64,000 nt of DNA from Flavihumibacter petaseus NBRC 106054 (GTDB taxonomy: Bacteria > Bacteroidota > Bacteroidia > Chitinophagales > Chitinophagaceae), in assembly GCF_000974785.1 (NCBI RefSeq), contig NZ_BBWV01000002.1, forward strand, positions 620,001 to 684,000, in the 5' to 3' direction. This document shows positions 1 to 64,000 of the stretch, one piece after another. The position numbers and the translations under genes were made by a program. How positions within the stretch are numbered: position 1 is the first letter of the stretch; every line of letters starts with the position of its first letter. The notes below the pieces were generated by a model. It searched no databases. It was not told where the DNA came from and saw only the letters and a list, made by a program, of their open reading frames with translations.

Positions 1-258
1 CTTCAACGAACTAATGGCGCTGCAATCATTATTATTGCTGGCGATCATGGTTTCCGCCCTGAATTTGACCAGGGTTACGGAATGCAATATTTTGATAATT
101 TCTGCGCAGTTTACCTCCCGGACCCGATCCGGAGGCCGCTACCGGATTCAACCACCCTGGTGAACCTGTTTCCTTCAATATTCAACACAAGTCTGGGACA
201 GAAATTGCCACTTATGCCCGATAGTACCATATTTTTGTATGATAAGGTCGAGAAGTAA
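1..258 (+). CDS. C-terminus of a sulfatase/phosphoethanolamine-transferase-like protein (partial)
   Basis: An open frame runs from base 1 to a TAA at 256-258, giving 85 residues with no start in the window. It carries the motif AGDHGF near residue 19. This resembles the C-terminal metal-binding GDHG segment of the alkaline phosphatase/sulfatase superfamily. The downstream pattern (FCAVYLPD, then VNLFPSIFN, then PLMPDSTIFLYD) looks like the tail of Bacteroidota inner-membrane sulfatase-like hydrolase/transferases. The substrate cannot be told from this fragment. The membrane domain expected upstream lies outside the window. Confidence 0.6.
   Translation, partial: LQRTNGAAIIIIAGDHGFRPEFDQGYGMQYFDNFCAVYLPDPIRRPLPDSTTLVNLFPSIFNTSLGQKLPLMPDSTIFLYDKVEK
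230..237 (+). promoter_or_regulatory. Possible -7 box for bioB
   Basis: TATTTTTG matches the Bacteroidota -7 consensus TAnnTTTG. A partial -33 element (ATTG, 204-207) lies 22 nt upstream. It sits inside the end of the preceding gene and would give a leader of about 40 nt before bioB. This is weak because only one element is a full match. Confidence 0.3.
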
Positions 259-281
259 TCACCCAAAAAAACTAACGGATT

Positions 282-1265
282 ATGATTCGTAACAACTGGA
301 CAAAGGAAGAGATAGAGCAAATTTACCATATGCCTTTGCTGGAGCTGGTTTATCGGGCTGCAACGGTTCATCGTGAATACCAGGATACTGCGGAAGTGCA
401 GGTCTGTACTTTATTGTCAATCAAAACCGGCGGCTGTTCGGAAGACTGTGCCTACTGCCCGCAGGCTGCCCGTTATAATACGGGTGTTGATGTTAAGGCA
501 CTGATGAAAACAGATGATGTGCTGACTTATGCGAAGAGAGCAAGGGAAGCAGGTTCGACCAGGTTCTGCATGGGTGCAGCCTGGAGGGAAGTGCGGGACA
601 ACCGCGATTTCGACCGCGTACTCGACATGGTTAAAGGTGTAAATGAACTGGGTATGGAAGTCTGCTGTACCATGGGGATGCTTACCGAATCACAGGCGGC
701 CAGGCTCCAGGAAGCGGGATTGCATGCATACAATCACAACCTTGATACTTCCGAGGAGCATTATGGAGATATTATTACTACCCGGACCTATGATGACCGA
801 CTCAACACACTGAATAATGTTCGCAAAGCCGGTATCAGCGTTTGCAGCGGTGGCATTATCGGGTTAGGGGAATCGCATGATGACCGTATCGGGATGCTCC
901 ATACCCTCAGCACATTGCCCCGTCATCCGGAATCCGTTCCCATTAATGCACTGGTGCCTGTAGCCGGAACACCGTTGCAGGATAATCAGAAAGTTGATGT
1001 CTGGGATATGGTCAGGATGATCGCTACGGCAAGGATACTGATGCCTGGTTCCATGGTGCGTTTAAGTGCAGGAAGAAATGAAATGAACGTCACCGAACAG
1101 GCATTTTGTTTTATGGCTGGTGCTAATTCAATATTTGCAGGTGAAAAATTATTAACTACGCCCAATCCATCATTTGAGGAAGACCAGCAAATGTTTCAGT
1201 TGCTTGGTCTCAAACCCAGGGAGGCATTTAAACCACAAGTGCTGGAAGAAGCTTGTGCAGGATAA
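282..1265 (+). CDS. bioB: Biotin synthase
   Basis: This radical-SAM enzyme inserts sulfur into dethiobiotin in the last step of biotin synthesis. The 327-residue protein has the family's usual length. The cluster motif CxxxCxxC is visible as C52, C56 and C59 ([10 protein letters not shown]), which binds the [4Fe-4S] cluster and SAM. Further family landmarks are [22 protein letters not shown] and the late [10 protein letters not shown], whose arginine belongs to the [2Fe-2S] site. The ATG at 282 gives the expected short N-terminus. No other bio gene is adjacent, so it appears to be a stand-alone biotin locus here. An intrinsic terminator follows directly. Confidence 0.97.
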
Positions 1266-1289
1266 ATATCAAACCTGCCTGAAACAAGA

Positions 1290-1321
1290 AAGCCCCGCCA
1301 TTAACATGGAGGGGCTTTTTT
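1290..1321 (+). terminator. Intrinsic terminator after bioB, probably bidirectional
   Basis: AAGCCCC (1290-1296) pairs with GGGGCTT (1311-1317), extended inside by CCAT/ATGG across one mismatch, and runs into a T tract (1316-1321). Read on the minus strand the same hairpin is followed by TTTCTTGTTT, so it may also stop transcripts of lon, which converges from the right. Confidence 0.85.
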
Positions 1322-1385
1322 AACCCTTAAAACAACCAACATGAAAATTTCAACTACTTCAATTACAAATCAGAAAGGTGATTGT

Positions 1386-3788
1386 TCAGGTTAGTGCAAT
1401 ATCCAATACTTGTTGCATGGTTTTAACATAATGAAAATCCAGGCCTTTGATATAATCCTCTTCAATTTCCGCAACGTCCTTTTCATTCTGCCAGCAAAGG
1501 ATGATTTCTTTAAGGCCGGCCCGCTTGGCGGCAAGCACTTTTTCTTTTATACCACCCACGGGTAATACCTGTCCTCTCAGCGTGATCTCGCCTGTCATGG
1601 CGAGGTAGGGTTTAACTTTCTTCCCGGTAAAGGCAGAAGTAATTGCCGTGAGCATGGTGATGCCGGCACTTGGACCGTCTTTGGGAACAGCACCTTCGGG
1701 CACGTGAATATGAATGTTCTTTTTCTGAAACTGATCGGCGGATATACCCAGTTTTTTGGCGTTGGCCTGGATATAGGTCAATGCAGTACTGGCGCTTTCC
1801 TTCATCACATTACCGAGATTACCGGTAAGCCGCAGTTCGCCTTTTCCTTCACTCAACGCGGTTTCAATGAACAGGATGTCTCCACCAACATACGTCCATG
1901 CCAGTCCGACAGCCACACCGGGCATATTGGATGTTTTATAGATATCGTTGCTGTATTTGGGTTTGCCAAGGATCTGTTCAACATCGCCGATACTCAGGGA
2001 AGGTTTCAGTTTTTCTTCCTGTGCATATTCTTTTGCGAGGGAACGCATGATCGAAGCGAGTTGCCTGTCCAGTTCACGTACACCGCTTTCACGGGTATAA
2101 TCTTCCACTACTTTCTCCAGCACTTTATCATTGATCCTGAACGGGATTTTGGATAGACCATGTGCCTCTTTCTGTTTGGGAACAAGGTGTCGCCTTGCGA
2201 TCTCCACTTTCTCTTCGATGGCATAACCGCTGAGGTCGATGATCTCCAGGCGGTCTCTTAATGCCGGCTGGATATTGTTGATATTATTCGCAGTGGCGAT
2301 AAACAATACTTTGCTGAGATCATATTCCAACTCAAGATAGTTGTCGTAGAACGTATGGTTTTGTTCGGGATCCAGTACCTCCAGCAGGGCAGAGGAGGGA
2401 TCGCCCCGGTGATCGGCACCCACCTTGTCGATCTCATCGAGGATCATGACAGGGTTACCGGATTTCACTTTCCGGATGCTTTGCAGGATGCGGCCGGGCA
2501 TGGCACCGATATACGTTTTGCGGTGCCCGCGGATCTCACTTTCATCATGGAGACCACCGAGGCTGAGCCGAACATATTTCCTGCCAATGGCCGATGCAAT
2601 GCTGCGGCCGAGTGAAGTCTTCCCGATGCCGGGAGGTCCGACAAAACAGAGGATCGGGCTTTTCAGATCGCCTTTCAATTTGAGCACGGCAATATATTCC
2701 AGGATCCTTTCCTTGATCTTATCCATACCGTAATGGTCATGATCAAGCACCTTCCGGGCATTTTTAAGATCAAATGAATCGGTTGTATAGTCGCCCCACG
2801 GGAGATCGAGCATGAGGTCGAGGTGATTGTAGACCACAGAATAATCGGGCGTGGAAGGATGCATCCTTTCAAGCTTCTCAATGCCTTTGCGGAACATGTC
2901 TTTCGCAGCGGCAGACCAGGTCTTCTGCTCTGCCTTTTTCCGCATTTCCTTCAATTCAAGTTCGTTGGTATCGCCACCCAGTTCTTCCTTGATGCTTTTC
3001 ATCTGCTGCTGCAGGAAATATTCCCGCTGCTGCTTGTCGAGTTCAGTTTTTGTTTTATTGGTGAGCTTGTTTTTTAATTCAGCGAACTGCAGTTCCCGCT
3101 GCAGCAGCTTCATCAGCAATTCTGCTCTTTCCTGGATGCCGTTAAGCGTGAGCAGTTGCTGTTTTTCCTGGAGTTCCGTATTCAGGTTACTGGATACGAA
3201 ATTGATCAGGAAGGATGGGTTTTCAATATTTTTCAGGATGACCTGTGCTTCAGATGGAATATGTGGTGAAAGCTGGATGATCTGGTTGGCGAGGTCCTTG
3301 ATATTGGCAATATAGGCAGCCATATTGTCGTCGTTGCCGGCTGCGGCTTCTTCGATCAGGCTGACATGGGCTTTAAAATAGGGTTCTTCAGAAGTGAAGT
3401 GGTCAAGCGTGAAGCGCCGCTTACCCTGTATGATGACAGTAGTGCCACCATCGGGCATCTTGATTTGTTTAACGATTTTGGCAACCGTGCCGATCGTTTC
3501 CAGGTCATCTTTTCCGGGATCCGCAACATTGCTGTCTTTCTGCGCGACCACACCCACCAACCGGTTATGCTTGTTCGCCTCGTTGACGGCCTTGATGCTT
3601 TTGTCCCGTCCAACGGTGATGGGCAGCACTACTCCCGGAAAAAGGACAGTGTTGCGAAGGGGCAGAATGGGAAGATCCGCCGGTACTTCAAGTTCTGTAT
3701 TGTCTTCAGTTTCGTGTTCGTTCAGCGGAATTATTGGAATAAAATCCATCTCATCGTCTGCATTCATATAAAACTTTGATTCGATCAT
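1386..3788 (-). CDS. lon: ATP-dependent Lon protease
   Basis: This cytosolic AAA+ serine protease degrades misfolded and regulatory proteins. The 800-residue protein has the full LonA layout. An N-terminal substrate-binding domain starts around residues 38-50 (LPILPLRNTVLFPG), followed by a coiled linker at about 205-300. The AAA+ module has a Walker A GPPGIGKT at about 384-391 and Walker B VMILDEIDK. The C-terminal protease domain has the catalytic Ser in KDGPSAG (about residue 707) and Lys in VGGIKEK (about 748). The stretch of 66 bases or so between its stop and the bioB terminator holds nothing else I can identify. I could not place its promoter with confidence. Confidence 0.97.
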   Translation of the reverse strand: MIESKFYMNADDEMDFIPIIPLNEHETEDNTELEVPADLPILPLRNTVLFPGVVLPITVGRDKSIKAVNEANKHNRLVGVVAQKDSNVADPGKDDLETIGTVAKIVKQIKMPDGGTTVIIQGKRRFTLDHFTSEEPYFKAHVSLIEEAAAGNDDNMAAYIANIKDLANQIIQLSPHIPSEAQVILKNIENPSFLINFVSSNLNTELQEKQQLLTLNGIQERAELLMKLLQRELQFAELKNKLTNKTKTELDKQQREYFLQQQMKSIKEELGGDTNELELKEMRKKAEQKTWSAAAKDMFRKGIEKLERMHPSTPDYSVVYNHLDLMLDLPWGDYTTDSFDLKNARKVLDHDHYGMDKIKERILEYIAVLKLKGDLKSPILCFVGPPGIGKTSLGRSIASAIGRKYVRLSLGGLHDESEIRGHRKTYIGAMPGRILQSIRKVKSGNPVMILDEIDKVGADHRGDPSSALLEVLDPEQNHTFYDNYLELEYDLSKVLFIATANNINNIQPALRDRLEIIDLSGYAIEEKVEIARRHLVPKQKEAHGLSKIPFRINDKVLEKVVEDYTRESGVRELDRQLASIMRSLAKEYAQEEKLKPSLSIGDVEQILGKPKYSNDIYKTSNMPGVAVGLAWTYVGGDILFIETALSEGKGELRLTGNLGNVMKESASTALTYIQANAKKLGISADQFQKKNIHIHVPEGAVPKDGPSAGITMLTAITSAFTGKKVKPYLAMTGEITLRGQVLPVGGIKEKVLAAKRAGLKEIILCWQNEKDVAEIEEDYIKGLDFHYVKTMQQVLDIALT

Positions 3789-3894
3789 TTTAGCTGATTC
3801 TTATGACAAAATAACATTTCCTGCCTGCAAATTTGATGTCAGGGGTTCTGAATAGTGGTGACAAGATTGGTGCCATGCCAGACTATTGACCAAT

Positions 3895-3928
3895 TTTGGC
3901 GGAAAAGAAGCCATATAGGTTATATTTG
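3895..3928 (+). promoter_or_regulatory. Promoter of the purine nucleoside phosphorylase gene
   Basis: TTTG at 3895-3898 and TATATTTG at 3921-3928, separated by 22 nt, match the Bacteroidota -33/-7 pattern. Transcription should start near 3933, leaving a leader of about 18 nt before the ATG at 3951. The box is followed by GCCGCC, which often flanks such starts. Confidence 0.65.
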
Positions 3929-3950
3929 CCGCCATATTTAAAACACTAGT

Positions 3951-4772
3951 ATGTCAGCTTTGATGGGAAGGTTGGCCGAAACGGTCGGATTTATCAAAAG
4001 CCGTTATCCTCATATACCACAAGTGGGGATCGTGCTGGGGAGCGGATTGGGGAATCTTATAGCGGAAATGGAAGTGGAGGCTGAAATTTCTTATGAAGAC
4101 CTGCCGCATTTTCCGGTCTCAACGGTAGAGGGTCATTCCGGTAAGCTGATCTTCGGCGAACTGGGTGGAAAAAAGGTGCTGGCGATGGCGGGCAGGTTTC
4201 ATTATTACGAAGGATATACTGCCCAGGAAGTGGCCTATCCGATCCGGGTAATGAAATTACTGGGGATCGGTACCCTCTTGATCAGCAATGCGGCTGGCGG
4301 TATGCACCCGGATTTCGCGGTAGGTGACCTGATGATCATCAGCGATCAGATTTCGTTGTTTACGGTGAATCCCCTGCTGGGGAAAAATGAGGAGGAGCTC
4401 GGTCCGCGGTTTCCCGACATGAGTGAGCCCTACAGCAAAGCGTTGGTGAAAAAGGCCAGGGCCATTGCGCATGACAAAGGAATAAAAGTACATTCCGGTG
4501 TATATGTCGGCGTTACGGGGCCGACATTTGAAACCAGGGCAGAGTACAGGATGCTTCACCTGCTGGGTGCAGATGCTGTTGGCATGAGCACCGTCCAGGA
4601 AGTGATCGTAGCCCGGCATATGGGCATCCAGGTTTTTGCGCTGAGTGTGATCACGGACCTGGGCATCCGGGAGGAAGACAACATCATCACCCACGAAGAA
4701 GTATTGACCGCAGCCAAGGCAGCGGAGCCCAGGCTTACCACCCTGTTCAAAGAACTGGTCTTATCCCTCTGA
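3951..4772 (+). CDS. punA: Purine nucleoside phosphorylase (type I, trimeric class)
   Basis: The enzyme phosphorolyses purine nucleosides to base plus (deoxy)ribose 1-phosphate in nucleoside salvage. At 273 residues it is the length of the trimeric PNP family. Visible motifs are GSGLG (phosphate loop), the conserved HSGKL, GRFHYYEGY, the purine-binding ISNAAGGM, and the late GPTFET with MSTVQEVIVARH. The ATG at 3951 follows a good promoter. The next gene begins six bases after its stop, so the two may be cotranscribed although their functions look unrelated. Confidence 0.95.
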   Translation: MSALMGRLAETVGFIKSRYPHIPQVGIVLGSGLGNLIAEMEVEAEISYEDLPHFPVSTVEGHSGKLIFGELGGKKVLAMAGRFHYYEGYTAQEVAYPIRVMKLLGIGTLLISNAAGGMHPDFAVGDLMIISDQISLFTVNPLLGKNEEELGPRFPDMSEPYSKALVKKARAIAHDKGIKVHSGVYVGVTGPTFETRAEYRMLHLLGADAVGMSTVQEVIVARHMGIQVFALSVITDLGIREEDNIITHEEVLTAAKAAEPRLTTLFKELVLSL

Positions 4773-4778
4773 CCCTTG

Positions 4779-6782
4779 ATGCGAAGCGTATATATATTCA
4801 CGATAGTACTACTGCTGACCGCCCTCCAGACACGGGCGCAAAACCCGCTTCGCCGCCTTCCGGGAATGAGTGGCATGGGCGGGGGCTCAAAAGGTCAGGA
4901 TAGCCTCAAGCATCGCGATAACCTCGAAGATTCGATCACCATCCGCTTCCGCTTTCTCGATTCTTCCAGGATGCAGAAATTCGATTCTTCCGTGGTTGAT
5001 TTCAGGAGCAAATACCCACTGCCTGCCAATTACACCTCACTGGGCAATACCGGATCTGCAGCCCGGGCATTTGCCTTCCATCCCCTGATGAACAGCGGAT
5101 GGGACCCGGGGTTTCACGCATTCGATATTTACAAGATCAGGATGGACCAGGTCAGGTTCTTTCAGACGACCCGGCCGTACTCTGAACTCGGCTACCTGCT
5201 GGGCAGCCGTTCAGAGCAGATCATTCACCTGATGCATACGCAAAACATCAAGCCGAACTGGAATGCTGCATTTCAGTACGATCTCATCAATTCACCAGGA
5301 TTTTTCAAGAACCAGAATGTAGCGCATAACCGGTATCTTTTCAATACCCATTACCAGTCAAAAAACAAACGGTATAATCTCTACTTCGTTTTGCTAGCGA
5401 ATGTGATGCAGGCAAATGAAAATGGTGGCATCCGCGATGACCAGGACTACCTGGATAATGTTACTACCTACAAGGAAAGAAGTTCTATACCTGTTCAGCT
5501 GGGTAACTATGTAAGGCCGGAGCAAAGCTTTCTCAACAGCAAGCTGAATACGGGCAACCGGCAGTCGTCCACAACCTTCCTGCTGCGGCAGCAATATGAC
5601 CTGGGAAAAAAAGATTCAGTGGTAACGGATTCCACTGTTCAAAAACTGTTTTATCCCAAACTGAGGATGGAATATAACGTGCAGTACAGCCTGCACAAGT
5701 TTAAGTATTACGATGCCGAGCCTGACGACAGCTTTTACGTGAAACATTATAATTTTCTGACCGCTCTCAATAACGGCTTTACGCTGGAGGAGCACTGGAA
5801 GGACCTGGTCAATGATTTTTCACTGTACAGTTTTCCGGATGAACGGAATGCGCAGCAATTCCTGAAGGCGGGTTTTTCTTTCCAGAACCTGACGGGAGAT
5901 TTTTCCGATGGCCGCCGCACATTCTATAACATGTTCCTGCATGGCGAATACCGCAACCGTACCCGGAACAGGAAATGGGATATACAAGCCAGCGGTAAAT
6001 TCTACCTGGCAGGATTTAACAACGGCGATTTTGATTTCAATGCTTCATTGCAAAGATTCCTGAGCCGGAAACTGGGATATGCTTCCATTGGATTGCAGAA
6101 CGTGAACAGGACGCCTTCCTATATTTACGAAACATCGAGCAGTTTCAGCTTTGGTGCGATGCCTACCTTTAACAAGGAGAATGTTACCCGTATTTACGGT
6201 GCGGTGAACAACGATGAATACCGGTGGCGTCTTGCTGCGAGTTACTACCTCGTCAGCAACTTCGCGTATTTCAAAAATTATTATGTTACCGATCAGGCCT
6301 CAGCGCTCTTCAATGTTTTCAATATAGAAGCGGAGAAGACCTTCCGGGTCGGAAGACGCTGGCACTGGATGGCCAATGTGCAGATCAATCAACGACTGGG
6401 AGACGGACCTGTTAATATGCCGTTATTTTTCACCTTCCAGCGGTTCGGATACGAGGGTAACCTGGGGTTCAAAAACCTGAGCTTTGCAGCAGGCCTGGAA
6501 GGCAGGTATTTTAGCCCCTATAAAGCCGATCAGTATTCACCCCTGCAAAGCCAGTTCTTCTACCAGGATACCATGCAGATCTCGATGAAATTTCCTGATC
6601 TCACGGCGTACCTGCACTTCAGGATCCGGGGATTCACCCTTTATCTCCGTGCTGAAAACCTCAATACAGCGAGCTTTGCCGGCGGTAGTTTCGGGTGGAC
6701 AAATAACAACCTGGCGGCGCCATATTATCCTACTCCGGGCTTCCAATTGCGGCTGGGCATCTTCTGGAGCTTTGTAAATTGA
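4779..6782 (+). CDS. Putative porin (Porin_10-like outer membrane protein)
   Basis: This exported protein of about 667 residues begins with a clear signal peptide (MRSVYIFTIVLLLTALQTRAQ). A low-complexity GMSGMGGGSKG segment follows, then a long body rich in aromatic residues with alternating polar and hydrophobic strands, ending in GIFWSFVN. This fits an outer-membrane beta-barrel, and the layout resembles the Bacteroidota 'putative porin' family. A TTG at 4776 lies one codon upstream, but the ATG at 4779 is the natural start and gives the cleaner signal peptide. It sits directly behind the purine nucleoside phosphorylase gene. No substrate can be inferred. Confidence 0.75.
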   Translation: MRSVYIFTIVLLLTALQTRAQNPLRRLPGMSGMGGGSKGQDSLKHRDNLEDSITIRFRFLDSSRMQKFDSSVVDFRSKYPLPANYTSLGNTGSAARAFAFHPLMNSGWDPGFHAFDIYKIRMDQVRFFQTTRPYSELGYLLGSRSEQIIHLMHTQNIKPNWNAAFQYDLINSPGFFKNQNVAHNRYLFNTHYQSKNKRYNLYFVLLANVMQANENGGIRDDQDYLDNVTTYKERSSIPVQLGNYVRPEQSFLNSKLNTGNRQSSTTFLLRQQYDLGKKDSVVTDSTVQKLFYPKLRMEYNVQYSLHKFKYYDAEPDDSFYVKHYNFLTALNNGFTLEEHWKDLVNDFSLYSFPDERNAQQFLKAGFSFQNLTGDFSDGRRTFYNMFLHGEYRNRTRNRKWDIQASGKFYLAGFNNGDFDFNASLQRFLSRKLGYASIGLQNVNRTPSYIYETSSSFSFGAMPTFNKENVTRIYGAVNNDEYRWRLAASYYLVSNFAYFKNYYVTDQASALFNVFNIEAEKTFRVGRRWHWMANVQINQRLGDGPVNMPLFFTFQRFGYEGNLGFKNLSFAAGLEGRYFSPYKADQYSPLQSQFFYQDTMQISMKFPDLTAYLHFRIRGFTLYLRAENLNTASFAGGSFGWTNNNLAAPYYPTPGFQLRLGIFWSFVN

Positions 6783-6800
6783 CAATAGCGGTTATCTTTG
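6771..6800 (+). promoter_or_regulatory. Promoter of the metal-handling operon
   Basis: TTTG (6771-6774) and TATCTTTG (6793-6800) are separated by 18 nt, one less than usual. The -7 box ends only four bases before the GTG start at 6805, so the mRNA should begin at or just before the start codon. Confidence 0.6.
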
Positions 6801-6804
6801 TAGG

Positions 6805-7209
6805 GTGAAGAAATTCCTGACCATAGCGATGGCCTTCCTGTATCTGCTGGTTTCCAGCGGGTTTATGGTCGAAATTCATCATTGCATGGGCCGTGTTGCA
6901 GATACCGGCATCAGGTTATTCCATATCGGTGACGACGATACCCATTGTGGCAAATGCGGGATGGATAAGTCCGGCTCCGGCAAACATTGCTGCAAGGATG
7001 AATACAAGTCTCTTCAGGTAAAAGATGATCAGAAGCCTGCTTCCCTGCATTTTCAGCTGGATGCACCGGTACTGGTCCTGAACAGCAAACCATTTGAGGC
7101 CGAACCGCCAACTGTATTGCAGGACCGCTGTCTTTATCCTTTCCGGCCAAATCCGCCGCCGGATCTGACTGATCCGCCACTTTCCCTTCTTTGTGTTTTC
7201 AGAATATGA
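6805..7209 (+). CDS. HYC_CC_PP-type small cysteine-rich exported protein
   Basis: A 134-residue protein with an N-terminal signal or anchor segment (MKKFLTIAMAFLYLLVSSGF). Conserved metal-ligand-like motifs follow: EIHHCMG, CGKCGM, HCCKDE and a C-terminal PPPDLTDPP. This combination is the hallmark of the uncharacterised HYC_CC_PP family of Bacteroidota, often found beside copper or heavy-metal genes. The start is a GTG; the promoter box four bases upstream argues against any earlier start. It leads a five-gene run in which every product appears exported and four carry Cys pairs. Metal binding is inferred from the residues, not demonstrated. Confidence 0.75.
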   Translation: MKKFLTIAMAFLYLLVSSGFMVEIHHCMGRVADTGIRLFHIGDDDTHCGKCGMDKSGSGKHCCKDEYKSLQVKDDQKPASLHFQLDAPVLVLNSKPFEAEPPTVLQDRCLYPFRPNPPPDLTDPPLSLLCVFRI

Positions 7210-7262
7210 GCTGATTGTTTGTATCTACAGGCAATTCTTTCGTTCATATTCAAACAAAACTC

Positions 7263-7700
7263 ATGAAATCAATATTCAGTTTATTGCTGTTGCTGGGATG
7301 TTTTAACCTGGCCATGGCTTCCAAAGACACTACATTACTTCCACAGCAGGCTGCACTTCAGCATTCCTGCTGCAAAAAAGAGAAATCAGCCGCAGTTGCT
7401 TCCTGTCACGAAGCAACACCCAAACAGGTTGTCGCAAAAGCGGGCAAGGCCAAGCAGGATTGCTGTGCCAAATCAGCTGCATCTGCTGAAAAGAAAGCGT
7501 GTTGCGCCAACGGCAACTGTTGCACCCAGGGGGATTGCTGTAAAGGCGGCGCATGTTGCGGAGGTGCTTCCTGTTGTGCTGAAAGCAAATGTTGCTCCGG
7601 TGAAGCCTGCTGCAGCGCAGACAAGGGATGCACCAGTGGATGCTGTTCTAAAAAATCCACTGCAGAAAACACATTGCCGTCAACCCCAAATCGTTCCTGA
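7263..7700 (+). CDS. Exported metallothionein-like protein with CCxxxx repeats
   Basis: A 145-residue protein with a signal peptide (MKSIFSLLLLLGCFNLAMA). Its mature part holds about 22 cysteines. From about residue 80 the sequence is a strict six-residue repeat of the form CCxxxx, where the spacers are ANGN, TQGD, KGGA, GGAS, AESK and SGEA, ending in GCTSGCCSKK. Such regular Cys pairs suggest a soft-metal chelator, possibly a periplasmic buffer for copper or another thiophilic metal. I know no named family for it. A TTG at 7215 extends the frame upstream, but the ATG at 7263 begins the signal peptide. Its TGA overlaps the next ATG by one base (TGATG), implying translational coupling. Confidence 0.7.
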   Translation: MKSIFSLLLLLGCFNLAMASKDTTLLPQQAALQHSCCKKEKSAAVASCHEATPKQVVAKAGKAKQDCCAKSAASAEKKACCANGNCCTQGDCCKGGACCGGASCCAESKCCSGEACCSADKGCTSGCCSKKSTAENTLPSTPNRS

Positions 7701-8245
7701 TGAAAAAGATCATGATGTTGTGGTGCCTCCTGGCGGTGGCCGGAAGCGCGTGGGCGCAATTCAGCAGCGCAACCCTTCAGGCGAGCGGACTGACCTGTGC
7801 CATGTGTACCAGGGCGATCAACAGTTCACTGGAGCAGTTGTCTTTTGTAGAGAAAGTGGTGCCGGAGATTAAGACGTCATCTTTTACCATTGTCTTTAAA
7901 AAAGATGTTACGGTAGATCCGGATGCTTTGCGCAAAGGTGTTGAAGATGCAGGCTTTTCTGTTGCAAAACTCCAGTTGAAAGGCGATTTCAGCGGCCTCC
8001 GGGTAAAGCAGGACACCCACCAGGATATTGGCGGGAAAATGTTCCACTTCATTGGCGTGAAAGACCAGGTGCTCACGGGAAGTGCCGTGCTGACTGTGGT
8101 GGACAAAAATTTCGTGGTGGCGAAGGTTTTTAAAAAATACAGTGCTGAAACAACGATGCCTTGTATTCAAACCGGCAAATCCGGACAATGCTGTCAAAAA
8201 AACGGCGTTAAAGAGGCAACAAGAATCTACCACGTAACCATATGA
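7700..8245 (+). CDS. Exported heavy-metal-associated (HMA) domain protein
   Basis: The 181-residue product starts with a signal peptide (MKKIMMLWCLLAVAGSAWAQ). A ferredoxin-like HMA domain follows, with the metal motif GLTCAMCTRAI (C33 and C36) and the usual DAGFSV end of the fold near residue 90. A second half of unknown type ends with a CxxxxxxxxCC cluster (PCIQTGKSGQCC). The HMA motif suggests handling of Cu(I) or a similar ion, in this case in the periplasm. It is coupled to the genes on both sides by a 1-bp overlap upstream and a 4-bp overlap downstream. Confidence 0.8.
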   Translation: MKKIMMLWCLLAVAGSAWAQFSSATLQASGLTCAMCTRAINSSLEQLSFVEKVVPEIKTSSFTIVFKKDVTVDPDALRKGVEDAGFSVAKLQLKGDFSGLRVKQDTHQDIGGKMFHFIGVKDQVLTGSAVLTVVDKNFVVAKVFKKYSAETTMPCIQTGKSGQCCQKNGVKEATRIYHVTI

Positions 8246-8721
8246 AAAATTGCTTCCTGATCGTTGCACTGCTATTTACATCTGGTATTCAGGCACAACC
8301 CAGGGTAGGCAGGCCTGCACCGGAGATCTCTATTGTTGGCCGCGATAACCAGACAATGTTGCTTTCGGCATTGAAAGGTAAAGTTGTGCTGGTGGATTTC
8401 TGGGCAAGCTGGTGCATGCCCTGCCGGGAAAGCAACCGGTCTCTTGTTTCTGTCTACCGGCGTTACCACAGCAAGGGATTCGAGATCATGGGCATCAGCC
8501 TCGATCACGATTCGACAGCATGGGAAACTGCCATCCGCAAAGATGGTATCAACTGGATGCAGTTTAACGAAAGAGGCGGAAGGAGAACACCGACGGCTGA
8601 TGCATGGGGTGTGGCCATGTTGCCCACGGCATTTCTGATTGATAAGCATGGTGTGATTATCTCCGTCGATCCCGGCACCAGGGAGTTGCAGCGGTATCTC
8701 CAGGAAGCATTAAAAGAATAA
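8242..8721 (+). CDS. TlpA/ResA-like thiol-disulfide oxidoreductase
   Basis: A 159-residue exported thioredoxin-fold protein with a signal peptide ending near residue 18 (IQAQ). The active site is FWASWCMPC, with C58 and C61, and the cis-proline segment is MLPTAFLID. The AhpC/TSA-like insert (GISLDHDSTAWE) places it with the TlpA/ResA group. In this operon a plausible role is keeping the cysteine-rich partner proteins reduced for metal binding (inference). The ATGA overlap with the HMA gene shows it is cotranslated. Confidence 0.85.
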   Translation: MKNCFLIVALLFTSGIQAQPRVGRPAPEISIVGRDNQTMLLSALKGKVVLVDFWASWCMPCRESNRSLVSVYRRYHSKGFEIMGISLDHDSTAWETAIRKDGINWMQFNERGGRRTPTADAWGVAMLPTAFLIDKHGVIISVDPGTRELQRYLQEALKE

Positions 8722-8722
8722 C

Positions 8723-9559
8723 ATGATCAGATCAGTTATCCTGGCCACAGGGGCGGTGCTTTTGGCACTGTCCCTGCGGGCGCAGGAGTTGTATGTATTC
8801 ACAGAGCCTGCATCCAATATACCCGGGGGGAGCCTCAATGCAAAGCTGGCGGCAAGGTATACCCGAAATCAGTACACCGGGGCATTTGCGCAACGCTATA
8901 CACCGGAGTTGATGGCTGGTATCAGCAAAGCGGTGCAGGTGAAGGTCAGCGGAACTTTTTCAGATTTCTACAGCAGTGCATTGCAACCTGAATCGTTTAA
9001 GGGTTATGTGAAATGGCGTTTCCTCAGCGAGGATGATATTCACAGGCATTTCCGGATGGCTGCTTTCGCAGATGGATCCTGGTCGCGGAATGATATGGTG
9101 TATGACGAGATGACCCTGGATGGTGACAATAGTGGAATTCAAGGCGGAATAGTAGCGACACAATTGTTGAACCGGCTGGCCATATCCGGAACGGCCAGTG
9201 TCATGCGGATTTTCGACGAAAAGTTTAAAGATCCGGCGCACGCTTCCCTGCATGACCAGAACAGCATTAATTACAGCTTTTCTGCTGGGTACCTGCTGTT
9301 TCCCTTCCATAACGACGACTACCGGCAGATGAACGGGAATCTTTACCTGGAAATGCTGGGGGCGAAGGGGCTGGAGCAAGGCAATTATTATCTCGATGCC
9401 GCTCCCGCTATCCAATTGATTTTCAATAGTCGTATCAAGGTCAATGCCGGCGCCAGGTTCCAGGTGACCGGTGATATGACCCGGTTGGCCCGCAATAATT
9501 ATTTTCTTAGCGTGGAAACGAGTTTTTTGCAGGTGTTCCGGAAGCGAAGGAGAGAATAA
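8723..9559 (+). CDS. Outer membrane beta-barrel protein of the metal operon
   Basis: A 278-residue exported protein with signal peptide MIRSVILATGAVLLALSLRA. It has many amphipathic strands with aromatic ends (for example FRMAAFADGSW and NGNLYLEMLGA) and a C-terminal run typical of barrels, then a basic tail KRRRE. It starts one base after the TlpA-like gene, so it belongs to the same operon. I do not recognise a named family with certainty. A small barrel that exports or senses metal at the outer membrane is a reasonable guess from context only. Confidence 0.6.
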   Translation: MIRSVILATGAVLLALSLRAQELYVFTEPASNIPGGSLNAKLAARYTRNQYTGAFAQRYTPELMAGISKAVQVKVSGTFSDFYSSALQPESFKGYVKWRFLSEDDIHRHFRMAAFADGSWSRNDMVYDEMTLDGDNSGIQGGIVATQLLNRLAISGTASVMRIFDEKFKDPAHASLHDQNSINYSFSAGYLLFPFHNDDYRQMNGNLYLEMLGAKGLEQGNYYLDAAPAIQLIFNSRIKVNAGARFQVTGDMTRLARNNYFLSVETSFLQVFRKRRRE

Positions 9560-9600
9560 AAGGCCGGGTGGAAGCGTTATAGGCTGGCCAACCCGTACTT

Positions 9601-10659
9601 ATGAAAACCAAAATGCTATTGGCCGGTTTGCTGTTCCTGCAAGGATTAACCGCCCAAAAAGTTGATCTTGACCGATTTTCGTTTTCTGTCGCTTACCGCG
9701 ATCTGCCCAGGCAACCCATTGATTCCGGATACCATACTTATGCCTTTCAATTGCAAACGGGTCCGCTGATGCGGGTGGCCCGGGAGCAGGCCAGGGGCAC
9801 GGAAACCCTGTACATTGAAGGATGGATGGGGGTTGTGGATGGCGCGGATATCGCTGTTTCGCTGGTGATGGAAGACCTGGTGGTGACAAAATCTGCCATT
9901 GCCGAACGCGAAGAAGTAAAGAAAGACAAGGAAGGCAAGATCATATCTGCACGCAGATTCTATGCACCGGTACTGACTTACTATTATGCTGCGCGGATGG
10001 AGTTGCGAGACAGGCAGGGCAGGACCCTGCAATCAAGGCAACTGGTTACCAGGAACCAGTCGTTTCAGTATACCGGCCCTGAAAAAAGTAGCCGTGCCGA
10101 GGTGTCCGGCCTCATGATGAACAGCTTTGACCTTACCGGCCCCCTGAGTTATTCCGTCGTTACCAAAACCATCCGCGATCTTTCTGTTGACCTGACTAAC
10201 AGTTACGGCTATGCGGAACGCCGGATTTCCGACCAGGTATGGGTACTGGATAGCCGGCAGCACCCGGAATACGAGGCTTTCCGACAGCATTGGGGCAATG
10301 TAAAGAACGGCCTCATCCTGCTTCAGCCAGACGTTCCCCTGGATGATGTAAAGCGCAGCATCGCTTCAGATATTACTTATTTTGAATCGCTGCCGGATAA
10401 GTATTCCGGCAGAAGCAAAGCTGACAGGAAATTAAGGTATGCCGCCTATTATATGCTGGCGAAGATTCACTATTACCTGGATAACCCTGGTCTTTCGGCT
10501 ACTGCAGCCACGAGCCTTGTTTTGAACGACTATGACAGCAGAGACGGGAAATACCTGGAGGCGGCAGCACTTGAACTGATGGAAATATTCCGGATCAACA
10601 AGCGGCATAGCCGGCATTTTCCACTGTATTTCGACGGTATGGCGGCAACAAATCAGTAA
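9601..10659 (+). CDS. Exported protein of unknown function
   Basis: A 352-residue protein with a signal peptide (MKTKMLLAGLLFLQGLTAQ). No catalytic motif is obvious. The first 200 residues look beta-rich (for example YIEGWMGVVDGADIAVSLVM). The last 110 residues are helical and TPR-like (RKLRYAAYYMLAKIHYYLD, then YLEAAALELMEIFRINKRH). A KKDKEGKI loop precedes RRFYAPVLTYYYAARM. It lies 41 bp behind the metal operon and 15 bp before gntK, so it may be cotranscribed with either. I do not recognise the family. Confidence 0.6.
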   Translation: MKTKMLLAGLLFLQGLTAQKVDLDRFSFSVAYRDLPRQPIDSGYHTYAFQLQTGPLMRVAREQARGTETLYIEGWMGVVDGADIAVSLVMEDLVVTKSAIAEREEVKKDKEGKIISARRFYAPVLTYYYAARMELRDRQGRTLQSRQLVTRNQSFQYTGPEKSSRAEVSGLMMNSFDLTGPLSYSVVTKTIRDLSVDLTNSYGYAERRISDQVWVLDSRQHPEYEAFRQHWGNVKNGLILLQPDVPLDDVKRSIASDITYFESLPDKYSGRSKADRKLRYAAYYMLAKIHYYLDNPGLSATAATSLVLNDYDSRDGKYLEAAALELMEIFRINKRHSRHFPLYFDGMAATNQ

Positions 10660-10674
10660 ATTGGTGGCATTGCA

Positions 10675-12141
10675 ATGCCTATGCGCTACTTTGCGGGATT
10701 AGATATCGGGACCACTCATACCAAATTGATCGTTACTGATGAGCAACTCCATGTAGTGTTTCAGGCAAAAAAAGGATATGAGCTGGGGCATGGTGCGCGG
10801 CTCGATGCGCCGGAAATATTATCTCACAGTATTTACCTGGTAGAAGCAGCCTTGCTGCAATTGCCCGCTGCTGCTGAATCTTTGGTGATCGGGTGCAGTG
10901 CCGCCATGCACAGCCTGTTGCTGTGTGACGATCAGGGCGCTGCGCTCAGCACCCTGCAAACCTGGGCAGACAACAGCAGTCAGCCGATTTTGCCAAGACT
11001 TCGGGAAGACCGTGAAGTAGCTGTTTTTTTTGCTGTTACCGGAACGCCATTACACCCGATGTCGCCATTCTGCAAACTGGCATGGTTGCGGCAGCAGCAT
11101 CCTGCGTTGCTCGATCACGCAGCGAAGTGTGTAGGTATAAAAGAGTACCTCTGGTATCACCTGACTGGATACTGGGAGATTGATACCAGTCTTGCTTCTG
11201 CTACCGGTTTGTTCTCCTTGGCAGACCAGTACTGGCACCTGCCGGCGGTATTGAAGGCGGGCATCAGGCCGGACCAGTTGTCGTTACCCGTACCGGCCAC
11301 GCATATACGCCAGCCTTTGGCTAACCTGCTGCCGGCACTTCATAAGGTCGATTACCCCGTGAGCCTGGTAATTGGTGGCAGTGATGGTTGCCTGGCACAG
11401 CTGGGTTCGGGTATACTTTCTCCCGGCGCCGCAGCACTTACCATCGGTACCAGCGGCGCCATCCGGATAACCCGCAAACAGTTATGGACAGACGAAGAAC
11501 AGAAATTGTTCACCTATATCCTCGATGGTGATTACTGTGTAATTGGCGGTGCTACCAATAACGGTGGTATAGCGCTTCAATGGTGGCAGGAGGCGGTGGC
11601 GATCAAACCTGGTGACCCGGGTGCCGTACTGACCGATTTTAACCAGGCTTTATTGCGAACACCTGCGGGTGCCGGTGGTTTGACATGCGTTCCCTGGTTC
11701 TGGGGAGAAAGGGCACCTGTGTGGGATGCGGAAGCTACCGGAATATTTGCCGGCGTTACCAGCAGTCATGAACAGGTGCATTTCCAGCGGGCGATGGTGG
11801 AGGGGATCTGTTTTGGATTCCGGAAACTGTTGCAGCACCTGGAAAGGGCAGGAGGTTCAATTCATACCATTGCTGCCAGTGGGGGCTTCACGGCCAGCGA
11901 AGCGTGGTTGACGACCATGGCGGATATTCTCCGGCGACCAGTTGAGATTACTGCTGAAGGAGTGGATAAATCTGCCCTGGGCGCAATTGCGATGGCGATG
12001 AAGGCGTCCGGGCAACTGGATAGCCTGGAAGCATTTGCAGCGCTGACCGATGCCGGCACCAGGCGATTCCTTCCCAACCAGGAAACCCAATTACTCTACG
12101 ATAAGCAATTTCAATACTATAGCCGCCTATGTCAGTGCTGA
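10675..12141 (+). CDS. gntK: FGGY-family carbohydrate kinase, probably gluconokinase
   Basis: Phosphorylates a sugar or sugar acid, most likely gluconate to 6-phosphogluconate, in the cytosol. The 488-residue protein has the FGGY ATPase fold: GLDIGTTHTK phosphate-binding start, the central GGSDGCLAQLGSG and TIGTSGAIR nucleotide motifs, and late IAASGGFTASEAW. The substrate assignment rests on its overlap (13 bp) with a GntP-type permease gene. The kinase alone could also act on xylulose or glycerol-like substrates. Both ATG 10675 and ATG 10681 are possible starts. Confidence 0.85.
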   Translation: MPMRYFAGLDIGTTHTKLIVTDEQLHVVFQAKKGYELGHGARLDAPEILSHSIYLVEAALLQLPAAAESLVIGCSAAMHSLLLCDDQGAALSTLQTWADNSSQPILPRLREDREVAVFFAVTGTPLHPMSPFCKLAWLRQQHPALLDHAAKCVGIKEYLWYHLTGYWEIDTSLASATGLFSLADQYWHLPAVLKAGIRPDQLSLPVPATHIRQPLANLLPALHKVDYPVSLVIGGSDGCLAQLGSGILSPGAAALTIGTSGAIRITRKQLWTDEEQKLFTYILDGDYCVIGGATNNGGIALQWWQEAVAIKPGDPGAVLTDFNQALLRTPAGAGGLTCVPWFWGERAPVWDAEATGIFAGVTSSHEQVHFQRAMVEGICFGFRKLLQHLERAGGSIHTIAASGGFTASEAWLTTMADILRRPVEITAEGVDKSALGAIAMAMKASGQLDSLEAFAALTDAGTRRFLPNQETQLLYDKQFQYYSRLCQC

Positions 12142-13433
12142 TCATTGTTCTGGCCATCGGATTACTCTTTTGGCTAACCCTAAATAAGGTACTTCCGTTC
12201 ATTGCCTTGTTACTGGTAACCATCCTGATCGGTCTCGCCTTCGGAATGTCGCTGAATGAATTATTAAAAGCCATGCAGGACGGCATCGGTAGCATGCTGG
12301 GCAGTATGGCGCTGATCCTCTGTTTTGGTGCCATACAGGGCCGGCTGCTCGAGAAAACCGGTGCCGCCACGGTGATCAGCAGGTTCCTGATGGACAAGCT
12401 GGGTAGACAGCATATTCAGTGGGCGGTGCTGCTGATGGGCTTCCTGGTGGGCATCCCGCTGTTTTACAACGCAGGTTTTGTGATACTGGTACCGTTCGTT
12501 TTTACGATTGCCGCGAGTGCGCGGCTTCCCTTGTTATACGTTGCCATTCCGACAGCTTCGGCGTTGTCGGTTACTCATGGTTTTTTACCACCCCATCCCG
12601 GTCCGGTTGGCCTGGCTGCCATTTTTCATGCGTCGATCGGGAAAACGATTTTATATGGACTCCTGGTGGCGGTGCCAACAGTTTGCCTTGCAGGTGTGGT
12701 TTTTGGCCGGCGATTCCGTCATCACTCCGTGATGCCCCGGGAAGCAGCTACCCTGGAAACAACAGAAGCATTACCGCCTGTAGGGCGTTCCATTGCCGTA
12801 TCGCTGCTACCTGTTTTTTTGATTGCAATGTCTGCCGGCATTGGTCCCTTTCTGCCGGAAGAAAGCCTGTTGAGAACAATACTGGCAGCTATTGGTGATC
12901 CTGTGATCGCCCTGATGATCACCGTAGGAGCTGCCTCCTGGTTCCTGGGATGGGCGAGAGGGGTGAAGACCGTAACGATTATGGACCATTATGGAAAAGC
13001 TATTGAAAGTGTTGCCATTATCATGATGGTGATCGCAGCAGGCGGAGCGCTGAAGGAAGTGCTGACGAAAAGCGGTGTAGCCGCAGAAGTGGCGGGATTT
13101 ATTTCCGGCAATCAGTTTCCACCGCTGGTTGCGGGATGGCTGGTAGCAGCGGGGATCCGGGTGGTGATCGGGTCGGCAACCATTGCGGGACTTACGGCAG
13201 CAGGTATACTCGCCCCGCTGGTTGCAGCGGGATCTGTGTCACCGGAATGGATGTTGTTGTCCTGTGGCGCAGGCAGCCTGTTTTGCAGTCATGTTAACGA
13301 TACCGGCTTCTGGATGTTCAAAGAGTATTTCGGGCTTACCGTAAAGGAAACGCTGTTGTCGTGGACAATGATGGAGACGATTATTTCCGTTGCAGGACTA
13401 TTGCTGATCCTCTTGTTTTCCTGCTTTGTCTGA
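12129..13433 (+). CDS. gntP: GntP-family gluconate:H+ symporter
   Basis: A 434-residue inner-membrane permease with about 12 hydrophobic segments. Characteristic GntP motifs include NELLKAMQDGIGSMLGSMALIL, GIPLFYNAGFVIL, THGFLPPHPGPVGLA and the C-terminal CSHVNDTGFWMFKEYFGL. Its start lies inside the end of the kinase gene (13-bp overlap), which pairs uptake with phosphorylation. Its TGA directly abuts the stop codon of the convergent protease gene, leaving no room for a terminator between them. Confidence 0.92.
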   Translation: MSVLIIVLAIGLLFWLTLNKVLPFIALLLVTILIGLAFGMSLNELLKAMQDGIGSMLGSMALILCFGAIQGRLLEKTGAATVISRFLMDKLGRQHIQWAVLLMGFLVGIPLFYNAGFVILVPFVFTIAASARLPLLYVAIPTASALSVTHGFLPPHPGPVGLAAIFHASIGKTILYGLLVAVPTVCLAGVVFGRRFRHHSVMPREAATLETTEALPPVGRSIAVSLLPVFLIAMSAGIGPFLPEESLLRTILAAIGDPVIALMITVGAASWFLGWARGVKTVTIMDHYGKAIESVAIIMMVIAAGGALKEVLTKSGVAAEVAGFISGNQFPPLVAGWLVAAGIRVVIGSATIAGLTAAGILAPLVAAGSVSPEWMLLSCGAGSLFCSHVNDTGFWMFKEYFGLTVKETLLSWTMMETIISVAGLLLILLFSCFV

Positions 13434-14381
13434 TTATTGATTCCAGTCGTTCCAGATAGAGCACTGGAAGGATTTGTCTTCCCGTTGCAGGTGTCTCATG
13501 GAGCCGACATATACCGCATTCATTACAGCCCTGGGCCTGAAGCGGATATCGCCATTCCGCAGCTGATAGCCCGTACCAAAATGCGATAGTCCCAGGGCAT
13601 GACCGGTTTCATGCAATGCTACGGATTCAATGTCGTAATCTGTATTCTGGCTGTTGCGCCAGTTGAAATTGTCGTTGTAGTAGGTTTCGCGGAAGGCGAC
13701 ATCATTTACGCCATTGTGGTCAATGTCCGTAGGCAGGCCATCATCACCAAAATAGACAAAAGTAAAGGTAACGGCCAGCACAAAGCTGCCGCCATCCGGC
13801 GTCAGTGCGTCAAAGAATCCGCGGGGCAGAAAGCCTGCATGCTGCAGGTCTGCTATATTGGTCGGCCATCCGCCAAAACCGATCTGGCTGGCAACATAAC
13901 CAATGCTCTCCTCGTTGGTCACTTTTTTAAAAATCAATCGTGAACAGCTGCTCTCGCTCCAGTTGTTCATAGCGCGGTCTATCGCATTGTTCACTGCCTG
14001 TTTGCTCACGCCGAAATCACGGGTATATGCATTGCCAATCGCATAGGTGATCACGCGCCTGCCGCCTCTCCGGGGATCGCGTGTTACAAACTCTGCGTCG
14101 GGTTTGGTTTTTTTATCGTTATACAGGATGGTGGCATTATCATTGTTGCCGCGCTTCTGACAACGCATGTATTCGGCTTTCAGCAACACCGGATGATGTT
14201 TAGAAAAGGCACTGGCCGGCATCACCGTGTAGTCGAGATCACCCGGTTTATTCACACCGGATACCTGTTTGCCGGGGCTGGACAAGGCATCGGCCAGGTG
14301 ATCAGAAAGTTCGTCTTTTTTGGCACAGGAAAAGAGCATCCAGGAGGCGGATGCCAGCAGGAGGGTTGACAACGGCTTCAT
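13434..14381 (-). CDS. Matrixin-like zinc metalloprotease, lipoprotein
   Basis: A 315-residue protein with a lipoprotein signal (LLLASASWMLFSC, Cys19), so probably anchored in an outer or inner membrane leaflet. The zinc site HETGHALGLSH (H257, E258, H261, H267) followed by the Met-turn AVMNAVY about 25 residues later is the metzincin/M10 signature. A lone Cys in YMRCQKRGNND (about residue 74), upstream of the catalytic domain, resembles a cysteine-switch position, but the flanking residues do not match the PRCGxPD consensus. It probably acts on extracellular or periplasmic protein. The start lies 25 bp behind the YpdA stop. Confidence 0.8.
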   Translation of the reverse strand: MKPLSTLLLASASWMLFSCAKKDELSDHLADALSSPGKQVSGVNKPGDLDYTVMPASAFSKHHPVLLKAEYMRCQKRGNNDNATILYNDKKTKPDAEFVTRDPRRGGRRVITYAIGNAYTRDFGVSKQAVNNAIDRAMNNWSESSCSRLIFKKVTNEESIGYVASQIGFGGWPTNIADLQHAGFLPRGFFDALTPDGGSFVLAVTFTFVYFGDDGLPTDIDHNGVNDVAFRETYYNDNFNWRNSQNTDYDIESVALHETGHALGLSHFGTGYQLRNGDIRFRPRAVMNAVYVGSMRHLQREDKSFQCSIWNDWNQ

Positions 14382-14406
14382 AAACTATTGGATTTACAAC
14401 ACATTA

Positions 14407-15390
14407 TCATTTTACTTCATTTCTCCTCCTTTTAACGTCAGAAATGATTCTTTTCGCATGTATCCTGGAATTTTCTATGAAAAGACTGTGGGTATCCATC
14501 CCGCCGCAGATCACCCCGGCGAGATAAATGCCTGATACACTGGACTCCTGTGTTTTTCCATGGAGGATAGGCCGCCTGCTTTCATCCAGGGATAATTCTA
14601 CCCCTACCGATTCCAGGAAGGCGAGATTCGGCTCATATCCTGTCATGGCAATAATCCAGTCGTTCGGGAGCGTTATGGGGCCATCGGGTGTTGCAATGTC
14701 TACTTCCCGCTCACGGATGGCGGTAATGGAACTGCTGAAATATGCTTTGATCGAACCTTCTTTGATCCTGTTGATAATATCCGGGCGCACCCAGTATTTG
14801 ACCCTTTTGCCCACCTCTTCCTGCCGGATGATCATGGTTACCCGGGCGCCTTTGCGCCATGTTTCCAATGCGGCATCTACCGCGGAATTCTGCGCGCCTA
14901 CTACCACCACGTCCTGGAAGGCATAAAAATGAGGATCCTGGTAATAGTGCGTGACCTTGGCCAGTTCCTCACCAGGAACTTTCAGTTTATAGGGAATATC
15001 AAAAAAGCCCGTCGCTATAATAATATGACGGGCTTTGTATTGTTCTTTAATGCTGGTCACTGCAAACCAGCCGTTTTGCCTTTCTACCCCAGTGACTTTC
15101 TCAAACAGCCGGATGTTCAATTCGAAACTGGTCGTGACACGACGGTAATATTCAAGAGCCTCTGCGCGGGTCGGCTTTGCATTATTGGAAACGAAAGGTA
15201 CATTGCCGATCTCCAGTCGCTCTGATGTTGAAAAGAAAGTCATATTGGCCGGATAGTGGTACAGGGAATTCACCAGGCAACCCTTTTCCAGGATCACGTA
15301 AGAAAGCTTTGCTTTTTTTGCTTCCAGTCCACAGGCCAGTCCGATCGGACCACCGCCGATGATCAACACATCATATACGTCATTTGTCAT
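14407..15390 (-). CDS. ypdA: YpdA-family putative bacillithiol-disulfide reductase
   Basis: A 327-residue FAD/NADPH oxidoreductase. It opens with the dinucleotide fold VLIIGGGPIGLACG and has the YpdA signature YPANMTFFSTSERLEIG. A second Rossmann motif VVVGAQNSAVDAALE and the late AGVICGGMDTHSLFIENSR follow. It lacks the CxxC of thioredoxin reductases, as expected for this family, which recycles bacillithiol disulfide in low-GC Gram-positives and Bacteroidota. It lies in a minus-strand run between the GIN-domain gene (9 bp) and the protease. Confidence 0.88.
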   Translation of the reverse strand: MTNDVYDVLIIGGGPIGLACGLEAKKAKLSYVILEKGCLVNSLYHYPANMTFFSTSERLEIGNVPFVSNNAKPTRAEALEYYRRVTTSFELNIRLFEKVTGVERQNGWFAVTSIKEQYKARHIIIATGFFDIPYKLKVPGEELAKVTHYYQDPHFYAFQDVVVVGAQNSAVDAALETWRKGARVTMIIRQEEVGKRVKYWVRPDIINRIKEGSIKAYFSSSITAIREREVDIATPDGPITLPNDWIIAMTGYEPNLAFLESVGVELSLDESRRPILHGKTQESSVSGIYLAGVICGGMDTHSLFIENSRIHAKRIISDVKRRRNEVK

Positions 15391-15399
15391 TCCCCAAAT

Positions 15400-16110
15400 C
15401 TACTGCATCGGCGTCACCCTGCCAGAACCGGACACTTTGAGTTTTATCTGAGGCGTTCCTTTGTACCAGACATTTCCACTGCCGGAGATTTCACTCTCCA
15501 GGTATTCATCCGCCCAGAGCCAGATATCACCGGAACCACTGGTTTCCGTATAGGCCGATTTGGCGGTTACTGCACGCAGGTCGGTTTGACCGCTGCCACT
15601 GATTTTTATTTTTTCAGTTTGCACCTGTCCGTTTTGAATGCGGATACTACCGCTGCCGCTTATCCGTGTTTCCAGTTCATTGGCTGACAGGCTCATCACC
15701 GAAATGCTGCCGCTTCCGCTTGACTCCAGCCAGAGTCTTTGTGTATTAACGGGTGAAGCTACCTGGGCTGACCCGGATCCGCTGAGGTGAAGGCCATTGA
15801 GTGTGCTGCCATAAACATGTACTTCAATAGGTTCATAGGAGCGGATCACGGTATGTTCCCGCAAACGGATTCTCAGTTCATCTCCACTCACAAAAGTTTC
15901 GATCACATCCAGTATGTTTTGCTGGGCCCTGATCTCCAGGCGCGGTTCGTTGCCCGTTTCAAAGGTCAGGGTACCCGGTATGGCATAATGCACGGCGGTG
16001 AAACTGCCGGGCTGTCGCTGCTCTGTGATCACAGGTCCATCGCCGTTCACCTTTTTGCAGGCGTTCAGGGAAACAAGCATTGCTAACAGGTAAATTATCG
16101 ATTGCTTCAT
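15400..16110 (-). CDS. Head GIN-domain (DUF2807) putative adhesin
   Basis: A 236-residue exported protein with a short lipoprotein-like signal (MKQSIIYLLAMLVSLNAC). The body is a right-handed beta-solenoid type built from repeated turns ending in SGSG, for example LSGSGSAQV, SSGSGSISV, ISGSGSIRI, ISGSGQTDL, TSGSGDIWL and VSGSGRVTP. This spacing is the DUF2807/GIN pattern. These proteins are thought to be surface adhesins or barrier components, but no specific ligand is known. It starts 12 bp behind the TonB receptor and is probably cotranscribed with it. Confidence 0.85.
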   Translation of the reverse strand: MKQSIIYLLAMLVSLNACKKVNGDGPVITEQRQPGSFTAVHYAIPGTLTFETGNEPRLEIRAQQNILDVIETFVSGDELRIRLREHTVIRSYEPIEVHVYGSTLNGLHLSGSGSAQVASPVNTQRLWLESSGSGSISVMSLSANELETRISGSGSIRIQNGQVQTEKIKISGSGQTDLRAVTAKSAYTETSGSGDIWLWADEYLESEISGSGNVWYKGTPQIKLKVSGSGRVTPMQ

Positions 16111-16122
16111 TACTATTGATTT

Positions 16123-18471
16123 TTAAAATTGTATGGCGTAGTTGAGTACAGGAATGATTCCTGTCATGTGTTCATTGATGATTTCACCTTTCAGCGGGTC
16201 ATACCGCCTGCCATAAATATTGGCACGGTTGGTAAGATTCTGTACGTCAAGTGACAGTGTGCTGGTATGGCGCGGCCGGTTCCACTTCATGCTCAGCCGG
16301 ATATCCATACGGAAGTACGCCGGCATCTGTTGTGAGAAGGCAAGGTTTTCATAGTATTTGGTATAGCCCAATTGCTCTGAGGCTTCAAAGTTGATCGGCG
16401 TATCCCGGTAGCCGCCGAGGTAGACCAGTTTTCCATTGACGCCAAAGCTGCGTTTGTTGGTGTGATGAACGAATTCCTTTCCCGCGGTGAGTGTTGAGGC
16501 GAGTCCGCCATTGAACCTGGTGTTGCGCTCCACACCATCAGCTGCCGTGTAAAGGCTCTTGTAAAATGAATTGGAAAACAACAGGTAAAAATGATTTCGC
16601 AATTGTTTTTCAAAGGAAATCTCCAGCCCATAATTTCTTCCCTTGCCATTGTTGACCAGCGGATCGGTAACAAAGTCTTCCATGATATTCAGTGTACTGA
16701 AAGTGCTGGTGTCATAAATGCTAATGGGCACGTCAGCGAGCATCTGGTAATAGGCTTCTGCACGTAGTTTCAGGCCTTTTCCCAACAGCCTGTTGTACGA
16801 CAATACAAAATGCTGCGCGCGGGTCAGATCAAGATTTTTATTGGGTAATGAATGTGTACTGCCATCCGGTGTTTCGGCAAAATACACACCCATTCCCTGG
16901 ATCTGGCTGTGGCTGCCATAGCCGAATGCAAAACTGTTTTTGCGGTCGGCATCATACCGGATCGCCACACGTGGTTCAATGGCGTTGGTGTTGTTGAGCA
17001 TGAGTTGCAGGAAGTGCAATCCGCCGGTTACCATCCACTTTTCAGACATCCGGTATTGCCATTGAGCGAAAGCCTGAACCGTTCCGGTATTGCCGGTTGT
17101 ATTGATGCGTTCCAGTACCGGGTCGCCGGGATTTTCCCTGCTGTGTTGCAGGTAGTTGAAGCGGATACCGGTAAAGGTGAGCCCTCCGCTGAAGGCATGT
17201 TTATTGCTCAGCTGGTATTGTATGGCTGTGTTGGCGATCATCTTCCTGGTATCATAGGATTCTTTGTAGGTGTTGAGAATACTGTCAGGTCTTTCTGCAT
17301 ATCGTTCATCATACTGGTTTTCCTGCAGTGAATAGGCGATCCTTGTTTTCCACTGAATTTTTTTACCGATCGGCAAACTGTATGTCATGCCGGCAACACC
17401 TGTTTTGCCTTCATATTTGCCGCCATACCGGTCGGCTTCCGTTTCCCATTTAACGGGATCTGTTTCCGTATCAAAATTTTGAGCGCTCTGGCCACCAAAT
17501 CCGAACAGGGTAAATGTTCCCGCCTTTCCTGCGGGAAGATTGATGTTAAAGGAAAGGTCCTGGAAGTCTGTGGAACCGGTACCGATATCCAGGCCGAGTT
17601 TTCCCAACAACTGCAATGTAGAATACCGGTAATTCACCAGGTAGGAGCCTTTGTAGTGCTTGCTGAACGGGCCTTCCGCCGCAAGGTTCAGTCCCAGCAT
17701 CCCGATCTGTGCGGTATATTCTCTTTTCTCATTGTTTCCTTTGCGCAGATGGAGATCGAATGCACCGCCGAGTGCGTTACCGTACTCTGCTGCAAATGCA
17801 CCGGTAACAAAATCAGAAGTGGAGAGCAGCTGGGCACTGAGAATGGAGATCCCGCCACCGCTGCTGTTTGCACTCGCAAAGTGATTGGGATTGGGAATGT
17901 CAACCCCTTCCATACGCCATAACAATCCGGACGGCGCATTGCCCCTGATCACAATGTTGTTTCCACCATCATCAGAACCCACAACGCCTGCAAAGCTGGT
18001 GGCCATCCGCAACGGATCATTGACCGCAGCAGCGTAGCGCTGGGTTTCTTCCACGCTGAAAGCACGGGCGCTGACAACACTGAGCTCATTCAGTGGTTTG
18101 GTTCGTAAAGCCTTTGCCTTGACAACCACTTCTGCTTCGCTTTTGATGGATAATTGCATAGGAACCGACAATACCATTTCCTTACCGGAGATCAGGTTGA
18201 GGTTATCCATCCAGATCTCCTGGTACCCGGTGTGCGTGATATTCAGTTGCTGGATGCCAATGGGTACCTGGTCAAACCGGAAGTAGCCCTGTTGATCCGT
18301 AACGGTTTTGCGGTTGAGTGCAGGCAGGCTCACAGTAGCACCCGCTACAGGTGTTTGCAGCAACTGATCAGTTACCTGCCCGCGAAGGGTCTGTGTTACC
18401 TGTGCGCTTAAGAGAAAGGGAATCAGTATTCCGAAAATGCCGATAAGGTTTTTCCAATATTTAAACATCAT
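16123..18471 (-). CDS. TonB-dependent receptor with N-terminal CarboxypepD_reg-like domain
   Basis: A 782-residue outer-membrane transporter. After a signal peptide comes a carboxypeptidase-regulatory-like beta domain (about 28-110: LRGQVTDQLLQTPVAGATVSLP). The plug domain contains NNIVIRGNAPSGLLWRMEGVDIPNPNHF, and a 22-strand type barrel ends in the terminal aromatic YAIQF. It has no STN domain of its own; the STN domain is in the protein encoded just upstream. The ligand is unknown. No SusD-like partner follows, so it is not a classical SusCD glycan pair. Confidence 0.88.
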   Translation of the reverse strand: MMFKYWKNLIGIFGILIPFLLSAQVTQTLRGQVTDQLLQTPVAGATVSLPALNRKTVTDQQGYFRFDQVPIGIQQLNITHTGYQEIWMDNLNLISGKEMVLSVPMQLSIKSEAEVVVKAKALRTKPLNELSVVSARAFSVEETQRYAAAVNDPLRMATSFAGVVGSDDGGNNIVIRGNAPSGLLWRMEGVDIPNPNHFASANSSGGGISILSAQLLSTSDFVTGAFAAEYGNALGGAFDLHLRKGNNEKREYTAQIGMLGLNLAAEGPFSKHYKGSYLVNYRYSTLQLLGKLGLDIGTGSTDFQDLSFNINLPAGKAGTFTLFGFGGQSAQNFDTETDPVKWETEADRYGGKYEGKTGVAGMTYSLPIGKKIQWKTRIAYSLQENQYDERYAERPDSILNTYKESYDTRKMIANTAIQYQLSNKHAFSGGLTFTGIRFNYLQHSRENPGDPVLERINTTGNTGTVQAFAQWQYRMSEKWMVTGGLHFLQLMLNNTNAIEPRVAIRYDADRKNSFAFGYGSHSQIQGMGVYFAETPDGSTHSLPNKNLDLTRAQHFVLSYNRLLGKGLKLRAEAYYQMLADVPISIYDTSTFSTLNIMEDFVTDPLVNNGKGRNYGLEISFEKQLRNHFYLLFSNSFYKSLYTAADGVERNTRFNGGLASTLTAGKEFVHHTNKRSFGVNGKLVYLGGYRDTPINFEASEQLGYTKYYENLAFSQQMPAYFRMDIRLSMKWNRPRHTSTLSLDVQNLTNRANIYGRRYDPLKGEIINEHMTGIIPVLNYAIQF

Positions 18472-18536
18472 GATCGTCGTTTGTCATCCGACAACCAACG
18501 TTCTTCTTACCCCCATCCGCCAAAAGATAAAATCTG

Positions 18537-20330
18537 TTAAAATAATTGAAATCCCGCATGCCATCCGAGCCAACCTGTGCGGTTCTCACCCAGGTCATAG
18601 GTCTTGAACGAACCGGATGGTATGGGATATTGCCAACCTTTCACCGCAGCAGGCTGGTCACTGATCATTACGCTGAAAGCCGGACCAGCATACACTTCCA
18701 GCCATTTTGAGATTCTTACGCGAAGCTGAACGCTTGCCCTGTTCAACAGGTTGAGATAATCCCAGGTGCCGAGATAACAATATTGTGCAGAGAATTCGGC
18801 CATCATGCCAAAGGTTTTTCCGAAAGACAGGTCAGTGCCAACACCATAACCGAATGTTACGATTCTTTTGGTGGTATCAGGATGAACGCCACCCAGCAGT
18901 ATGCTATACAATTTGTGATTGCCTGTTTTGAATGCAGCATTGAATGGGGTGACCTCATTGTTGTAAAATGCAAGTTTATGATAGCCTTTCAATACAATGT
19001 TGATCAGCCCGATGCTGTAGCCCTCCGATGTGTCTGCTACATTGATCAATCCTATCTGAACCCCTTTCAGCTTCCTGGCAAAGTTGATCACGCCGCCAAT
19101 TTGTGCTCCTTTCAGTGTATCTCTTACAAAATTGGTCACACCACCGAGCTGCATCCCGGTCAGTGACCTTCCGGTATAATTGCTGATGCCCGATACCTGT
19201 ACGCCTCTCACTGATTTTGCTGTGAAATTATTCAGGCCACCGATCTGAAGGCCGTCACCACTTCCAAGAACGGTATTGCTTAAGCCACCGATCTGAACAC
19301 CCGTCATGTTTCCCCCTACAATATTGAAGAGGCCGCCCACCTGCACATATTGTACGTCTTTTTTGTCCATGTTGAAAAGACCGCCGAGCTCAAATCCTTT
19401 AACACCGCCGCTGTATCCTCCAAAGACGTTAAAGGAAAAGTTGTTAACCACCTGCGCATTCAGCTTGCCGTTGCTGGACAATCCGGGAGTAAGTGAAACC
19501 TGCACGGGTCTGACGGTAAAGAATTTGCTGAGGTTAATGCTTTGGGCTTTAAGGCGCGACGACAAAAGGAATTTGCCGAGGGCAGTGCGCTGCACTTTCA
19601 GCGAATCCATCTTTTTATAGATATACAGGATGCTGCTGCTGTCAGGCTGCGGCACGGCAATAAACAATGAATCGGGTACGGTGCCGATGCCGGGAGCTAC
19701 AATTACGTCAGCGCCACTGAATTCAACAGGAGACAGGGTAATGGTAACGGCCTGGTTGTAACCCGACCGGATACGGACGGTCGTATCTTCATAAAATTCC
19801 TTGCTTACCGTCAGCGAGGCATTGCTGTAGCGGCTTTTCAGGCGGAGCCGGAAAGCGCCGGATTCATCCGTCAGCGTAGCTGCCAGTCTTTCTTTCTCAT
19901 AAATACTGGCGGCCGCGATGCGTTCGCCAGTCTGGTCATCGCGCACCACACCCGTTACAAAGTAATTGTTTTCCCCGGCTGGCTGTTCATTGGTGATCAG
20001 TTGAATCCTGATGGGTGTTCTCCGGATGATGATATAGTTTTCCGACTCTCTGAATTCGTATCCGGAAGGGAAGATCAGGTTGAGGGCGGCCCTGACGGTG
20101 CGCGTACCACCGGGATAACTGACAATACTGTCGCGCCGCAGAATACTGCTGTTGTAGCTGAAGTAGAAATTGCCCTGGTTGCTGATGAGCTCAAGCAGGT
20201 CTTCCACGGATTGCCGGTTCGGTGCCAGTGTTATTTCCCTGTTCAGCAATTGTGCTTTGGAAGAAACCGTAACAGCCAGCAAAATCAATATGAGTACGAT
20301 CTGTTTACTCGAGAATATAGTTCTCCCCAT
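18537..20330 (-). CDS. STN + carboxypeptidase-regulatory-like protein with LA_2272-type repeats
   Basis: A 597-residue exported protein. After the signal peptide (residues 1-26) comes an STN (secretin/TonB short N-terminal) domain at about 38-106 (SVEDLLELISNQGNFYFSY, then NYIIIRR). A CarboxypepD_reg-like domain follows at about 124-200. A large C-terminal part contains at least seven copies of a roughly 21-residue repeat with the core GxQxGGxxN (for example VQVGGLFNIVGG, VQIGGLSNTV, LQIGGLNNF, VQVSGISNY, MQLGGVTNF, AQIGGVINF). This matches LA_2272-type surface repeats. Its start overlaps the FecR gene by 26 bp, so it is the direct partner of that anti-sigma factor and probably receives or passes a signal through its STN domain. 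Confidence 0.75.
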   Translation of the reverse strand: MGRTIFSSKQIVLILILLAVTVSSKAQLLNREITLAPNRQSVEDLLELISNQGNFYFSYNSSILRRDSIVSYPGGTRTVRAALNLIFPSGYEFRESENYIIIRRTPIRIQLITNEQPAGENNYFVTGVVRDDQTGERIAAASIYEKERLAATLTDESGAFRLRLKSRYSNASLTVSKEFYEDTTVRIRSGYNQAVTITLSPVEFSGADVIVAPGIGTVPDSLFIAVPQPDSSSILYIYKKMDSLKVQRTALGKFLLSSRLKAQSINLSKFFTVRPVQVSLTPGLSSNGKLNAQVVNNFSFNVFGGYSGGVKGFELGGLFNMDKKDVQYVQVGGLFNIVGGNMTGVQIGGLSNTVLGSGDGLQIGGLNNFTAKSVRGVQVSGISNYTGRSLTGMQLGGVTNFVRDTLKGAQIGGVINFARKLKGVQIGLINVADTSEGYSIGLINIVLKGYHKLAFYNNEVTPFNAAFKTGNHKLYSILLGGVHPDTTKRIVTFGYGVGTDLSFGKTFGMMAEFSAQYCYLGTWDYLNLLNRASVQLRVRISKWLEVYAGPAFSVMISDQPAAVKGWQYPIPSGSFKTYDLGENRTGWLGWHAGFQLF

Positions 20331-21273
20331 TCCGGCTGGCTTTTATATCGAATGTTTCGGTGATGACCCTGATGATCTGTTCCAGGGGTTCTTCGTGGAA
20401 GGTTGTGGTAAGCCGCAATTCGCGGAGCGCCGGCGTCCTGATATCGATTTTGACGTTATAGGCCTGTTCCAGTGTTTCCGCCAGTTTCCAGAGGGGCGTA
20501 TTGTCGCACACGAAGGTACGGGTTGAATAATACTGATACAGCTTGTCAGGTTCGCCGGTTTTTTGCAGCAGGGTATCTTTGTCTGGCACTATGGTTTTTT
20601 CACCAGGTCCCAGTGTGATCTGCTGCGCGTTGCGGGATACCTGAACTTTTCCGCTGGCGACGGTGACAATGGTCTTATTGCCTGCCTGCCGGATATTAAA
20701 GGAAGTGCCGAGCACCGTTATGATCACATTGCCCGTTCTGACCACGAAGGGGTGCTGTTTGTCGGGTGTTACCTTAAAAAAACCTTCCCCTTTCAGCGTA
20801 ACAGCGCGCTCTTTTCCACGAAAGGCTTTCGGATAATCCAATTGGGAGGATTTGTTCAGTACGACGGTGCTGCCGTCCGAAAGCGTCCGGGATGCAGGAG
20901 TGGTACCTGAAGCCCATGCTATCGGCTCCCTGTCTACGCTGCTCCGGATAAACAGGTAAACAATACCGGATATGCCGATCAACAGGCCAATGATAGCTGC
21001 GGCCCTCAGCAGCCCAAATCGCGGCCGGATTACCCGGGGCTGATGTTGCACCCTTTCCTGAAACCTGTTCCAGGCTGCGTTTTCATCTACTGTGGAAATT
21101 GCTGCAATATGTCGGCTTTCCGTCCAGATGCGGCGAAAGTCTTCCAGCTGGCGGCGATTGGCGGGGTCAAGGTCAAGCCAGGCTTCGAGCCAGGCTTTCT
21201 CTTCTGGCGTAGCTTCATCTGCCAGCAGCTTGATCAGCAGATCTTCGGGTTCATATGGTCCGGGATAGGTCAA
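20305..21273 (-). CDS. FecR-family anti-sigma factor
   Basis: A 322-residue single-pass inner-membrane regulator. The N-terminal cytosolic part binds the sigma factor, the membrane segment is at about residues 88-109 (LLRAAAIIGLLIGISGIVYLFI), and the periplasmic FecR domain follows (RTLSDGSTVVLNKSSQLDYP, then GEGFFKVTPDKQHPFVVRT). A C-terminal secretin-like half contains TLEQAYNVKIDI, typical of Bacteroidota FecR (DUF4974). It overlaps the sigma gene by 4 bp and the STN/LA_2272 gene by 26 bp, so the three should be translated together. Confidence 0.93.
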   Translation of the reverse strand: MTYPGPYEPEDLLIKLLADEATPEEKAWLEAWLDLDPANRRQLEDFRRIWTESRHIAAISTVDENAAWNRFQERVQHQPRVIRPRFGLLRAAAIIGLLIGISGIVYLFIRSSVDREPIAWASGTTPASRTLSDGSTVVLNKSSQLDYPKAFRGKERAVTLKGEGFFKVTPDKQHPFVVRTGNVIITVLGTSFNIRQAGNKTIVTVASGKVQVSRNAQQITLGPGEKTIVPDKDTLLQKTGEPDKLYQYYSTRTFVCDNTPLWKLAETLEQAYNVKIDIRTPALRELRLTTTFHEEPLEQIIRVITETFDIKASRNGENYILE

Positions 21274-21845
21274 TTTTGTTGATTAAACAGGAATATTAGT
21301 AATGGAAGAAAGTCAACCAGTTTTTCCCGCAGGATCCGCAGCGCCTTTCCCATTTGATTTTCAATCGTTTTAATGGATAACCCCAATTTATCGGCAATTT
21401 CCTGGTATTTAAGCTCCTCAAAGCGACTCATCTGGAAGATGGTGCGGCATTGTTCGGGCAGCTCCTGCAAAGCCTGGTCCAGCTGCCGCTGCAGTTCACC
21501 CAGTTGAAGTTTGCCGGTGGCGGGAAACCTGTTGTCTTCCTGCCGCGACAAAGCAAACTGCCGGTAGGCTGATCTGACCTGCTGGTGTTTGAGGTGGTTG
21601 AGACACTCGTTGTAAACGGATCGATAAAGGTAAGCGGTGGCGGACTGCCGGATATCGAGTGATTCTTTCTTTTCCCAAAGCCGCACAAAAACATTCTGAA
21701 CCATCTCTTCCGCCAGGGTTTCTTCTTTTACCATAGACAATGCATAGGCATGCAGGCTTTTAAAATGTGATTTAAAAACCGCCTCAAATCCCTGTATGCC
21801 CTCATCGGTATTCAGTTGAAAAACACCGGGAGTTGGTAACGCCAT
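21270..21845 (-). CDS. ECF RNA polymerase sigma factor (sigma-70 family, FecI-like)
   Basis: A sigma factor of 191 residues with region 2 (FKSHFKSLHAYALSMV, then VQNVFVRLWEK) and region 4 helix-turn-helix (LPEQCRTIFQMSRFEELKYQEIADKLGLSIKTIENQ). The frame is open further upstream to a TTG at 21911. However, a -7 box at 21869-21876 lies inside that extension, so the ATG at 21845 is the likely start, and the family normally begins near there. It probably directs transcription of the downstream receptor and GIN genes, held by the FecR protein until signalled (known for this class). Confidence 0.92.
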   Translation of the reverse strand: MALPTPGVFQLNTDEGIQGFEAVFKSHFKSLHAYALSMVKEETLAEEMVQNVFVRLWEKKESLDIRQSATAYLYRSVYNECLNHLKHQQVRSAYRQFALSRQEDNRFPATGKLQLGELQRQLDQALQELPEQCRTIFQMSRFEELKYQEIADKLGLSIKTIENQMGKALRILREKLVDFLPLLIFLFNQQN

Positions 21846-21868
21846 GCGGATCGATTGGTATCTCCTGT

Positions 21869-21876
21869 CAAATATA
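21869..21876 (-). promoter_or_regulatory. -7 box of the sigma-FecR operon
   Basis: TATATTTG read on the minus strand. Transcription should begin near 21863, 17-18 nt before the ATG at 21845. No TTTG -33 element lies at the standard distance. It decides the start of the sigma gene. Confidence 0.5.
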
Positions 21877-21948
21877 ACGGCTTCTCGCAAATAGGCTTTT
21901 GTATACGACAACCGTCTGTCATTTTACCCCTATGCCGGCAGGAATTAT

Positions 21949-22488
21949 TTATTCAAAACAGGCTTTCCGGAGTACTTCCATATAGGCAAGGCCTTTCTGG
22001 CGGGCGAACCGGATATTACGGTCAGGGATATCGTCCGGATCATCAGGATAGAATTCCAATGCTTTTTCGATGCTTTCTTCCCGGAGCAGGTGAAACATCG
22101 GGTAAGGCGAACGGTTGGTGAAATTGGCCGGATCGTCTGCGGTTGATCCTTCGAACTTGTATTGCGGATGAAAGCTGGCCAACTGATAAATTCCTTCGTA
22201 TTCTTCCTGAATCAGGAAGTCCTCCAGCTGATAAAGCATGTCAAGATAGTCTGTAAACGCAGTAAGCTGTTCGGGTAATATGATCAGCGTGGTTTCAAGT
22301 GCGGGTGTATTGTCCAGCCGCTCCATTTCCTCCCTTAACAACAGGAATAAATCAGGGGCATCAGATACGACCCTGTAGAAAATGGTACCCCTGTCCATTT
22401 CCCTTTTGGCGAAAGGGCAGAAGTTACAGCCGATCACTACATCTTCGATCCACCGGCGGGTATGTTGGATGATGGTCTCCTCATTCAT
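21949..22488 (-). CDS. DUF1415 family protein
   Basis: A 179-residue cytosolic protein with the family's N-terminal core RRWIEDVVIGCNFCPFAKRE, including the CNFCPFA pair of cysteines. Later come PYPMFHLLRE and DIPDRNIRFARQKG. The function of DUF1415 is unknown. The start lies 8 bp behind the Pr6Pr gene, so they are likely cotranscribed. Confidence 0.88.
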   Translation of the reverse strand: MNEETIIQHTRRWIEDVVIGCNFCPFAKREMDRGTIFYRVVSDAPDLFLLLREEMERLDNTPALETTLIILPEQLTAFTDYLDMLYQLEDFLIQEEYEGIYQLASFHPQYKFEGSTADDPANFTNRSPYPMFHLLREESIEKALEFYPDDPDDIPDRNIRFARQKGLAYMEVLRKACFE

Positions 22489-22496
22489 GCTGCAAT

Positions 22497-23123
22497 TTAA
22501 GAAATCGCGTTTCTATGGCGCCTGTTAGCGGTGAGGATCAGGATCGAACCAAGCAGCAGGAAGAACAGGGCTATATACAAGGCATGCAATAATGTTACCG
22601 GGTAGCCCAGCTGACTGACATTCACAAAGGGGTAGGGGTAGTAGCCGCTGTAAGCGCCATAAGTCAGCACCCAGCCCAGGTACAGTACCGGGTAGACCAG
22701 CCAGGGAAGCAGTTGCGTAAAGGGTATTTTTCCGGCTGGCTTCAGCCACCACCATACCGCCAGTGCAGCCAGGGGATTAACAGTATGCAATAATTCGTCG
22801 ACCAGCTTTTGAAAGCCCTGGGGGTTCCAGACATGGCGCAGCAGTAACTGATAGACTATCCCTACGATGCAGATATAAACGGTTACTGCCGTGAAGGGGG
22901 AAGCACGCTGAAAGAACTTGCCTGCAGCTGAAAGGGGAAACCATGCGATCGCGGTATAGCAGATTGCCACGAGGATATTTGTCAGTATCGTGAAATAGGT
23001 GAAAAACCGGATGATGGTGGTGGTCAGGCTTTGCTGGCGGTTTTCAATGATCAGGTAAAGCTGGCCGATCACGGAAAACCACAAAAGGACAGCAAAAACA
23101 GCCGCTATTTTTTGTAGTCGCAT
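22497..23123 (-). CDS. Pr6Pr family membrane protein
   Basis: An integral membrane protein of about 208 residues with six hydrophobic segments. The family pattern is visible as IRFFTYFTILTNILVA in the second segment, YQLLLRHVW before the third loop, and VNPLAALAVWWWLKP followed by LPWLVYPVLYLGW. The frame is open to 23213, but the ATG at 23123 (MRLQKIAAVF) starts the first helix. The family is poorly characterised. It sits between the I9-like gene and DUF1415. Confidence 0.8.
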   Translation of the reverse strand: MRLQKIAAVFAVLLWFSVIGQLYLIIENRQQSLTTTIIRFFTYFTILTNILVAICYTAIAWFPLSAAGKFFQRASPFTAVTVYICIVGIVYQLLLRHVWNPQGFQKLVDELLHTVNPLAALAVWWWLKPAGKIPFTQLLPWLVYPVLYLGWVLTYGAYSGYYPYPFVNVSQLGYPVTLLHALYIALFFLLLGSILILTANRRHRNAIS

Positions 23124-23148
23124 ATGGGAAAAATAGGCATTAATTGGC

Positions 23149-23349
23149 TTACTGCGCTTTGCGCACCTGTTCCGGTGCGATGGAAGCGATTCCACCAATT
23201 TGCAGTGTTTCAAGCGGAATATGAAGGGAATCTCCGGTAATTACCCCGGTCCGCTTCAATACCTGCTCCACCTTGCATCCCAGCATTTTGAGCTTGCCGG
23301 CAATAGCCGTGATCTGGGTTTTGTCTGAAACCACCGCTACAAATTTCAT
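23149..23349 (-). CDS. Stand-alone subtilisin propeptide-like (inhibitor I9) protein
   Basis: A 66-residue protein without a signal peptide. Its layout follows the subtilisin propeptide fold: an opening strand KFVAVVSD, a helix TQITAIAGKLKMLG, the strand VEQVLKRTGVITGD, and a closing LETLQIGGIASIAPEQ that parallels the '..v.gV..vepd' end of I9 domains. It lies 32 bp downstream of a subtilase gene whose product has no recognisable I9 domain. A folding chaperone or inhibitor acting in trans is therefore likely (inference from family and position). Confidence 0.6.
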   Translation of the reverse strand: MKFVAVVSDKTQITAIAGKLKMLGCKVEQVLKRTGVITGDSLHIPLETLQIGGIASIAPEQVRKAQ

Positions 23350-23381
23350 AGTTGTAAGTTACGCTAGTATTGCAAGCGATC

Positions 23382-24629
23382 CTAACTGCGTATAAACGCA
23401 AGGCCTGCACCAACATCAGTAGCCGGGAGATTCAGCCGCTTTGCAGTTTGTACCAGTTTCATCCACAGGGCAGGAGCCGTCAGCGTCGGTTCCGCTTCCA
23501 GCAACAGCGCCGCAAGGCCTGCTACCATCGGGGTTGCCGCTGATGTTCCCGATTCCCGGCGGTAACCCTTATTCTTCCACGCGCTCCAGATATTTACGCC
23601 GGGAGCTGCAATGTCTATCTGTCCGCCATCCGGATTGATGCCGCCACAGGAAAATTCCGCAATACCGAGGTTTGCTGTCAATGCGCCCACTGCCATGATG
23701 GATGGGCAGTTGGCAGGATGCGCTACCGGGGAGATCAGTTTCTCTGCTCTTGCACTTTCGTTGCCTGCGGCAGCGATGATCAGGCAATTCTGTTTGAGGC
23801 ATTCTGCTGCCACTGACTCATAGATGCGGGACCATGTTTCTCCTTCATAGGTTTCACTGCCGAGCGACAGTGAAACGACACGGCACTTATTGTCCAACGC
23901 CCATTCAATACCGGCAAGTATGTTTGCATCGGTTCCTTCTCCCTGGTTGTTCAATACCTTACCAATCAGCAGAGATGCAAGCGGTGCAACGCCATACCGG
24001 AATCCCCTGGTTGCATGCTGGTTGCCGGCTGCCAGTCCGGCGCAATGCGAGCCGTGTCCGTTCAGGTCGGTTACCTGCTGACCGCTGACGAATGTCTTTT
24101 TTCTGCGGATCCTGGGATGGAGATCAGGATGTGTTGTGTCTGCACCCGTATCAAGCACCGCAACCGGAATGTTTTTTCCTTTCAGGGGGCTGCCCAGGAT
24201 ATTCATTGCATGGATTCCCCAGCTGGCTGCCGCATTATCGGTATAGTCTGCTGATGCGCGTCGGCGGGATGCTATTGCATACACATATCTTTCCTGTTCT
24301 GTAAACAGGAAATGCGGCTGTTTTTGTTTGCCGGAAGAAAGTGCAGGTTTGAGGAGCGGTTCAGCGGACTCATTGATCACCGCTACCTTCAACCGGTCAA
24401 AATAAATGCCGTCCGCCTGCCGGAATGCTTCGTTGAGATAGTCTCCTGTTTTTGCCTTGCTGAAATCGGAAACAGCGGCCAGCCGGAGGGAATGTTTCCT
24501 GGCATGGCTGATTACCTGGCTGCTGTTGGAAGCGCGGTTGATCAGTACCAGTTTTCGGCCGGTATATCTTGGTTTGCGTTCGTCATCGCGCAGGGTGATT
24601 GCCGGAATGGTTACGTAGGATCTGGACAT
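23382..24629 (-). CDS. Subtilisin-like S8 serine protease without export signal
   Basis: A 415-residue S8 peptidase. All catalytic motifs are present: Asp in VAVLDTGAD (about 160), His in GHGSHCAG (about 192), the oxyanion Asn in AAAGNES (about 290) and Ser in GTSAATPM (about 363). There is no signal peptide. The 125-residue N-terminal region (MSRSYVTIPAITLRDDERK onward) is of unknown type and does not look like I9. The frame extends two codons to a TTG, but the ATG at 24629 is the natural start. A cytosolic or non-classically exported protease is suggested. The next gene down encodes an I9-like protein. Confidence 0.88.
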   Translation of the reverse strand: MSRSYVTIPAITLRDDERKPRYTGRKLVLINRASNSSQVISHARKHSLRLAAVSDFSKAKTGDYLNEAFRQADGIYFDRLKVAVINESAEPLLKPALSSGKQKQPHFLFTEQERYVYAIASRRRASADYTDNAAASWGIHAMNILGSPLKGKNIPVAVLDTGADTTHPDLHPRIRRKKTFVSGQQVTDLNGHGSHCAGLAAGNQHATRGFRYGVAPLASLLIGKVLNNQGEGTDANILAGIEWALDNKCRVVSLSLGSETYEGETWSRIYESVAAECLKQNCLIIAAAGNESARAEKLISPVAHPANCPSIMAVGALTANLGIAEFSCGGINPDGGQIDIAAPGVNIWSAWKNKGYRRESGTSAATPMVAGLAALLLEAEPTLTAPALWMKLVQTAKRLNLPATDVGAGLAFIRS

Positions 24630-24632
24630 CCT

Positions 24633-24640
24633 CAAATTTA
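24633..24640 (-). promoter_or_regulatory. Possible -7 box for the S8 protease gene
   Basis: TAAATTTG on the minus strand ends 3 nt before the ATG at 24629, which would make the transcript leaderless. Its TAA is also the stop codon of the upstream permease gene and no -33 element is visible, so chance resemblance is possible. Confidence 0.35.
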
Positions 24641-25024
24641 CGCCTGATCCGACAAGTCGATGTATTTCTTTTTGATTGCCTCGATCTCTTCTTCAGTGAG
24701 ATCTTCAATGTCAATCAGTTTGTTATCCGCTTTTTCAATGGCCTGGATCAATTCATTCAGTTTCAGTTGTATGGCCATAGTGTCTTTGTTTTGCGACTGC
24801 TGAATGATAAATACCATCAGGAAGGTGATGATGGTGGTTCCCGTATTGATGATCAGCTGCCATGTTTCTGAATAATGTGCAACGGGCCCTGTAATTGCCC
24901 AGCCAATAACGATTATTGTGGCAATGATAAAAGCATAGGGACTTCCTACAGCACGGGTAATTTTTCCGGCTATTTTGTCAAATAGAAGTGCCGGCTTGCT
25001 GGGTTGTTTGGCATGAAGTGACAT
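24638..25024 (-). CDS. Low-affinity iron permease-family membrane protein
   Basis: A 128-residue protein with two membrane segments (PYAFIIATIIVIGWAITGPV and TGTTIITFLMVFIIQ). The family-specific stretch IIQQSQNKDTMAIQLKLNEL and a charged C-terminal helix (DLTEEEIEAIKKKY) follow. This matches the low-affinity iron permease family (PF04120), though transport has been shown for few members. The ATG at 25024 (MSLHAKQ) is preferred over the extended frame to 25120, which adds a non-family segment. Confidence 0.8.
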   Translation of the reverse strand: MSLHAKQPSKPALLFDKIAGKITRAVGSPYAFIIATIIVIGWAITGPVAHYSETWQLIINTGTTIITFLMVFIIQQSQNKDTMAIQLKLNELIQAIEKADNKLIDIEDLTEEEIEAIKKKYIDLSDQA

Positions 25025-25179
25025 ATTGCTTTTTTTACTCCACAAAAAATACATGCCATGTTCTGATCCGGGGAATATATGCACCTGCCTGTAATGATGT
25101 TCCACCAGGGAAAGTAGCATGGCATTGGAACGATTGTTGAAAATTCCGTCAGGTAGTCGTAACTATTAAACTGAAGATC

Positions 25180-25638
25180 ATGTCAAACACAAAAAAATCA
25201 ACCCGGCAGGGAACACAGCATGCTGAGCACCTTGGAAAGATCCTTGACGAGTCGCTGAAGGATATTTACTGGGCGGAAAATCACCTGGTGAAAACGTTGC
25301 CGAAGTTGTCCGCAGCAGCTACCGATGAGCTCCTGAAGGAAGCTTTTGATGCACATCTTGGTCAAACCAGGGAGCATGTAGCGATCGTGGAACAGGTATT
25401 CAAACTACTTGGAAAAGAGGCTTCGGGAAAACGTTGTGCCGCTATGGCGGGACTTTCTGAGGAAGCCCTGGAGGTAGTGGAACAACATGAAGCGGGAGCA
25501 GCTAAAGATGCCGCACTGATCATGAGCGCACAGAAAGCTGAACATTACGAGATAGCAGCCTATGGTTCTATGGTATCATTTGCCATTCACCTGGGCAGGG
25601 AAGATGTTGCCGACCTGCTCACGGAAGTGCTAAGCTAG
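25180..25638 (+). CDS. DUF892 (YciE/YciF-like) ferritin-like protein with early stop
   Basis: A 152-residue four-helix protein of the DUF892 family, linked to stress responses. Family motifs are KDIYWAENHLVKTLPKL, LGQTREHVAIVEQVFKLLGKE, KCAAM-type CAAMAGL and EHYEIAAYGSM. It stops at a TAG (25636-25638), but the same frame continues for 22 more residues that look like the missing family tail (EKDADVKLSSISNDIND). The protein therefore seems to have lost its C-terminal part of helix 4 through a nonsense change. The remainder covers most of the bundle and may still fold. Confidence 0.8.
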   Translation: MSNTKKSTRQGTQHAEHLGKILDESLKDIYWAENHLVKTLPKLSAAATDELLKEAFDAHLGQTREHVAIVEQVFKLLGKEASGKRCAAMAGLSEEALEVVEQHEAGAAKDAALIMSAQKAEHYEIAAYGSMVSFAIHLGREDVADLLTEVLS

Positions 25639-25707
25639 GAAAAGGATGCTGATGTAAAACTCAGTTCAATTTCCAATGATATCAATGACAGGGCCAGTAT
25701 GGGCTAA
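25639..25707 (+). other. Conserved DUF892 tail beyond the in-frame TAG
   Basis: These 69 bases keep the reading frame of the DUF892 gene to a TAA at 25705-25707 and encode a peptide of the expected composition for the end of the family (EKDADVKLSSI, then INDRASMG). The final three bases overlap the stop of the convergent amidohydrolase gene. Confidence 0.6.
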
Positions 25708-27347
25708 AAGCTTACATGTACGATCTTGCCATCAAGAATGGTGAGTACACTGCGGGTGCCGGGTAACTGTTGCAAGGGAACAGCGAAAATGTCCTGTGAC
25801 AACACGGCAAGGTCAGCCACTTTTCCCTTTTCTATTGTTCCTTTTGTCTTTTCGCGGCCTTCTGCTTTTGCTGATCCCAAAGTGTAGGCAGAAACAGCTT
25901 CCCTGACAGTCAGCGCTTCCTGGGGCCGGAGAGGATGAACACAGGCAAAGAAAATATTCAGGTATGGATTCATGGGGCCATCACTGCCCAGTGCCAGGGG
26001 AATCCCGGCCCGCAGAAGTGATTTCAGGGGAAGGGCAGTTTGCAGAACACCTGCTTGCCAACGAAGGCGCATCACCGAATCCATCATCAGGTGGGCAGGG
26101 TTTTGCACGACGATGATCTTTTGTTTCTTCAGCGCGTTGTAATGTTCGGGTCTGATGCCATCGCCGTGCTCAATACGGATCCGCGGTATCTTTCCGGCGG
26201 ATTCATTTTTCTCCAGCCCGTTGATCAGCGTTGCAATGCTGCGATCGCCAACAGCATGAATATGCAATGGGCGATCGGTTGCGGCAGACCACTTAATAAT
26301 GGTAGCCAGTTCCGCCTCATTGTAGTTCAGGCTGCCTTTCCAGAATCGTTTGTCTGCATAGTCAGTTGACATTGCTGCTCCCCGTTCGAGCGGCGTTCCG
26401 TCAAGCATCCATTTTATACCGCCGGTATAATACCTGCTTCCCTGCAACCATTTGTCGAGTGATGGATTGGAAAGCCGGGAATAATCATCGTTACTGAGTT
26501 TACCCCAGCGGATCAGACGCATGCGCAGCGGGAATTCTGCTGCCGGCAGCCACCGGCCGTAAACCTCCGGTGTTGCAGCGGTACACATATTCTGAATCGT
26601 GGTAATGCCCCAGCCGGAAGCATCCCTTGCCAGTTGCCGGAGGCTTGTTATGGCAAGATCGTCTTTGATGAAGGGCAGGGGCTGGCCGTACAACTGGGCT
26701 TCTTCCTGTAGCCTGCCGTTAATGATTCCCTCACCTGTTCTTTCCATCATGCCACCGGGAGGATCTGCCTGGTGTCCGGTAATGTCAAGTGCCTTCAGGG
26801 CGGCGCTGTTCAGAATGCTTCCATGCCCCCAATAGGCTGCCAGCCAGATCGGGTGATCGGAGGAAAGGCTGTCCAGCAGGTAACGGTTGATACTGGTATC
26901 CGACATCACCCCGATATCCAGGCTGCCAAAGATCCAGGTGCCTGCAGGAGTATTTGCAATGGCTTGCATCAACGAATCGCGGCAGGCAGACCACTCGGCA
27001 ACACCTGTTTCAGGAAAGTCTATCGTATATCCAAGGTGAGCAGGGCGATGATGATAATGCGCATCATTGATGCCCGGAATCACAGTCTTTCCTTTCAGAT
27101 CAATCTGACGGGTGGCCTTGCCGATGTGACGACGGATGTTTGCATTGGAGCCAACTGCGAGAATGGTATTTCCCCGGATGGCTACTGCATTGGCGAAACC
27201 GGCATCACCAACACCTGTAAAGATCTTGCCGTTTACGAGTACCAGGTCGGCAACCTGTGCTGCAACCGGCAGGAATAATGCCACCAGCGCGCCCGCGAGG
27301 AATATTTTCAGAAAGGAATATTTATCGGTTTTTGATGTACATTCCAT
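25704..27347 (-). CDS. Exported YtcJ-like amidohydrolase
   Basis: A 547-residue metal-dependent amidohydrolase (amidohydrolase_3/YtcJ group). It has an N-terminal signal segment (FLKIFLAGALVALFLPVAAQ). The metal-site motifs are PGINDAHYHHR, HIHAVGDRSI, RIEHGDGI and GSDGPMNP, and a C-terminal beta-sandwich end includes KGTIEKGKVADLAVLSQD. Members hydrolyse amide or formamide bonds; the substrate here is unknown. The gene is divergent from the isomerase gene at 27397. Confidence 0.88.
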   Translation of the reverse strand: MECTSKTDKYSFLKIFLAGALVALFLPVAAQVADLVLVNGKIFTGVGDAGFANAVAIRGNTILAVGSNANIRRHIGKATRQIDLKGKTVIPGINDAHYHHRPAHLGYTIDFPETGVAEWSACRDSLMQAIANTPAGTWIFGSLDIGVMSDTSINRYLLDSLSSDHPIWLAAYWGHGSILNSAALKALDITGHQADPPGGMMERTGEGIINGRLQEEAQLYGQPLPFIKDDLAITSLRQLARDASGWGITTIQNMCTAATPEVYGRWLPAAEFPLRMRLIRWGKLSNDDYSRLSNPSLDKWLQGSRYYTGGIKWMLDGTPLERGAAMSTDYADKRFWKGSLNYNEAELATIIKWSAATDRPLHIHAVGDRSIATLINGLEKNESAGKIPRIRIEHGDGIRPEHYNALKKQKIIVVQNPAHLMMDSVMRLRWQAGVLQTALPLKSLLRAGIPLALGSDGPMNPYLNIFFACVHPLRPQEALTVREAVSAYTLGSAKAEGREKTKGTIEKGKVADLAVLSQDIFAVPLQQLPGTRSVLTILDGKIVHVSF

Positions 27348-27396
27348 AAGCGACTAAACTACACATTTTTGCAGTAAAGTAAAATTGCTGACTGTT

Positions 27397-28314
27397 ATGA
27401 ACAGACGAAGTTTTATCCGGAACATGACACTGGCGGGCGGCGCTATCAGCCTGCAGCATCCCTGGGAGATGATAGGCGGTATCAGGAAGAAAACACCGCT
27501 TTTATCCTTTTCTACATTGGGTTGTCCGAAATGGCCGCTCGAAAAGATCCTGAACACTGCTGTGCAATTCCAATATAACGGTATTGAGATCAGGGGTATC
27601 CAGGGGGAACTTGATTTGCCTAAATCTCCGTTGTTCAGCTCACCTGAAGCCATCAAACAAACTTCCCGGCTGATCCGGGAGAAAGGCCTGGTGATTGCAG
27701 GATTGGGATCTTCTGCAGAGTTGCATCATGCTGATATGGTTAAGCGCCAGTCAAACCTGGATAGTGCGAAAAGATTCATCGATCTGGCAGCCTCACTGGG
27801 TGGCACCAATGTTCGGGTGTTCCCTAATAATCTTCCCAAAGAGGAGGAGAAGGCCGTTGTACTGGCCCGGATAGCCGAAGGCCTGCAGGAGCTGGGTACC
27901 TACGCCGCGGGAAAAAAAGTAAGGGTGCTGATGGAAACCCATGGAGAACTGGTCTGGTCAGACGATATCCTGGCCGTAATGAAACAGGTGACAGCACCGG
28001 ATACCGGGCTTATCTGGGATATCTACAATATGTGGACGGTTAGCAAAGAGAGTCCGGCTCAGGTGTTTGCCAAACTCAAACCCTATATATATCATACCCA
28101 TATTAAAGACTCAGTTAAACGCGATGGAAAAGAAAACTATGTATTGCTTGGTCAGGGGGAGGCCCCATTAAAAGAAGCCATTACATCGTTGAAAGCCTCT
28201 TCTTATAAAGGGTTTTATAGTTTCGAATGGGAGAAGCTCTGGCATCCGGAAATTGCTGAACCGGAAGTGGCTATCCCGGATTTCCCCCAGGCTTTCAGGA
28301 AGATCTGGGGGTGA
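27397..28314 (+). CDS. Tat-exported sugar phosphate isomerase/epimerase-like TIM-barrel protein
   Basis: A 305-residue protein of the AP-endonuclease-2 TIM-barrel superfamily. The N-terminus has a twin-arginine motif NRRSFIRNMTLAGGAIS, implying folded export. Barrel landmarks are FQYNGIEIRG, ALFR-like KVRVLMETHGE, GLIWDIYNMW, IYHTHIKDS and GFYSFEWEK, with the His/Glu/Asp metal ligands of the family. The frame is open back to a TTG at 27385, but the ATG at 27397 places the Tat motif at the start. A candidate -7 box CATTTTTG (27364-27371) lies upstream. It overlaps the convergent dehydrogenase gene by 20 bp. Confidence 0.82.
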   Translation: MNRRSFIRNMTLAGGAISLQHPWEMIGGIRKKTPLLSFSTLGCPKWPLEKILNTAVQFQYNGIEIRGIQGELDLPKSPLFSSPEAIKQTSRLIREKGLVIAGLGSSAELHHADMVKRQSNLDSAKRFIDLAASLGGTNVRVFPNNLPKEEEKAVVLARIAEGLQELGTYAAGKKVRVLMETHGELVWSDDILAVMKQVTAPDTGLIWDIYNMWTVSKESPAQVFAKLKPYIYHTHIKDSVKRDGKENYVLLGQGEAPLKEAITSLKASSYKGFYSFEWEKLWHPEIAEPEVAIPDFPQAFRKIWG

Positions 28315-29266
28315 TCTGCTGCGGCATTGACAATCCGTTTTTAACAGCGATGAGGTTCTCTGCCGCCATTACCGCCATCTTTGTCCTGGTCTCAAGTGTT
28401 GCAGAGCCAATGTGCGGCAATACACATACGTTGGGCATTTCCAGGAGGGGATTGCCTGGAGCCATTGGTTCGGGGTTGGTTACATCAAGTCCGGCGCCCC
28501 AGATCCAGCCTTTCTGCAACGCTTCAATGAGTGCCTGCTCCTCATGGATCTTTCCCCTGGCCGCATTGATGAAAATGGCGCCCGGTTTCATGCGCCGGAA
28601 CGCGTCGCGGTTAAAGATGCCTGTTGTTGCGGGATAAAGGTTGGCGTGTACCGAGATGACATCACTTTCCTGCAGCAGGGTGTCAAAATCAACCCAGGTG
28701 GCCTGCACCAAATTTTGTTCCGGTGAAAGCTTGCTCCGGTTATGATAGAGGATCTTCATTCCGAATGCAGCGGCTGCCTTTCTGGCCATCACCAGGCCAA
28801 TATTTCCCATGCCGAAGATGCCGAGTGTGCGACCTTCCAGGTCCCGGCCAAGGTTGGCCATCGGGTCGAAAAAATTCCAGTTGCCCTTTAGTATTTCCTT
28901 ATGCATCTGAAATGCGTTCCTCGAAACTGCCAGCATGAGGAGAAAGGCGACATCTGCCGTGGCATTGCTCAGCACTCCCGGGGTGTTGCTCACGGGAATG
29001 CCAAGCGCGGCAGCTTCATCCAGGTCAATCTTGTCAAAGCCGGCGCTCATCAGGGCAATGGCTTTCAGATGCCGGCAGCGCCGGAGGAACTCGCCGTCCA
29101 TCACTGGTCCGCCGACACTCAGTAACGCATCAAAATCCTGTAACAGGCTGATCAGGTGATTTGGGGAAAGCTCAGATTTGCTTTCATGCTGCACTACCTG
29201 GCAGCCCGCTGTTTCCAGCAGGCTGACAGCGTTTGCAGCGATCACCCGCGTAATAAAAATTCTCAT
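28295..29266 (-). CDS. D-2-hydroxyacid dehydrogenase (glyoxylate/hydroxypyruvate reductase group)
   Basis: A 323-residue NAD(P)-dependent cytosolic dehydrogenase. The nucleotide motif is TLGIFGMGNIGLVMARKA, the catalytic Arg lies in FINAARGKIHEE, and the catalytic His in VLPHIGSAT, with the acid residue in DVTNPEPM. The substrate may be glyoxylate, hydroxypyruvate or another 2-keto acid. It overlaps the PQQ-type dehydrogenase gene by an ATGA, so the two are likely cotranslated. Confidence 0.9.
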   Translation of the reverse strand: MRIFITRVIAANAVSLLETAGCQVVQHESKSELSPNHLISLLQDFDALLSVGGPVMDGEFLRRCRHLKAIALMSAGFDKIDLDEAAALGIPVSNTPGVLSNATADVAFLLMLAVSRNAFQMHKEILKGNWNFFDPMANLGRDLEGRTLGIFGMGNIGLVMARKAAAAFGMKILYHNRSKLSPEQNLVQATWVDFDTLLQESDVISVHANLYPATTGIFNRDAFRRMKPGAIFINAARGKIHEEQALIEALQKGWIWGAGLDVTNPEPMAPGNPLLEMPNVCVLPHIGSATLETRTKMAVMAAENLIAVKNGLSMPQQITPRSS

Positions 29267-30522
29267 TTTTTATCGATACGGTAGAGTTTACCCATATCCG
29301 TTACGGCATACAATGCCCCGTCTTTTCCCTGCGTAATATCGCGGAATCGTTGATTCTGATCAGCAAGGAGTCTCTCTTCACCGGTCACTTTATTGTTGTT
29401 GTCGATCACAAGCCGGGCGATATGCATGCTGCTCAGACCGCAAATAAAAAGATTGTTCTGCCATTCCGGAATACGGTTACCGGTATAGAAGGTCATGCCG
29501 CTTGGGGAAAGGACAGGATCCCAATAATAGACAGGCTGTTCCATTCCATCTTTTTGTGTGATGCCTTCTCCCACTTTTGGACCTGCATATTCTATTCCGT
29601 AGGTAATGGTGGGCCAGCCATAGTTTTTTCCGGGCTGGATCCGGTTGATCTCGTCACCACCACGGGGCCCGAATTCTCCTTCCCAGATATCTCCGGTTAC
29701 AGGATGGAATGCCAGTGACTGAACATTGCGATGACCGTAGGAGTAGATTTCCGGCCTCGCGTCAGCCCTTCCTTCAAATGGGTTGCCGGGAGCTGGTTTT
29801 CCTTCGGTCGTTATTCTTAATACTTTACCCAGTGCGGCATCGAGCGACTGTGCAAGCGGCCTGGTGGCAAGGTCTGATCTTTCACCGGTGGTGACGATCA
29901 GGTTTCCTGTTTTGTCGAATAGTATTCTGCCGCCATAATGCAGGTTGCTTTTATATGCCGGAGTTGCCTCATAAATTACGGTTGCCTGTTCCACTGATTT
30001 TTCATCCGCTGAAAGTTTTCCTTTGGCCACTGCAGTAAGGTTGCCGTCAGCGGTTTTTTCAGAGAAAACCCAGTAGATCATCCTGTTCTGTTCGAATGCC
30101 GGGTCAATGGTGACGCCCAGCAGGCCACCCTGACCGGCTGCATTTACGGCTGGCACTCCGCCAATGGGAGCGCTGACATTACCGGTAGTGGTTGCGATCC
30201 TTAAGGTGCCTTTTTTTTCGGTGATCAGCAGACGGCCGTCAGGAAGCGTGGTTATGCCCCAGGGACTGTTCAGGTTGGTGGCGATGGCTTTACCCTCCCA
30301 GGTGGTTGCAGTGGTTACTTTTCTGATCCTGGTTTGTCCCTCAAATGCAGGTTTATAATCTGTATTGGGTTTTTGCGTTTCCACGCCGAGAGTGGTGGTG
30401 TCGGTAACTGCTGGTGAATCAGGGCCGCCTGGTCCGGAGTCGCTCTTGCAACTGCCTGCATAGAGGCCTGTTGCGCCTGCTGCCAGGAGTCCGAAGAGAA
30501 TGTTGAGGTTGAATGTAGTCAT
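29263..30522 (-). CDS. PQQ-dependent sugar dehydrogenase-like lipoprotein (glucose/sorbosone dehydrogenase family)
   Basis: A 419-residue six-bladed propeller protein with a lipoprotein signal (GLLAAGATGLYAGSC, Cys25). Family blocks are NSPWGITTLPDGRLLITEKKG, GGRILFDKTGNLIVTTGERS, GHRNVQSLAFHP and GEFGPRGGDEINRI. It should be periplasmic and oxidise sugars or other alcohols with PQQ (family knowledge). No PQQ synthesis genes are in the window. A second member of the family lies inside the his operon. Confidence 0.88.
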   Translation of the reverse strand: MTTFNLNILFGLLAAGATGLYAGSCKSDSGPGGPDSPAVTDTTTLGVETQKPNTDYKPAFEGQTRIRKVTTATTWEGKAIATNLNSPWGITTLPDGRLLITEKKGTLRIATTTGNVSAPIGGVPAVNAAGQGGLLGVTIDPAFEQNRMIYWVFSEKTADGNLTAVAKGKLSADEKSVEQATVIYEATPAYKSNLHYGGRILFDKTGNLIVTTGERSDLATRPLAQSLDAALGKVLRITTEGKPAPGNPFEGRADARPEIYSYGHRNVQSLAFHPVTGDIWEGEFGPRGGDEINRIQPGKNYGWPTITYGIEYAGPKVGEGITQKDGMEQPVYYWDPVLSPSGMTFYTGNRIPEWQNNLFICGLSSMHIARLVIDNNNKVTGEERLLADQNQRFRDITQGKDGALYAVTDMGKLYRIDKK

Positions 30523-30547
30523 ATGAGAAAGGTTAAAATATTATGCC

Positions 30548-30575
30548 AAAAAAAGGGCTGCTTTACAAGCAGCCC
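30548..30575 (-). terminator. Intrinsic terminator of sucC
   Basis: On the minus strand, GGGCTGCTT and AAGCAGCCC form a perfect nine-pair stem around a three-base loop, followed by a run of seven Ts. It lies 22 bp past the sucC stop. Confidence 0.92.
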
Positions 30576-30597
30576 GTATAAGTTAAGCCAACTGAAA

Positions 30598-31815
30598 TCA
30601 GGCAGCTGTTACCGCTTTGTTAACCAGGTCGGCTGCCTCGCTGAGAAGGATAGCACTTTGAACCTTCAATCCGCTTTCGTCAAGCAGTTTTTTGCCTTCA
30701 GCGGCATTGGTACCCTGCAGCCTTACAATAATGGGTACTTTGATTTCTTCCATGCTTTGGTAAGCTTCGATAACTCCGGCAGCCACCCTGTCGCAACGTA
30801 CCAGACCACCAAAAATGTTGATCAGGATCGCCTTCACTTTAGGGTCTTTCAGAATAATGCGAAATCCGGCCTCGACCGTTTGTGCGTTGGCAGTACCGCC
30901 CACGTCCAGGAAGTTGGCAGGTTCACCACCGCTGAGTTTGATGATATCCATGGTCGCCATGGCGAGCCCGGCACCATTCACCATGCAGCCTACGTTGCCG
31001 TCAAGTTTTACAAAGTTGAGGTTGTATTTGCCGGCTTCTACTTCCGTGGGGTCTTCTTCTGAGATATCACGCATGGCAGCGAGGTCAGGATGACGGGTGA
31101 GGGAATTGTCATCGATATTCATTTTGCAGTCAACGGCAATGATCTTTTCGTCGGAAGTTTTGAAAAGCGGGTTGATCTCCAGCATGGCGCAATCCAGTCC
31201 GATATACGCATTATACAGGTTAGTTACAAATTTCACACAATTCTTGAATGCTTCCCCGCTCAGCCCCAGGTTAAATGCAATCTTGCGGGCCTGGAACGGT
31301 TGCAGTCCGCCAGAGGGGTGAACCCACTCTTTAAAGATTTTGTCAGGGGTGTTGTGCGCCACCTCTTCAATGTCCATACCGCCTTCAGTGCTGTACATGA
31401 TCACGTTCATGCCTTTGGAGCGGTCAAGGAGTACGGAAAGGTAAAACTCCTTTACAGGGTTGGCCCCTTCGTAGTAGACGTCCTGTGCTACCAGTACCTT
31501 GTTCACCACTTTTCCTGCTTCGCCGGTCTGGATGGTGATGAGTGTTCCACCCAGGATGTTCTGAGCAATATTTTTAATATCTTCTGCTGATTTGCCAACG
31601 GCTACACCGCGTTGTTCAGTTCCTTTGATCTTTCCCTTGCCACGGCCACCTGCATGAATCTGGGCTTTTACTACGGCAAATTTGCTGCCGTACTGGGTAT
31701 GGATCTGGCGGTAAGCTTCTTCTGCTTCACCGGGTGTGTTGCAGGCAATCCCTTCCTGCACCGGTACATTATACTTCTTCAGTAATTCCTTTGCTTGATA
31801 TTCATGCAAGTTCAT
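30598..31815 (-). CDS. sucC: Succinyl-CoA synthetase (ADP-forming) beta subunit
   Basis: A 405-residue ATP-grasp subunit of the citric-acid-cycle enzyme that makes ATP from succinyl-CoA. Motifs are MNLHEYQAKELLKKYNVP at the N-terminus, KAQIHAGGRGKGK (nucleotide site), LEINPLFKT (metal site), GNVGCMVNGAGLAMATMD and GGLVRCDRVAAGVI. The alpha subunit gene sucD is not adjacent, which is common in Bacteroidota. A TATCTTCG box (31833-31840) lies 17 nt before the start. Confidence 0.97.
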   Translation of the reverse strand: MNLHEYQAKELLKKYNVPVQEGIACNTPGEAEEAYRQIHTQYGSKFAVVKAQIHAGGRGKGKIKGTEQRGVAVGKSAEDIKNIAQNILGGTLITIQTGEAGKVVNKVLVAQDVYYEGANPVKEFYLSVLLDRSKGMNVIMYSTEGGMDIEEVAHNTPDKIFKEWVHPSGGLQPFQARKIAFNLGLSGEAFKNCVKFVTNLYNAYIGLDCAMLEINPLFKTSDEKIIAVDCKMNIDDNSLTRHPDLAAMRDISEEDPTEVEAGKYNLNFVKLDGNVGCMVNGAGLAMATMDIIKLSGGEPANFLDVGGTANAQTVEAGFRIILKDPKVKAILINIFGGLVRCDRVAAGVIEAYQSMEEIKVPIIVRLQGTNAAEGKKLLDESGLKVQSAILLSEAADLVNKAVTAA

Positions 31816-31826
31816 AGAGGAAAAAA

Positions 31827-31859
31827 TTTGGGCGAAGATAGGGGAAAAGGAAAACTTTG
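31827..31859 (+). promoter_or_regulatory. Promoter of the YrdC-like gene (near-leaderless)
   Basis: TTTG (31827-31830), a 21-nt spacer and AAACTTTG (31852-31859) form a promoter with one mismatch in the -7 box. Start is expected at about 31864, so the ATG at 31866 would have almost no leader. Confidence 0.5.
31833..31840 (-). promoter_or_regulatory. Possible -7 box of sucC
   Basis: TATCTTCG on the minus strand, a one-base variant of TAnnTTTG, placed 17 nt before the sucC ATG. The same variant occurs before the GT9 and transaldolase genes. No -33 element is visible. Confidence 0.35.
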
Positions 31860-31865
31860 CCGACG

Positions 31866-32345
31866 ATGGACTTCAACGAAACATTGGAATCAGCGCTCAA
31901 AGCGCTCTCCCTGGGCGATGCTGTTGCACTGCCAACAGCCGCGGGCATCCTGCTGGCCGTGGATGCCGGCAATGAGGAAGCTGCTGACCGGCTGGCACCC
32001 GGTGCCCGGAACCCGGTACTTTTACTGGCGGAGGAGCGGGATCTCCTGCAGTATATCAGCGCACTGGATCTTTCCGTGGCGGATCAGCTGAGAGAAGCAC
32101 CACCCGCAACAGCATTCCGGTTTTCCGGAGTATTGCAGGTCGCCGATGCCTGGCTGAACAGCGATGGCTCCATTCCGGTGGCCCTAAGCAAAGACACATT
32201 CAGTTTTCACCTGTTGAAACGCTTCCGTCGGGCACTCGTGCTGCTGGAGGCAGATGCCGGCGTTATGGCGCAATATGCAGGCCATGCTCCGGCTAGCGGG
32301 GTTGAATTGTTAAGACAAGGTTACCTGGTGAGATCTTTCGAATGA
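31866..32345 (+). CDS. Degenerate YrdC/Sua5-like domain protein
   Basis: A 159-residue cytosolic protein that aligns by eye with the YrdC fold: ALKALSLGDAVALPTAAG stands where true members have GGVVAFPTETVYGL. The middle NEEAADRLAPGARNPVLLL stands where KxRPxxxPL occurs, and SIPVALSKDTFSFHLLKRF near the end. The invariant Lys and the Thr-x-x-Tyr-Gly-Leu of active threonylcarbamoyl-AMP synthases are gone. A full-length Sua5 exists at 52.5-53.5 kb, so this copy need not be the essential enzyme. The frame reaches a TTG at 31857, but the ATG at 31866 is preferred. Confidence 0.55.
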   Translation: MDFNETLESALKALSLGDAVALPTAAGILLAVDAGNEEAADRLAPGARNPVLLLAEERDLLQYISALDLSVADQLREAPPATAFRFSGVLQVADAWLNSDGSIPVALSKDTFSFHLLKRFRRALVLLEADAGVMAQYAGHAPASGVELLRQGYLVRSFE

Positions 32346-32356
32346 TCGTGCCGGAT

Positions 32357-32364
32357 TATCTTCG
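32357..32364 (+). promoter_or_regulatory. Possible -7 box of the GT9 gene
   Basis: TATCTTCG, one base off the consensus, ends four bases before the ATG at 32369. It supports that ATG over the upstream in-frame ATG at 32342. Confidence 0.35.
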
Positions 32365-32368
32365 CACC

Positions 32369-33379
32369 ATGCCGAAATTCCTGGTCATACAAACTGCATT
32401 TATCGGAGACGTGGTTCTTGCTACCGGCATCCTGGAAAAACTACATCATTTTTTCCCGGATGCACAGCTGGATTATTTAGTGCGAAAGGGCAATGAATCG
32501 CTGCTGGCAGGACATCCTTTTTTAGATGAGGTGTTGGTATGGGATAAGAAGGCCGGAAAATACCGGGATCTTTTCAGGCTGCTGAAGGTCATCCGTGCAA
32601 AAAAATATGACAAGGTGATCAATGTCCAGCGGTTTGCAGCAACGGGATTGCTGACTGTCCTTTCCGGCGCAAAAGAGCGTATCGGTTATGATAAGAATCC
32701 GCTCAGTAATTTCTTTGACCGTCGCATACCCCATATCGTCAGCACGACAGCCGCTCCCAAACACGAGATCGAACGCTGTAATGATCTTATCGCTGCGTTT
32801 ACGGACAATGTCGCGTATAAACCCAGGCTGTATCCGGCAGCGGCTGATCATGAGCGGATCATGCGTTACCGAAAGGGCAATTATATTGTTATTGCCCCGG
32901 CTTCGGTTTGGTTTACCAAACAATATCCGGCAGTTAAATGGATTCCGTTTCTGAAAAAACTTCCGGCTGACCTGCGTGTATACATTGTTGGTGCACCGGG
33001 GGATGCTTCTTTGGCAGACGAGATCATATCCGGAACAGGCAGGGAGAACATGGAATCGCTTTGCGGCAAACTGAGTTTCCTGGAATCCATCGCACTGATG
33101 GAGCATGCCCGGATGAATTACGTCAATGATTCTGCCCCAATGCATTTTGCCTCGGCTGTCAATGCCCCTGTAACCGCTGTTTTCTGTTCCACGATTCCGG
33201 CATTCGGATTTGGTCCCCTGAGTGACCAGCAGTCGATCGTTGAAATTGAATATCCGCTGGCATGCCGTCCTTGCGGTCTCCATGGCAGGGCTGCCTGTCC
33301 GCAGGGGCATTTCAAATGCGCACTGGATATCCGGGATGAGCAGCTGCTCACTTCCGGAGGTTTTTTTCATACTGCGTGA
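32369..33379 (+). CDS. Glycosyltransferase family 9 (heptosyltransferase-like)
   Basis: A 336-residue cytosolic GT-B enzyme of lipopolysaccharide core synthesis type. Landmarks are FLVIQTAFIGDVVLATGILEKL at the start, KRIGYDK-type AKERIGYDKNP, APASVWFTKQYP and the ADP-sugar-binding region MNYVNDSAPMHFASAVNAP. An in-frame ATG at 32342 would add nine residues and overlap the previous stop as ATGA, which would couple translation. I prefer 32369 because the family begins there. The tail overlaps the convergent DUF1801 gene by 32 bp. Confidence 0.85.
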   Translation: MPKFLVIQTAFIGDVVLATGILEKLHHFFPDAQLDYLVRKGNESLLAGHPFLDEVLVWDKKAGKYRDLFRLLKVIRAKKYDKVINVQRFAATGLLTVLSGAKERIGYDKNPLSNFFDRRIPHIVSTTAAPKHEIERCNDLIAAFTDNVAYKPRLYPAAADHERIMRYRKGNYIVIAPASVWFTKQYPAVKWIPFLKKLPADLRVYIVGAPGDASLADEIISGTGRENMESLCGKLSFLESIALMEHARMNYVNDSAPMHFASAVNAPVTAVFCSTIPAFGFGPLSDQQSIVEIEYPLACRPCGLHGRAACPQGHFKCALDIRDEQLLTSGGFFHTA

Positions 33380-33803
33380 TCCAGTCCTTTACGGATATTT
33401 TTTCACACAGTTCACTGATCAGTGCATAGGGGATCTTCGCGGAATCTTTGAAACGGATGCAGCTTTTCCCCATATCCAGCTTCCAGCCGGTAGCTGCATA
33501 GGATTTTCTGAACCAGTCCAGCAATACAGGATCGCCATAAAGTCCCATATGATACACTGCATAGAAATTCTTCTGGGCGGCAAGGCACATAAAAGGCAGG
33601 GGCTGTTCAGGCGATACATGATATCCATCCGGATATAGACTGTGCGGAACCACATAGCCGATCATACCATATCCCATCACTTCCTTAAAGCCTTCGGGGA
33701 GATGATCCAGGATCGCAGCCCTTAACCTGCGGACGGTTTCCTGCCGGTCTTGCGGCAGTTCATTGATATATTGATCAGGAGTAGATGAAGTTGAACCGGC
33801 CAT
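33348..33803 (-). CDS. DUF1801 family protein
   Basis: A 151-residue cytosolic protein with the YdhG/DUF1801 layout: TPDQYINELPQDRQETVRRLRAAI, then GFKEVMGYGMIGYVVPHSLYPDG, then KNFYAVYHMGLYG and MGKSCIRFKDSAKIPYALI. The family is related to frataxin-like iron proteins but its role is uncertain. The frame is open to 33896; the ATG at 33803 fits the family start. The gene is divergent from the CCA enzyme gene. Confidence 0.82.
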   Translation of the reverse strand: MAGSTSSTPDQYINELPQDRQETVRRLRAAILDHLPEGFKEVMGYGMIGYVVPHSLYPDGYHVSPEQPLPFMCLAAQKNFYAVYHMGLYGDPVLLDWFRKSYAATGWKLDMGKSCIRFKDSAKIPYALISELCEKISVKDWITQYEKNLRK

Positions 33804-33827
33804 AGCAGTACTAAAATACAGAATTCT

Positions 33828-33835
33828 TACCTTTG
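33828..33835 (+). promoter_or_regulatory. -7 box of the CCA-adding enzyme gene
   Basis: TACCTTTG followed by seven bases and the ATG at 33843, so the transcript would begin within about three bases of the start codon. No TTTG -33 element is at the usual distance. Confidence 0.45.
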
Positions 33836-33842
33836 CCCCTCC

Positions 33843-35261
33843 ATGGATATCCAATGCACCGAAAGAGAATTGTTCCTCATCAAGAAGATTGCGCACGCGG
33901 CTGCCGAGATCGAAGTTCCGGCATACCTCGTGGGTGGTTTTGTGAGAGATAAACTATTGGGCCGCCCTTCTAAGGATGCGGATATCGTATGCGTGGGCGA
34001 TGGCATTGCACTTGCCCATAAAGTTGCGGACCGGTTTCACCCACGGCCTATAGTTGCCTTTTATAAAAATTTTGGAACAGCGTCCATCCGCCTGGATGGT
34101 TTTGAAGTGGAGTTTGTTGGTGCCCGTAAGGAATCCTACCGGTACCATAGCCGCAATCCCGAGGTTTTACCGGGTACACTTGAAGAAGATCAGCTGCGCC
34201 GGGATTTTACGATCAATGCCATGGCCGTCAGCCTGAATGAAAATGACCTGGGGAAACTGATCGATCCGTTTGACGGTGTACAGGATCTCGCCGGCAAGGT
34301 GATCAGAACACCGCTTGATCCGTCACAGACCTTCAGTGACGATCCGCTGCGGATGCTGCGTGCCATCAGGTTTGCTTCACAGCTGGGATTCGTGATTGAA
34401 CAGCGCACATGGGATGGCATCTGCCTGCAGGTAGACAGGATCAAAATAATTTCCCAGGAGCGGATCACAGAAGAATTCAATAAAATACTGAGCAGCAGGC
34501 AGCCATCAGTCGGTCTTGACCTGTTGTACCGGTCGGGGCTCATGCATATCATTTTCCCCCAGATGGTGGACCTTGCCGGCGCAGAATATATTGACGGCAT
34601 GGGCCACAAAGACAATTTTTATCACACGCTACAGGTGGTAGACAATATTTCCAGGCATACCGACGATCTGTGGCTGCGTTGGGCGGCATTGCTGCATGAT
34701 ATCGGGAAACCACCGACGAAGAAATTTGAGGCGGGTCATGGGTGGACATTTCATGGCCACGAAGTGGTGGGTGGCCGGATGGTGCCCCGCATATTCGCGA
34801 AAATGAAACTGCCGCAGAATGAAAAAATGCGGTATGTCCGCAAGCTGGTGGAACTCCATCTGCGGCCTATCAGCCTGACCAAGGACAATATAACGGATAG
34901 CGCTATCCGCAGGCTGCTGTATGATGCAGGAGAAGAAATCGACGACCTTATGTTATTGTGCAGTGCGGATATTACTTCCAAAAACCGGGTAAAAGTGAAA
35001 CGGTTCCTGGAAAATTTTAACCTTGTGCGGGAACGTTTGCACGAAGTGGAGGAAAAAGACAAGATCCGCAACTGGCAACCGCCGATCACGGGAGAGATCA
35101 TTATGACAACCTTTGGCCTGCCACCCGGAAGAATAGTGGGGGAGATCAAAAATGCGATCCGCGAGGCTATTCTTGATGGAGATATTCAGAACAATTACGA
35201 TGCGGCATACGAATTGATGATGAAAAAAGCAACCGAGTTCAACCTCCAACCCGTTCTCTAA
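33843..35261 (+). CDS. cca: CCA-adding tRNA nucleotidyltransferase with HD domain
   Basis: A 472-residue enzyme that adds or repairs the 3' CCA end of tRNA. It has the class II nucleotidyltransferase head YLVGGFVRDKLLGRPSKDADIV with the Asp pair, RRDFTINAMAVSL and DPLRMLRAIRFASQLGF. An HD phosphohydrolase-type domain follows (LRWAALLHDIGKPPTK, FHGHEVVG). A C-terminal RNA-binding tail includes PPGRIVGEIKNAI. Length and domain order are as expected for the bacterial HD subtype. Confidence 0.95.
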   Translation: MDIQCTERELFLIKKIAHAAAEIEVPAYLVGGFVRDKLLGRPSKDADIVCVGDGIALAHKVADRFHPRPIVAFYKNFGTASIRLDGFEVEFVGARKESYRYHSRNPEVLPGTLEEDQLRRDFTINAMAVSLNENDLGKLIDPFDGVQDLAGKVIRTPLDPSQTFSDDPLRMLRAIRFASQLGFVIEQRTWDGICLQVDRIKIISQERITEEFNKILSSRQPSVGLDLLYRSGLMHIIFPQMVDLAGAEYIDGMGHKDNFYHTLQVVDNISRHTDDLWLRWAALLHDIGKPPTKKFEAGHGWTFHGHEVVGGRMVPRIFAKMKLPQNEKMRYVRKLVELHLRPISLTKDNITDSAIRRLLYDAGEEIDDLMLLCSADITSKNRVKVKRFLENFNLVRERLHEVEEKDKIRNWQPPITGEIIMTTFGLPPGRIVGEIKNAIREAILDGDIQNNYDAAYELMMKKATEFNLQPVL

Positions 35262-35297
35262 AAGAATTGTATTTTAGTTTCAAATCGAACAACAACC

Positions 35298-35870
35298 ATG
35301 GCTATTCTGAAGTTCCGGATCTATTTTGAAGAAGACGACAGTGTTTACCGCGACATTGCCATCAGGCATAAGCAGCATTTTCTGGACCTGCATCAGGCGA
35401 TCCTGAAAGCCTATGAATTCGACAATAAACATGCAGCTACTTTTTATCGCAGTAATGACAGCTGGCAGCGTGGCAGGGAGATAACCCTGGAAAAATATCA
35501 GAAGCCGTACAAGGTCGAGCCATTATTGATGGCGGAAACTGCAATCGGTACAGAGATCTCCAATCCCAACGAGAAGTTCATTTACCAGTACGATTTCAAC
35601 CGCAACTGGGTTTTCCTGGTGGAACTGATCAACGTATCGAAAGAAGAGAACCCCAAGGTTGATTATCCCGCCACCGTCAGGGTGGAAGGAATAGCGCCTT
35701 CACAATATGGAACAAAGGGGCTGGTAGGTGACAAGCTTACCGAAATGGAAGAAAAATATGACCTGCAATCCGGTGCCGAAGGTTTCGGAACGGAAGGGGA
35801 TGACGACGATGGGCAATCTGATGCAGAAGACGCAGTGGATTACGGAAGCGAGGGCGAAGAAGAAATCTGA
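35298..35870 (+). CDS. Plasmid pRiA4b ORF-3-like family protein
   Basis: A 190-residue protein with the family core FRIYFEEDDSVYRDIAIRHKQ at the start, FLDLHQAILKAYEFDNKHAATFY, and YQYDFNRNWVFLVELINV. The last 35 residues are highly acidic (DDDDGQSDAEDAVDYGSEGEEE), which may make it a nucleic-acid mimic or a flexible tail. The function is unknown. Although named after a plasmid gene, it is common in chromosomes. It ends three bases before miaA, with which it is probably cotranscribed. Confidence 0.8.
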   Translation: MAILKFRIYFEEDDSVYRDIAIRHKQHFLDLHQAILKAYEFDNKHAATFYRSNDSWQRGREITLEKYQKPYKVEPLLMAETAIGTEISNPNEKFIYQYDFNRNWVFLVELINVSKEENPKVDYPATVRVEGIAPSQYGTKGLVGDKLTEMEEKYDLQSGAEGFGTEGDDDDGQSDAEDAVDYGSEGEEEI

Positions 35871-35873
35871 TCA

Positions 35874-36788
35874 GTGAATAGAGACCGGCATAGGGACCTT
35901 GTGATCATCGTGGTAGGACCTACCGGTGTTGGAAAGACAGCGGTAGCCGTGGAACTGGCAGGCCTCTACGGAACGGAGATCATATCTGCAGACTCCAGGC
36001 AGTGTTACAGGGAACTCTCGATCGGGGTTGCGCGTCCTTCTCCAGCTGAACTGGCTGCAGTGCCGCACCATTTTATTGCTTCCCATAGTCTGCTGGAAAA
36101 CCTGACTGCTGCCGATTTTGCAGCATTTGCGCTGGGAAAGGCAGCAGCATTATTCACAAAGTACAGGGTAGTAGTGATGGCCGGCGGCACAGGGCTTTAT
36201 GTAAAAGCTTTTGCCGATGGTCTCGATGATATTCCGGCTGCCGATCCGGCCATTCGGGCAGGCATTATTAAACAATATGAAGTGGAAGGCCTGCTATGGC
36301 TGCAGGAGCAGGTCAAACAAGCGGATCCGGCCTGGTTTGCCGACGGTGATATTCAGAACCCCCAGCGGTTGATGCGGGCGCTGGAGGTTTATCAAAGTAC
36401 GGGTCAAAGCATCCGGACTTTCCAGCGCGGTACCAAAGCGCAAAGACCTTTCGATATCGTCAAACTGGGACTGGACCTGCCACGTCCCGAACTCTACAAA
36501 CGCATTAACCGTCGTGTTGACCTGATGATGGAAGCCGGATTGTTACAGGAAGTGAAAGACCTGGTCAGCCTGTTTGCACTGGAACCCGGAAAGGAGGTGC
36601 CGAATGCGCTCCGCACCGTAGGGTACACCGAGATGATCGCGCACCTTTTCGGAAATATCAGCCTGGATGAAGCAGTTCACCTGATCAAACAAAACACGAG
36701 GCATTATGCCAAGCGACAGCTTACCTGGTTCCGTAAAGATCCGGAAGTGACCTGGGGCAAGCCATTTCCTGAATTCACAATTCCTTAA
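35874..36788 (+). CDS. miaA: tRNA dimethylallyltransferase
   Basis: A 304-residue enzyme that prenylates A37 of tRNAs reading U-starting codons. The P-loop GPTGVGKT (residues 15-22), the family DSRQCYRELSIGVARP, GGTGLYVKAFADGL, and the tail RHYAKRQLTWFRKDP are all present. It starts with GTG, three bases after the stop of the pRiA4b-like gene. The ATG candidates further in would remove the P-loop, so the GTG is correct. Confidence 0.95.
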   Translation: MNRDRHRDLVIIVVGPTGVGKTAVAVELAGLYGTEIISADSRQCYRELSIGVARPSPAELAAVPHHFIASHSLLENLTAADFAAFALGKAAALFTKYRVVVMAGGTGLYVKAFADGLDDIPAADPAIRAGIIKQYEVEGLLWLQEQVKQADPAWFADGDIQNPQRLMRALEVYQSTGQSIRTFQRGTKAQRPFDIVKLGLDLPRPELYKRINRRVDLMMEAGLLQEVKDLVSLFALEPGKEVPNALRTVGYTEMIAHLFGNISLDEAVHLIKQNTRHYAKRQLTWFRKDPEVTWGKPFPEFTIP

Positions 36789-36824
36789 TATTGCAATTGC
36801 TGAAAGCACCGAGCTTCGTGACCC

Positions 36825-38177
36825 ATGATAAATGCCAATGCATTCGGTCAGAATTTTTACTGGGGGGTCGCAATATCTGCTGCACAAAATGAAGGCGCCA
36901 TCGCTGAGGGTGGAAGGAGCCCTTCGATCTGGGATAGTTTTGTCAGAAGACAGGGTGTAATAAAAAAGGGAGGCAAAACCAGTCCCGCCTGCGATTTTTA
37001 TCACCGTTACAAAGATGATATTCTGCTTGTAAAGGCACTGGGTTTTAACTGCTTCCGGTTTTCCATTTCCTGGTCCCGGCTACTGCCTGACGGCACCGGT
37101 AAACCGAATCCTGCGGGCTTGCAGTTTTATCATGCGGTGATTGATGAATGCCTGCGTCTTGGGGTCACTCCTTTCATTACGTTGTATCACTGGGATCTTC
37201 CCCAGCGTCTCCAGCAGGAGGGAGGCTGGGCGAGTCCGCTGATCAACCGGTGGTTCCGCCACTTTACCAAGATCTGCGCAAAAGCCTTTGGGGATAAGGT
37301 AAAGCACTGGATCGTTCTGAATGAGCCCGTGGGCTTTACGTCACTGGGGTATATGCTGGGAAAACACGCTCCCGGTAAAAAAAGCCTGGATGATTTTCTC
37401 CGAACCGTACACCATGCTGCACTGGCCCAGGGGGATGGCGGCAGGGTATTGCGGGAATTTGTACCACATGCCGTGATCGGTACAACATTTTCCTGCTCTG
37501 AAGTAGTGCCTTACAGCGAAAGACCGGAAGACAGGACCGCTGCTGCAAGAATCGATCTCCTGTTAAACCGGTTGCTGATTGAGCCCTTACTGGGCAAAGG
37601 TTTTCCCGAGGATGATAAAGGGCTGATGGATAAACTGGTCAGGCAGAACCTCAGCTGGAAATACCAGGAACGGATGCATTTTGATATGGATTTTATCGGA
37701 CTTCAGAATTACTTTCCGGTAACGGTCAGACACCAGGGATTTATGCCGCTGATACAGGCAACCGAAGTGAAACCCGTTCAGCGCAAGGTTCCGCATACTG
37801 CCATGGGTTGGGAAATCAACCCGGGTGCATTTCACCGGATAATTAAAAAGTTCTGGAAGTACGGTGCCATCCGCCAGTTGATGATCACCGAAAACGGCGC
37901 TGCCTTCAAAGATACCCTGCACCAGGGCCGGATCGCTGATGCTGAACGAACCGCCTATTACCAGAGCCACCTTGCAGCATTGTTACAGGCGAAAAAAGAA
38001 GGGGTCAATATCGGTGGTTATTTTGCCTGGACCCTGATGGATAATTTCGAATGGGCAGAGGGCTATGAGGCCCGTTTCGGCCTGGTACATGTAGATTTCA
38101 AAACGCAGTTGCGCACGGTAAAAGATTCGGGTTACTGGTGGCGCGATTTCCTTAGTATGCAGACCATCAGAACTTGA
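36825..38177 (+). CDS. Glycoside hydrolase family 1 beta-glucosidase-like enzyme
   Basis: A 450-residue (beta/alpha)8 enzyme without a signal peptide, so probably cytosolic. The general acid lies in IVLNEPVGF (E167) and the nucleophile in MITENGAAF (E356). The N-terminal FYWGVAISAAQNEGA, the FRFSISWSRLLPDG and the C-terminal GGYFAWTLMDNFEWAEGY are standard for GH1. The likely role is cleavage of beta-glucosides or beta-galactosides. Its end overlaps the convergent FadL-type gene by 11 bp. Confidence 0.93.
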   Translation: MINANAFGQNFYWGVAISAAQNEGAIAEGGRSPSIWDSFVRRQGVIKKGGKTSPACDFYHRYKDDILLVKALGFNCFRFSISWSRLLPDGTGKPNPAGLQFYHAVIDECLRLGVTPFITLYHWDLPQRLQQEGGWASPLINRWFRHFTKICAKAFGDKVKHWIVLNEPVGFTSLGYMLGKHAPGKKSLDDFLRTVHHAALAQGDGGRVLREFVPHAVIGTTFSCSEVVPYSERPEDRTAAARIDLLLNRLLIEPLLGKGFPEDDKGLMDKLVRQNLSWKYQERMHFDMDFIGLQNYFPVTVRHQGFMPLIQATEVKPVQRKVPHTAMGWEINPGAFHRIIKKFWKYGAIRQLMITENGAAFKDTLHQGRIADAERTAYYQSHLAALLQAKKEGVNIGGYFAWTLMDNFEWAEGYEARFGLVHVDFKTQLRTVKDSGYWWRDFLSMQTIRT

Positions 38178-39726
38178 TCCCAACAGTAGCCATTACTGTT
38201 CCGCCGCTGCCGTCCACACTGGCATAAGTGTTCGCTTTGTCAGGGAGCCGGTAGGGAAAATTCACGTCTTTGGTTATACGCTGTGAATAGGAAAGATCCA
38301 CGAAGAAACCTTTGTTGCGGTATCCGAGTCCGCCGCTGATAAACATCCGGTTGCCGTCGAGGTTGCTGTCGTCATAGGGATTGCCATAAAATGCGAAACC
38401 CGCACGTGCCATCAGCGTATTGAATTTCATCTCGCCGCCAATCCTGGCATTGATGGCGCCTTTGTAAATTTCCTTCATTGTTTTGTTCACGGCGTTGTAG
38501 TATTCATCGGAACTGGCGTCCTCTTCGTCGCCGCTGTGAAAACGGTTGCTGCCATAAGTGACGTATTCCAGGTCAGCAGTAATGAATCCCCTTTGTAGTT
38601 TGGTGTCTTCCACTGCATTGAATACCCATGATCCGCTGACAAGTAAATGCCAGGGAGATACCATGTCGTATTTGTATTCGGGGAGGTAACCGCCATTCAG
38701 GGTTTTTACATCAACAGTGCTGGGGGCATTATAATTTTCCAGGTCTGCGTACATGCTTGCATCATAGGTTTCCTTCAGCGCATACCAGGTTGGCGTATGT
38801 ATGGCGAGACCCAGGCGCAAGGCATTTACAGGCTTAAAGATCATTCCCAGTTTCAGGTTGATACCAGCGCCTTTGCTGGTAGCCGTTTCCCTGAGTTCAG
38901 CGTTTTTAAAGTAGCTTTCTGTATTGTTGCTGGCGTCCTCTTCCGTATATACGCTGGTCTTTTCATAATTGAGAATGGGAATACCCAGGCTGACGCCCCA
39001 GTAGAATTTGTCCTTGCTGTTTCCGGCAAAACTCACGGCAATCTCTGTAATGCCTCCCTTTGTTTCAACATCATTCCGCTGGTTCAGCAGGAATGCGGTA
39101 TCATTCAGGTAGGCATAGCGCAAAGGTGTACCGACAACTTCGGTACCGCGACCGGGTGTTGTCAGTGTATCTACCAGGTAGGTGTATAAAGCCATCCTTG
39201 CCGGGAAAGAAATGCTGTTGCTGTTCAGTGCGTCTTCGATGCTGAGGCCGGAAGCGCTGATTTCGGCAGCATAGGCTTCAGTAAAGGAGCTGTAGTCGTT
39301 CTGGCCCTGGTAGGTTACCCTGTTGCGGAAATCAGCCGTTCTGTTAACGGCAAAGCTGAATGCCGTACTCTTATTCGGATTGTACCGGTCGGGCATGCCA
39401 AATACAAAACCGGTAGTGCCGAACTGGAAACCGGAACCGGACTGACTGGTCTTTGTTTCGCGGTAATTGGAATTGTTATTGAAAAAACTGAAACCGGGCG
39501 ACAGTACAAATTCGTTGGTTTTGTACAGGCCGAGCCCGGCGGGGTTGATGTAATTGGAACTGATATCACCTCCAAGTGAACCACCTGCACCTCCGATCGC
39601 CTGGTTACGGGCCGTTCCGTTGGGAGTAGTCCAGGAAGTTCTGAGGGCGTCTTCGGGTACCTGGGCATAAGTGTTCAGGTATACTACACTCATGGCTGCA
39701 ATCAAAAAACCTTTCCTGTTCTGCAT
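38167..39726 (-). CDS. OmpP1/FadL/TodX-family outer membrane protein
   Basis: A 519-residue barrel with a signal peptide (MQNRKGFLIAAMSVVYLNTYAQ) and the FadL-type hatch GTARNQAIGGAGGSLGGDISSNYINPAGLGLYK. It ends with VMATVGIKF, a typical terminal strand. Members import hydrophobic compounds or haem-like molecules; the substrate here is unknown. An intrinsic terminator lies only 22 bp before its ATG, with no clear promoter between. Confidence 0.85.
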   Translation of the reverse strand: MQNRKGFLIAAMSVVYLNTYAQVPEDALRTSWTTPNGTARNQAIGGAGGSLGGDISSNYINPAGLGLYKTNEFVLSPGFSFFNNNSNYRETKTSQSGSGFQFGTTGFVFGMPDRYNPNKSTAFSFAVNRTADFRNRVTYQGQNDYSSFTEAYAAEISASGLSIEDALNSNSISFPARMALYTYLVDTLTTPGRGTEVVGTPLRYAYLNDTAFLLNQRNDVETKGGITEIAVSFAGNSKDKFYWGVSLGIPILNYEKTSVYTEEDASNNTESYFKNAELRETATSKGAGINLKLGMIFKPVNALRLGLAIHTPTWYALKETYDASMYADLENYNAPSTVDVKTLNGGYLPEYKYDMVSPWHLLVSGSWVFNAVEDTKLQRGFITADLEYVTYGSNRFHSGDEEDASSDEYYNAVNKTMKEIYKGAINARIGGEMKFNTLMARAGFAFYGNPYDDSNLDGNRMFISGGLGYRNKGFFVDLSYSQRITKDVNFPYRLPDKANTYASVDGSGGTVMATVGIKF

Positions 39727-39748
39727 GCTGCTGTTAATCGCTTATTGT

Positions 39749-39794
39749 AAAAAAAAGAGGAAACAACTCTATAGAACAAGCGTTTGTTTCCTCT
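39749..39794 (-). terminator. Intrinsic terminator of the Asn/Ser-rich lipoprotein gene
   Basis: On the minus strand AGAGGAAACAA and TTGTTTCCTCT form an eleven-pair stem around a 17-base loop, followed by eight Ts. It starts 22 bp past the lipoprotein stop and ends 22 bp before the FadL start. Confidence 0.85.
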
Positions 39795-39815
39795 GTTGGT
39801 CTGTAACCGTCCATC

Positions 39816-40676
39816 TTAATGTCCTGTACGGGCCGGCCGGCTTACGCCGCCACCGCCACTGCTGCCACTGCTGCCTCCAGAGCTGCTCCGCGATCCGGAT
39901 GAGCTGCTGTTGTTGGAAGAAGAAGGCGTATAACTTCTGTTCGGCCGGTCATAGCTGCTGTTATAGCTTTCGCTGGTCTGGCCATAGCCGGAACGACGAC
40001 TGTTGTTATTGGTATTATAATACGAACCGTTGCGGTTGTTGGAGTTGTTAAAGGAGCTGGAGTAAGTACGGCCGGGACGATAGGAGTTGCCCAGGTTCGC
40101 ACCATTGGTGTTCAGGTAACTGCCCATTGCGAACGACGATACTGGACGGCTCGGCCGTACAAAAGTTTCGTAGCTGCCGCCCTTTCCCGGTACCACATAA
40201 ATGGGGTTGTAGCAGTAAGGACTGTAGCCAGCGTAATAGTATGGATTATAAAAGCTGTTCCAGTACCACATGCTATTATAAGGGCTGGCAAAACCTGCAT
40301 TCCAGGTCATGTAGCTGTTCCATCTCCAGTTGTTTACCATCCATGGATCAGCCATTCCCATACCGCCGTTATAGTAATAGTCATTGTAGTAACTATTTGA
40401 ATAACGTCCGCTGGAAATCATCATGCGCAGGTACTGATCGTCGCGGTAAGAGTAGTCGCCGTATCCATTGTCAACAGAGCGGTTACCCCTCCTGGAATTG
40501 GTTTCCAGGTATTCCTGCTGATTATTGTTTTGTTGGGATGAAGCCTTTGCGATCGCCGGCTTACCGGGAGAATAATAAACGTCATCCGGCGTCTGCGCGG
40601 ATTTATACACTCCTGAGCAGCTGCTTAAGGCAACCAGGCCGATACCTGCCAACCAACCGGAAAATTTGAGTTTCAT
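39816..40676 (-). CDS. Low-complexity Asn/Tyr/Ser-rich lipoprotein
   Basis: A 286-residue lipoprotein (signal with LVALSSC, Cys20). The middle is rich in Trp, Tyr and Asn (for example [13 protein letters not shown] and [14 protein letters not shown]). The C-terminal 100 residues are Asn/Ser/Gly repeats ([17 protein letters not shown], then [11 protein letters not shown]) ending in RPARTGH. The frame continues upstream, but the ATG at 40676 starts the lipobox signal. No family or function recognised; the composition suggests a surface-exposed flexible protein. Confidence 0.7.
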
Positions 40677-40732
40677 ACCCCAGCTAATTAATGGTTTGAA
40701 AAAATTACTTTTGCGTTCGCTGTATAAAAGTA

Positions 40733-40740
40733 CAAAGATA
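40733..40740 (-). promoter_or_regulatory. -7 box of the lipoprotein gene
   Basis: TATCTTTG on the minus strand, giving a leader of about 50 nt before the ATG at 40676. A -33 TTTG was not found at the standard distance. It lies in the divergent region shared with proS. Confidence 0.5.
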
Positions 40741-40797
40741 AGACAGTGTTTCATAACGGAATGTTGCAAGCCAATTGTTAAAAACCAACTACTTAGC

Positions 40798-42273
40798 ATG
40801 AGCAAAGAGATCACCAGCCGGAACGAAGACTACGCCCAATGGTATAATGACCTGATCATAAAAGGCGGACTTGCAGAAAATTCTGCTGTTCGCGGTTGTA
40901 TGGTAATTAAACCTTATGGGTTTGGACTGTGGGAGAATATGCGCGACCAGCTCGACCGCATGTTTAAGGAAACCGGTCACGTGAATGCCTATTTTCCGCT
41001 GTTTATTCCCAAAAGCTTCCTTTCAAAAGAGGCAGCCCACGTGGAGGGTTTTGCCAAGGAATGTGCGGTGGTTACCCATTACCGCCTCATGAACGATCCT
41101 AACGGCAATGGCGTTGTGGTGGATCCGGAATCCAAACTCGAAGAGGAGCTGATCATCCGGCCTACCTCGGAAACGATCATCTGGAATACATATAAAGACT
41201 GGATCCAGAGTTACCGCGACCTGCCGCTGCTGATCAACCAGTGGGCCAATGTGGTCCGCTGGGAAATGCGTACGCGACTCTTTCTGAGAACGGCAGAATT
41301 CCTGTGGCAGGAAGGCCACACTGCCCATGCCAGCAAGGATGAGGCGATTGAAGAGACCCGCCGGATGCTTGATGTATATGCCGATTTCGTGGAGAACTAT
41401 ATGGCCGTACCCGTTATTAAGGGTGTGAAGACCGCATCTGAACGTTTTGCGGGTGCAGAAGACACTTACTGTATCGAAGCCATGATGCAGGATGGTAAGG
41501 CATTGCAGGCCGGTACCTCCCATTTCCTCGGGCAGAATTTCGCGAAGGCATTTGACGTTAAATTTCTCAATACGCATAACAAACAGGAATATGTGTGGGC
41601 CACCAGCTGGGGCGTAAGTACCCGCCTGATTGGCGCACTGGTGATGGCCCACAGTGATGACGAAGGCCTTATTCTTCCTCCCCGGATCGCTCCCTTGCAG
41701 GTGGTCATCGTGCCCATTTTCAAAGGTGATGAGCAGAAAGGCTTTATCGACAACACCGTCAGACCGGTTATCCAGTCGCTCCGTGAATTGGGCATTTCTG
41801 TTAAATATGACGACAGCGACAATAATCGTCCCGGCTGGAAATTCGCTGAATATGAAAAACGTGGAGTGCCGGTGCGCATCGCCATCGGCCAGCGGGATAT
41901 TGAAAACAATGTTGTTGAAATTGCCCGCCGTGACACCCGCGAAAAGAGCTCCGTTTCCATGGAAGGTCTTGCATTTTATGTGAAGACATTGCTGGAGGAG
42001 ATTCAGCTCCATATGTACAATAAGGCGAAGGGTTACCGCGACAGTGTGATCACAGAAGTAAACACCTGGGAAGAATTCGAGACCCTGCTCGATACCAAAG
42101 GAGGTTTTCTCTCTGCGCATTGGGATGGCACCGCCGAAACGGAGGAAGCGATCAAAGAGAAAACCAAGGCAACTATCCGTTGCATCCCGCTGAACAATCC
42201 ACAGGCAAACGGCACCTGTATCTTCAGTGGCAAACCCAGTACGCAAAGGGTACTGTTTGCCCGGGCTTATTGA
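40798..42273 (+). CDS. proS: Prolyl-tRNA synthetase (eukaryal/archaeal type)
   Basis: A 491-residue class II synthetase that charges tRNA-Pro. It is the short type without the bacterial editing insert. Motif 2 is seen as [30 protein letters not shown], the ATP site as [16 protein letters not shown], and the C-terminal zinc-binding-like region includes ATIRCIPLN and [18 protein letters not shown]. The frame is open upstream to 40666, but the ATG at 40798 ([16 protein letters not shown]) is the family start. Confidence 0.97.
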
Positions 42274-42293
42274 TCGAACTGACCCACCCCGTT

Positions 42294-42749
42294 ATGACCG
42301 AACAACAGGATCAGCAACCACATCTCGCGCAAGACGGCTGGGAAGCCTATCATGCCGCAGCGAAATGGGCAAGATTTCTTGCCTGGATCGGGTTTGCCTT
42401 GCTGGCCATTATGTTGTTTGCAGCAGTATGGGCGCTTCGGCTGGCCTATTTTACCCCCAGGATACAGGGCATCAATAAAGACATGATCAGCATGGCGATG
42501 TATTTCGGATGGAGCTCACCCGTCATCGCCATGCTCTATATTTTTCCCGTGTGGTTATTATACCGGTTTTCCCGTACAGCAATCCGGGCATCACGGCAAA
42601 AGGATATAGGGGTACTGCGGGACTCTTTTCAGCGCCTGCATGCATTTTTCCGCTATATAGGAATACTCATGATCGTGTTTCTTGGAATTTACCTGCTTTT
42701 CTTTATTATTGCCGGAACAGCTGCCATGCTTGGCCTCGGAGAACAATAA
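42294..42749 (+). CDS. Small membrane protein, possibly DUF5362-like
   Basis: A 151-residue protein with three hydrophobic segments: FLAWIGFALLAIMLFAAVWAL, SSPVIAMLYIFPVWLLYRF and IGILMIVFLGIYLLFFIIAG. A soluble charged loop lies between the second and third (RTAIRASRQKDIGVLRDSFQ). The architecture resembles DUF5362 proteins of Bacteroidota, but I am not certain. It starts 20 bp after proS on the same strand. Confidence 0.6.
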   Translation: MTEQQDQQPHLAQDGWEAYHAAAKWARFLAWIGFALLAIMLFAAVWALRLAYFTPRIQGINKDMISMAMYFGWSSPVIAMLYIFPVWLLYRFSRTAIRASRQKDIGVLRDSFQRLHAFFRYIGILMIVFLGIYLLFFIIAGTAAMLGLGEQ

Positions 42750-42844
42750 CGACACACTAAATTCTTTCCGCCGTCGTTATTTTTCCGCCGCCGCCAAAAC
42801 TATGGCGGTCAAACCAAACACCAACTTAAACCTTAACCTTTCCT

Positions 42845-43807
42845 ATGGAGCATCGTTATTACAAGCTCAATTTTCAGGGCAGCGGACTCGAGCTCTTCCG
42901 CATCAAACTGGTCAATCTTATTCTCACTATGCTGACACTTGGCCTTTATTATCCCTGGGCCAAGGCCAAAACGCTCGACTATCTCTACAACCAGACATAC
43001 TTTGAAGATAGTCCCTTCAGTTTCACCGGTACGGGAAAAGAAATGTTCAAGGGATTCATCAAAGCGATGCTTATCCTGCTCGTATTTTATGCTGCACTTA
43101 TTATTTCGATGCGGTTTGGCGAGGATCACCCGGGCTGGTTTCTTACCGGTGTGTTGTGCTTCTACCTGCTGTTCATCGTGATGATGCCTTTCATCCTTCA
43201 CGGTTCGTACCGCTACCGGATGGCAAAAAGCAACTGGCGCGGGATTCGTTTCGGTTATGTAGGTGAACGTAAAGTGCTGGTAGGTATTTTCCTGAAAGGA
43301 TTTTTCCTGACGCTGATCACTTTTGGTATCTACGGAGCCTGGTTCCAGGTGAACCTCCGCCGCTATATGCTGAGCAATGTTCGCATCGGCAACGCCAATT
43401 TTGTTTACGATGCTGACGGGATGGACTTCTTCCTGCTCAATATCAAAGGGTATTTCCTCACCATCTTCACCCTGGGAATCTATTGGTTCTGGTGGCAGCG
43501 GGATCTCTACCGTTTTTTTGTCAATAACCTCCGGCTGGAGCAGGGCGAAAACAAAGCGCTCTTTTTCAACAGCAGGGCTGAAGCGGTTGATTTCTTCGAA
43601 CTGATTGTGCTGAATACGCTGATCGTTTTCCTTACATTAGGCCTGGGAACGCCATGGGCTACCACACGTACCCTTAATTTTGTAACCAGGAACATGCTGA
43701 TCAACGGCTATGTGGCATTCGACGAACTCGAACAGGCACAGGAGGCGTACAGCGATGCTACCGGTGAAGAGTTCAGCGATTTGCTGGACTTCGGATTTAT
43801 TATCTGA
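42845..43807 (+). CDS. YjgN (DUF898) family membrane protein
   Basis: A 320-residue membrane protein with a repeated unit of the form LTxGxYxPWxxxxxxxYL, seen four times: near residues 22-45 (LTLGLYYPWAKAKTLDYL), 155-180 (ITFGIYGAWFQVNLRRYM), 200-225 (FTLGIYWFWWQRDLYRFF) and 265-290 (LTLGLGTPWATTRTLNFV). This is typical of YjgN proteins, whose role is unknown. The downstream M48 protease gene starts one base after the stop, which suggests a shared task. Confidence 0.88.
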   Translation: MEHRYYKLNFQGSGLELFRIKLVNLILTMLTLGLYYPWAKAKTLDYLYNQTYFEDSPFSFTGTGKEMFKGFIKAMLILLVFYAALIISMRFGEDHPGWFLTGVLCFYLLFIVMMPFILHGSYRYRMAKSNWRGIRFGYVGERKVLVGIFLKGFFLTLITFGIYGAWFQVNLRRYMLSNVRIGNANFVYDADGMDFFLLNIKGYFLTIFTLGIYWFWWQRDLYRFFVNNLRLEQGENKALFFNSRAEAVDFFELIVLNTLIVFLTLGLGTPWATTRTLNFVTRNMLINGYVAFDELEQAQEAYSDATGEEFSDLLDFGFII

Positions 43808-43808
43808 T

Positions 43809-44921
43809 ATGAACAACAGCGATACAGTTTTCTATTTTGACGGTACAGGTGCCAGGCCGAGGCCGGCCAGGCTGTTGCTGTACAACGGCGGTGCGCACCT
43901 GTATGAGACCGGTGAGGATCATTTTATCGCTGCTTTTCCCTATAGTGAAGTACACCTCATCAGCAACGACAACAGCTACCACCATTTCAGCCTGCTGCCT
44001 GACCGGTCGCAGGCACTGGATGTGGCCAATGACCACCCGTTGTTGCCGGAGTTACTGATACAAAGCGGAAAAACAAAAAAAGGTCTGGTCAAAAGACTTT
44101 CGGGGCTGAAACTGCCTGTGCTGGTATTGCTGGTCGCTGCTGTAGTGGCGGGCCTGTATTTCCTGCTCGTCGCAGGCCTCTCCGGTGTAGCACTGCAGCT
44201 GATCTCACCGAAAAAAGAAGCTGAACTGGGTAAGATCATTTACGATAACATGATCTCTGGTTCACAGGTAGATACCAATGCTACGGCAATGCTCACCCGC
44301 TTTGCATCCAACCTGAAGCTGAGTGACAAATATCAATTGCAGTTCACTGTTCTGGATGAAGACGAGATCAATGCTTTTGCAATCCCCGGCGGACATATCG
44401 TGGTGTATAAGGGTATTCTTAAAAAAATGCAGCGGCCGGAAGAACTCGTTGCCCTGCTTGGCCATGAATCCACCCATGTGAATGAGCGCCATAGCCTGAG
44501 AAATATGTTGCAGCAAATGACCGGTGGCATCTTATTGTCAATGGTTTTCGGCGACCTCGGATCCATGGGGTCAGTGGTGGCTGAACGTGCCAATGCGCTT
44601 CAGAGCCTGTCTTATTCCCGGGGGCTTGAATCTGAGGCTGATGAAAAGGGTATGGAAAAAATGATTACCAATCATGTTGATCCAGCCGGAATGGTGAAAC
44701 TGATGGACCGGCTGAAAGAAGCGGAAAAGGATTATCATCTTCCCGGATTCCTGAGCAGCCATCCGCTTACAGCGGAAAGAAAAGAAAAAGCACAGCAGTT
44801 TGTTCGTGACCACGGTTTCCGGGCTCAGCCACTTCCCGCACTGGATAAAGAATGGCAAACCCTGAAAGCAGAAGTAGGGGATGACGTACCTTCGCGAAAA
44901 ATTGACGGTGACAGAGAATAA
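43809..44921 (+). CDS. M48-family membrane metalloprotease
   Basis: A 370-residue protein. An N-terminal 90-residue beta domain precedes a membrane segment at about 102-130 (LPVLVLLVAAVVAGLYFLLVAG), then the M48 domain with zinc motif HESTH (H219, E220, H223) and the third ligand region in SYSRGLESEADEKGME. Family members clip misfolded or outer-membrane precursors. It follows YjgN by one base and overlaps truB by 41 bp. The start at 43809 is an ATG. Confidence 0.88.
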   Translation: MNNSDTVFYFDGTGARPRPARLLLYNGGAHLYETGEDHFIAAFPYSEVHLISNDNSYHHFSLLPDRSQALDVANDHPLLPELLIQSGKTKKGLVKRLSGLKLPVLVLLVAAVVAGLYFLLVAGLSGVALQLISPKKEAELGKIIYDNMISGSQVDTNATAMLTRFASNLKLSDKYQLQFTVLDEDEINAFAIPGGHIVVYKGILKKMQRPEELVALLGHESTHVNERHSLRNMLQQMTGGILLSMVFGDLGSMGSVVAERANALQSLSYSRGLESEADEKGMEKMITNHVDPAGMVKLMDRLKEAEKDYHLPGFLSSHPLTAERKEKAQQFVRDHGFRAQPLPALDKEWQTLKAEVGDDVPSRKIDGDRE

Positions 44922-45585
44922 CGCCACCAACAGCTACGAAGAAGGTAGAGTACTGCTGATTGATAAGCCCCTTGACTGGACATCCTTTGACGTGGTCCGG
45001 AAACTCCGGAACCAGATCAAAATAAAAAAGATCGGACATGCAGGAACACTGGATCCTCTTGCGACTGGTCTGCTGATCATCTGCACCGGCAGGTTTACCA
45101 AAAAGATCAATGAATACATGGCCCAGGAAAAGGAATATACCGGAAGCATTACCCTGGGTGCTACCACTCCCACATTTGACCTGGAATCCGAACCGGAGAA
45201 TTTCCTTTCCACAGAAGGCATCACGCCGGCCATGATTGAGCAGGCAACGGCGGCATTTACCGGCCCGATCCTCCAGGTACCGCCCATCCATTCAGCCATC
45301 AAGATCAACGGGCAAAGGGTATATGAACTGGCCAGGAAAGGCAAGGAAGTAAAACTGGAACCCCGCCCGGTGACCATTTTCTCTTTTGAGATCACCGCTA
45401 TCGAATTACCGGTCGTTTATTTTAAAGTGACGTGTTCCACGGGTACCTATATCCGCAGCCTTGCCAATGATTTCGGTGCCGCACTCGGATGCGGTGGTTA
45501 TCTCAGCAGTCTGCGCCGCACGCGGATCGGAGCATTTCAGGTGGAAGATGCGGTTCCCATGGAAGCCGTCAGAACGGATAGTTGA
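44881..45585 (+). CDS. truB: tRNA pseudouridine-55 synthase
   Basis: A 234-residue enzyme forming pseudouridine 55 in tRNA. It has LLIDKPLDWTSFDVVRKLRN, the catalytic Asp in HAGTLDPLATGLL, and the RRTRIGAF-type ending SLRRTRIGAFQVED. The C-terminal PUA domain of some homologues is missing, as in many Bacteroidota. The ATG at 44881 overlaps the protease gene by 41 bp; a GTG at 44908 preceded by TACCTTCG is an alternative start. The tail overlaps the convergent tamL gene by 17 bp. Confidence 0.95.
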   Translation: MTYLREKLTVTENNATNSYEEGRVLLIDKPLDWTSFDVVRKLRNQIKIKKIGHAGTLDPLATGLLIICTGRFTKKINEYMAQEKEYTGSITLGATTPTFDLESEPENFLSTEGITPAMIEQATAAFTGPILQVPPIHSAIKINGQRVYELARKGKEVKLEPRPVTIFSFEITAIELPVVYFKVTCSTGTYIRSLANDFGAALGCGGYLSSLRRTRIGAFQVEDAVPMEAVRTDS

Positions 45586-47902
45586 TACCCAGCTGGAACT
45601 GGCCTTTGAAAAGGTTCATGTCATAGAACCAGCCATTCTTGTGTTCTGCGTAAAACGGATCCTTAAACTTGTAGGCCCAGTCAAAGCGGATCAGGAAATA
45701 GTTGAAGTCCAGGCGCAGACTCGTTCCCAGATCCACGGCAAGGTCCCGGTATAACTTGTTTACCTTGAAAACGGCGTCATCGAGACTCGGGTCTCCCTGG
45801 TTGTTCCTGTACCAGATATTACCAAAATCGGTAAACAGCGCACTCTTTAACTTGATTCCGAACACCACTGCAAGGTCAAAACGGTATTCGATATTGCCTT
45901 CCAGCTGGATATCAGCGAAGCGGTCAGCGTTGTTGTTGGCAAAGATCTTCGAAGAGCCCGGTCCAAGCTGCCTGATCTGCCAACCCCGCATACTGGAAGG
46001 GCCCCCGGCGAAATAGGATTTATAAAAGGGCAGCGTCTGTTCTTTGACAATATTCTTGGTACTGTCCAGCAATTGCCCGTAGGGCACGCCCATGGCGCCA
46101 AAAATCCGGAAAGCCCAGGAGTGTTTGTCATGGTTCACGTAGTACCGGAAATCTATATCTCCCCGTACAAACCGTGACAACCTGCCCTGCAGGTCGATCG
46201 TCGGGAACATTCCGAATATGGCACCGCTCTCCTCCACCTGGGTTTTGAGGCTGTATAACTTATTACCCCTTCCCCATGTATTCCTGAGGATCAGGTATTG
46301 GCTGATGATCAGGCCATCGTTAAACAGGTTCTTCAGGTTCGGGATACTGTCATATAGTTTCCGGAGGCTATCGGTGTCGTATACCCGAACGAATTCAATA
46401 TTTAACGGGCTATAGGTCCAGTTCCTGTTCTTGCGGTTCACCCAATCATAGGCGATAGAGGTATTCAGGCTCCTGGTGGCATAGAAATCGCGCCGGTCCG
46501 TATAGGCTGCTGTTGCATTCAGGATAGTCCGGGTGGCGAGCAATGACCGGTCTGCCCGGATTTTAAAGGGCAGTACAAATTTGGGGATGGTAAAACTCTG
46601 GCTGAGATTGGTCTGGAAGGTCTGGATGATCTGTCCCTGGTTACCCAGTTCAATTCCAAAACGGAGATTGGTACTGCTCAGTACCGATTGCCGTGAAACA
46701 TTACGGTCCTGCAGGCCGAACTGTACACCGATACCAAACAGGTTGGTTGAGGTAAGGATGTCTGACTGGTTGCGGCTTACTTCAAAATCGCCACCGATAT
46801 TCCGCCGTTTTGCAGGATACATATTGATATTTGCATCCACCACACCAATGCTGTCAATTGGTCTGAGTTCGATACCCACCTGTTTCCAGGCACTCATTTG
46901 CCCGAATACATTATTGGTTCTGTTGACATTGTCCTGCCGGTAGATGGCGCCCGGCTTTATGGTATTGTTGCGGGCAAGGAAAGAGGGTTTGAAAAGGTTA
47001 CGGCTCTGGTAGATCATCACCCCGCCGCGCCGGGCAGTATCACCAAATACCTGCACCGTATCCTGAACCAGTTGCAGGTCAGGATAGATGGATACATTGC
47101 GGAAGAAATACTGACGCAGGTGTTCGGGGTTCTTGGCGCCGCGCTGCAGAAAGCGGACATCGATCTTCGGATCTTCCCTTCTTTTCTGCATTTCTTCCAG
47201 CAACCGGATCTGTTCAAAAGGATCCAGTCCCGGATCGAAGATGCCGGCTACCACAGTATCCACTTCTGCGTAAATATCTTCCCGGCTGATCTTCAGGTAA
47301 CCGTTGTTACGGAAGACGTTCAGCAGCCTGTCGAGTTCCTGGGCGATCTTATCCTTCGTATAAGTATCTCCTTTCTTTAGTTTGCCGGCATCCTGGTTCA
47401 CCAGGGCAAGTGCCTGAAGCGTTGAATCCCTGAAACCATAACCGACAGAATCGACGTGCATTACCTTACCGGTATTCACCGTAAAAGTGGTATAAACCCG
47501 CTGCTGCTGCTTTTTCGGAACGATTACAAGGCTGGTATCCCAGGTGATATTGCCATAGATATAACCGTTTGCTTTCAGCAGGTCATTCAGGAAGATGGCG
47601 GATTGTGTAACATTTGCCGTGTCAAAAACAGGGGGATTGTTGAGCACCTGTTTCACAAATAATTTTGTTACCCAGCGCGACTGAAGGCTGTCTGCGACCT
47701 GTTTTTCCAGCTTGGACAACAATATCGATTTTTCTGCCTGGGGCAGGCGGGTATTCAGTTTGACTGTGGTCTTATAGACAAAGGGTTTATCCTTGGGATA
47801 ATTTTTGGTAACCTTGCAGCCGGCGAGGAGGAGGAGCGGCAACCATAAGCAGAGCCCGAAAAACAATTTCCGGGTATGGTTGACGGCAACAGGTATAGAC
47901 AT
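45569..47902 (-). CDS. tamL: TamL-like BamA/TamA-family outer membrane lipoprotein
   Basis: A 777-residue lipoprotein (signal with LLLLAGC, Cys29) of the Omp85 superfamily. POTRA-like beta-alpha-beta stretches occupy about residues 50-300. A C-terminal barrel carries SYFAGGPSSMRGWQIRQLGPG, the Omp85 signature region, and ends with GQFQLGINYPF. Bacteroidota lipidated TamL proteins partner TamB in outer-membrane or lipid transport; no tamB is adjacent here. The frame is open to 47956, but the ATG at 47902 gives the lipoprotein signal. Confidence 0.85.
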   Translation of the reverse strand: MSIPVAVNHTRKLFFGLCLWLPLLLLAGCKVTKNYPKDKPFVYKTTVKLNTRLPQAEKSILLSKLEKQVADSLQSRWVTKLFVKQVLNNPPVFDTANVTQSAIFLNDLLKANGYIYGNITWDTSLVIVPKKQQQRVYTTFTVNTGKVMHVDSVGYGFRDSTLQALALVNQDAGKLKKGDTYTKDKIAQELDRLLNVFRNNGYLKISREDIYAEVDTVVAGIFDPGLDPFEQIRLLEEMQKRREDPKIDVRFLQRGAKNPEHLRQYFFRNVSIYPDLQLVQDTVQVFGDTARRGGVMIYQSRNLFKPSFLARNNTIKPGAIYRQDNVNRTNNVFGQMSAWKQVGIELRPIDSIGVVDANINMYPAKRRNIGGDFEVSRNQSDILTSTNLFGIGVQFGLQDRNVSRQSVLSSTNLRFGIELGNQGQIIQTFQTNLSQSFTIPKFVLPFKIRADRSLLATRTILNATAAYTDRRDFYATRSLNTSIAYDWVNRKNRNWTYSPLNIEFVRVYDTDSLRKLYDSIPNLKNLFNDGLIISQYLILRNTWGRGNKLYSLKTQVEESGAIFGMFPTIDLQGRLSRFVRGDIDFRYYVNHDKHSWAFRIFGAMGVPYGQLLDSTKNIVKEQTLPFYKSYFAGGPSSMRGWQIRQLGPGSSKIFANNNADRFADIQLEGNIEYRFDLAVVFGIKLKSALFTDFGNIWYRNNQGDPSLDDAVFKVNKLYRDLAVDLGTSLRLDFNYFLIRFDWAYKFKDPFYAEHKNGWFYDMNLFKGQFQLGINYPF

Positions 47903-47920
47903 GGCTGCGGAAAAAATCAA

Positions 47921-48649
47921 ATGATGATTACAAAAAATCAGGTCAAATATATCCAAAGTTTAAGCCAGAAAAAACTAAGGGATAGCGAAAAGCTTTTCGT
48001 TGCGGAAGGACCCAAAGTGGTGGGAGAGTTGCTGGCCATGTCATCACTACAATGCACGGCCATTTACGGCACACAGGAATGGTTCGATACCCAACAACCT
48101 TTGGCAGTAACAGAAAGCCAGGTGATCGAAGCCGGTGAACTGGAACGCATTTCATTTCTGACCACCCCCAACCAGGTGCTGGCGCTGTTCAGGCAGCCTG
48201 TTTGGAACCATCCGCCGGGTAACTGGCAACTCCTGCTGGACGGTATCCAGGACCCCGGTAATCTCGGTACCATCATCCGGATTGCGGACTGGTTTGGCGT
48301 GTACAGCATCATCTGCAGCAGGGATACGGCGGATTGTTTTGCTCCGAAAGTGGTGCAAAGTACCATGGCCAGCATCGGAAGGGTGGCAGTGGAATATGCC
48401 GACCTGCGGGAATACATTGCAGCGAACGCAGGCAGAAACTACTATGCTGCGACACTGGATGGCATTCCGCTGACCGGGGTGAATCCCCGGTTGCCGGCTA
48501 CACTGGTGATCGGCAATGAGTCAAAAGGAATCCGGCCGGAAGTGCTGGAAGGCATTCAGCACCAGGTAACCATTCCCAGGGCGGGGGAAGCAGAATCACT
48601 CAATGCTGCCGTAGCCACCGGGATCCTGTTGTCGCACCTGACTTCATAA
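47921..48649 (+). CDS. TrmH/SpoU-family RNA 2'-O-methyltransferase
   Basis: A 242-residue SPOUT methyltransferase. The N-terminal substrate-binding domain (KKLRDSEKLFVAEGPKVVGELL) is followed by the knot domain: LLLDGIQDPGNLGTIIRIADWFG, LVIGNESKGIRPEVL and the SAM-binding IPRAGEAESLNAAVATGILL. The RNA target is unknown (rRNA or tRNA). ATG 47921 and ATG 47924 are both possible starts. It is divergent from tamL, with 18 bp between starts. Confidence 0.92.
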   Translation: MMITKNQVKYIQSLSQKKLRDSEKLFVAEGPKVVGELLAMSSLQCTAIYGTQEWFDTQQPLAVTESQVIEAGELERISFLTTPNQVLALFRQPVWNHPPGNWQLLLDGIQDPGNLGTIIRIADWFGVYSIICSRDTADCFAPKVVQSTMASIGRVAVEYADLREYIAANAGRNYYAATLDGIPLTGVNPRLPATLVIGNESKGIRPEVLEGIQHQVTIPRAGEAESLNAAVATGILLSHLTS

Positions 48650-48656
48650 AGCATCA

Positions 48657-49889
48657 TTATTTCCAGGCCATTGCCTTAACCGGCTGCACTCTTCTGACGA
48701 TCCAGGTCGGAATCAGCAGTACCGCCATGCAAACAAGGAAAGTTCCCACGTTAACAGCGAGGATCTGCCAGGGCACCACCACCACTTCGGCCTTATCGAT
48801 ATAATACATCTCTTCAGGCAACCGGATGATGCCGTATTTTTTCTGCAGGAAGATCAGGATAAAGGCAAGGAGATCGCCAATCAGAATTCCTGCGAGGGTG
48901 ATTACAGCACCATGGTACAGGAAAATCTGTTGTATCCTGATATTGTAGGCGCCCAGGGCTTTCAGTACACCGATCATGCGCGTTCTTTCCAGTACCAGGA
49001 TGATCAGGCAGGTGATCAGGTTCAGCACGGCCACGATCGTCATGATGATCAGGACAATCAGGATGGTTTTGTCCTGCAGGTTGAGCCAGTCAAAAATATT
49101 GGGGTAGATCTCCTCAATGCTGCGGTTGATCCACATCGGTGGAAGAAGATCGAAGATTTTTTCATTCAGTCGGGGAACATCATGAAAGTCTTTGGCAAAA
49201 ACTTCATACCCGCCGATCTGGTCGGGAGGCCAGTTATTCATCCGTTGTACCAGCCGGAGATCACCCAGTGCAATGAGTTTGTCATATTCTTCAATACCGG
49301 TCTTGTATAATCCGGAGATCATCAGTTTGCGGACGCGGGGCGGGGATCCGTCACTTTGAATAAAATAGATCAGTAATTCTTTGCCAACAGCCAGTGACAG
49401 CTGGTTGGCAGTATAAACAGAAAGAACGATTTCGTTGCTGTACCCGCTGTCCGGAAAATGCATCCAGCGTCCTTCTTTCAGAAATGCCTTCATCCGGCTG
49501 GTATCATAGGCGGCATCAACACCCTTGAACAGTACCCCTTCGATGCTCTCCGCCGTTTTCAGGATGGCATTCCTGGTAGCAAAGGCCTGGATGCTCTGGA
49601 TACCCGGTATCACCTTCTTTAACTGTTCGACGGTGTCATTCCTGGTGATCGGTAATTCTTCGGCGATATTTACTTTCTCAGGTTCATAGTGCTTCACACG
49701 GACATGACCCCAGAAAGAAAAAATCTTCTGGCTGATCGCTTGCTGGAAGCCGGTAGTAAAGGATAATGCGATGATCATGGCTGTAACGCTCACCGCCGTG
49801 GCTGCCACAGCCAGCCGGATGATAAACCGGGAAAAGGATTTCTGGCGGTTAAGGGCTATTCGGGTCGCGATGAAGCGCGGTATGTTCAA
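48657..49889 (-). CDS. LolE/FtsX-type ABC transporter permease
   Basis: About 410 residues with four membrane segments: one at the start (RFIIRLAVAATAVSVTAMIIAL) and three near the end (TILIVLIIMTIVAVLNLITCLIIL, ITLAGILIGDLLAFILIF, VGTFLVCMAVLLIPTWIV). A large periplasmic MacB-like domain lies between them. This is the lipoprotein-releasing permease layout. The frame is open to 50111 and has an ATG at 49925, but a TATATTTG box covers 49909-49916. The TTG at 49889 gives MNIPRFIATRIAL, which resembles the typical start of this family in Bacteroidota, so I choose the TTG. Confidence 0.82.
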   Translation of the reverse strand: MNIPRFIATRIALNRQKSFSRFIIRLAVAATAVSVTAMIIALSFTTGFQQAISQKIFSFWGHVRVKHYEPEKVNIAEELPITRNDTVEQLKKVIPGIQSIQAFATRNAILKTAESIEGVLFKGVDAAYDTSRMKAFLKEGRWMHFPDSGYSNEIVLSVYTANQLSLAVGKELLIYFIQSDGSPPRVRKLMISGLYKTGIEEYDKLIALGDLRLVQRMNNWPPDQIGGYEVFAKDFHDVPRLNEKIFDLLPPMWINRSIEEIYPNIFDWLNLQDKTILIVLIIMTIVAVLNLITCLIILVLERTRMIGVLKALGAYNIRIQQIFLYHGAVITLAGILIGDLLAFILIFLQKKYGIIRLPEEMYYIDKAEVVVVPWQILAVNVGTFLVCMAVLLIPTWIVRRVQPVKAMAWK

Positions 49890-49908
49890 CAGGCATGATT
49901 TTAGACGC

Positions 49909-49916
49909 CAAATATA
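49909..49916 (-). promoter_or_regulatory. -7 box of the ABC permease gene
   Basis: TATATTTG on the minus strand, inside the region that an ATG start at 49925 would translate. It argues for the TTG start at 49889, with about 15 nt of leader. Confidence 0.5.
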
Positions 49917-49931
49917 ATGTAGCATTGTGAC

Positions 49932-51212
49932 ATGATTAGAATCACCCTGATTTGCCTGATGGCCCTGCTGGGTCTCGTGCAGCCTGCAGGTGCACAGGAA
50001 CCCGATCTGGTGTTGTATGCCAATATCCAGAATCTGAAACTGTTTCCTGCCGGCAACCCCCTGGGGTATCCGATCATTATGCTGCGGAGTAACGATCAGC
50101 TTGAATTGCATTTTGACGACCGCGAAGGCGGCGTAAAAGCATATTCATATACCTGGCAGCTCTGCAATGCCGACTGGACGCCGGCCAATCTAAGTCCCAT
50201 GGATTATATCAGGGGCTTTACCCAGCAACGCATCCTGACTTACCGCAGTTCGTCGGTTGCCCTCACCCGTTATACCCACTACACCCAGGTGATTCCGGAG
50301 AAAAACATAGGCCCCTCCAGGTCAGGCAATTACCTGCTGAAAGTTTTCCTTGACGGCGATCCCAACAAAATTGTCTTCACCCGGCGGGTGCTGGTAGTTG
50401 AAGAAAAGGCAGGAGTGGGGATGCAGGTGCAGCAGCCATTCAACAGCCAGATCTTCCAGACTCATCAGAAAGTGGTGTTCCGGGTAGATACAAGATCATT
50501 GAATATTATGAACGCGCCGCAGCAGGTTACTGTCCGGATCCTGCAGAACTACCGCTGGGACAACAGCAAGTTTGGCCTGCGCCCCACCTTCATCAGGCAG
50601 AATTCCCTGGAATACAATTATGAACAGGATTGTATTTTTTCTGCCGGAAAAGAATGGCGATGGCTTGATCTCCGGAGTTTCCGCCTGCAAAGTGACCGGG
50701 TGGACAGTGCACAATACGGCAATACTTTTACCAATATTTACGTAGTTCCGGATGGCGATCGCGCCGCAAGCCGGTTTGTTTATTACCGCGATGCCAATGG
50801 CATGTATTATAATCAGACCCTCGACGGACTTAACCCGTACTGGCAGGGAGACTATGCAACTGTCCGCTTCAGCTACAAGCCGCCGGCCGGACAAGCCTTT
50901 AAAGAAGATGTGTACCTCTTCGGCGAGCTGACGAACTGGGGCAAGGACCCCGCTGCAAAAATGAGTTTCAATGCAGCAAGGGGCATGTATGAGACCGCCA
51001 TCTGGCTGAAACAGGGTTATTACGACTATGGCTATGCGCTTTCAACAGGTACCGGTGAGAAACAGGTCTTTTCGATGGATCGCACGGAAGGCAACTACTG
51101 GGAAACGGAAAACAATTACATCGTCCTGGTGTATTACCGCGGCATTGGCGGAAGGGCCGATGAGCTCGTCGCATATGGAAAAATCAACTCATTGGTAGGC
51201 CGGCCACAATAG
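49932..51212 (+). CDS. Type IX secretion system plug protein (DUF5103)
   Basis: A 426-residue exported protein (signal MIRITLICLMALLGLVQPAGA) with the DUF5103 pattern: YPIIMLRSNDQLELHFDD, the conserved YSYTWQLCNADWTPANLSPMDY, NYLLKVFLDGDP and VYLFGELTNWGKD. Family members have been described as the plug of the SprA translocon of the T9SS. Known T9SS partner genes are not in the window. The gene is divergent from the permease with only 42 bp between the chosen start codons. Confidence 0.88.
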   Translation: MIRITLICLMALLGLVQPAGAQEPDLVLYANIQNLKLFPAGNPLGYPIIMLRSNDQLELHFDDREGGVKAYSYTWQLCNADWTPANLSPMDYIRGFTQQRILTYRSSSVALTRYTHYTQVIPEKNIGPSRSGNYLLKVFLDGDPNKIVFTRRVLVVEEKAGVGMQVQQPFNSQIFQTHQKVVFRVDTRSLNIMNAPQQVTVRILQNYRWDNSKFGLRPTFIRQNSLEYNYEQDCIFSAGKEWRWLDLRSFRLQSDRVDSAQYGNTFTNIYVVPDGDRAASRFVYYRDANGMYYNQTLDGLNPYWQGDYATVRFSYKPPAGQAFKEDVYLFGELTNWGKDPAAKMSFNAARGMYETAIWLKQGYYDYGYALSTGTGEKQVFSMDRTEGNYWETENNYIVLVYYRGIGGRADELVAYGKINSLVGRPQ

Positions 51213-51223
51213 TTCCATATTTA

Positions 51224-51255
51224 TTTGTCGTGAAATCTTCGTTATGCTATCTTTG
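51224..51255 (+). promoter_or_regulatory. Promoter of the SRP RNA gene
   Basis: TTTG (51224-51227), a 20-nt spacer and TATCTTTG (51248-51255): a perfect match to the Bacteroidota promoter pattern. The RNA's paired 5' end begins about 3-5 nt after the box, which calibrates where transcription starts in this genome. Confidence 0.88.
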
Positions 51256-51257
51256 CG

Positions 51258-51356
51258 CCGGCAGGTCTTACACGGCCAGCTCCTACTGAACTCCCCCAGG
51301 GTCGGAAGACAGCAAGGGTAGGTGGTTGTAGCGGCGCGATGTAATAAGCCTGCCAT
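51258..51356 (+). ncRNA. ffs: Signal recognition particle RNA (4.5S-type)
   Basis: The RNA folds back on itself: GGCAGG (51260-51265) pairs with CCTGCC (51349-51354). At the tip, GGAA is closed by GTC/GAC, followed by the SRP internal loop CAGG facing AGCA. This equals the usual CAGG-UCC-GGAA-GGA-AGCA core with compensating changes in the three-pair stem. A T-rich run (51356-51362) ends it. Ffh binds this domain to target membrane and exported proteins. About 100 nt is the expected short bacterial form. The ends are placed by pairing, so they are good to a few bases. Confidence 0.88.
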
Positions 51357-51379
51357 TTTTTATTCCCCCTCTGCTTTCA

Positions 51380-51387
51380 TATCTTCG
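51380..51387 (+). promoter_or_regulatory. Possible -7 box of the transaldolase gene
   Basis: TATCTTCG, a one-base variant of the -7 consensus, just past the SRP RNA terminator and 25 nt before the ATG at 51413. Confidence 0.35.
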
Positions 51388-51412
51388 TTGGCGCTCATCA
51401 AAAAACTAATAC

Positions 51413-52063
51413 ATGAAATTTTTTATTGATACGGCCAATCTGGCGCAGATCAAAGAAGCCAATGAATTGGGTATCCTCGACGGTGTGACGACCAACCCCT
51501 CCCTGATGGCAAAAGAAGGTATCAAAGGAGAAGAGAACATTGTTAATCATTATAAGACGATTTGCGAGCTGGTGGACGGCGATATCAGCGCCGAAGTACT
51601 TTCCACTGACTTTGCCGGTATTGTGGAAGAAGGCAAAAAACTTGCCGCTATCCATCCGAATATCGTGGTGAAAGTACCCATGATCAAAGACGGTGTAAAA
51701 GCGATCAAATGGTTCACCGACAACGGCATCCGTACGAATTGTACCCTGGTATTCTCTGCAGGTCAGGCAATTCTTGCTGCCAAGGCTGGTGCTGCTTACG
51801 TTTCTCCCTTCATTGGAAGAATTGACGACAGCGGCTGGGAAGGCACCGAACTCATCGCGCAGATTTCCAATATTTTCAGCATCCAGGGTTTCAAAACAGA
51901 AATTCTTGCTGCCTCTATCCGCAACCCTAACCACATCATCAAGTGTGCTGAACTGGGTGCTGATGTCTGCACGTGCCCGCTGGATTCCATCCTCGGCCTG
52001 CTGAAACATCCCCTGACTGATATCGGTCTGGCCAAGTTCCTGGAAGACGCAAAAAAAATGTAA
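51413..52063 (+). CDS. fsa: Transaldolase / fructose-6-phosphate aldolase family enzyme
   Basis: A 216-residue TIM-barrel enzyme of the short TalC/FSA subgroup. The N-terminal [20 protein letters not shown], the [14 protein letters not shown], the Schiff-base Lys in [16 protein letters not shown], and the late FVGRIDD-like SPFIGRIDD are all visible. It belongs to the non-oxidative pentose phosphate pathway. Short members act either as transaldolase or as fructose 6-phosphate aldolase; sequence alone does not settle which. Confidence 0.93.
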
Positions 52064-52075
52064 GCAGAATACAGC

Positions 52076-52507
52076 TCAATTTTTTCGACGCGGCGGTTTA
52101 CTGCCGCGTTTTCCATTTAATACTTCCTCTTCTGTTTTGAGAATTTCATTGTCGGGCAGCGTCTTGATGTAAACGTCCCGCTGCAGCTCCAGCTTTGGAT
52201 TGCGCCTGTCCTTCACTGTTATGTTCACAAACGGACCGGTGAAACTGCTGTCGATGATCAGGCTGTTCCCTTCGAACCTGCCTTGCGGGCAGCTGAAAAC
52301 CAGTTGATCCTGTGTGAGGGGGTACCAGCCACCACCCACCAGGCGCGCATCTACATTGATGTAGTTGTGTACGTTGCGTTTGAGGCTGTCGGTATACAGG
52401 TGAAATGCGATGCTGTCGTATGCAGGAACGGTTGCTGCCGTCTTATTTTTCTGGGCCGGAAGAACGTAATAACTGCAACACAGCAGGATGACGAATAGCG
52501 TTTTCAT
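52076..52507 (-). CDS. Exported protein of unknown function
   Basis: A 143-residue product with a signal peptide (MKTLFVILLCCSYYVLPAQ). The body is beta-rich (DSIAFHLYTDSLKRNVHNYINVDARLVGGG-type pattern in residues 35-65) and ends in a basic tail (NGKRGSKPPRRKN). A GTG at 52513 is a possible earlier start, but the ATG at 52507 is better. It begins 3 bp after the Sua5 stop codon, so it is probably cotranscribed with sua5. Family not recognised. Confidence 0.65.
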   Translation of the reverse strand: MKTLFVILLCCSYYVLPAQKNKTAATVPAYDSIAFHLYTDSLKRNVHNYINVDARLVGGGWYPLTQDQLVFSCPQGRFEGNSLIIDSSFTGPFVNITVKDRRNPKLELQRDVYIKTLPDNEILKTEEEVLNGKRGSKPPRRKN

Positions 52508-52509
52508 AA

Positions 52510-53472
52510 TCACGAATTTGCTGCCCTTTGCAGGCGGTCATTAATGGCGAGGCCAAGGCCTTCCTCCGGAAACCGGTCTGCAATGATCAGGTCTATATCC
52601 ATATCGTCAGCCAGCCTCATGGCTGCAAAAAGTCTGCTTGCTGCTTCCTCCAGGCTGCCACTGGCCGACAGGCGGAACTGATAGGCGTCGGGAAGTTCGG
52701 GAAAAATACTATTCAGCGAGATACTGGCGATGCGGGGGATCGGATCGCTCCGGAGCGCTTCCCGGATCAGGGTTGCCGCATTGCCCAGCTGCAGCGGATG
52801 CCGGGTGGCGTAGTGCCTTGCGAGCTGCCCCGGGGCAACCGGATTATCTACATATCCTTTCTCAGGCCTGGCGACAGGCCCGATTAACTTTTCTATTGCT
52901 TCCACTGCTACCCCGCCATAGCGCAGTAACCTGGGCTGATCTTCCAGGAACGAAATAATAGTGGATTCCACGCCGATCCTGCACGGCCCGCCATCAAGGA
53001 TATAGGCTACCTTATCGCCCAGTTGTTCTGCCACATGTGCAGCAGTGGTAGGACTCACCCTGCCTGATGGATTGGCACTGGGGGCGGCCAGCGGAAAATC
53101 CAGCGTTTTCAGCAACCGTAACGTTAGGGGGTGTTGCGGAATCCGCACCGCCACTGCCGGTGTTCCTGCAGTAATAATGCCCGGGATCTTTGATGACGAA
53201 GGGATCACATAGGTTAACGGACCCGGACTGAACTGCTCATACAGCCTGGTGGCAGCAGCAGGAAGGGAGAGGTTCAGCGCGTCGAGCTGTGCGGCATCTG
53301 CCACATGAAGAATCAACGGATTGAACTGTGGCCGCTGCTTGGCCTGGTAGATTTTTACCACCGCTGCTTCATTTAAGGCATTGGCGGCCAACCCATATAC
53401 CGTTTCGGTAGGAATAGCCACCAGCGCGCCTTCCCGCAATAATGCCGCCGCTTTTTCGATATCCGTTCCCAT
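52510..53472 (-). CDS. sua5: L-threonylcarbamoyladenylate synthase (Sua5-type)
   Basis: A 320-residue Sua5 enzyme making the threonylcarbamoyl-AMP used for tRNA t6A37. The YrdC domain has LREGALVAIPTETVYGLAANA, KIYQAKQRPQFNPLILHV with the key Lys and Arg, and LAAPSANPSGRVSPT. A C-terminal Sua5 domain of about 120 residues follows, joined by a linker (APGQLARHYATRHP). It is intact, unlike the short YrdC-like gene at 31.9 kb. It is divergent from the his operon. Confidence 0.95.
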   Translation of the reverse strand: MGTDIEKAAALLREGALVAIPTETVYGLAANALNEAAVVKIYQAKQRPQFNPLILHVADAAQLDALNLSLPAAATRLYEQFSPGPLTYVIPSSSKIPGIITAGTPAVAVRIPQHPLTLRLLKTLDFPLAAPSANPSGRVSPTTAAHVAEQLGDKVAYILDGGPCRIGVESTIISFLEDQPRLLRYGGVAVEAIEKLIGPVARPEKGYVDNPVAPGQLARHYATRHPLQLGNAATLIREALRSDPIPRIASISLNSIFPELPDAYQFRLSASGSLEEAASRLFAAMRLADDMDIDLIIADRFPEEGLGLAINDRLQRAANS

Positions 53473-53476
53473 CCTG

Positions 53477-53484
53477 CAAATATA
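53477..53484 (-). promoter_or_regulatory. -7 box of sua5 (near-leaderless)
   Basis: TATATTTG on the minus strand ends four bases before the ATG at 53472, so the mRNA would start at the start codon. No -33 TTTG is seen at the standard distance. Confidence 0.5.
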
Positions 53485-53499
53485 CTACGCATGAAAAAA

Positions 53500-53532
53500 T
53501 TTGGTGTTTTGATTTGCTTTGCTATATTTTTG
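53500..53532 (+). promoter_or_regulatory. Promoter of the histidine operon
   Basis: TTTG (53500-53503), 21-nt spacer, TATTTTTG (53525-53532): a full match to the Bacteroidota pattern. Transcription should begin near 53537, three or four bases before the leader ORF. Confidence 0.85.
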
Positions 53533-53540
53533 CGGGCGAT

Positions 53541-53591
53541 ATGAAAAGTTTCATGCAACATCACCATCATCATTTTTTGCCTTCGCGGTAA
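53541..53591 (+). CDS. hisL: his operon leader peptide (five consecutive His codons)
   Basis: A 16-codon ORF, MKSFMQHHHHHFLPSR, with His codons at 53559-53573 (CAT CAC CAT CAT CAT), followed by TAA at 53589-53591. It starts about four bases from the expected transcript start and lies 79 bases before hisG. It is too short for standard gene calling. The run of His codons just before the attenuator hairpin shows it is the sensor of charged tRNA-His. Confidence 0.93.
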   Translation: MKSFMQHHHHHFLPSR

Positions 53592-53660
53592 GCGGATGAT
53601 GTTTGCATGTACTAACAAAAACATTTGAGGGCTTACTACAGGTAAGCCCTTTTTTATTTT
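53587..53660 (+). promoter_or_regulatory. his attenuator: antiterminator strand plus intrinsic terminator
   Basis: The terminator stem is GGGCTTAC (53629-53636) pairing with GTAAGCCC (53642-53649), followed by TTTTTTATTTT. An upstream copy GGTAAGC (53587-53593), identical to 53641-53647, overlaps the leader stop codon and can pair with the terminator 5' arm instead. A ribosome at the stop codon covers that copy and the terminator forms. A ribosome stalled on the His codons leaves it free, the arm is sequestered, and transcription continues into hisG. Confidence 0.88.
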
Positions 53661-53670
53661 AAATCAGGCT

Positions 53671-54531
53671 ATGGACCAGAAGCTACGAATCGCCATTCAG
53701 AAAAGCGGCAGGTTGTATGACGACTCAGTAAAACTGTTGAAAGATTGCGGCATTGATGTGAAGAATGGAATAAACAAACTCCGTACGGAAGCAGAGAATT
53801 TTCCCCTGGAGATCTATTTTCTCCGCGACGATGATATTCCGCAATATGTGGAAGACGGCGTGGCCGATATCGGTATCGTAGGTGAAAATGTGGTATTTGA
53901 AAAGAACCGCAGGGTGACTGCTGTGGAACCGCTGGGTTTTGGAAAATGCCGCCTGAGTATTGCAGTGGGACGAAAGGACGACTATACCGGTCCGAAATAC
54001 CTGGAGGGTAAAAGGATCGCTACCAGTTACCCCGTACTCGTTCAGCGTTTCCTGGATGACAACGGCATCCGCGCAGAGATCCACGAGATCAGCGGGTCTG
54101 TGGAGATTGCACCCGGTATCGGGCTGGCAGACGCCATCGTTGACCTGGTGAGCAGTGGATCGACACTATTCATGAACGGCCTCAAGGAAGTGGATACCGT
54201 GCTCAAAAGCCAGGCAGTACTCATCCGCAACGGAAACCTCGACGAAGTAAAACTGGCCCTGCTCGAACGTTTGCTTTTCAGGATCAGGTCAGTGAAGAAA
54301 GCCAAGAACAATAAATACGTGCTGCTCAACGCACCGAACAATAACCTGGAAGCGATTATCCGGTTGTTACCCGGTATGAAAAGTCCCACCGTGCTGCCAC
54401 TTGCTGAGCCCGGATGGAGCAGTGTACACAGTGTGATCAGTGAAGACCAGTTCTGGGATATCATTGAACAACTGAAAGCGGCAGGTGCCCAGGGCATACT
54501 GGTAGTGCCGATTGAAAAAATGATCATTTAA
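53671..54531 (+). CDS. hisG: ATP phosphoribosyltransferase (long form)
   Basis: First enzyme of histidine synthesis, condensing ATP with PRPP. The 286-residue length and a C-terminal ACT-like region (from about 210, with LAEPGWSSVHSVISEDQFWDII) show the long, HisZ-independent form, which is usually feedback-inhibited by histidine. Catalytic-domain motifs are LRIAIQKSGRLYDDSVKLL, DDIPQYVEDGVADIGIVGENV and the PRPP site GLADAIVDLVSSGSTL. It lies behind the attenuator and 9 bp before hisD. Confidence 0.96.
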   Translation: MDQKLRIAIQKSGRLYDDSVKLLKDCGIDVKNGINKLRTEAENFPLEIYFLRDDDIPQYVEDGVADIGIVGENVVFEKNRRVTAVEPLGFGKCRLSIAVGRKDDYTGPKYLEGKRIATSYPVLVQRFLDDNGIRAEIHEISGSVEIAPGIGLADAIVDLVSSGSTLFMNGLKEVDTVLKSQAVLIRNGNLDEVKLALLERLLFRIRSVKKAKNNKYVLLNAPNNNLEAIIRLLPGMKSPTVLPLAEPGWSSVHSVISEDQFWDIIEQLKAAGAQGILVVPIEKMII

Positions 54532-54540
54532 CACCAACAC

Positions 54541-55824
54541 ATGAAACTGGTAAAATCCCCGGAGAAAAAGGATTGGCCGGATATTATCCGCCGGCCGGTG
54601 ATGGATACAACAGCGTTGGCTGAAAAGGTAAGAACGATCCTGAATGATCTGCAGCGTAATGGTGATGCTGCGTTGCGGCAGTATACCCGCCAGTTCGATG
54701 GGTATGAAGGAACGGAGATCAGGGTAACGCCGGCAGAATTTGCAACAGCATCGGGCAAGCTGGATCCTGCCCTGAAAACAGCGATTCGCGTTGCAGCAAA
54801 TAATATCCGCAAATTCCATGAGGCACAGCAGCAGGAACCGGAACTCATTGAGACCATGCCCGGCGTGCGCTGCTGGCGTGCGGCGGTGGGAATTGAAAAG
54901 GTGGGTCTTTATATTCCCGGTGGAACGGCGCCTTTGTTTTCCACCCTGCTGATGCTGGGTATCCCGGCAATTATAGCAGGATGTAAAGAGATCATTCTCT
55001 GCTCACCGCCTGATGCGGCAGGAAATCTTCATCCTGCGCTGCTGTTTGCAGCAAACGAGATCGGGATCAATAAAGTATTCAGGGCAGGTGGCGTGCAGGC
55101 GATCGGAGCAATGGCTTATGGAACTGAAACTGTTCCGGCTGTTTACAAGATCTTCGGACCAGGCAACCAATATGTGACCTGTGCCAAGCAGCTGGTACAG
55201 CAGGATGGTATTGCCATTGATATGCCGGCCGGCCCTTCAGAAGTAGCTGTACTGGCTGATCATACCGCCAATGCCGGTTACCTCGCGGCAGACCTGCTGA
55301 GCCAGGCAGAACACGGGGCAGACAGCCAGGTGCTGCTGGTCGTAACAGAAGAAAAACTGGCGCAACAGGTGCAGCAGTGTCTGCTGAATCAGCTGGAAAA
55401 ACTACCCCGCCGCGACCTTGCCGAAAAGGCACTCGCCGCCAGCCACCTCGTGGTGATGCCTTCCAAAGGTCTCGCGATGGAACTGTTGAATGCCTATGCA
55501 CCGGAACACCTGATACTGGCAACAGAGGATGCACTTGCGCTCAGCCGTGAAGTAGTAAACGCCGGATCAGTATTCATCGGGCATTTCTCACCGGAGTCCG
55601 TGGGCGATTATGCCAGCGGTACCAACCATACCCTGCCCACCAATGGTTTCGCCAGGGCATACAGTGGTGTAAGCCTCGACAGTTTCGTAAAAAAGATCAC
55701 TTATCAACAGCTCACTTCCGAAGGATTAAGGCAGATCGCCCCCGCCGTAATAGCCATGGCCAGGGCAGAAGGCCTGGATGCCCATGCCAATGCTGTAAGT
55801 ATCCGCCTGGAAAAAAACCAATAA
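54541..55824 (+). CDS. hisD: Histidinol dehydrogenase
   Basis: A 427-residue zinc enzyme that oxidises histidinol to histidine, the last step. Motifs are GLYIPGGTAPLFSTLLMLGIPA, KIFGPGNQYVTCAK, DMPAGPSEVAVLAD and the catalytic region QAEHGADSQVLLV, with the substrate-binding NAYAPEHLILAT and NAGSVFIGHFSPESVGDYASG. It starts 9 bp after hisG. Confidence 0.97.
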   Translation: MKLVKSPEKKDWPDIIRRPVMDTTALAEKVRTILNDLQRNGDAALRQYTRQFDGYEGTEIRVTPAEFATASGKLDPALKTAIRVAANNIRKFHEAQQQEPELIETMPGVRCWRAAVGIEKVGLYIPGGTAPLFSTLLMLGIPAIIAGCKEIILCSPPDAAGNLHPALLFAANEIGINKVFRAGGVQAIGAMAYGTETVPAVYKIFGPGNQYVTCAKQLVQQDGIAIDMPAGPSEVAVLADHTANAGYLAADLLSQAEHGADSQVLLVVTEEKLAQQVQQCLLNQLEKLPRRDLAEKALAASHLVVMPSKGLAMELLNAYAPEHLILATEDALALSREVVNAGSVFIGHFSPESVGDYASGTNHTLPTNGFARAYSGVSLDSFVKKITYQQLTSEGLRQIAPAVIAMARAEGLDAHANAVSIRLEKNQ

Positions 55825-55828
55825 AAGT

Positions 55829-56869
55829 ATGTTTCAGCTTGAAGAACTTGTTCGTCCGAATATATTGACCCTGGTGCCATACTCTTCTGCAAGAGATGAA
55901 TTCAAGGGGGAAGCAGATATCTTCCTGGATGCCAATGAAAATTCGCTTGGCTCCCCGCTCACCAAATGGTATAACCGTTATCCCGATCCGCTGCAGTGGA
56001 AGGTAAAAGAAAAACTCAGCGCCATTAAAGGCATTGCTTCCCGGCATATATTCCTGGGAAACGGCAGTGATGAGTGTATCGATGTGCTGCTCCGTGTATT
56101 CTGTGAACCGGCGATCGATAATATCGTAATTGTGCCGCCGACCTACGGCATGTATGAAGTAAGCGCAGCCATCAACAACGTGAAGGTGCGCAAAGTGCCA
56201 CTGACACCCGACTTTCAGCTGGACCTCGCCGGTCTTGAAAAGGCAATTGACGGCCATACCAAGATGATCTTCCTTTGTTCGCCGAACAATCCTACGGGCA
56301 ATTCCCTGGACAGGAAGGATGTGGAAGTTTTGCTGAACAACTATTTCGGGATCGTTGTGATGGATGAAGCATACATTAATTTCTCCCGCCAGCGGTCATT
56401 CGTGCCCGATCTTCCTGATTACCCCAACCTGGTAGTGATGCAAACACTCAGTAAAGCCTGGGGACTGGCGGCACTCCGGCTCGGAATGGCCTTTGCTTCC
56501 CAAGAAATTATCAGCCTGATGAACAAGGTCAAACCGCCTTATAATATCAACCAGGCAACACAGGATCTTGTGCTGAAGGCACTCGATGAAGTGGGACAGG
56601 TGAACGATATGATCCGGGTGCTGGTGGATGAGCGCGGGCGGCTTGAACAGGAATTGAAACGATTGTCCATTGTAAGGGAAGTGTATCCGTCGGATGCCAA
56701 TTTCCTGCTGGTAAAAGTTGACAACGCAACAGGTACTTACCGCAAGCTGCTGGATAACGGCATTGTGGTTCGTGACCGCAGCAATGTCATCCTGTGTGAA
56801 GGATGCCTGCGGATAACCGTGGGCACGGAAACAGAGAATGATGCGTTGCTGAAGGCCTTAATCCACTAA
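55829..56869 (+). CDS. hisC: Histidinol-phosphate aminotransferase
   Basis: A 346-residue fold-type I PLP enzyme. Features are LDANENSLGSPL and RYPDPLQWKVKE near the start, FLGNGSDECIDVL, CSPNNPTGNSLD, VVMDEAYINF, and the PLP Lys in MQTLSKAWGLAALRLGMA. It lies four bases past hisD. After it the operon is interrupted by two respiratory-type genes. Confidence 0.96.
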   Translation: MFQLEELVRPNILTLVPYSSARDEFKGEADIFLDANENSLGSPLTKWYNRYPDPLQWKVKEKLSAIKGIASRHIFLGNGSDECIDVLLRVFCEPAIDNIVIVPPTYGMYEVSAAINNVKVRKVPLTPDFQLDLAGLEKAIDGHTKMIFLCSPNNPTGNSLDRKDVEVLLNNYFGIVVMDEAYINFSRQRSFVPDLPDYPNLVVMQTLSKAWGLAALRLGMAFASQEIISLMNKVKPPYNINQATQDLVLKALDEVGQVNDMIRVLVDERGRLEQELKRLSIVREVYPSDANFLLVKVDNATGTYRKLLDNGIVVRDRSNVILCEGCLRITVGTETENDALLKALIH

Positions 56870-56892
56870 TTTCACCATATCAATCCAGGCAA

Positions 56893-58161
56893 ATGAAAAA
56901 GATCATCCTGATTTCCGCCTTCCTGGCAGGAGGAGCCGGGTTAACTGCAAAAGCTGGTGATACCACGAATGTTTACCATTCTCCCGCAAACATTAAAGTG
57001 CCGAAGGGGTTTGAAGCGACGATCATTGCTGATGAGCTCGGCAGGGCACGTCATATTGCTGCGGCACCCAATGGCGTGTTATTCATCAAACTGGAAAGAT
57101 TGAAGAACGGCAGGGGGATCCTTCGCCTGCAGGATGCCGACAACAATGGATCATATGAGAAGGTCACTTCCTTTGGCAATTACGGAGGAACGGGTATTGC
57201 AGTGAAGAACGGATACCTCTATGCCTCTTCCGATGACGCGGTCTACCGGTACCGGCTGAACGAAAATATGGAAGTTGCCGACACCGGAAAGCCTGAAGCG
57301 ATTGTTACCGGGTTACTGAATAAGCGGCAACACTCCGCCAAGGCCATCGCCCTGGACAACAACAATCATCTTTATGTCAATATCGGTGCGCCTTCCAACG
57401 CGTGCCAGGTAGCCGACCGTACCAAAGGTTCACCAGGCCAGGATCCCTGTCCCATCCTGGATTCTGCCGGTGGTATATGGCAGTTCAGCGCAGATCAGCC
57501 GGCACAGTCTTACAAAGAAGGCAAACGGTATGCAACAGGCCTTCGGAATGTGGTAGGACTCGACTGGAACAGCAATGTGAATGAACTCTTTGTAGTGCAG
57601 CACGGGAGAGATCAGCTGGCAACGCTGTATCCCGAATTGTACAATGACAAACAAAGTGCCGAACTGCCTGCTGAAGAACTGTTCATGGTAAAGGATGGTG
57701 CCAATTGCGGATGGCCATATTGCTACTATGACGGACAGCAACAGAAAAAGGTTCTCGCACCGGAATTTGGAGGCGACGGTAAAAAAGAAGCACGTTGTGC
57801 GGACATGGTACAGCCATTGGTTGCATTTCCCGCACACCTGGCGCCCAATGCCCTGTTGTTCTATACCGGTGATAAATTTCCGGCACGATACAGGAATGGT
57901 GCATTCATCGCTTTCCATGGGTCCTGGAACCGTGCGCCGCTCCCCCAGGAAGGATATTATGTAGTGTTTGTGCCCTTCGAGAAGGGCCAGCCAGCCGGAA
58001 AGTGGGAGGTATTTGCCGACGGATTTTCAGGACTTACTGAAGTGAAGTCCCCCAATGACGCAAAGCACCGTCCCTGCGGGTTGGCGCAGGCACCTGACGG
58101 ATCGTTGCTGGTGACAGATGATGTAAAAGGAACAGTATATAAAATCAGTTATAAAGGATAA
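56893..58161 (+). CDS. PQQ-dependent sugar dehydrogenase-like protein inside the his operon
   Basis: A 422-residue exported propeller protein (signal MKKIILISAFLAGGAGLTAKAG). Family features are PKGFEATIIADELGRARHIAAAPNG, SAKAIALDNNNHLYVNIG, YATGLRNVVGLDWNSNVNELFVVQHGRD, GANCGWPYCYYD and GSWNRAPLPQEGYYVVF. It resembles the sorbosone dehydrogenase group, with a Cys-rich loop (CQVADRTKGSPGQDPC). The gap to hisC is 23 bp and to the next gene 2 bp, with no visible promoter, so it should be part of the his transcript. Why a periplasmic sugar oxidase sits there is unknown. Confidence 0.88.
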   Translation: MKKIILISAFLAGGAGLTAKAGDTTNVYHSPANIKVPKGFEATIIADELGRARHIAAAPNGVLFIKLERLKNGRGILRLQDADNNGSYEKVTSFGNYGGTGIAVKNGYLYASSDDAVYRYRLNENMEVADTGKPEAIVTGLLNKRQHSAKAIALDNNNHLYVNIGAPSNACQVADRTKGSPGQDPCPILDSAGGIWQFSADQPAQSYKEGKRYATGLRNVVGLDWNSNVNELFVVQHGRDQLATLYPELYNDKQSAELPAEELFMVKDGANCGWPYCYYDGQQQKKVLAPEFGGDGKKEARCADMVQPLVAFPAHLAPNALLFYTGDKFPARYRNGAFIAFHGSWNRAPLPQEGYYVVFVPFEKGQPAGKWEVFADGFSGLTEVKSPNDAKHRPCGLAQAPDGSLLVTDDVKGTVYKISYKG

Positions 58162-58163
58162 GC

Positions 58164-58565
58164 ATGTATAAAATCATAGCAGGCGCTGCCGTACTCCTGG
58201 CCCTGGCTTTTACTGCCAGGCAGCCATTACCCAAAGGATCACTGGAAAGAGGAAAAAAAGTGTATGCCACCAACTGCCTCGCCTGTCACCAGGCCGACGG
58301 AAGCGGTGTACCCAACCTGAATCCGACATTGGCCAAAACGCCGCAGGTGACGGGAGACCGACAGAAGCTCATCAATATTATCCTCAAGGGGCTGGATGAG
58401 GAAATAGAGATTAATGGAGAATCCTTCAGCAATCCAATGCCTTCACAAGCGCACCTGAGCGACCAGGAGATCGCTGATGTGCTCACCTATGTGCGCAATA
58501 GTTTTGGCAATAAGGGCACTGCTGTAAGTGCAGCCATGGTAACTACCGAAAGAAAAAAAATGTAA
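58164..58565 (+). CDS. Exported c-type cytochrome
   Basis: A 133-residue monohaem cytochrome with an N-terminal signal (MYKIIAGAAVLLALAFTA), the haem motif CLACH (C38, C41, H42) and a likely Met ligand in SNPMPSQAHLSDQEI. It follows the dehydrogenase gene by two bases and is the obvious electron acceptor for it. It precedes hisB by nine bases. The C-terminus (VSAAMVTTERKKM) is an unusual basic tail. Confidence 0.9.
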   Translation: MYKIIAGAAVLLALAFTARQPLPKGSLERGKKVYATNCLACHQADGSGVPNLNPTLAKTPQVTGDRQKLINIILKGLDEEIEINGESFSNPMPSQAHLSDQEIADVLTYVRNSFGNKGTAVSAAMVTTERKKM

Positions 58566-58574
58566 AGATTTCTC

Positions 58575-59720
58575 ATGAGCAAAAGAGTGTTGTTTATCGA
58601 CCGTGATGGTACCCTGATCAATGAAGCACCGCCTACCTACCAGATCGACGATCTTTCCAAGCTGACCTTCTACCCGGAAATGTTTAAATACATGGGAAGA
58701 ATAGCCCGGGAGCTGGATTACGAGCTGGTGATGGTGACCAACCAGGATGGGCTTGGAACAGCAGATTTTCCGGAAGCAACCTTCTGGCCGCTGCAGGAAT
58801 TCGTGATGAAAAGCCTGGAAGGTGAGGGGATTCATTTTACCGGTGTTCATATTGACCGCAGCTTTCCGAAAGACAACCTGCCCACCAGGAAACCAGGCAC
58901 GGGAATGTTGTTGCAGTACCTCAATAGTGATCAGTATGATATCGCCAACTCTTTTGTAATCGGAGACAGGATCACAGATGTGCAGCTGGCCAAGAACCTG
59001 GGCTGTAAGGCAATCTGGCTGAATGCCGACCCGGCGTTGGGCGGCGCTGAGGTAAGCGACCAGGTGGATACGCTGCGGAGAACCGCTGTGGCGCTTGAGT
59101 CCACCGCCTGGAGTGAGATCTATGCTTTTCTGAAACTTGGCCTCCGCCAGGTGGAGCATGTGCGCAACACCAACGAAACGAAGATTACCGTTCGGCTGAA
59201 TATGGATGGCAGTGGCAAATCATCCATTCATACCGGTCTTGGTTTTTTTGACCATATGCTTGACCAGATTGCGCGACACGGAAAGATTGACCTGGAGATC
59301 GAAACGAAAGGAGACCTTCATGTGGATGAGCACCACACGATAGAAGATACCGGGCTTGCGCTGGGAGAGGCTTTCGCTATGGCACTGGCTGATAAACGGG
59401 GTATGGAACGGTATGGTTTTGCATTGCCGATGGATGAGGCGGATGCCAAAGTGCTGATCGACTTCGGTGGTCGCAACTGGCTGGTATGGAAAGCAGTATT
59501 TCAGCGGGAAAAGATCGGAGAAATGCCAACCGAAATGTTTTTCCATTTCTTCAAATCATTCAGTGACGCTGCAAAGTGCAACCTGAATATCGAATGCCAG
59601 GGAGAGAATGAACACCACAAGATCGAAGCAATTTTCAAGGCATTTGCGAAAGCGATCCGGATGGCAGTGAAGCGAGACCCGGTCAGCAATTACCTGCCTT
59701 CTACCAAAGGCGTGCTGTAA
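58575..59720 (+). CDS. hisB: Bifunctional histidinol-phosphatase / imidazoleglycerol-phosphate dehydratase
   Basis: A 381-residue fusion. The N-terminal HAD phosphatase (residues 1-165) has [20 protein letters not shown] and [15 protein letters not shown]. The C-terminal dehydratase (from about 195) has [49 protein letters not shown] and [17 protein letters not shown] with the metal His residues. The CxHxxC..C zinc loop of the enteric phosphatase domain is replaced by [17 protein letters not shown], lacking all its Cys. The remaining his genes (hisH, A, F, I) are not in the window. The stop abuts the convergent GNAT gene. Confidence 0.95.
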
Positions 59721-60002
59721 TTACAGCACATCAGCATATTCTTCCTTTTTGCGTTTCATCACTGCATGCGCAAATGGGCAGAGGGGAACGATCTTGAGGT
59801 TGTGTGTGCGGGCATATTGCACAGCAGTCTCCACGAGCTGTTCGCCTACATGTTGCCCTTTAAGCGTTTCAGAGACTTCGGTGTGTTCGATGATCATACG
59901 GTCCGGATAAGGTTGAGAATAAGCCATTTCTGCAAGGAAAGCACCTTCTTCACCGACATAGAAAACACCCTTGTCGCCCTGTTGGGTATGTTTGATCAGC
60001 AT
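59721..60002 (-). CDS. Small GNAT-fold N-acetyltransferase (YjdJ-type)
   Basis: A 93-residue single-domain GNAT protein with MIIEHTEVSETLKGQHVGEQLVETAVQYARTH, containing the acetyl-CoA loop KGQHVGEQL, and LKIVPLCPFAHAVMKRKKEEYADVL at the end. This is the short YjdJ/Gcn5-like group of unknown substrate. The start at 60002 (MLIKHTQQ) is preferred to the extended frame at 60029. It sits between the his and trp operons on the opposite strand. Confidence 0.82.
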   Translation of the reverse strand: MLIKHTQQGDKGVFYVGEEGAFLAEMAYSQPYPDRMIIEHTEVSETLKGQHVGEQLVETAVQYARTHNLKIVPLCPFAHAVMKRKKEEYADVL

Positions 60003-60036
60003 TGGCTGGAGTTTACAGCAAACTACCAAAAATAAT

Positions 60037-60068
60037 TTTGTTCATTCCGAATTGCTGCTGCATATTTG
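60037..60068 (+). promoter_or_regulatory. Promoter of the tryptophan operon
   Basis: TTTG (60037-60040), 20-nt spacer, CATATTTG (60061-60068), one mismatch in the -7 box. Start is expected near 60072, four bases before the leader ORF. Confidence 0.72.
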
Positions 60069-60075
60069 TGTCCTC

Positions 60076-60135
60076 ATGATTTTCAAACAACATAATCAGT
60101 GGTGGTGGCATACAAACTCTTCTGGGGTGCTGTAA
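60076..60135 (+). CDS. trpL: trp operon leader peptide (three consecutive Trp codons)
   Basis: A 19-codon ORF, MIFKQHNQWWWHTNSSGVL, with TGG TGG TGG at 60100-60108 and a TAA at 60133-60135. Three Trp in 19 residues is far above chance. It lies at the start of the transcript, 73 bases before trpE, followed by an intrinsic terminator. It should sense charged tRNA-Trp. Confidence 0.93.
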   Translation: MIFKQHNQWWWHTNSSGVL

Positions 60136-60193
60136 AGCCATTGCTGTTATTGTAACATATCAGAACCCCGGTGATCATCATCGGGGTTTTTCT
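60122..60193 (+). promoter_or_regulatory. trp attenuator: antiterminator strand plus intrinsic terminator
   Basis: The terminator pairs AACCCCGGTG (60164-60173) with CATCGGGGTT (60179-60188) followed by a T run (60187-60191, then CT). An upstream strand CTGGGGT (60122-60128), lying over the last leader codons, can pair with ACCCCGG (60165-60171) and block the terminator. A ribosome that reaches the stop codon masks this strand. A ribosome stalled on the Trp codons does not. The logic equals that of the his leader. Confidence 0.85.
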
Positions 60194-60208
60194 ATTAAAA
60201 CAGGCGAA

Positions 60209-61621
60209 TTGAAAAGGATTCAGATCGAAACGACAGTCAAACAAATGCTCGCGGATGTGTATACACCGGTCGGCATTTACCTCCGGTTAAGGGACCGGTT
60301 CCGGGATACCGTACTCCTGGAAAGCACCGATCATCACGCTGCCGACAACAGTTGGTCTTTCATTGGCATCAATGCCATTGCCGGGATGGAAATCACTTCC
60401 ATGCATGCCATCGAATACAAATTTCCGGGACTTCCGCCGGAAAAAGCAGGGATCAGTGATCCTGCTGGCGTGCCCGATCAGCTCTGGAGTTTTATGCAAC
60501 GTTTCGAAATGGTACCCGGTGCTCCGAAAGAAGCAAGGTATGCCCAGGGACTCTATGGTTATACCAGTTATGATGCCGTACAGTTTTTTGATACGATACA
60601 ATTCAACGACAGGAAACCAACGTCAGGCATTCCCCTGATGCGGTACCGCCTGTACCAGTACGTGATCGCTATCAATCATTTTAAAGACGAACTGTTTCTC
60701 TGCGAAAACAGGATTAAAGGAATAGAATCAGAAGTTGCCGTGGTGGAATCATTGATCCGCAGCAAAGACGTGCCGGTATTTCCTTTCCGGATCAAGGGAG
60801 AGGAGCAGAGTAATATGGCACCTGAAGCCTATGAGGAGATGGTGCGCAAAGGTATCGCCAGCTGTTACCGGGGAGATGTTTTCCAGATTGTATTGAGCCG
60901 GCGTTTTCAGCAACAGTTCATCGGTGATGAATTCAATGTGTATCGTGCATTGAGGAATATCAACCCTTCACCTTACCTGTTTTACTTTGACTATGGAGAT
61001 TACCGCCTGCTGGGATCCTCTCCGGAGGCACAACTGATCATCAGCAAGGGAAAGGCAGTAGTGCACCCGATCGCCGGCACTTACAGGAGAAGTGGTGATG
61101 ACGATATTGATCGCGCAGAAACGGAGAAGCTCCTGATGGATGCCAAGGAAAATGCGGAACACGTGATGCTGGTTGATCTCGCCAGGAATGATCTCAGCCG
61201 GCTGTGCACGGAAGTGGCTGTGGCGCAATACCGCCAGGTACAGTATTTCAGTCACGTGATTCACCTCGTTAGTGAAGTGACGGGTAAAGTGCCTGATCAG
61301 ACGAATCCTTTCCTGCTGGTGGCCAAGACTTTCCCTGCAGGTACGTTAAGCGGGGCGCCCAAGATCCGCGCCATGCAACTGATCGATTCCTTTGAGCCTA
61401 CTGCACGATCTTATTATGGCGGCGCCATCGGCTTTATGGGATTTGATGGTGCCTGCAACCACGCCATCATGATCCGCACCTTTCTCAGTCAGCATAATGT
61501 GCTGACCTACCAGGCCGGTGCCGGTGTGGTGGCTGCCAGCAAACCTGCGGCTGAACTGGCGGAGGTCAACAACAAACTCGGTGCCCTGAAAAAGGCGCTT
61601 GAACTTGCACAAACGATTTAA
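60209..61621 (+). CDS. trpE: Anthranilate synthase component I
   Basis: A 470-residue chorismate-using enzyme starting with a TTG. The start fits the family N-terminus (MKRIQIETTVKQMLADVYTPVGIYLRLRD); the next ATG at 60245 would cut that off. Motifs are SPYLFYFDYGDYRLLGSSPEA, HPIAGTYRRSG, MLVDLARNDLSRL, FPAGTLSGAPKIRAMQLI and YYGGAIGFM. It makes anthranilate with trpG, the first step of tryptophan synthesis. Confidence 0.97.
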   Translation: MKRIQIETTVKQMLADVYTPVGIYLRLRDRFRDTVLLESTDHHAADNSWSFIGINAIAGMEITSMHAIEYKFPGLPPEKAGISDPAGVPDQLWSFMQRFEMVPGAPKEARYAQGLYGYTSYDAVQFFDTIQFNDRKPTSGIPLMRYRLYQYVIAINHFKDELFLCENRIKGIESEVAVVESLIRSKDVPVFPFRIKGEEQSNMAPEAYEEMVRKGIASCYRGDVFQIVLSRRFQQQFIGDEFNVYRALRNINPSPYLFYFDYGDYRLLGSSPEAQLIISKGKAVVHPIAGTYRRSGDDDIDRAETEKLLMDAKENAEHVMLVDLARNDLSRLCTEVAVAQYRQVQYFSHVIHLVSEVTGKVPDQTNPFLLVAKTFPAGTLSGAPKIRAMQLIDSFEPTARSYYGGAIGFMGFDGACNHAIMIRTFLSQHNVLTYQAGAGVVAASKPAAELAEVNNKLGALKKALELAQTI

Positions 61622-61630
61622 TAAAGAAGC

Positions 61631-62215
61631 ATGCGCATCCTTGTATTTGATAATTACGATTCATTCACCTATAACCTGGTGCATCTCGTGGAGAAGATCA
61701 CCGGATCTTCAGTAGAGGTTTTCCGCAACGATGCCATTCCCATGGAAGCTGTTGCCGCCTACGACAAGATCATTCTTTCTCCCGGTCCCGGAATTCCGGA
61801 GGAAGCCGGTTTGTTGCTGCCGCTTATCAAAACCTATGGTGCTTCCAAATCCATACTCGGTGTCTGCCTGGGTCATCAGGCCATCGGTGAGGCTTTTGGC
61901 GGAACACTTGCCAATCTCGACGAGGTATACCACGGCATTGCAACGCCGGTAACGGTGAATAACAAACGAAAAATAACCAGTAATGACGTGTTTCGGGGCC
62001 TGCCTGAGACCTTTGATGTGGGCCGCTACCACTCCTGGGTGGTGAAAGAAGATGGATTTCCCGGAGTACTCGAAGTAACAGCAAGAGATGCCTCGGGTAT
62101 GATCATGGGACTTCGCCACCGCGAATATGATGTACAGGGCGTACAGTTCCATCCGGAAAGTGTATTAACGCCCAATGGTGAAAAAATGCTTCGCAACTGG
62201 TTACAAATCAACTGA
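61631..62215 (+). CDS. trpG: Anthranilate synthase component II (glutamine amidotransferase)
   Basis: A 194-residue class I amidotransferase giving ammonia to TrpE. The nucleophile is in LGVCLGHQAIGE and the His/Glu pair in VQFHPESVLT, with the N-terminal VFDNYDSFTYNLVHLVE. The spacing to trpE is 9 bp and to trpD 5 bp. TrpG alone may also serve folate synthesis (PabA role) in such organisms. Confidence 0.97.
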   Translation: MRILVFDNYDSFTYNLVHLVEKITGSSVEVFRNDAIPMEAVAAYDKIILSPGPGIPEEAGLLLPLIKTYGASKSILGVCLGHQAIGEAFGGTLANLDEVYHGIATPVTVNNKRKITSNDVFRGLPETFDVGRYHSWVVKEDGFPGVLEVTARDASGMIMGLRHREYDVQGVQFHPESVLTPNGEKMLRNWLQIN

Positions 62216-62220
62216 ACGAC

Positions 62221-63213
62221 ATGAAAAAAATTCTTCTGCACCTTTTTGAGCACAAAACGCTGAGCCGTCAAATGGCCCGCGACGTGCTGCTGCAGATCGG
62301 TAAGGGTGTATATAATGAACATGAAATCACCGCTTTCATGACGGTATTCCTGATGCGGAGCGTAACGATCGAAGAATTGCAGGGATTCCGCGATGCGCTC
62401 CTGGAGCTCTGTGTTCCCGTGAGCTTTAACGGTCACGCCGTAATGGACATTGTCGGAACCGGCGGTGATGGCAAGAATACCTTTAATATCAGCACCCTGG
62501 CCTGCTTTATTGTGGCCGGTGCGGGACATAAAGTAGCCAAGCACGGCAACTATGGTGCTTCGTCCGTGAGCGGATCGTCGAACGTGATGGAACAGCTCGG
62601 ATACAAATTCAAGAACAGCACGGATGCCCTGAACCGTGAACTCGATGAGGCAAATATCTGTTTCCTGCATGCACCCCTGTTTCACCCTGCCTTAAAAGTA
62701 GTAGCGCCCATCCGGCGTAACCTGGGGATGCGCACTTTTTTCAATATGCTGGGGCCATTGGTCAATCCTGCTTCGCCGGCATTCCAGTTGGTAGGCGTGT
62801 ACAGCCTCGAAATGGGCAGGATCTACAATTACCTCCTGCAGCAAACAGGAAAGGATTTTACCATCATTCACGGCATAGACGGTTATGATGAGATCTCGCT
62901 TACCAACGACACAAAAGTGTTCACGCAGGCGGGGGAAAAGATTTACACACCCGAAACGCTGGGCAAGCGGCTTGTTCAGGCTTCAGATATCTATGGCGGA
63001 CAAACCGTAGAGGAAGCAGCGAAACTGTTCCGACAGATCCTGGATGGAAATGGCAGCTGGGCGCAGAATGCAGTGGTGCTGGCCAATGCCGCCATGGCGC
63101 TGTATGGCACCGGGCAGTTCAATAATTATGACACTGCCTATGCCGAAGCTGTGGAGAGCCTGGAAAGTGGAAAAGCAAAGCGGTCACTGGAAGCACTGGT
63201 GGCGTTACAATAA
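62221..63213 (+). CDS. trpD: Anthranilate phosphoribosyltransferase
   Basis: A 330-residue enzyme joining anthranilate to PRPP. Signature segments are DIVGTGGDGKNTFNISTLACFIVAGAGHKVAKHGNYGASS, with the PRPP-binding GTGGDG, and the later LGPLVNPASP and IHGIDGYDEISLT. Length and order are normal. Confidence 0.97.
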   Translation: MKKILLHLFEHKTLSRQMARDVLLQIGKGVYNEHEITAFMTVFLMRSVTIEELQGFRDALLELCVPVSFNGHAVMDIVGTGGDGKNTFNISTLACFIVAGAGHKVAKHGNYGASSVSGSSNVMEQLGYKFKNSTDALNRELDEANICFLHAPLFHPALKVVAPIRRNLGMRTFFNMLGPLVNPASPAFQLVGVYSLEMGRIYNYLLQQTGKDFTIIHGIDGYDEISLTNDTKVFTQAGEKIYTPETLGKRLVQASDIYGGQTVEEAAKLFRQILDGNGSWAQNAVVLANAAMALYGTGQFNNYDTAYAEAVESLESGKAKRSLEALVALQ

Positions 63214-63233
63214 AAAATTATTTTGCAGGCAGA

Positions 63234-64000
63234 ATGAATATTTTAGATCAGATCATCGCAAGGAAACGGGAGGAAGTAGCTTACCGGAAAAAACACCAGC
63301 CGGTGGAACGTTTGCGGGACCAGGGGAGTTTTCACCGGTCCGTTTATTCCCTGGGTGTATTTCTGCAGGACAAGGCCTATACCGGTATCATTGCAGAATT
63401 CAAGCGGCGATCCCCATCCAAAGGGGTGATCAATGCTGAAGCGTCAGTAGAAGATGTAACCCGTGCATATGCCGGTAATGGCGCCAGTGCAATTTCAGTG
63501 CTGACTGACAGGGATTTTTTTGGCGGATCCACCGCTGATCTCGAAGCAGCCCGGTTTAACCAGGTTCCCCTGTTGCGCAAGGACTTTATTATCGATCCCT
63601 ATCAGCTGACGGAAGCCAGGGCCATGGGGGCAGATGTCATCCTGCTGATTGCCGCCTGTCTCTCTCCCGTGCAGGTAAAGGACCTGGCAGCTGAAGCGCT
63701 GTCACTCGGACTGGAAGTGCTGCTGGAGTTACATGACGAACAGGAACTGGAACATGTTTGTAAAGAGACGGCCATTATTGGCATCAACAACCGCGACCTG
63801 AAAACTTTTACGGTCGATATCGACAGAAGCCTCCGGATGGCGGCACAGTTACCGGTGGATAAGCTGAAAGTGGCGGAGAGCGGCATCGATAAGGTAGAGA
63901 ATGTGATGAAATTCCGGGAACATGGTTTCCAGGGATTCCTGATCGGCGAACAATTCATGAAGGCGGATGATCCCGCCAGGGCATTTCAGCAGTTTGTGAT
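63234..64000 (+). CDS. trpC: Indole-3-glycerol-phosphate synthase (3' end beyond window)
   Basis: The first 255 residues of this TIM-barrel enzyme are present. Motifs are ILDQIIARKREEVAYRK, the catalytic TGIIAEFKRRSPSKGVI, LTDRDFFGGS, LLRKDFIIDPYQL and IIGINNRDLKTF, with VAESGID near the end. The normal length is about 265, so only a few codons are missing. It starts 20 bp after trpD. Confidence 0.97.
   Translation, partial: MNILDQIIARKREEVAYRKKHQPVERLRDQGSFHRSVYSLGVFLQDKAYTGIIAEFKRRSPSKGVINAEASVEDVTRAYAGNGASAISVLTDRDFFGGSTADLEAARFNQVPLLRKDFIIDPYQLTEARAMGADVILLIAACLSPVQVKDLAAEALSLGLEVLLELHDEQELEHVCKETAIIGINNRDLKTFTVDIDRSLRMAAQLPVDKLKVAESGIDKVENVMKFREHGFQGFLIGEQFMKADDPARAFQQFV

Follow-up and report, generated by a model that had tools for sequence, protein, structure and literature searches.

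The window analysed here, a stretch of 64,000 nucleotides from Flavihumibacter petaseus NBRC 106054 (its source genome is called the own genome below), carries a his locus on the plus strand, and the question it raises is whether the element lying between the divergent sua5 gene and hisG controls the genes downstream of it. Ribosome-mediated his attenuation is a textbook mechanism, and we consider it highly probable that this element works as a ribosome-mediated attenuator of his operon transcription and would respond to histidine, because a conserved His leader, predicted switch folds and model matches specific to hisG all point in that direction. A sequence-only reading had already placed a 16-codon His ORF, a promoter and a terminator between sua5 and hisG, with a five-His leader peptide before the latter; the coordinates were confirmed, the promoter being of the Bacteroidota type and the leader lying at 53541-53591. 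The features are the following.

53472-52510, divergent from hisG: sua5 (Pfam Sua5).
53500..53503, plus strand: TTTG, the -33 box of a Bacteroidota-type promoter, recognised by sequence.
53525..53532, plus strand: -7 box TATTTTTG, an exact TAnnTTTG, which would place the transcript start near 53537.
53541..53591, plus strand: leader peptide ORF MKSFMQHHHHHFLPSR and its stop codon, 16 codons.
53547..53581, plus strand: strand 1, the 5′ half of the leader with the His codons and TTGCC (Leu-Pro codons), predicted to pair with 53587-53613 when no ribosome is present.
53559..53573, plus strand: five consecutive His codons, the putative regulatory codons.
53587..53593, plus strand: strand 2, GGTAAGC, the antiterminator arm, lying on the stop codon TAA (53589-53591) and copying the terminator 3′ arm.
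53595..53609, plus strand: strand GATGATGTTTGCATG, predicted to pair back to the His codons and the adjoining leader codons.
53598..53625, plus strand: antiterminator inner helix, in which 53598-53604 is predicted to pair with 53619-53625.
53627..53660, plus strand: intrinsic terminator, with an 11-bp stem GAGGGCTTACTACAGGTAAGCCCTT at 53627-53651, of which 53641-53651 is strand 4, and a U-rich tail after it.
53631..53637, plus strand: strand 3, GCTTACT, the partner of strand 2 (antiterminator) or of strand 4 (terminator).
53671..54531, plus strand: hisG, putatively the first regulated gene (Pfam HisG).

The leader stop codon stands 79 nt before hisG and the end of the terminator stem 19 nt before it. 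Downstream of hisG follow, in order, hisD, hisC, a GSDH-like gene, a cytochrome c gene and hisB, where the run ends (59720); their Pfam identities are HisD, an aminotransferase at the HisC position, GSDH-like, cytochrome c, and IGPD with HAD, which corresponds to HisB. The next Pfam identities are TrpE, TrpG and TrpD. The glucose/sorbosone-dehydrogenase-like and cytochrome c genes (56893-58565) are thus inserted between hisC and hisB, within the his run. Elsewhere in the window, a Bacteroidales-type small SRP RNA (Rfam RF04183, 100.3 bits) was found at 51252-51359.

The conservation of the element was followed in the best 80 of 374 hisG relatives found in named genomes, among which HisG identity across the leader set goes down to 74%; seven of the nine closest (84-88% identity) are labelled Flavihumibacter. 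One relative with only 45 nt of upstream sequence (L013) was excluded, and a leader ORF with a His run lies upstream of hisG in 78 of the remaining 79, so that the search for a His ORF and a repeat before hisG in relatives, a check that the sequence-only reading had proposed, came out strongly in its favour. The counter-example is L067, on a contig labelled Beijerinckiaceae, which has no leader upstream of hisG. In L071, which has a GTG start, the script chose the wrong ORF, and this relative was left out of the promoter, strand, codon and ribosome-model counts. The counts below therefore refer to 78 leaders (the window and 77 relatives, excluding L013, L067 and L071), to 76 leaders for the strand and ribosome models (without L016 and L020), or to an alignment of 75 leaders, from which L016, L020, L021 and L071 are absent.

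Five of the 16 codons of the window leader are His codons, an enrichment in codons for the product of the operon. Typical leader peptides of the relatives are MKQFAHIHHHHFLPRG and MKISMHIHHHHHFLPNG, and at least four His are present in 71 of the 78 leaders, the leader of L055 having two. Codon usage for this residue over the 78 leaders is CAT 303 and CAC 72; the residue is constant and the codon variable. One could suppose that a T-box or a metabolite riboswitch controls hisG and that the His codons are incidental, given that a structured leader and a terminator precede a biosynthetic gene. However, His is retained through synonymous codon change, the last His stands at an almost constant distance from strand 2, and Rfam searches of the leader and of the loci of 20 relatives brought no family up to its gathering score, the best weak match at the leader being Phe_leader (22.8 of 55 bits). 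The T-box covariance model likewise gave no gathering-level match in the window and none up to E 5 in 53480-53700, and we regard control by such an element as most improbable.

Another possibility is that the leader ORF serves mainly for reinitiation or translational coupling to hisG rather than for the control of transcription. A role in reinitiation has been suggested for leader genes near structural genes of several phyla, including Bacteroidetes (PMC4833913), but the proposed effect is reported to peak at around 10-14 nt in the same source, whereas the gap from the leader stop to hisG is 79 nt here and reaches 227 nt among the relatives. Moreover, an intrinsic terminator intervenes between leader and hisG in 78 of 79 rows (the window and 78 relatives), the one missed being L071 with its wrongly chosen ORF. 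A role mainly in reinitiation or coupling thus seems extremely unlikely, and attenuation of transcription remains the reading that we prefer.

The strands on which attenuation would depend are also conserved. Strand 2 could be placed in 76 of the 78 leaders, as GGTAGGC in 51, GGTAAGC in 18 and other sequences in 7, the two leaders that do not fit the pattern being L016 and L020, and strand 3 starts with GCTTA in all 76. In the window, a second exact copy of GGTAAGC is found at 53641-53647, inside the terminator 3′ arm. The sequence-only reading had remarked on this exact copy; as a description of the window the remark stands, but as a general rule it does not, since strand 2 and its copy in strand 4 have identical letters in only 31 of the 76 leaders, the remainder differing mostly by A/G changes that preserve pairing. 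Its further claim that an antiterminator strand sits on the stop codon describes a real and conserved feature: of 76 leaders, 70 have the stop codon within strand 2 and in an identical register, and in the other six (L015, L028, L057, L074, L076 and L080), which still keep the element, strand 2 starts no earlier than the last base of the stop and no later than 1 nt beyond it. When the best partner of the terminator 5′ arm was sought, it fell between 18 nt before and 6 nt after the end of the stop codon in 72 of 78 leaders, compared with 23.0 expected from shuffled leaders.

The choice of stop codon is itself uneven. Among the 78 leaders, TAG is over-represented (TAG 52, TAA 23, TGA 3), while in 277 ORFs of at least 200 aa from the same loci the counts are TAA 183, TGA 54 and TAG 40; the sequences compared are related and hence not independent. 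A TAG stop forms a G-U pair with strand 3, TAA would form the better A-U pair at that position, and the excess may reflect the tuning of strand strength or of release at the stop.

In the 75-leader alignment, 99.6% of the cells of the terminator helix are paired and two-sided change is seen in five of its 10 pairs, with a covariation score of 62 cells of compensatory change that none of 500 shuffles reached. For the antiterminator, 97.8% of cells are paired, compared with 22-52% after sliding by 1-3 columns, and the inner helix TGTTTT/AAAACA is mostly kept. Its covariation is weak (two-sided change in two of eight pairs, equalled by 31 of 500 shuffles) because the core is almost invariant, and covariation was rejected as proof of the antiterminator core, which is too invariant for it to decide. 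In strand 1, the Leu-Pro codons, present in 61 of 78 leaders, carry a CTTRCC-like core in most of them, and this core is found in one reading frame in 61 leaders and in another in 7, the pattern being absent in 10. Since it is kept in two reading frames, it is conserved as RNA.

The predicted folds agree with a switch between these strands. Without a ribosome, the full leader of the window folds at -36.7 kcal/mol (z -5.3, with 1 of 200 shuffles as good) into a long hairpin, in which the 5′ half including the His codons pairs with 53587-53613, followed by the terminator. Taken only as far as strand 3, this ribosome-free leader gives a hairpin no better than shuffles (-20.6, z -0.8, 34 of 200). 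When the segment starts just ahead of strand 2 and ends with strand 3, the predicted fold is the antiterminator, at -14.2 kcal/mol (z -2.3). Over the 76 leaders, the median energies are -6.2 for a short hairpin of strands 1 and 2, -18.5 for the antiterminator and -17.3 for the terminator. A strand 1 that amounts to a mere short hairpin between the Leu-Pro codons and the stop was rejected for the window, where the fold pairs the 5′ half of the leader at length.

We then placed a ribosome on these RNAs, with an assumed distance of 12 nt between the first base of the A-site codon and the front edge. With the A site on the first or the last His codon, the model leaves strand 2 free and predicts that the antiterminator precedes strand 4 in all 76 leaders. 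With the ribosome at the stop codon, strand 2 is covered and the prediction is the antiterminator in none and the terminator in all 76. The two-state switch read by ribosome position that had been proposed from the letters is thus borne out by the predicted folds. On the last His of the longest run, 52 of 76 leaders have the front edge exactly 4 nt before strand 2, and in none does the edge reach that strand; at the stop codon it has passed the beginning of strand 2 by 14 nt in 70 leaders and by at least 8 nt in all. Without a ribosome, the antiterminator is predicted in 33 of 76 leaders and the terminator as the final fold in 71, and the first of these counts indicates that super-attenuation is not uniform across the relatives.

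When the whole RNA is left free to fold with a ribosome on the His codons, the terminator is still the better equilibrium fold in 64-66 of the 76 leaders. Such a preference could be taken to mean that the hairpin is a constitutive terminator and that the His ORF is a decaying remnant. Nevertheless, the His run, the near-fixed spacing and strand 2 are kept in 76 of 78 leaders, with HisG identity as low as 74%, and an exact TAnnTTTG within 60 nt upstream of hisG was found in none of the 78 relatives, so that there is no obvious second promoter there. We consider decay to be very unlikely. Since equilibrium favours the terminator despite a stalled ribosome, read-through in the attenuator that we propose would be a kinetic outcome, decided during transcription.

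In such an attenuator, transcription would start about 4 nt upstream of the leader ATG, so that a ribosome would be able to load once the RNA emerges. A ribosome reaching the stop would have its footprint over strand 2 (GGTAAGC), strand 3 would then pair with strand 4, and RNA polymerase would terminate before hisG. When charged His-tRNA is short, the ribosome would stall on a His codon, with its front edge some 4 nt away from strand 2 if it stands on the last His and 16 nt away if on the first. Strand 2 would be left free to pair with strand 3, and the terminator would come too late to prevent the transcription of hisG. In the absence of a ribosome, the 5′ half of the leader would pair with strand 2 and the terminator would form again. 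The stop codon inside strand 2 would link ribosome release to the decision point, and basal read-through should stay low. The variant features are structural and conserved, and their functional meaning, like the stalling, the histidine response and the basal level, is one that we infer.

The start of the transcript deserves separate consideration. A sigma-70-type scan found no site at the leader promoter, and the Bacteroidota promoter type is outside the coverage of that scan. In the window, the -7 box ends 8 nt upstream of the ATG. Of the 78 leaders, 71 carry an exact TAnnTTTG no more than 40 nt from the ATG, 6 more match five of its six positions, and 1 matches three. From the last base of the box to the ATG, the median distance in the 71 leaders with an exact box is 8 nt, with 4 nt in six and 4-10 nt in 60, and TTTG occupies the -33 place, starting 18-29 nt before the -7 box, in 64 of them. 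An exact box ending 4-11 nt before the ATG is found in 61 of 78 leaders. In the 80 loci as a whole, counting both strands and with the leaders themselves included, 101 of 16,339 ATGs have such a box. In Flavobacterium psychrophilum, the -7 box is reported to lie at -12 to -5 relative to the start (PMC9723704), and from this position and the distance between box and ATG we infer that the 5′ UTR measures about 4 nt in the window, 0 nt in 6 of 78 leaders and 0-6 nt in 60. Because the promoter stands so close to the ATG, the leader looks near-leaderless, with a start site that would follow from the promoter position. For comparison, the median 5′ UTR in F. psychrophilum is given as 24, with 5.5% leaderless mRNAs (PMC9723704), and in Bacteroides thetaiotaomicron around 3.7% of 5′ UTRs are given as shorter than 10 nt (PMC7366714).

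Leaderless attenuator leaders are reported elsewhere. The trpL leader of Sinorhizobium meliloti (PMC7298713) is one, ilvBNC of Corynebacterium glutamicum is treated as leaderless (PMC11857589), and mycobacterial polycysteine ORFs are described as leaderless attenuator leaders, all of them in other phyla and for other amino acids; in our case, the promoter position suggests a similar start. Closer to the present case in phylum and gene, F. psychrophilum is reported to have a structured 5′ element before hisG, known from transcripts and conserved in its family, for which no Rfam family was found, together with strong clues for leader-peptide attenuation before amino-acid operons (PMC9723704). 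As judged by titles and the opening lines of abstracts, the literature searched describes neither a his attenuator in Chitinophagaceae nor this stop-codon layout. A comparative study of 2004 had reportedly already listed candidate attenuators in Bacteroidetes/Chlorobi.

The enteric his attenuator (RF00514 His_leader) also has a leader peptide with a His run and an antiterminator/terminator switch before hisG, but its model scores 19.5 bits on the window leader, below the gathering score of 49. In the E. coli trp leader, the stop codon precedes strand II, whereas in the Flavihumibacter leader it lies within strand 2. The E. coli trp attenuator follows the same four-strand logic, in which a ribosome past the control codons blocks strand II, and release at the stop is reported to give 10-15% basal read-through (PMC1183508). 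In the enteric his system, an extra hairpin is reported to keep read-through low, in place of which the leader described here has its stop codon in strand 2, one of the two routes to low basal read-through set out by Elf and Ehrenberg (PMC1183508). The class of mechanism is thus already known, and what appears distinctive is the stop codon in the antiterminator strand, the putative near-leaderless start and a strand shared with trp and asd leaders.

How far does this arrangement reach across the phylum? A covariance model built from the 75 leaders and run on 395 phylum genomes (E <= 0.001) matched 30 of them, among which are 12 of the own family's 14 listed genomes, and in 29 of the 30 matches hisG lies on the same strand within about 220 nt downstream. 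The exception, L105 (1498-1680), has a similar RNA frame (GGGGTAATC, then GGCTTACC..GGTAAGCC) with a leader, MMKINTEYKRNKRSYLLG, that contains no His and precedes a 417-aa aminotransferase-like ORF (named by eye); HisG was not found in its genome. Of 158 phylum genomes, 138 gave a HisG. The upstream DNA was examined for 90 of these, the 83 whose HisG reaches 45% identity being covered completely and the 55 below that level by 7. Under a loose criterion, a His-rich ORF precedes hisG in 75 of the 90 (75 of 83 and 0 of 7), some of them probably by chance. With a stricter one (an ATG-ORF in the last 300 nt before hisG with at least four His in eight residues), the count is 55 of 90, compared with 0.17% of 1,800 dinucleotide shuffles.

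Outside the own family, a partner of the terminator arm lies near the stop (-18 to +6 nt) in 30 of 41 leaders with a terminator, with 9.7 expected from shuffled leaders. A first, slightly wider rule gave 33 of 45 including the own family, and 5 of 11 in group f17; the crude pairing score of that first version selects another pairing for the window itself. The strand sequences vary between lineages, so it is their place that is shared and not their letters. For instance, group f5 has the terminator CCCGTTTGAG and a strand 2, TCAAGCG, 16 to 6 nt before the end of the stop. In groups f19, f15 and f26 (L122, L125, L126, L178, L179, L124), no His-rich ORF was found before hisG under the loose criterion, and the attenuator may therefore be absent or replaced in some lineages.

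A further variant is seen in group f24 (for example L157, L164, L182 and L190-L193), in which His-rich leaders lie upstream of hisG in all 19 cases. Twelve of the 19 start with GTG, 8 of these exactly 4 nt past an exact TAnnTTTG (a leaderless GTG), and these starts are therefore missed by the ATG-only controls, both in the shuffle and in the partner-strand counts. Between leader and hisG, no terminator was found in 17 of the 19, the best of the other two being -1.1 kcal/mol, and a looser stem rule picked up weak stems in G151 and G081 (-7.9 and -8.7). No conserved structure was found between leader and hisG in the 18 of 19 rows examined, and this gap contains 6-12% G and 21-29% C. The second step in this group is perhaps of the Rho type.

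Similar leaders precede other amino-acid operons. In the window, the trpE leader MIFKQHNQWWWHTNSSGVL and a terminator (60076-60135 and 60163-60189) have the appearance of an attenuator, and the terminator 5′ arm can pair with CTGGGGT in the last codons of the leader. A WWW leader lies upstream of trpE in 27 of 30 loci of the family, with a partner strand near the stop in 24 of the 27 (7.0 expected). The -7 box of these trp leaders is mostly off-consensus, with CATATTTG in 10 of 27 and an exact box within 48 nt in 9. Before an asd-like gene (named by eye), L083 of the own genome (G000:C22:1229200-1229313, minus strand) has the leader MTMMKHTTKIKKQFPQQEGV, with Thr, Met, Lys and Ile codons, a terminator, and GGAAGGT in its last codons; this leader may sense several aspartate-family amino acids at once. 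Leaders with a Thr/Lys motif such as HTKRTKK were found in 22 of 30 asd loci examined (of 38 with the gene), and since they were picked for K, T, M and I content, that richness is not independent evidence, as the shared motif is. Their partner strand near the stop was found in 17 of 22 in the stricter run (6.6 expected) and in 22 of 22 in the first run. In L084 (1498-1650), likewise of the own genome, a prephenate dehydratase-like gene (named by eye) is preceded by a terminator and an ORF rich in Phe and Tyr (FGRFYFYFYFF).

A strand close to the stop is thus common to the his, trp and asd leaders of the family. We propose tentatively, with slightly more doubt than belief, that in much of Bacteroidota his, trp, asd and perhaps pheA share one attenuator design, a short and often near-leaderless ORF whose last codons and stop would form the antiterminator arm. 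Ribosome release at the stop, and not a separate hairpin, would set basal expression, and His, Trp, Lys/Thr/Met/Ile or Phe/Tyr codons would be swapped freely on one scaffold. Group f24 would have lost the intrinsic terminator, keeping mostly GTG His ORFs that begin at the first base of the RNA and a Rho-like or other second step.

The ribosomes of this phylum are reported not to recognise Shine-Dalgarno sequences (PMC9976891), and the leader family provides a compact and well-conserved model of attenuation for a phylum with such ribosomes. The stop codon in strand 2 would be a natural case of the design considered by Elf and Ehrenberg (PMC1183508), and shifting the stop codon would put their theoretical claim to a direct test. 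A near-leaderless start would, in turn, bear on how Bacteroidota ribosomes initiate, and the recurrence of the arrangement before his, trp and asd would permit the systematic discovery of leader peptides.
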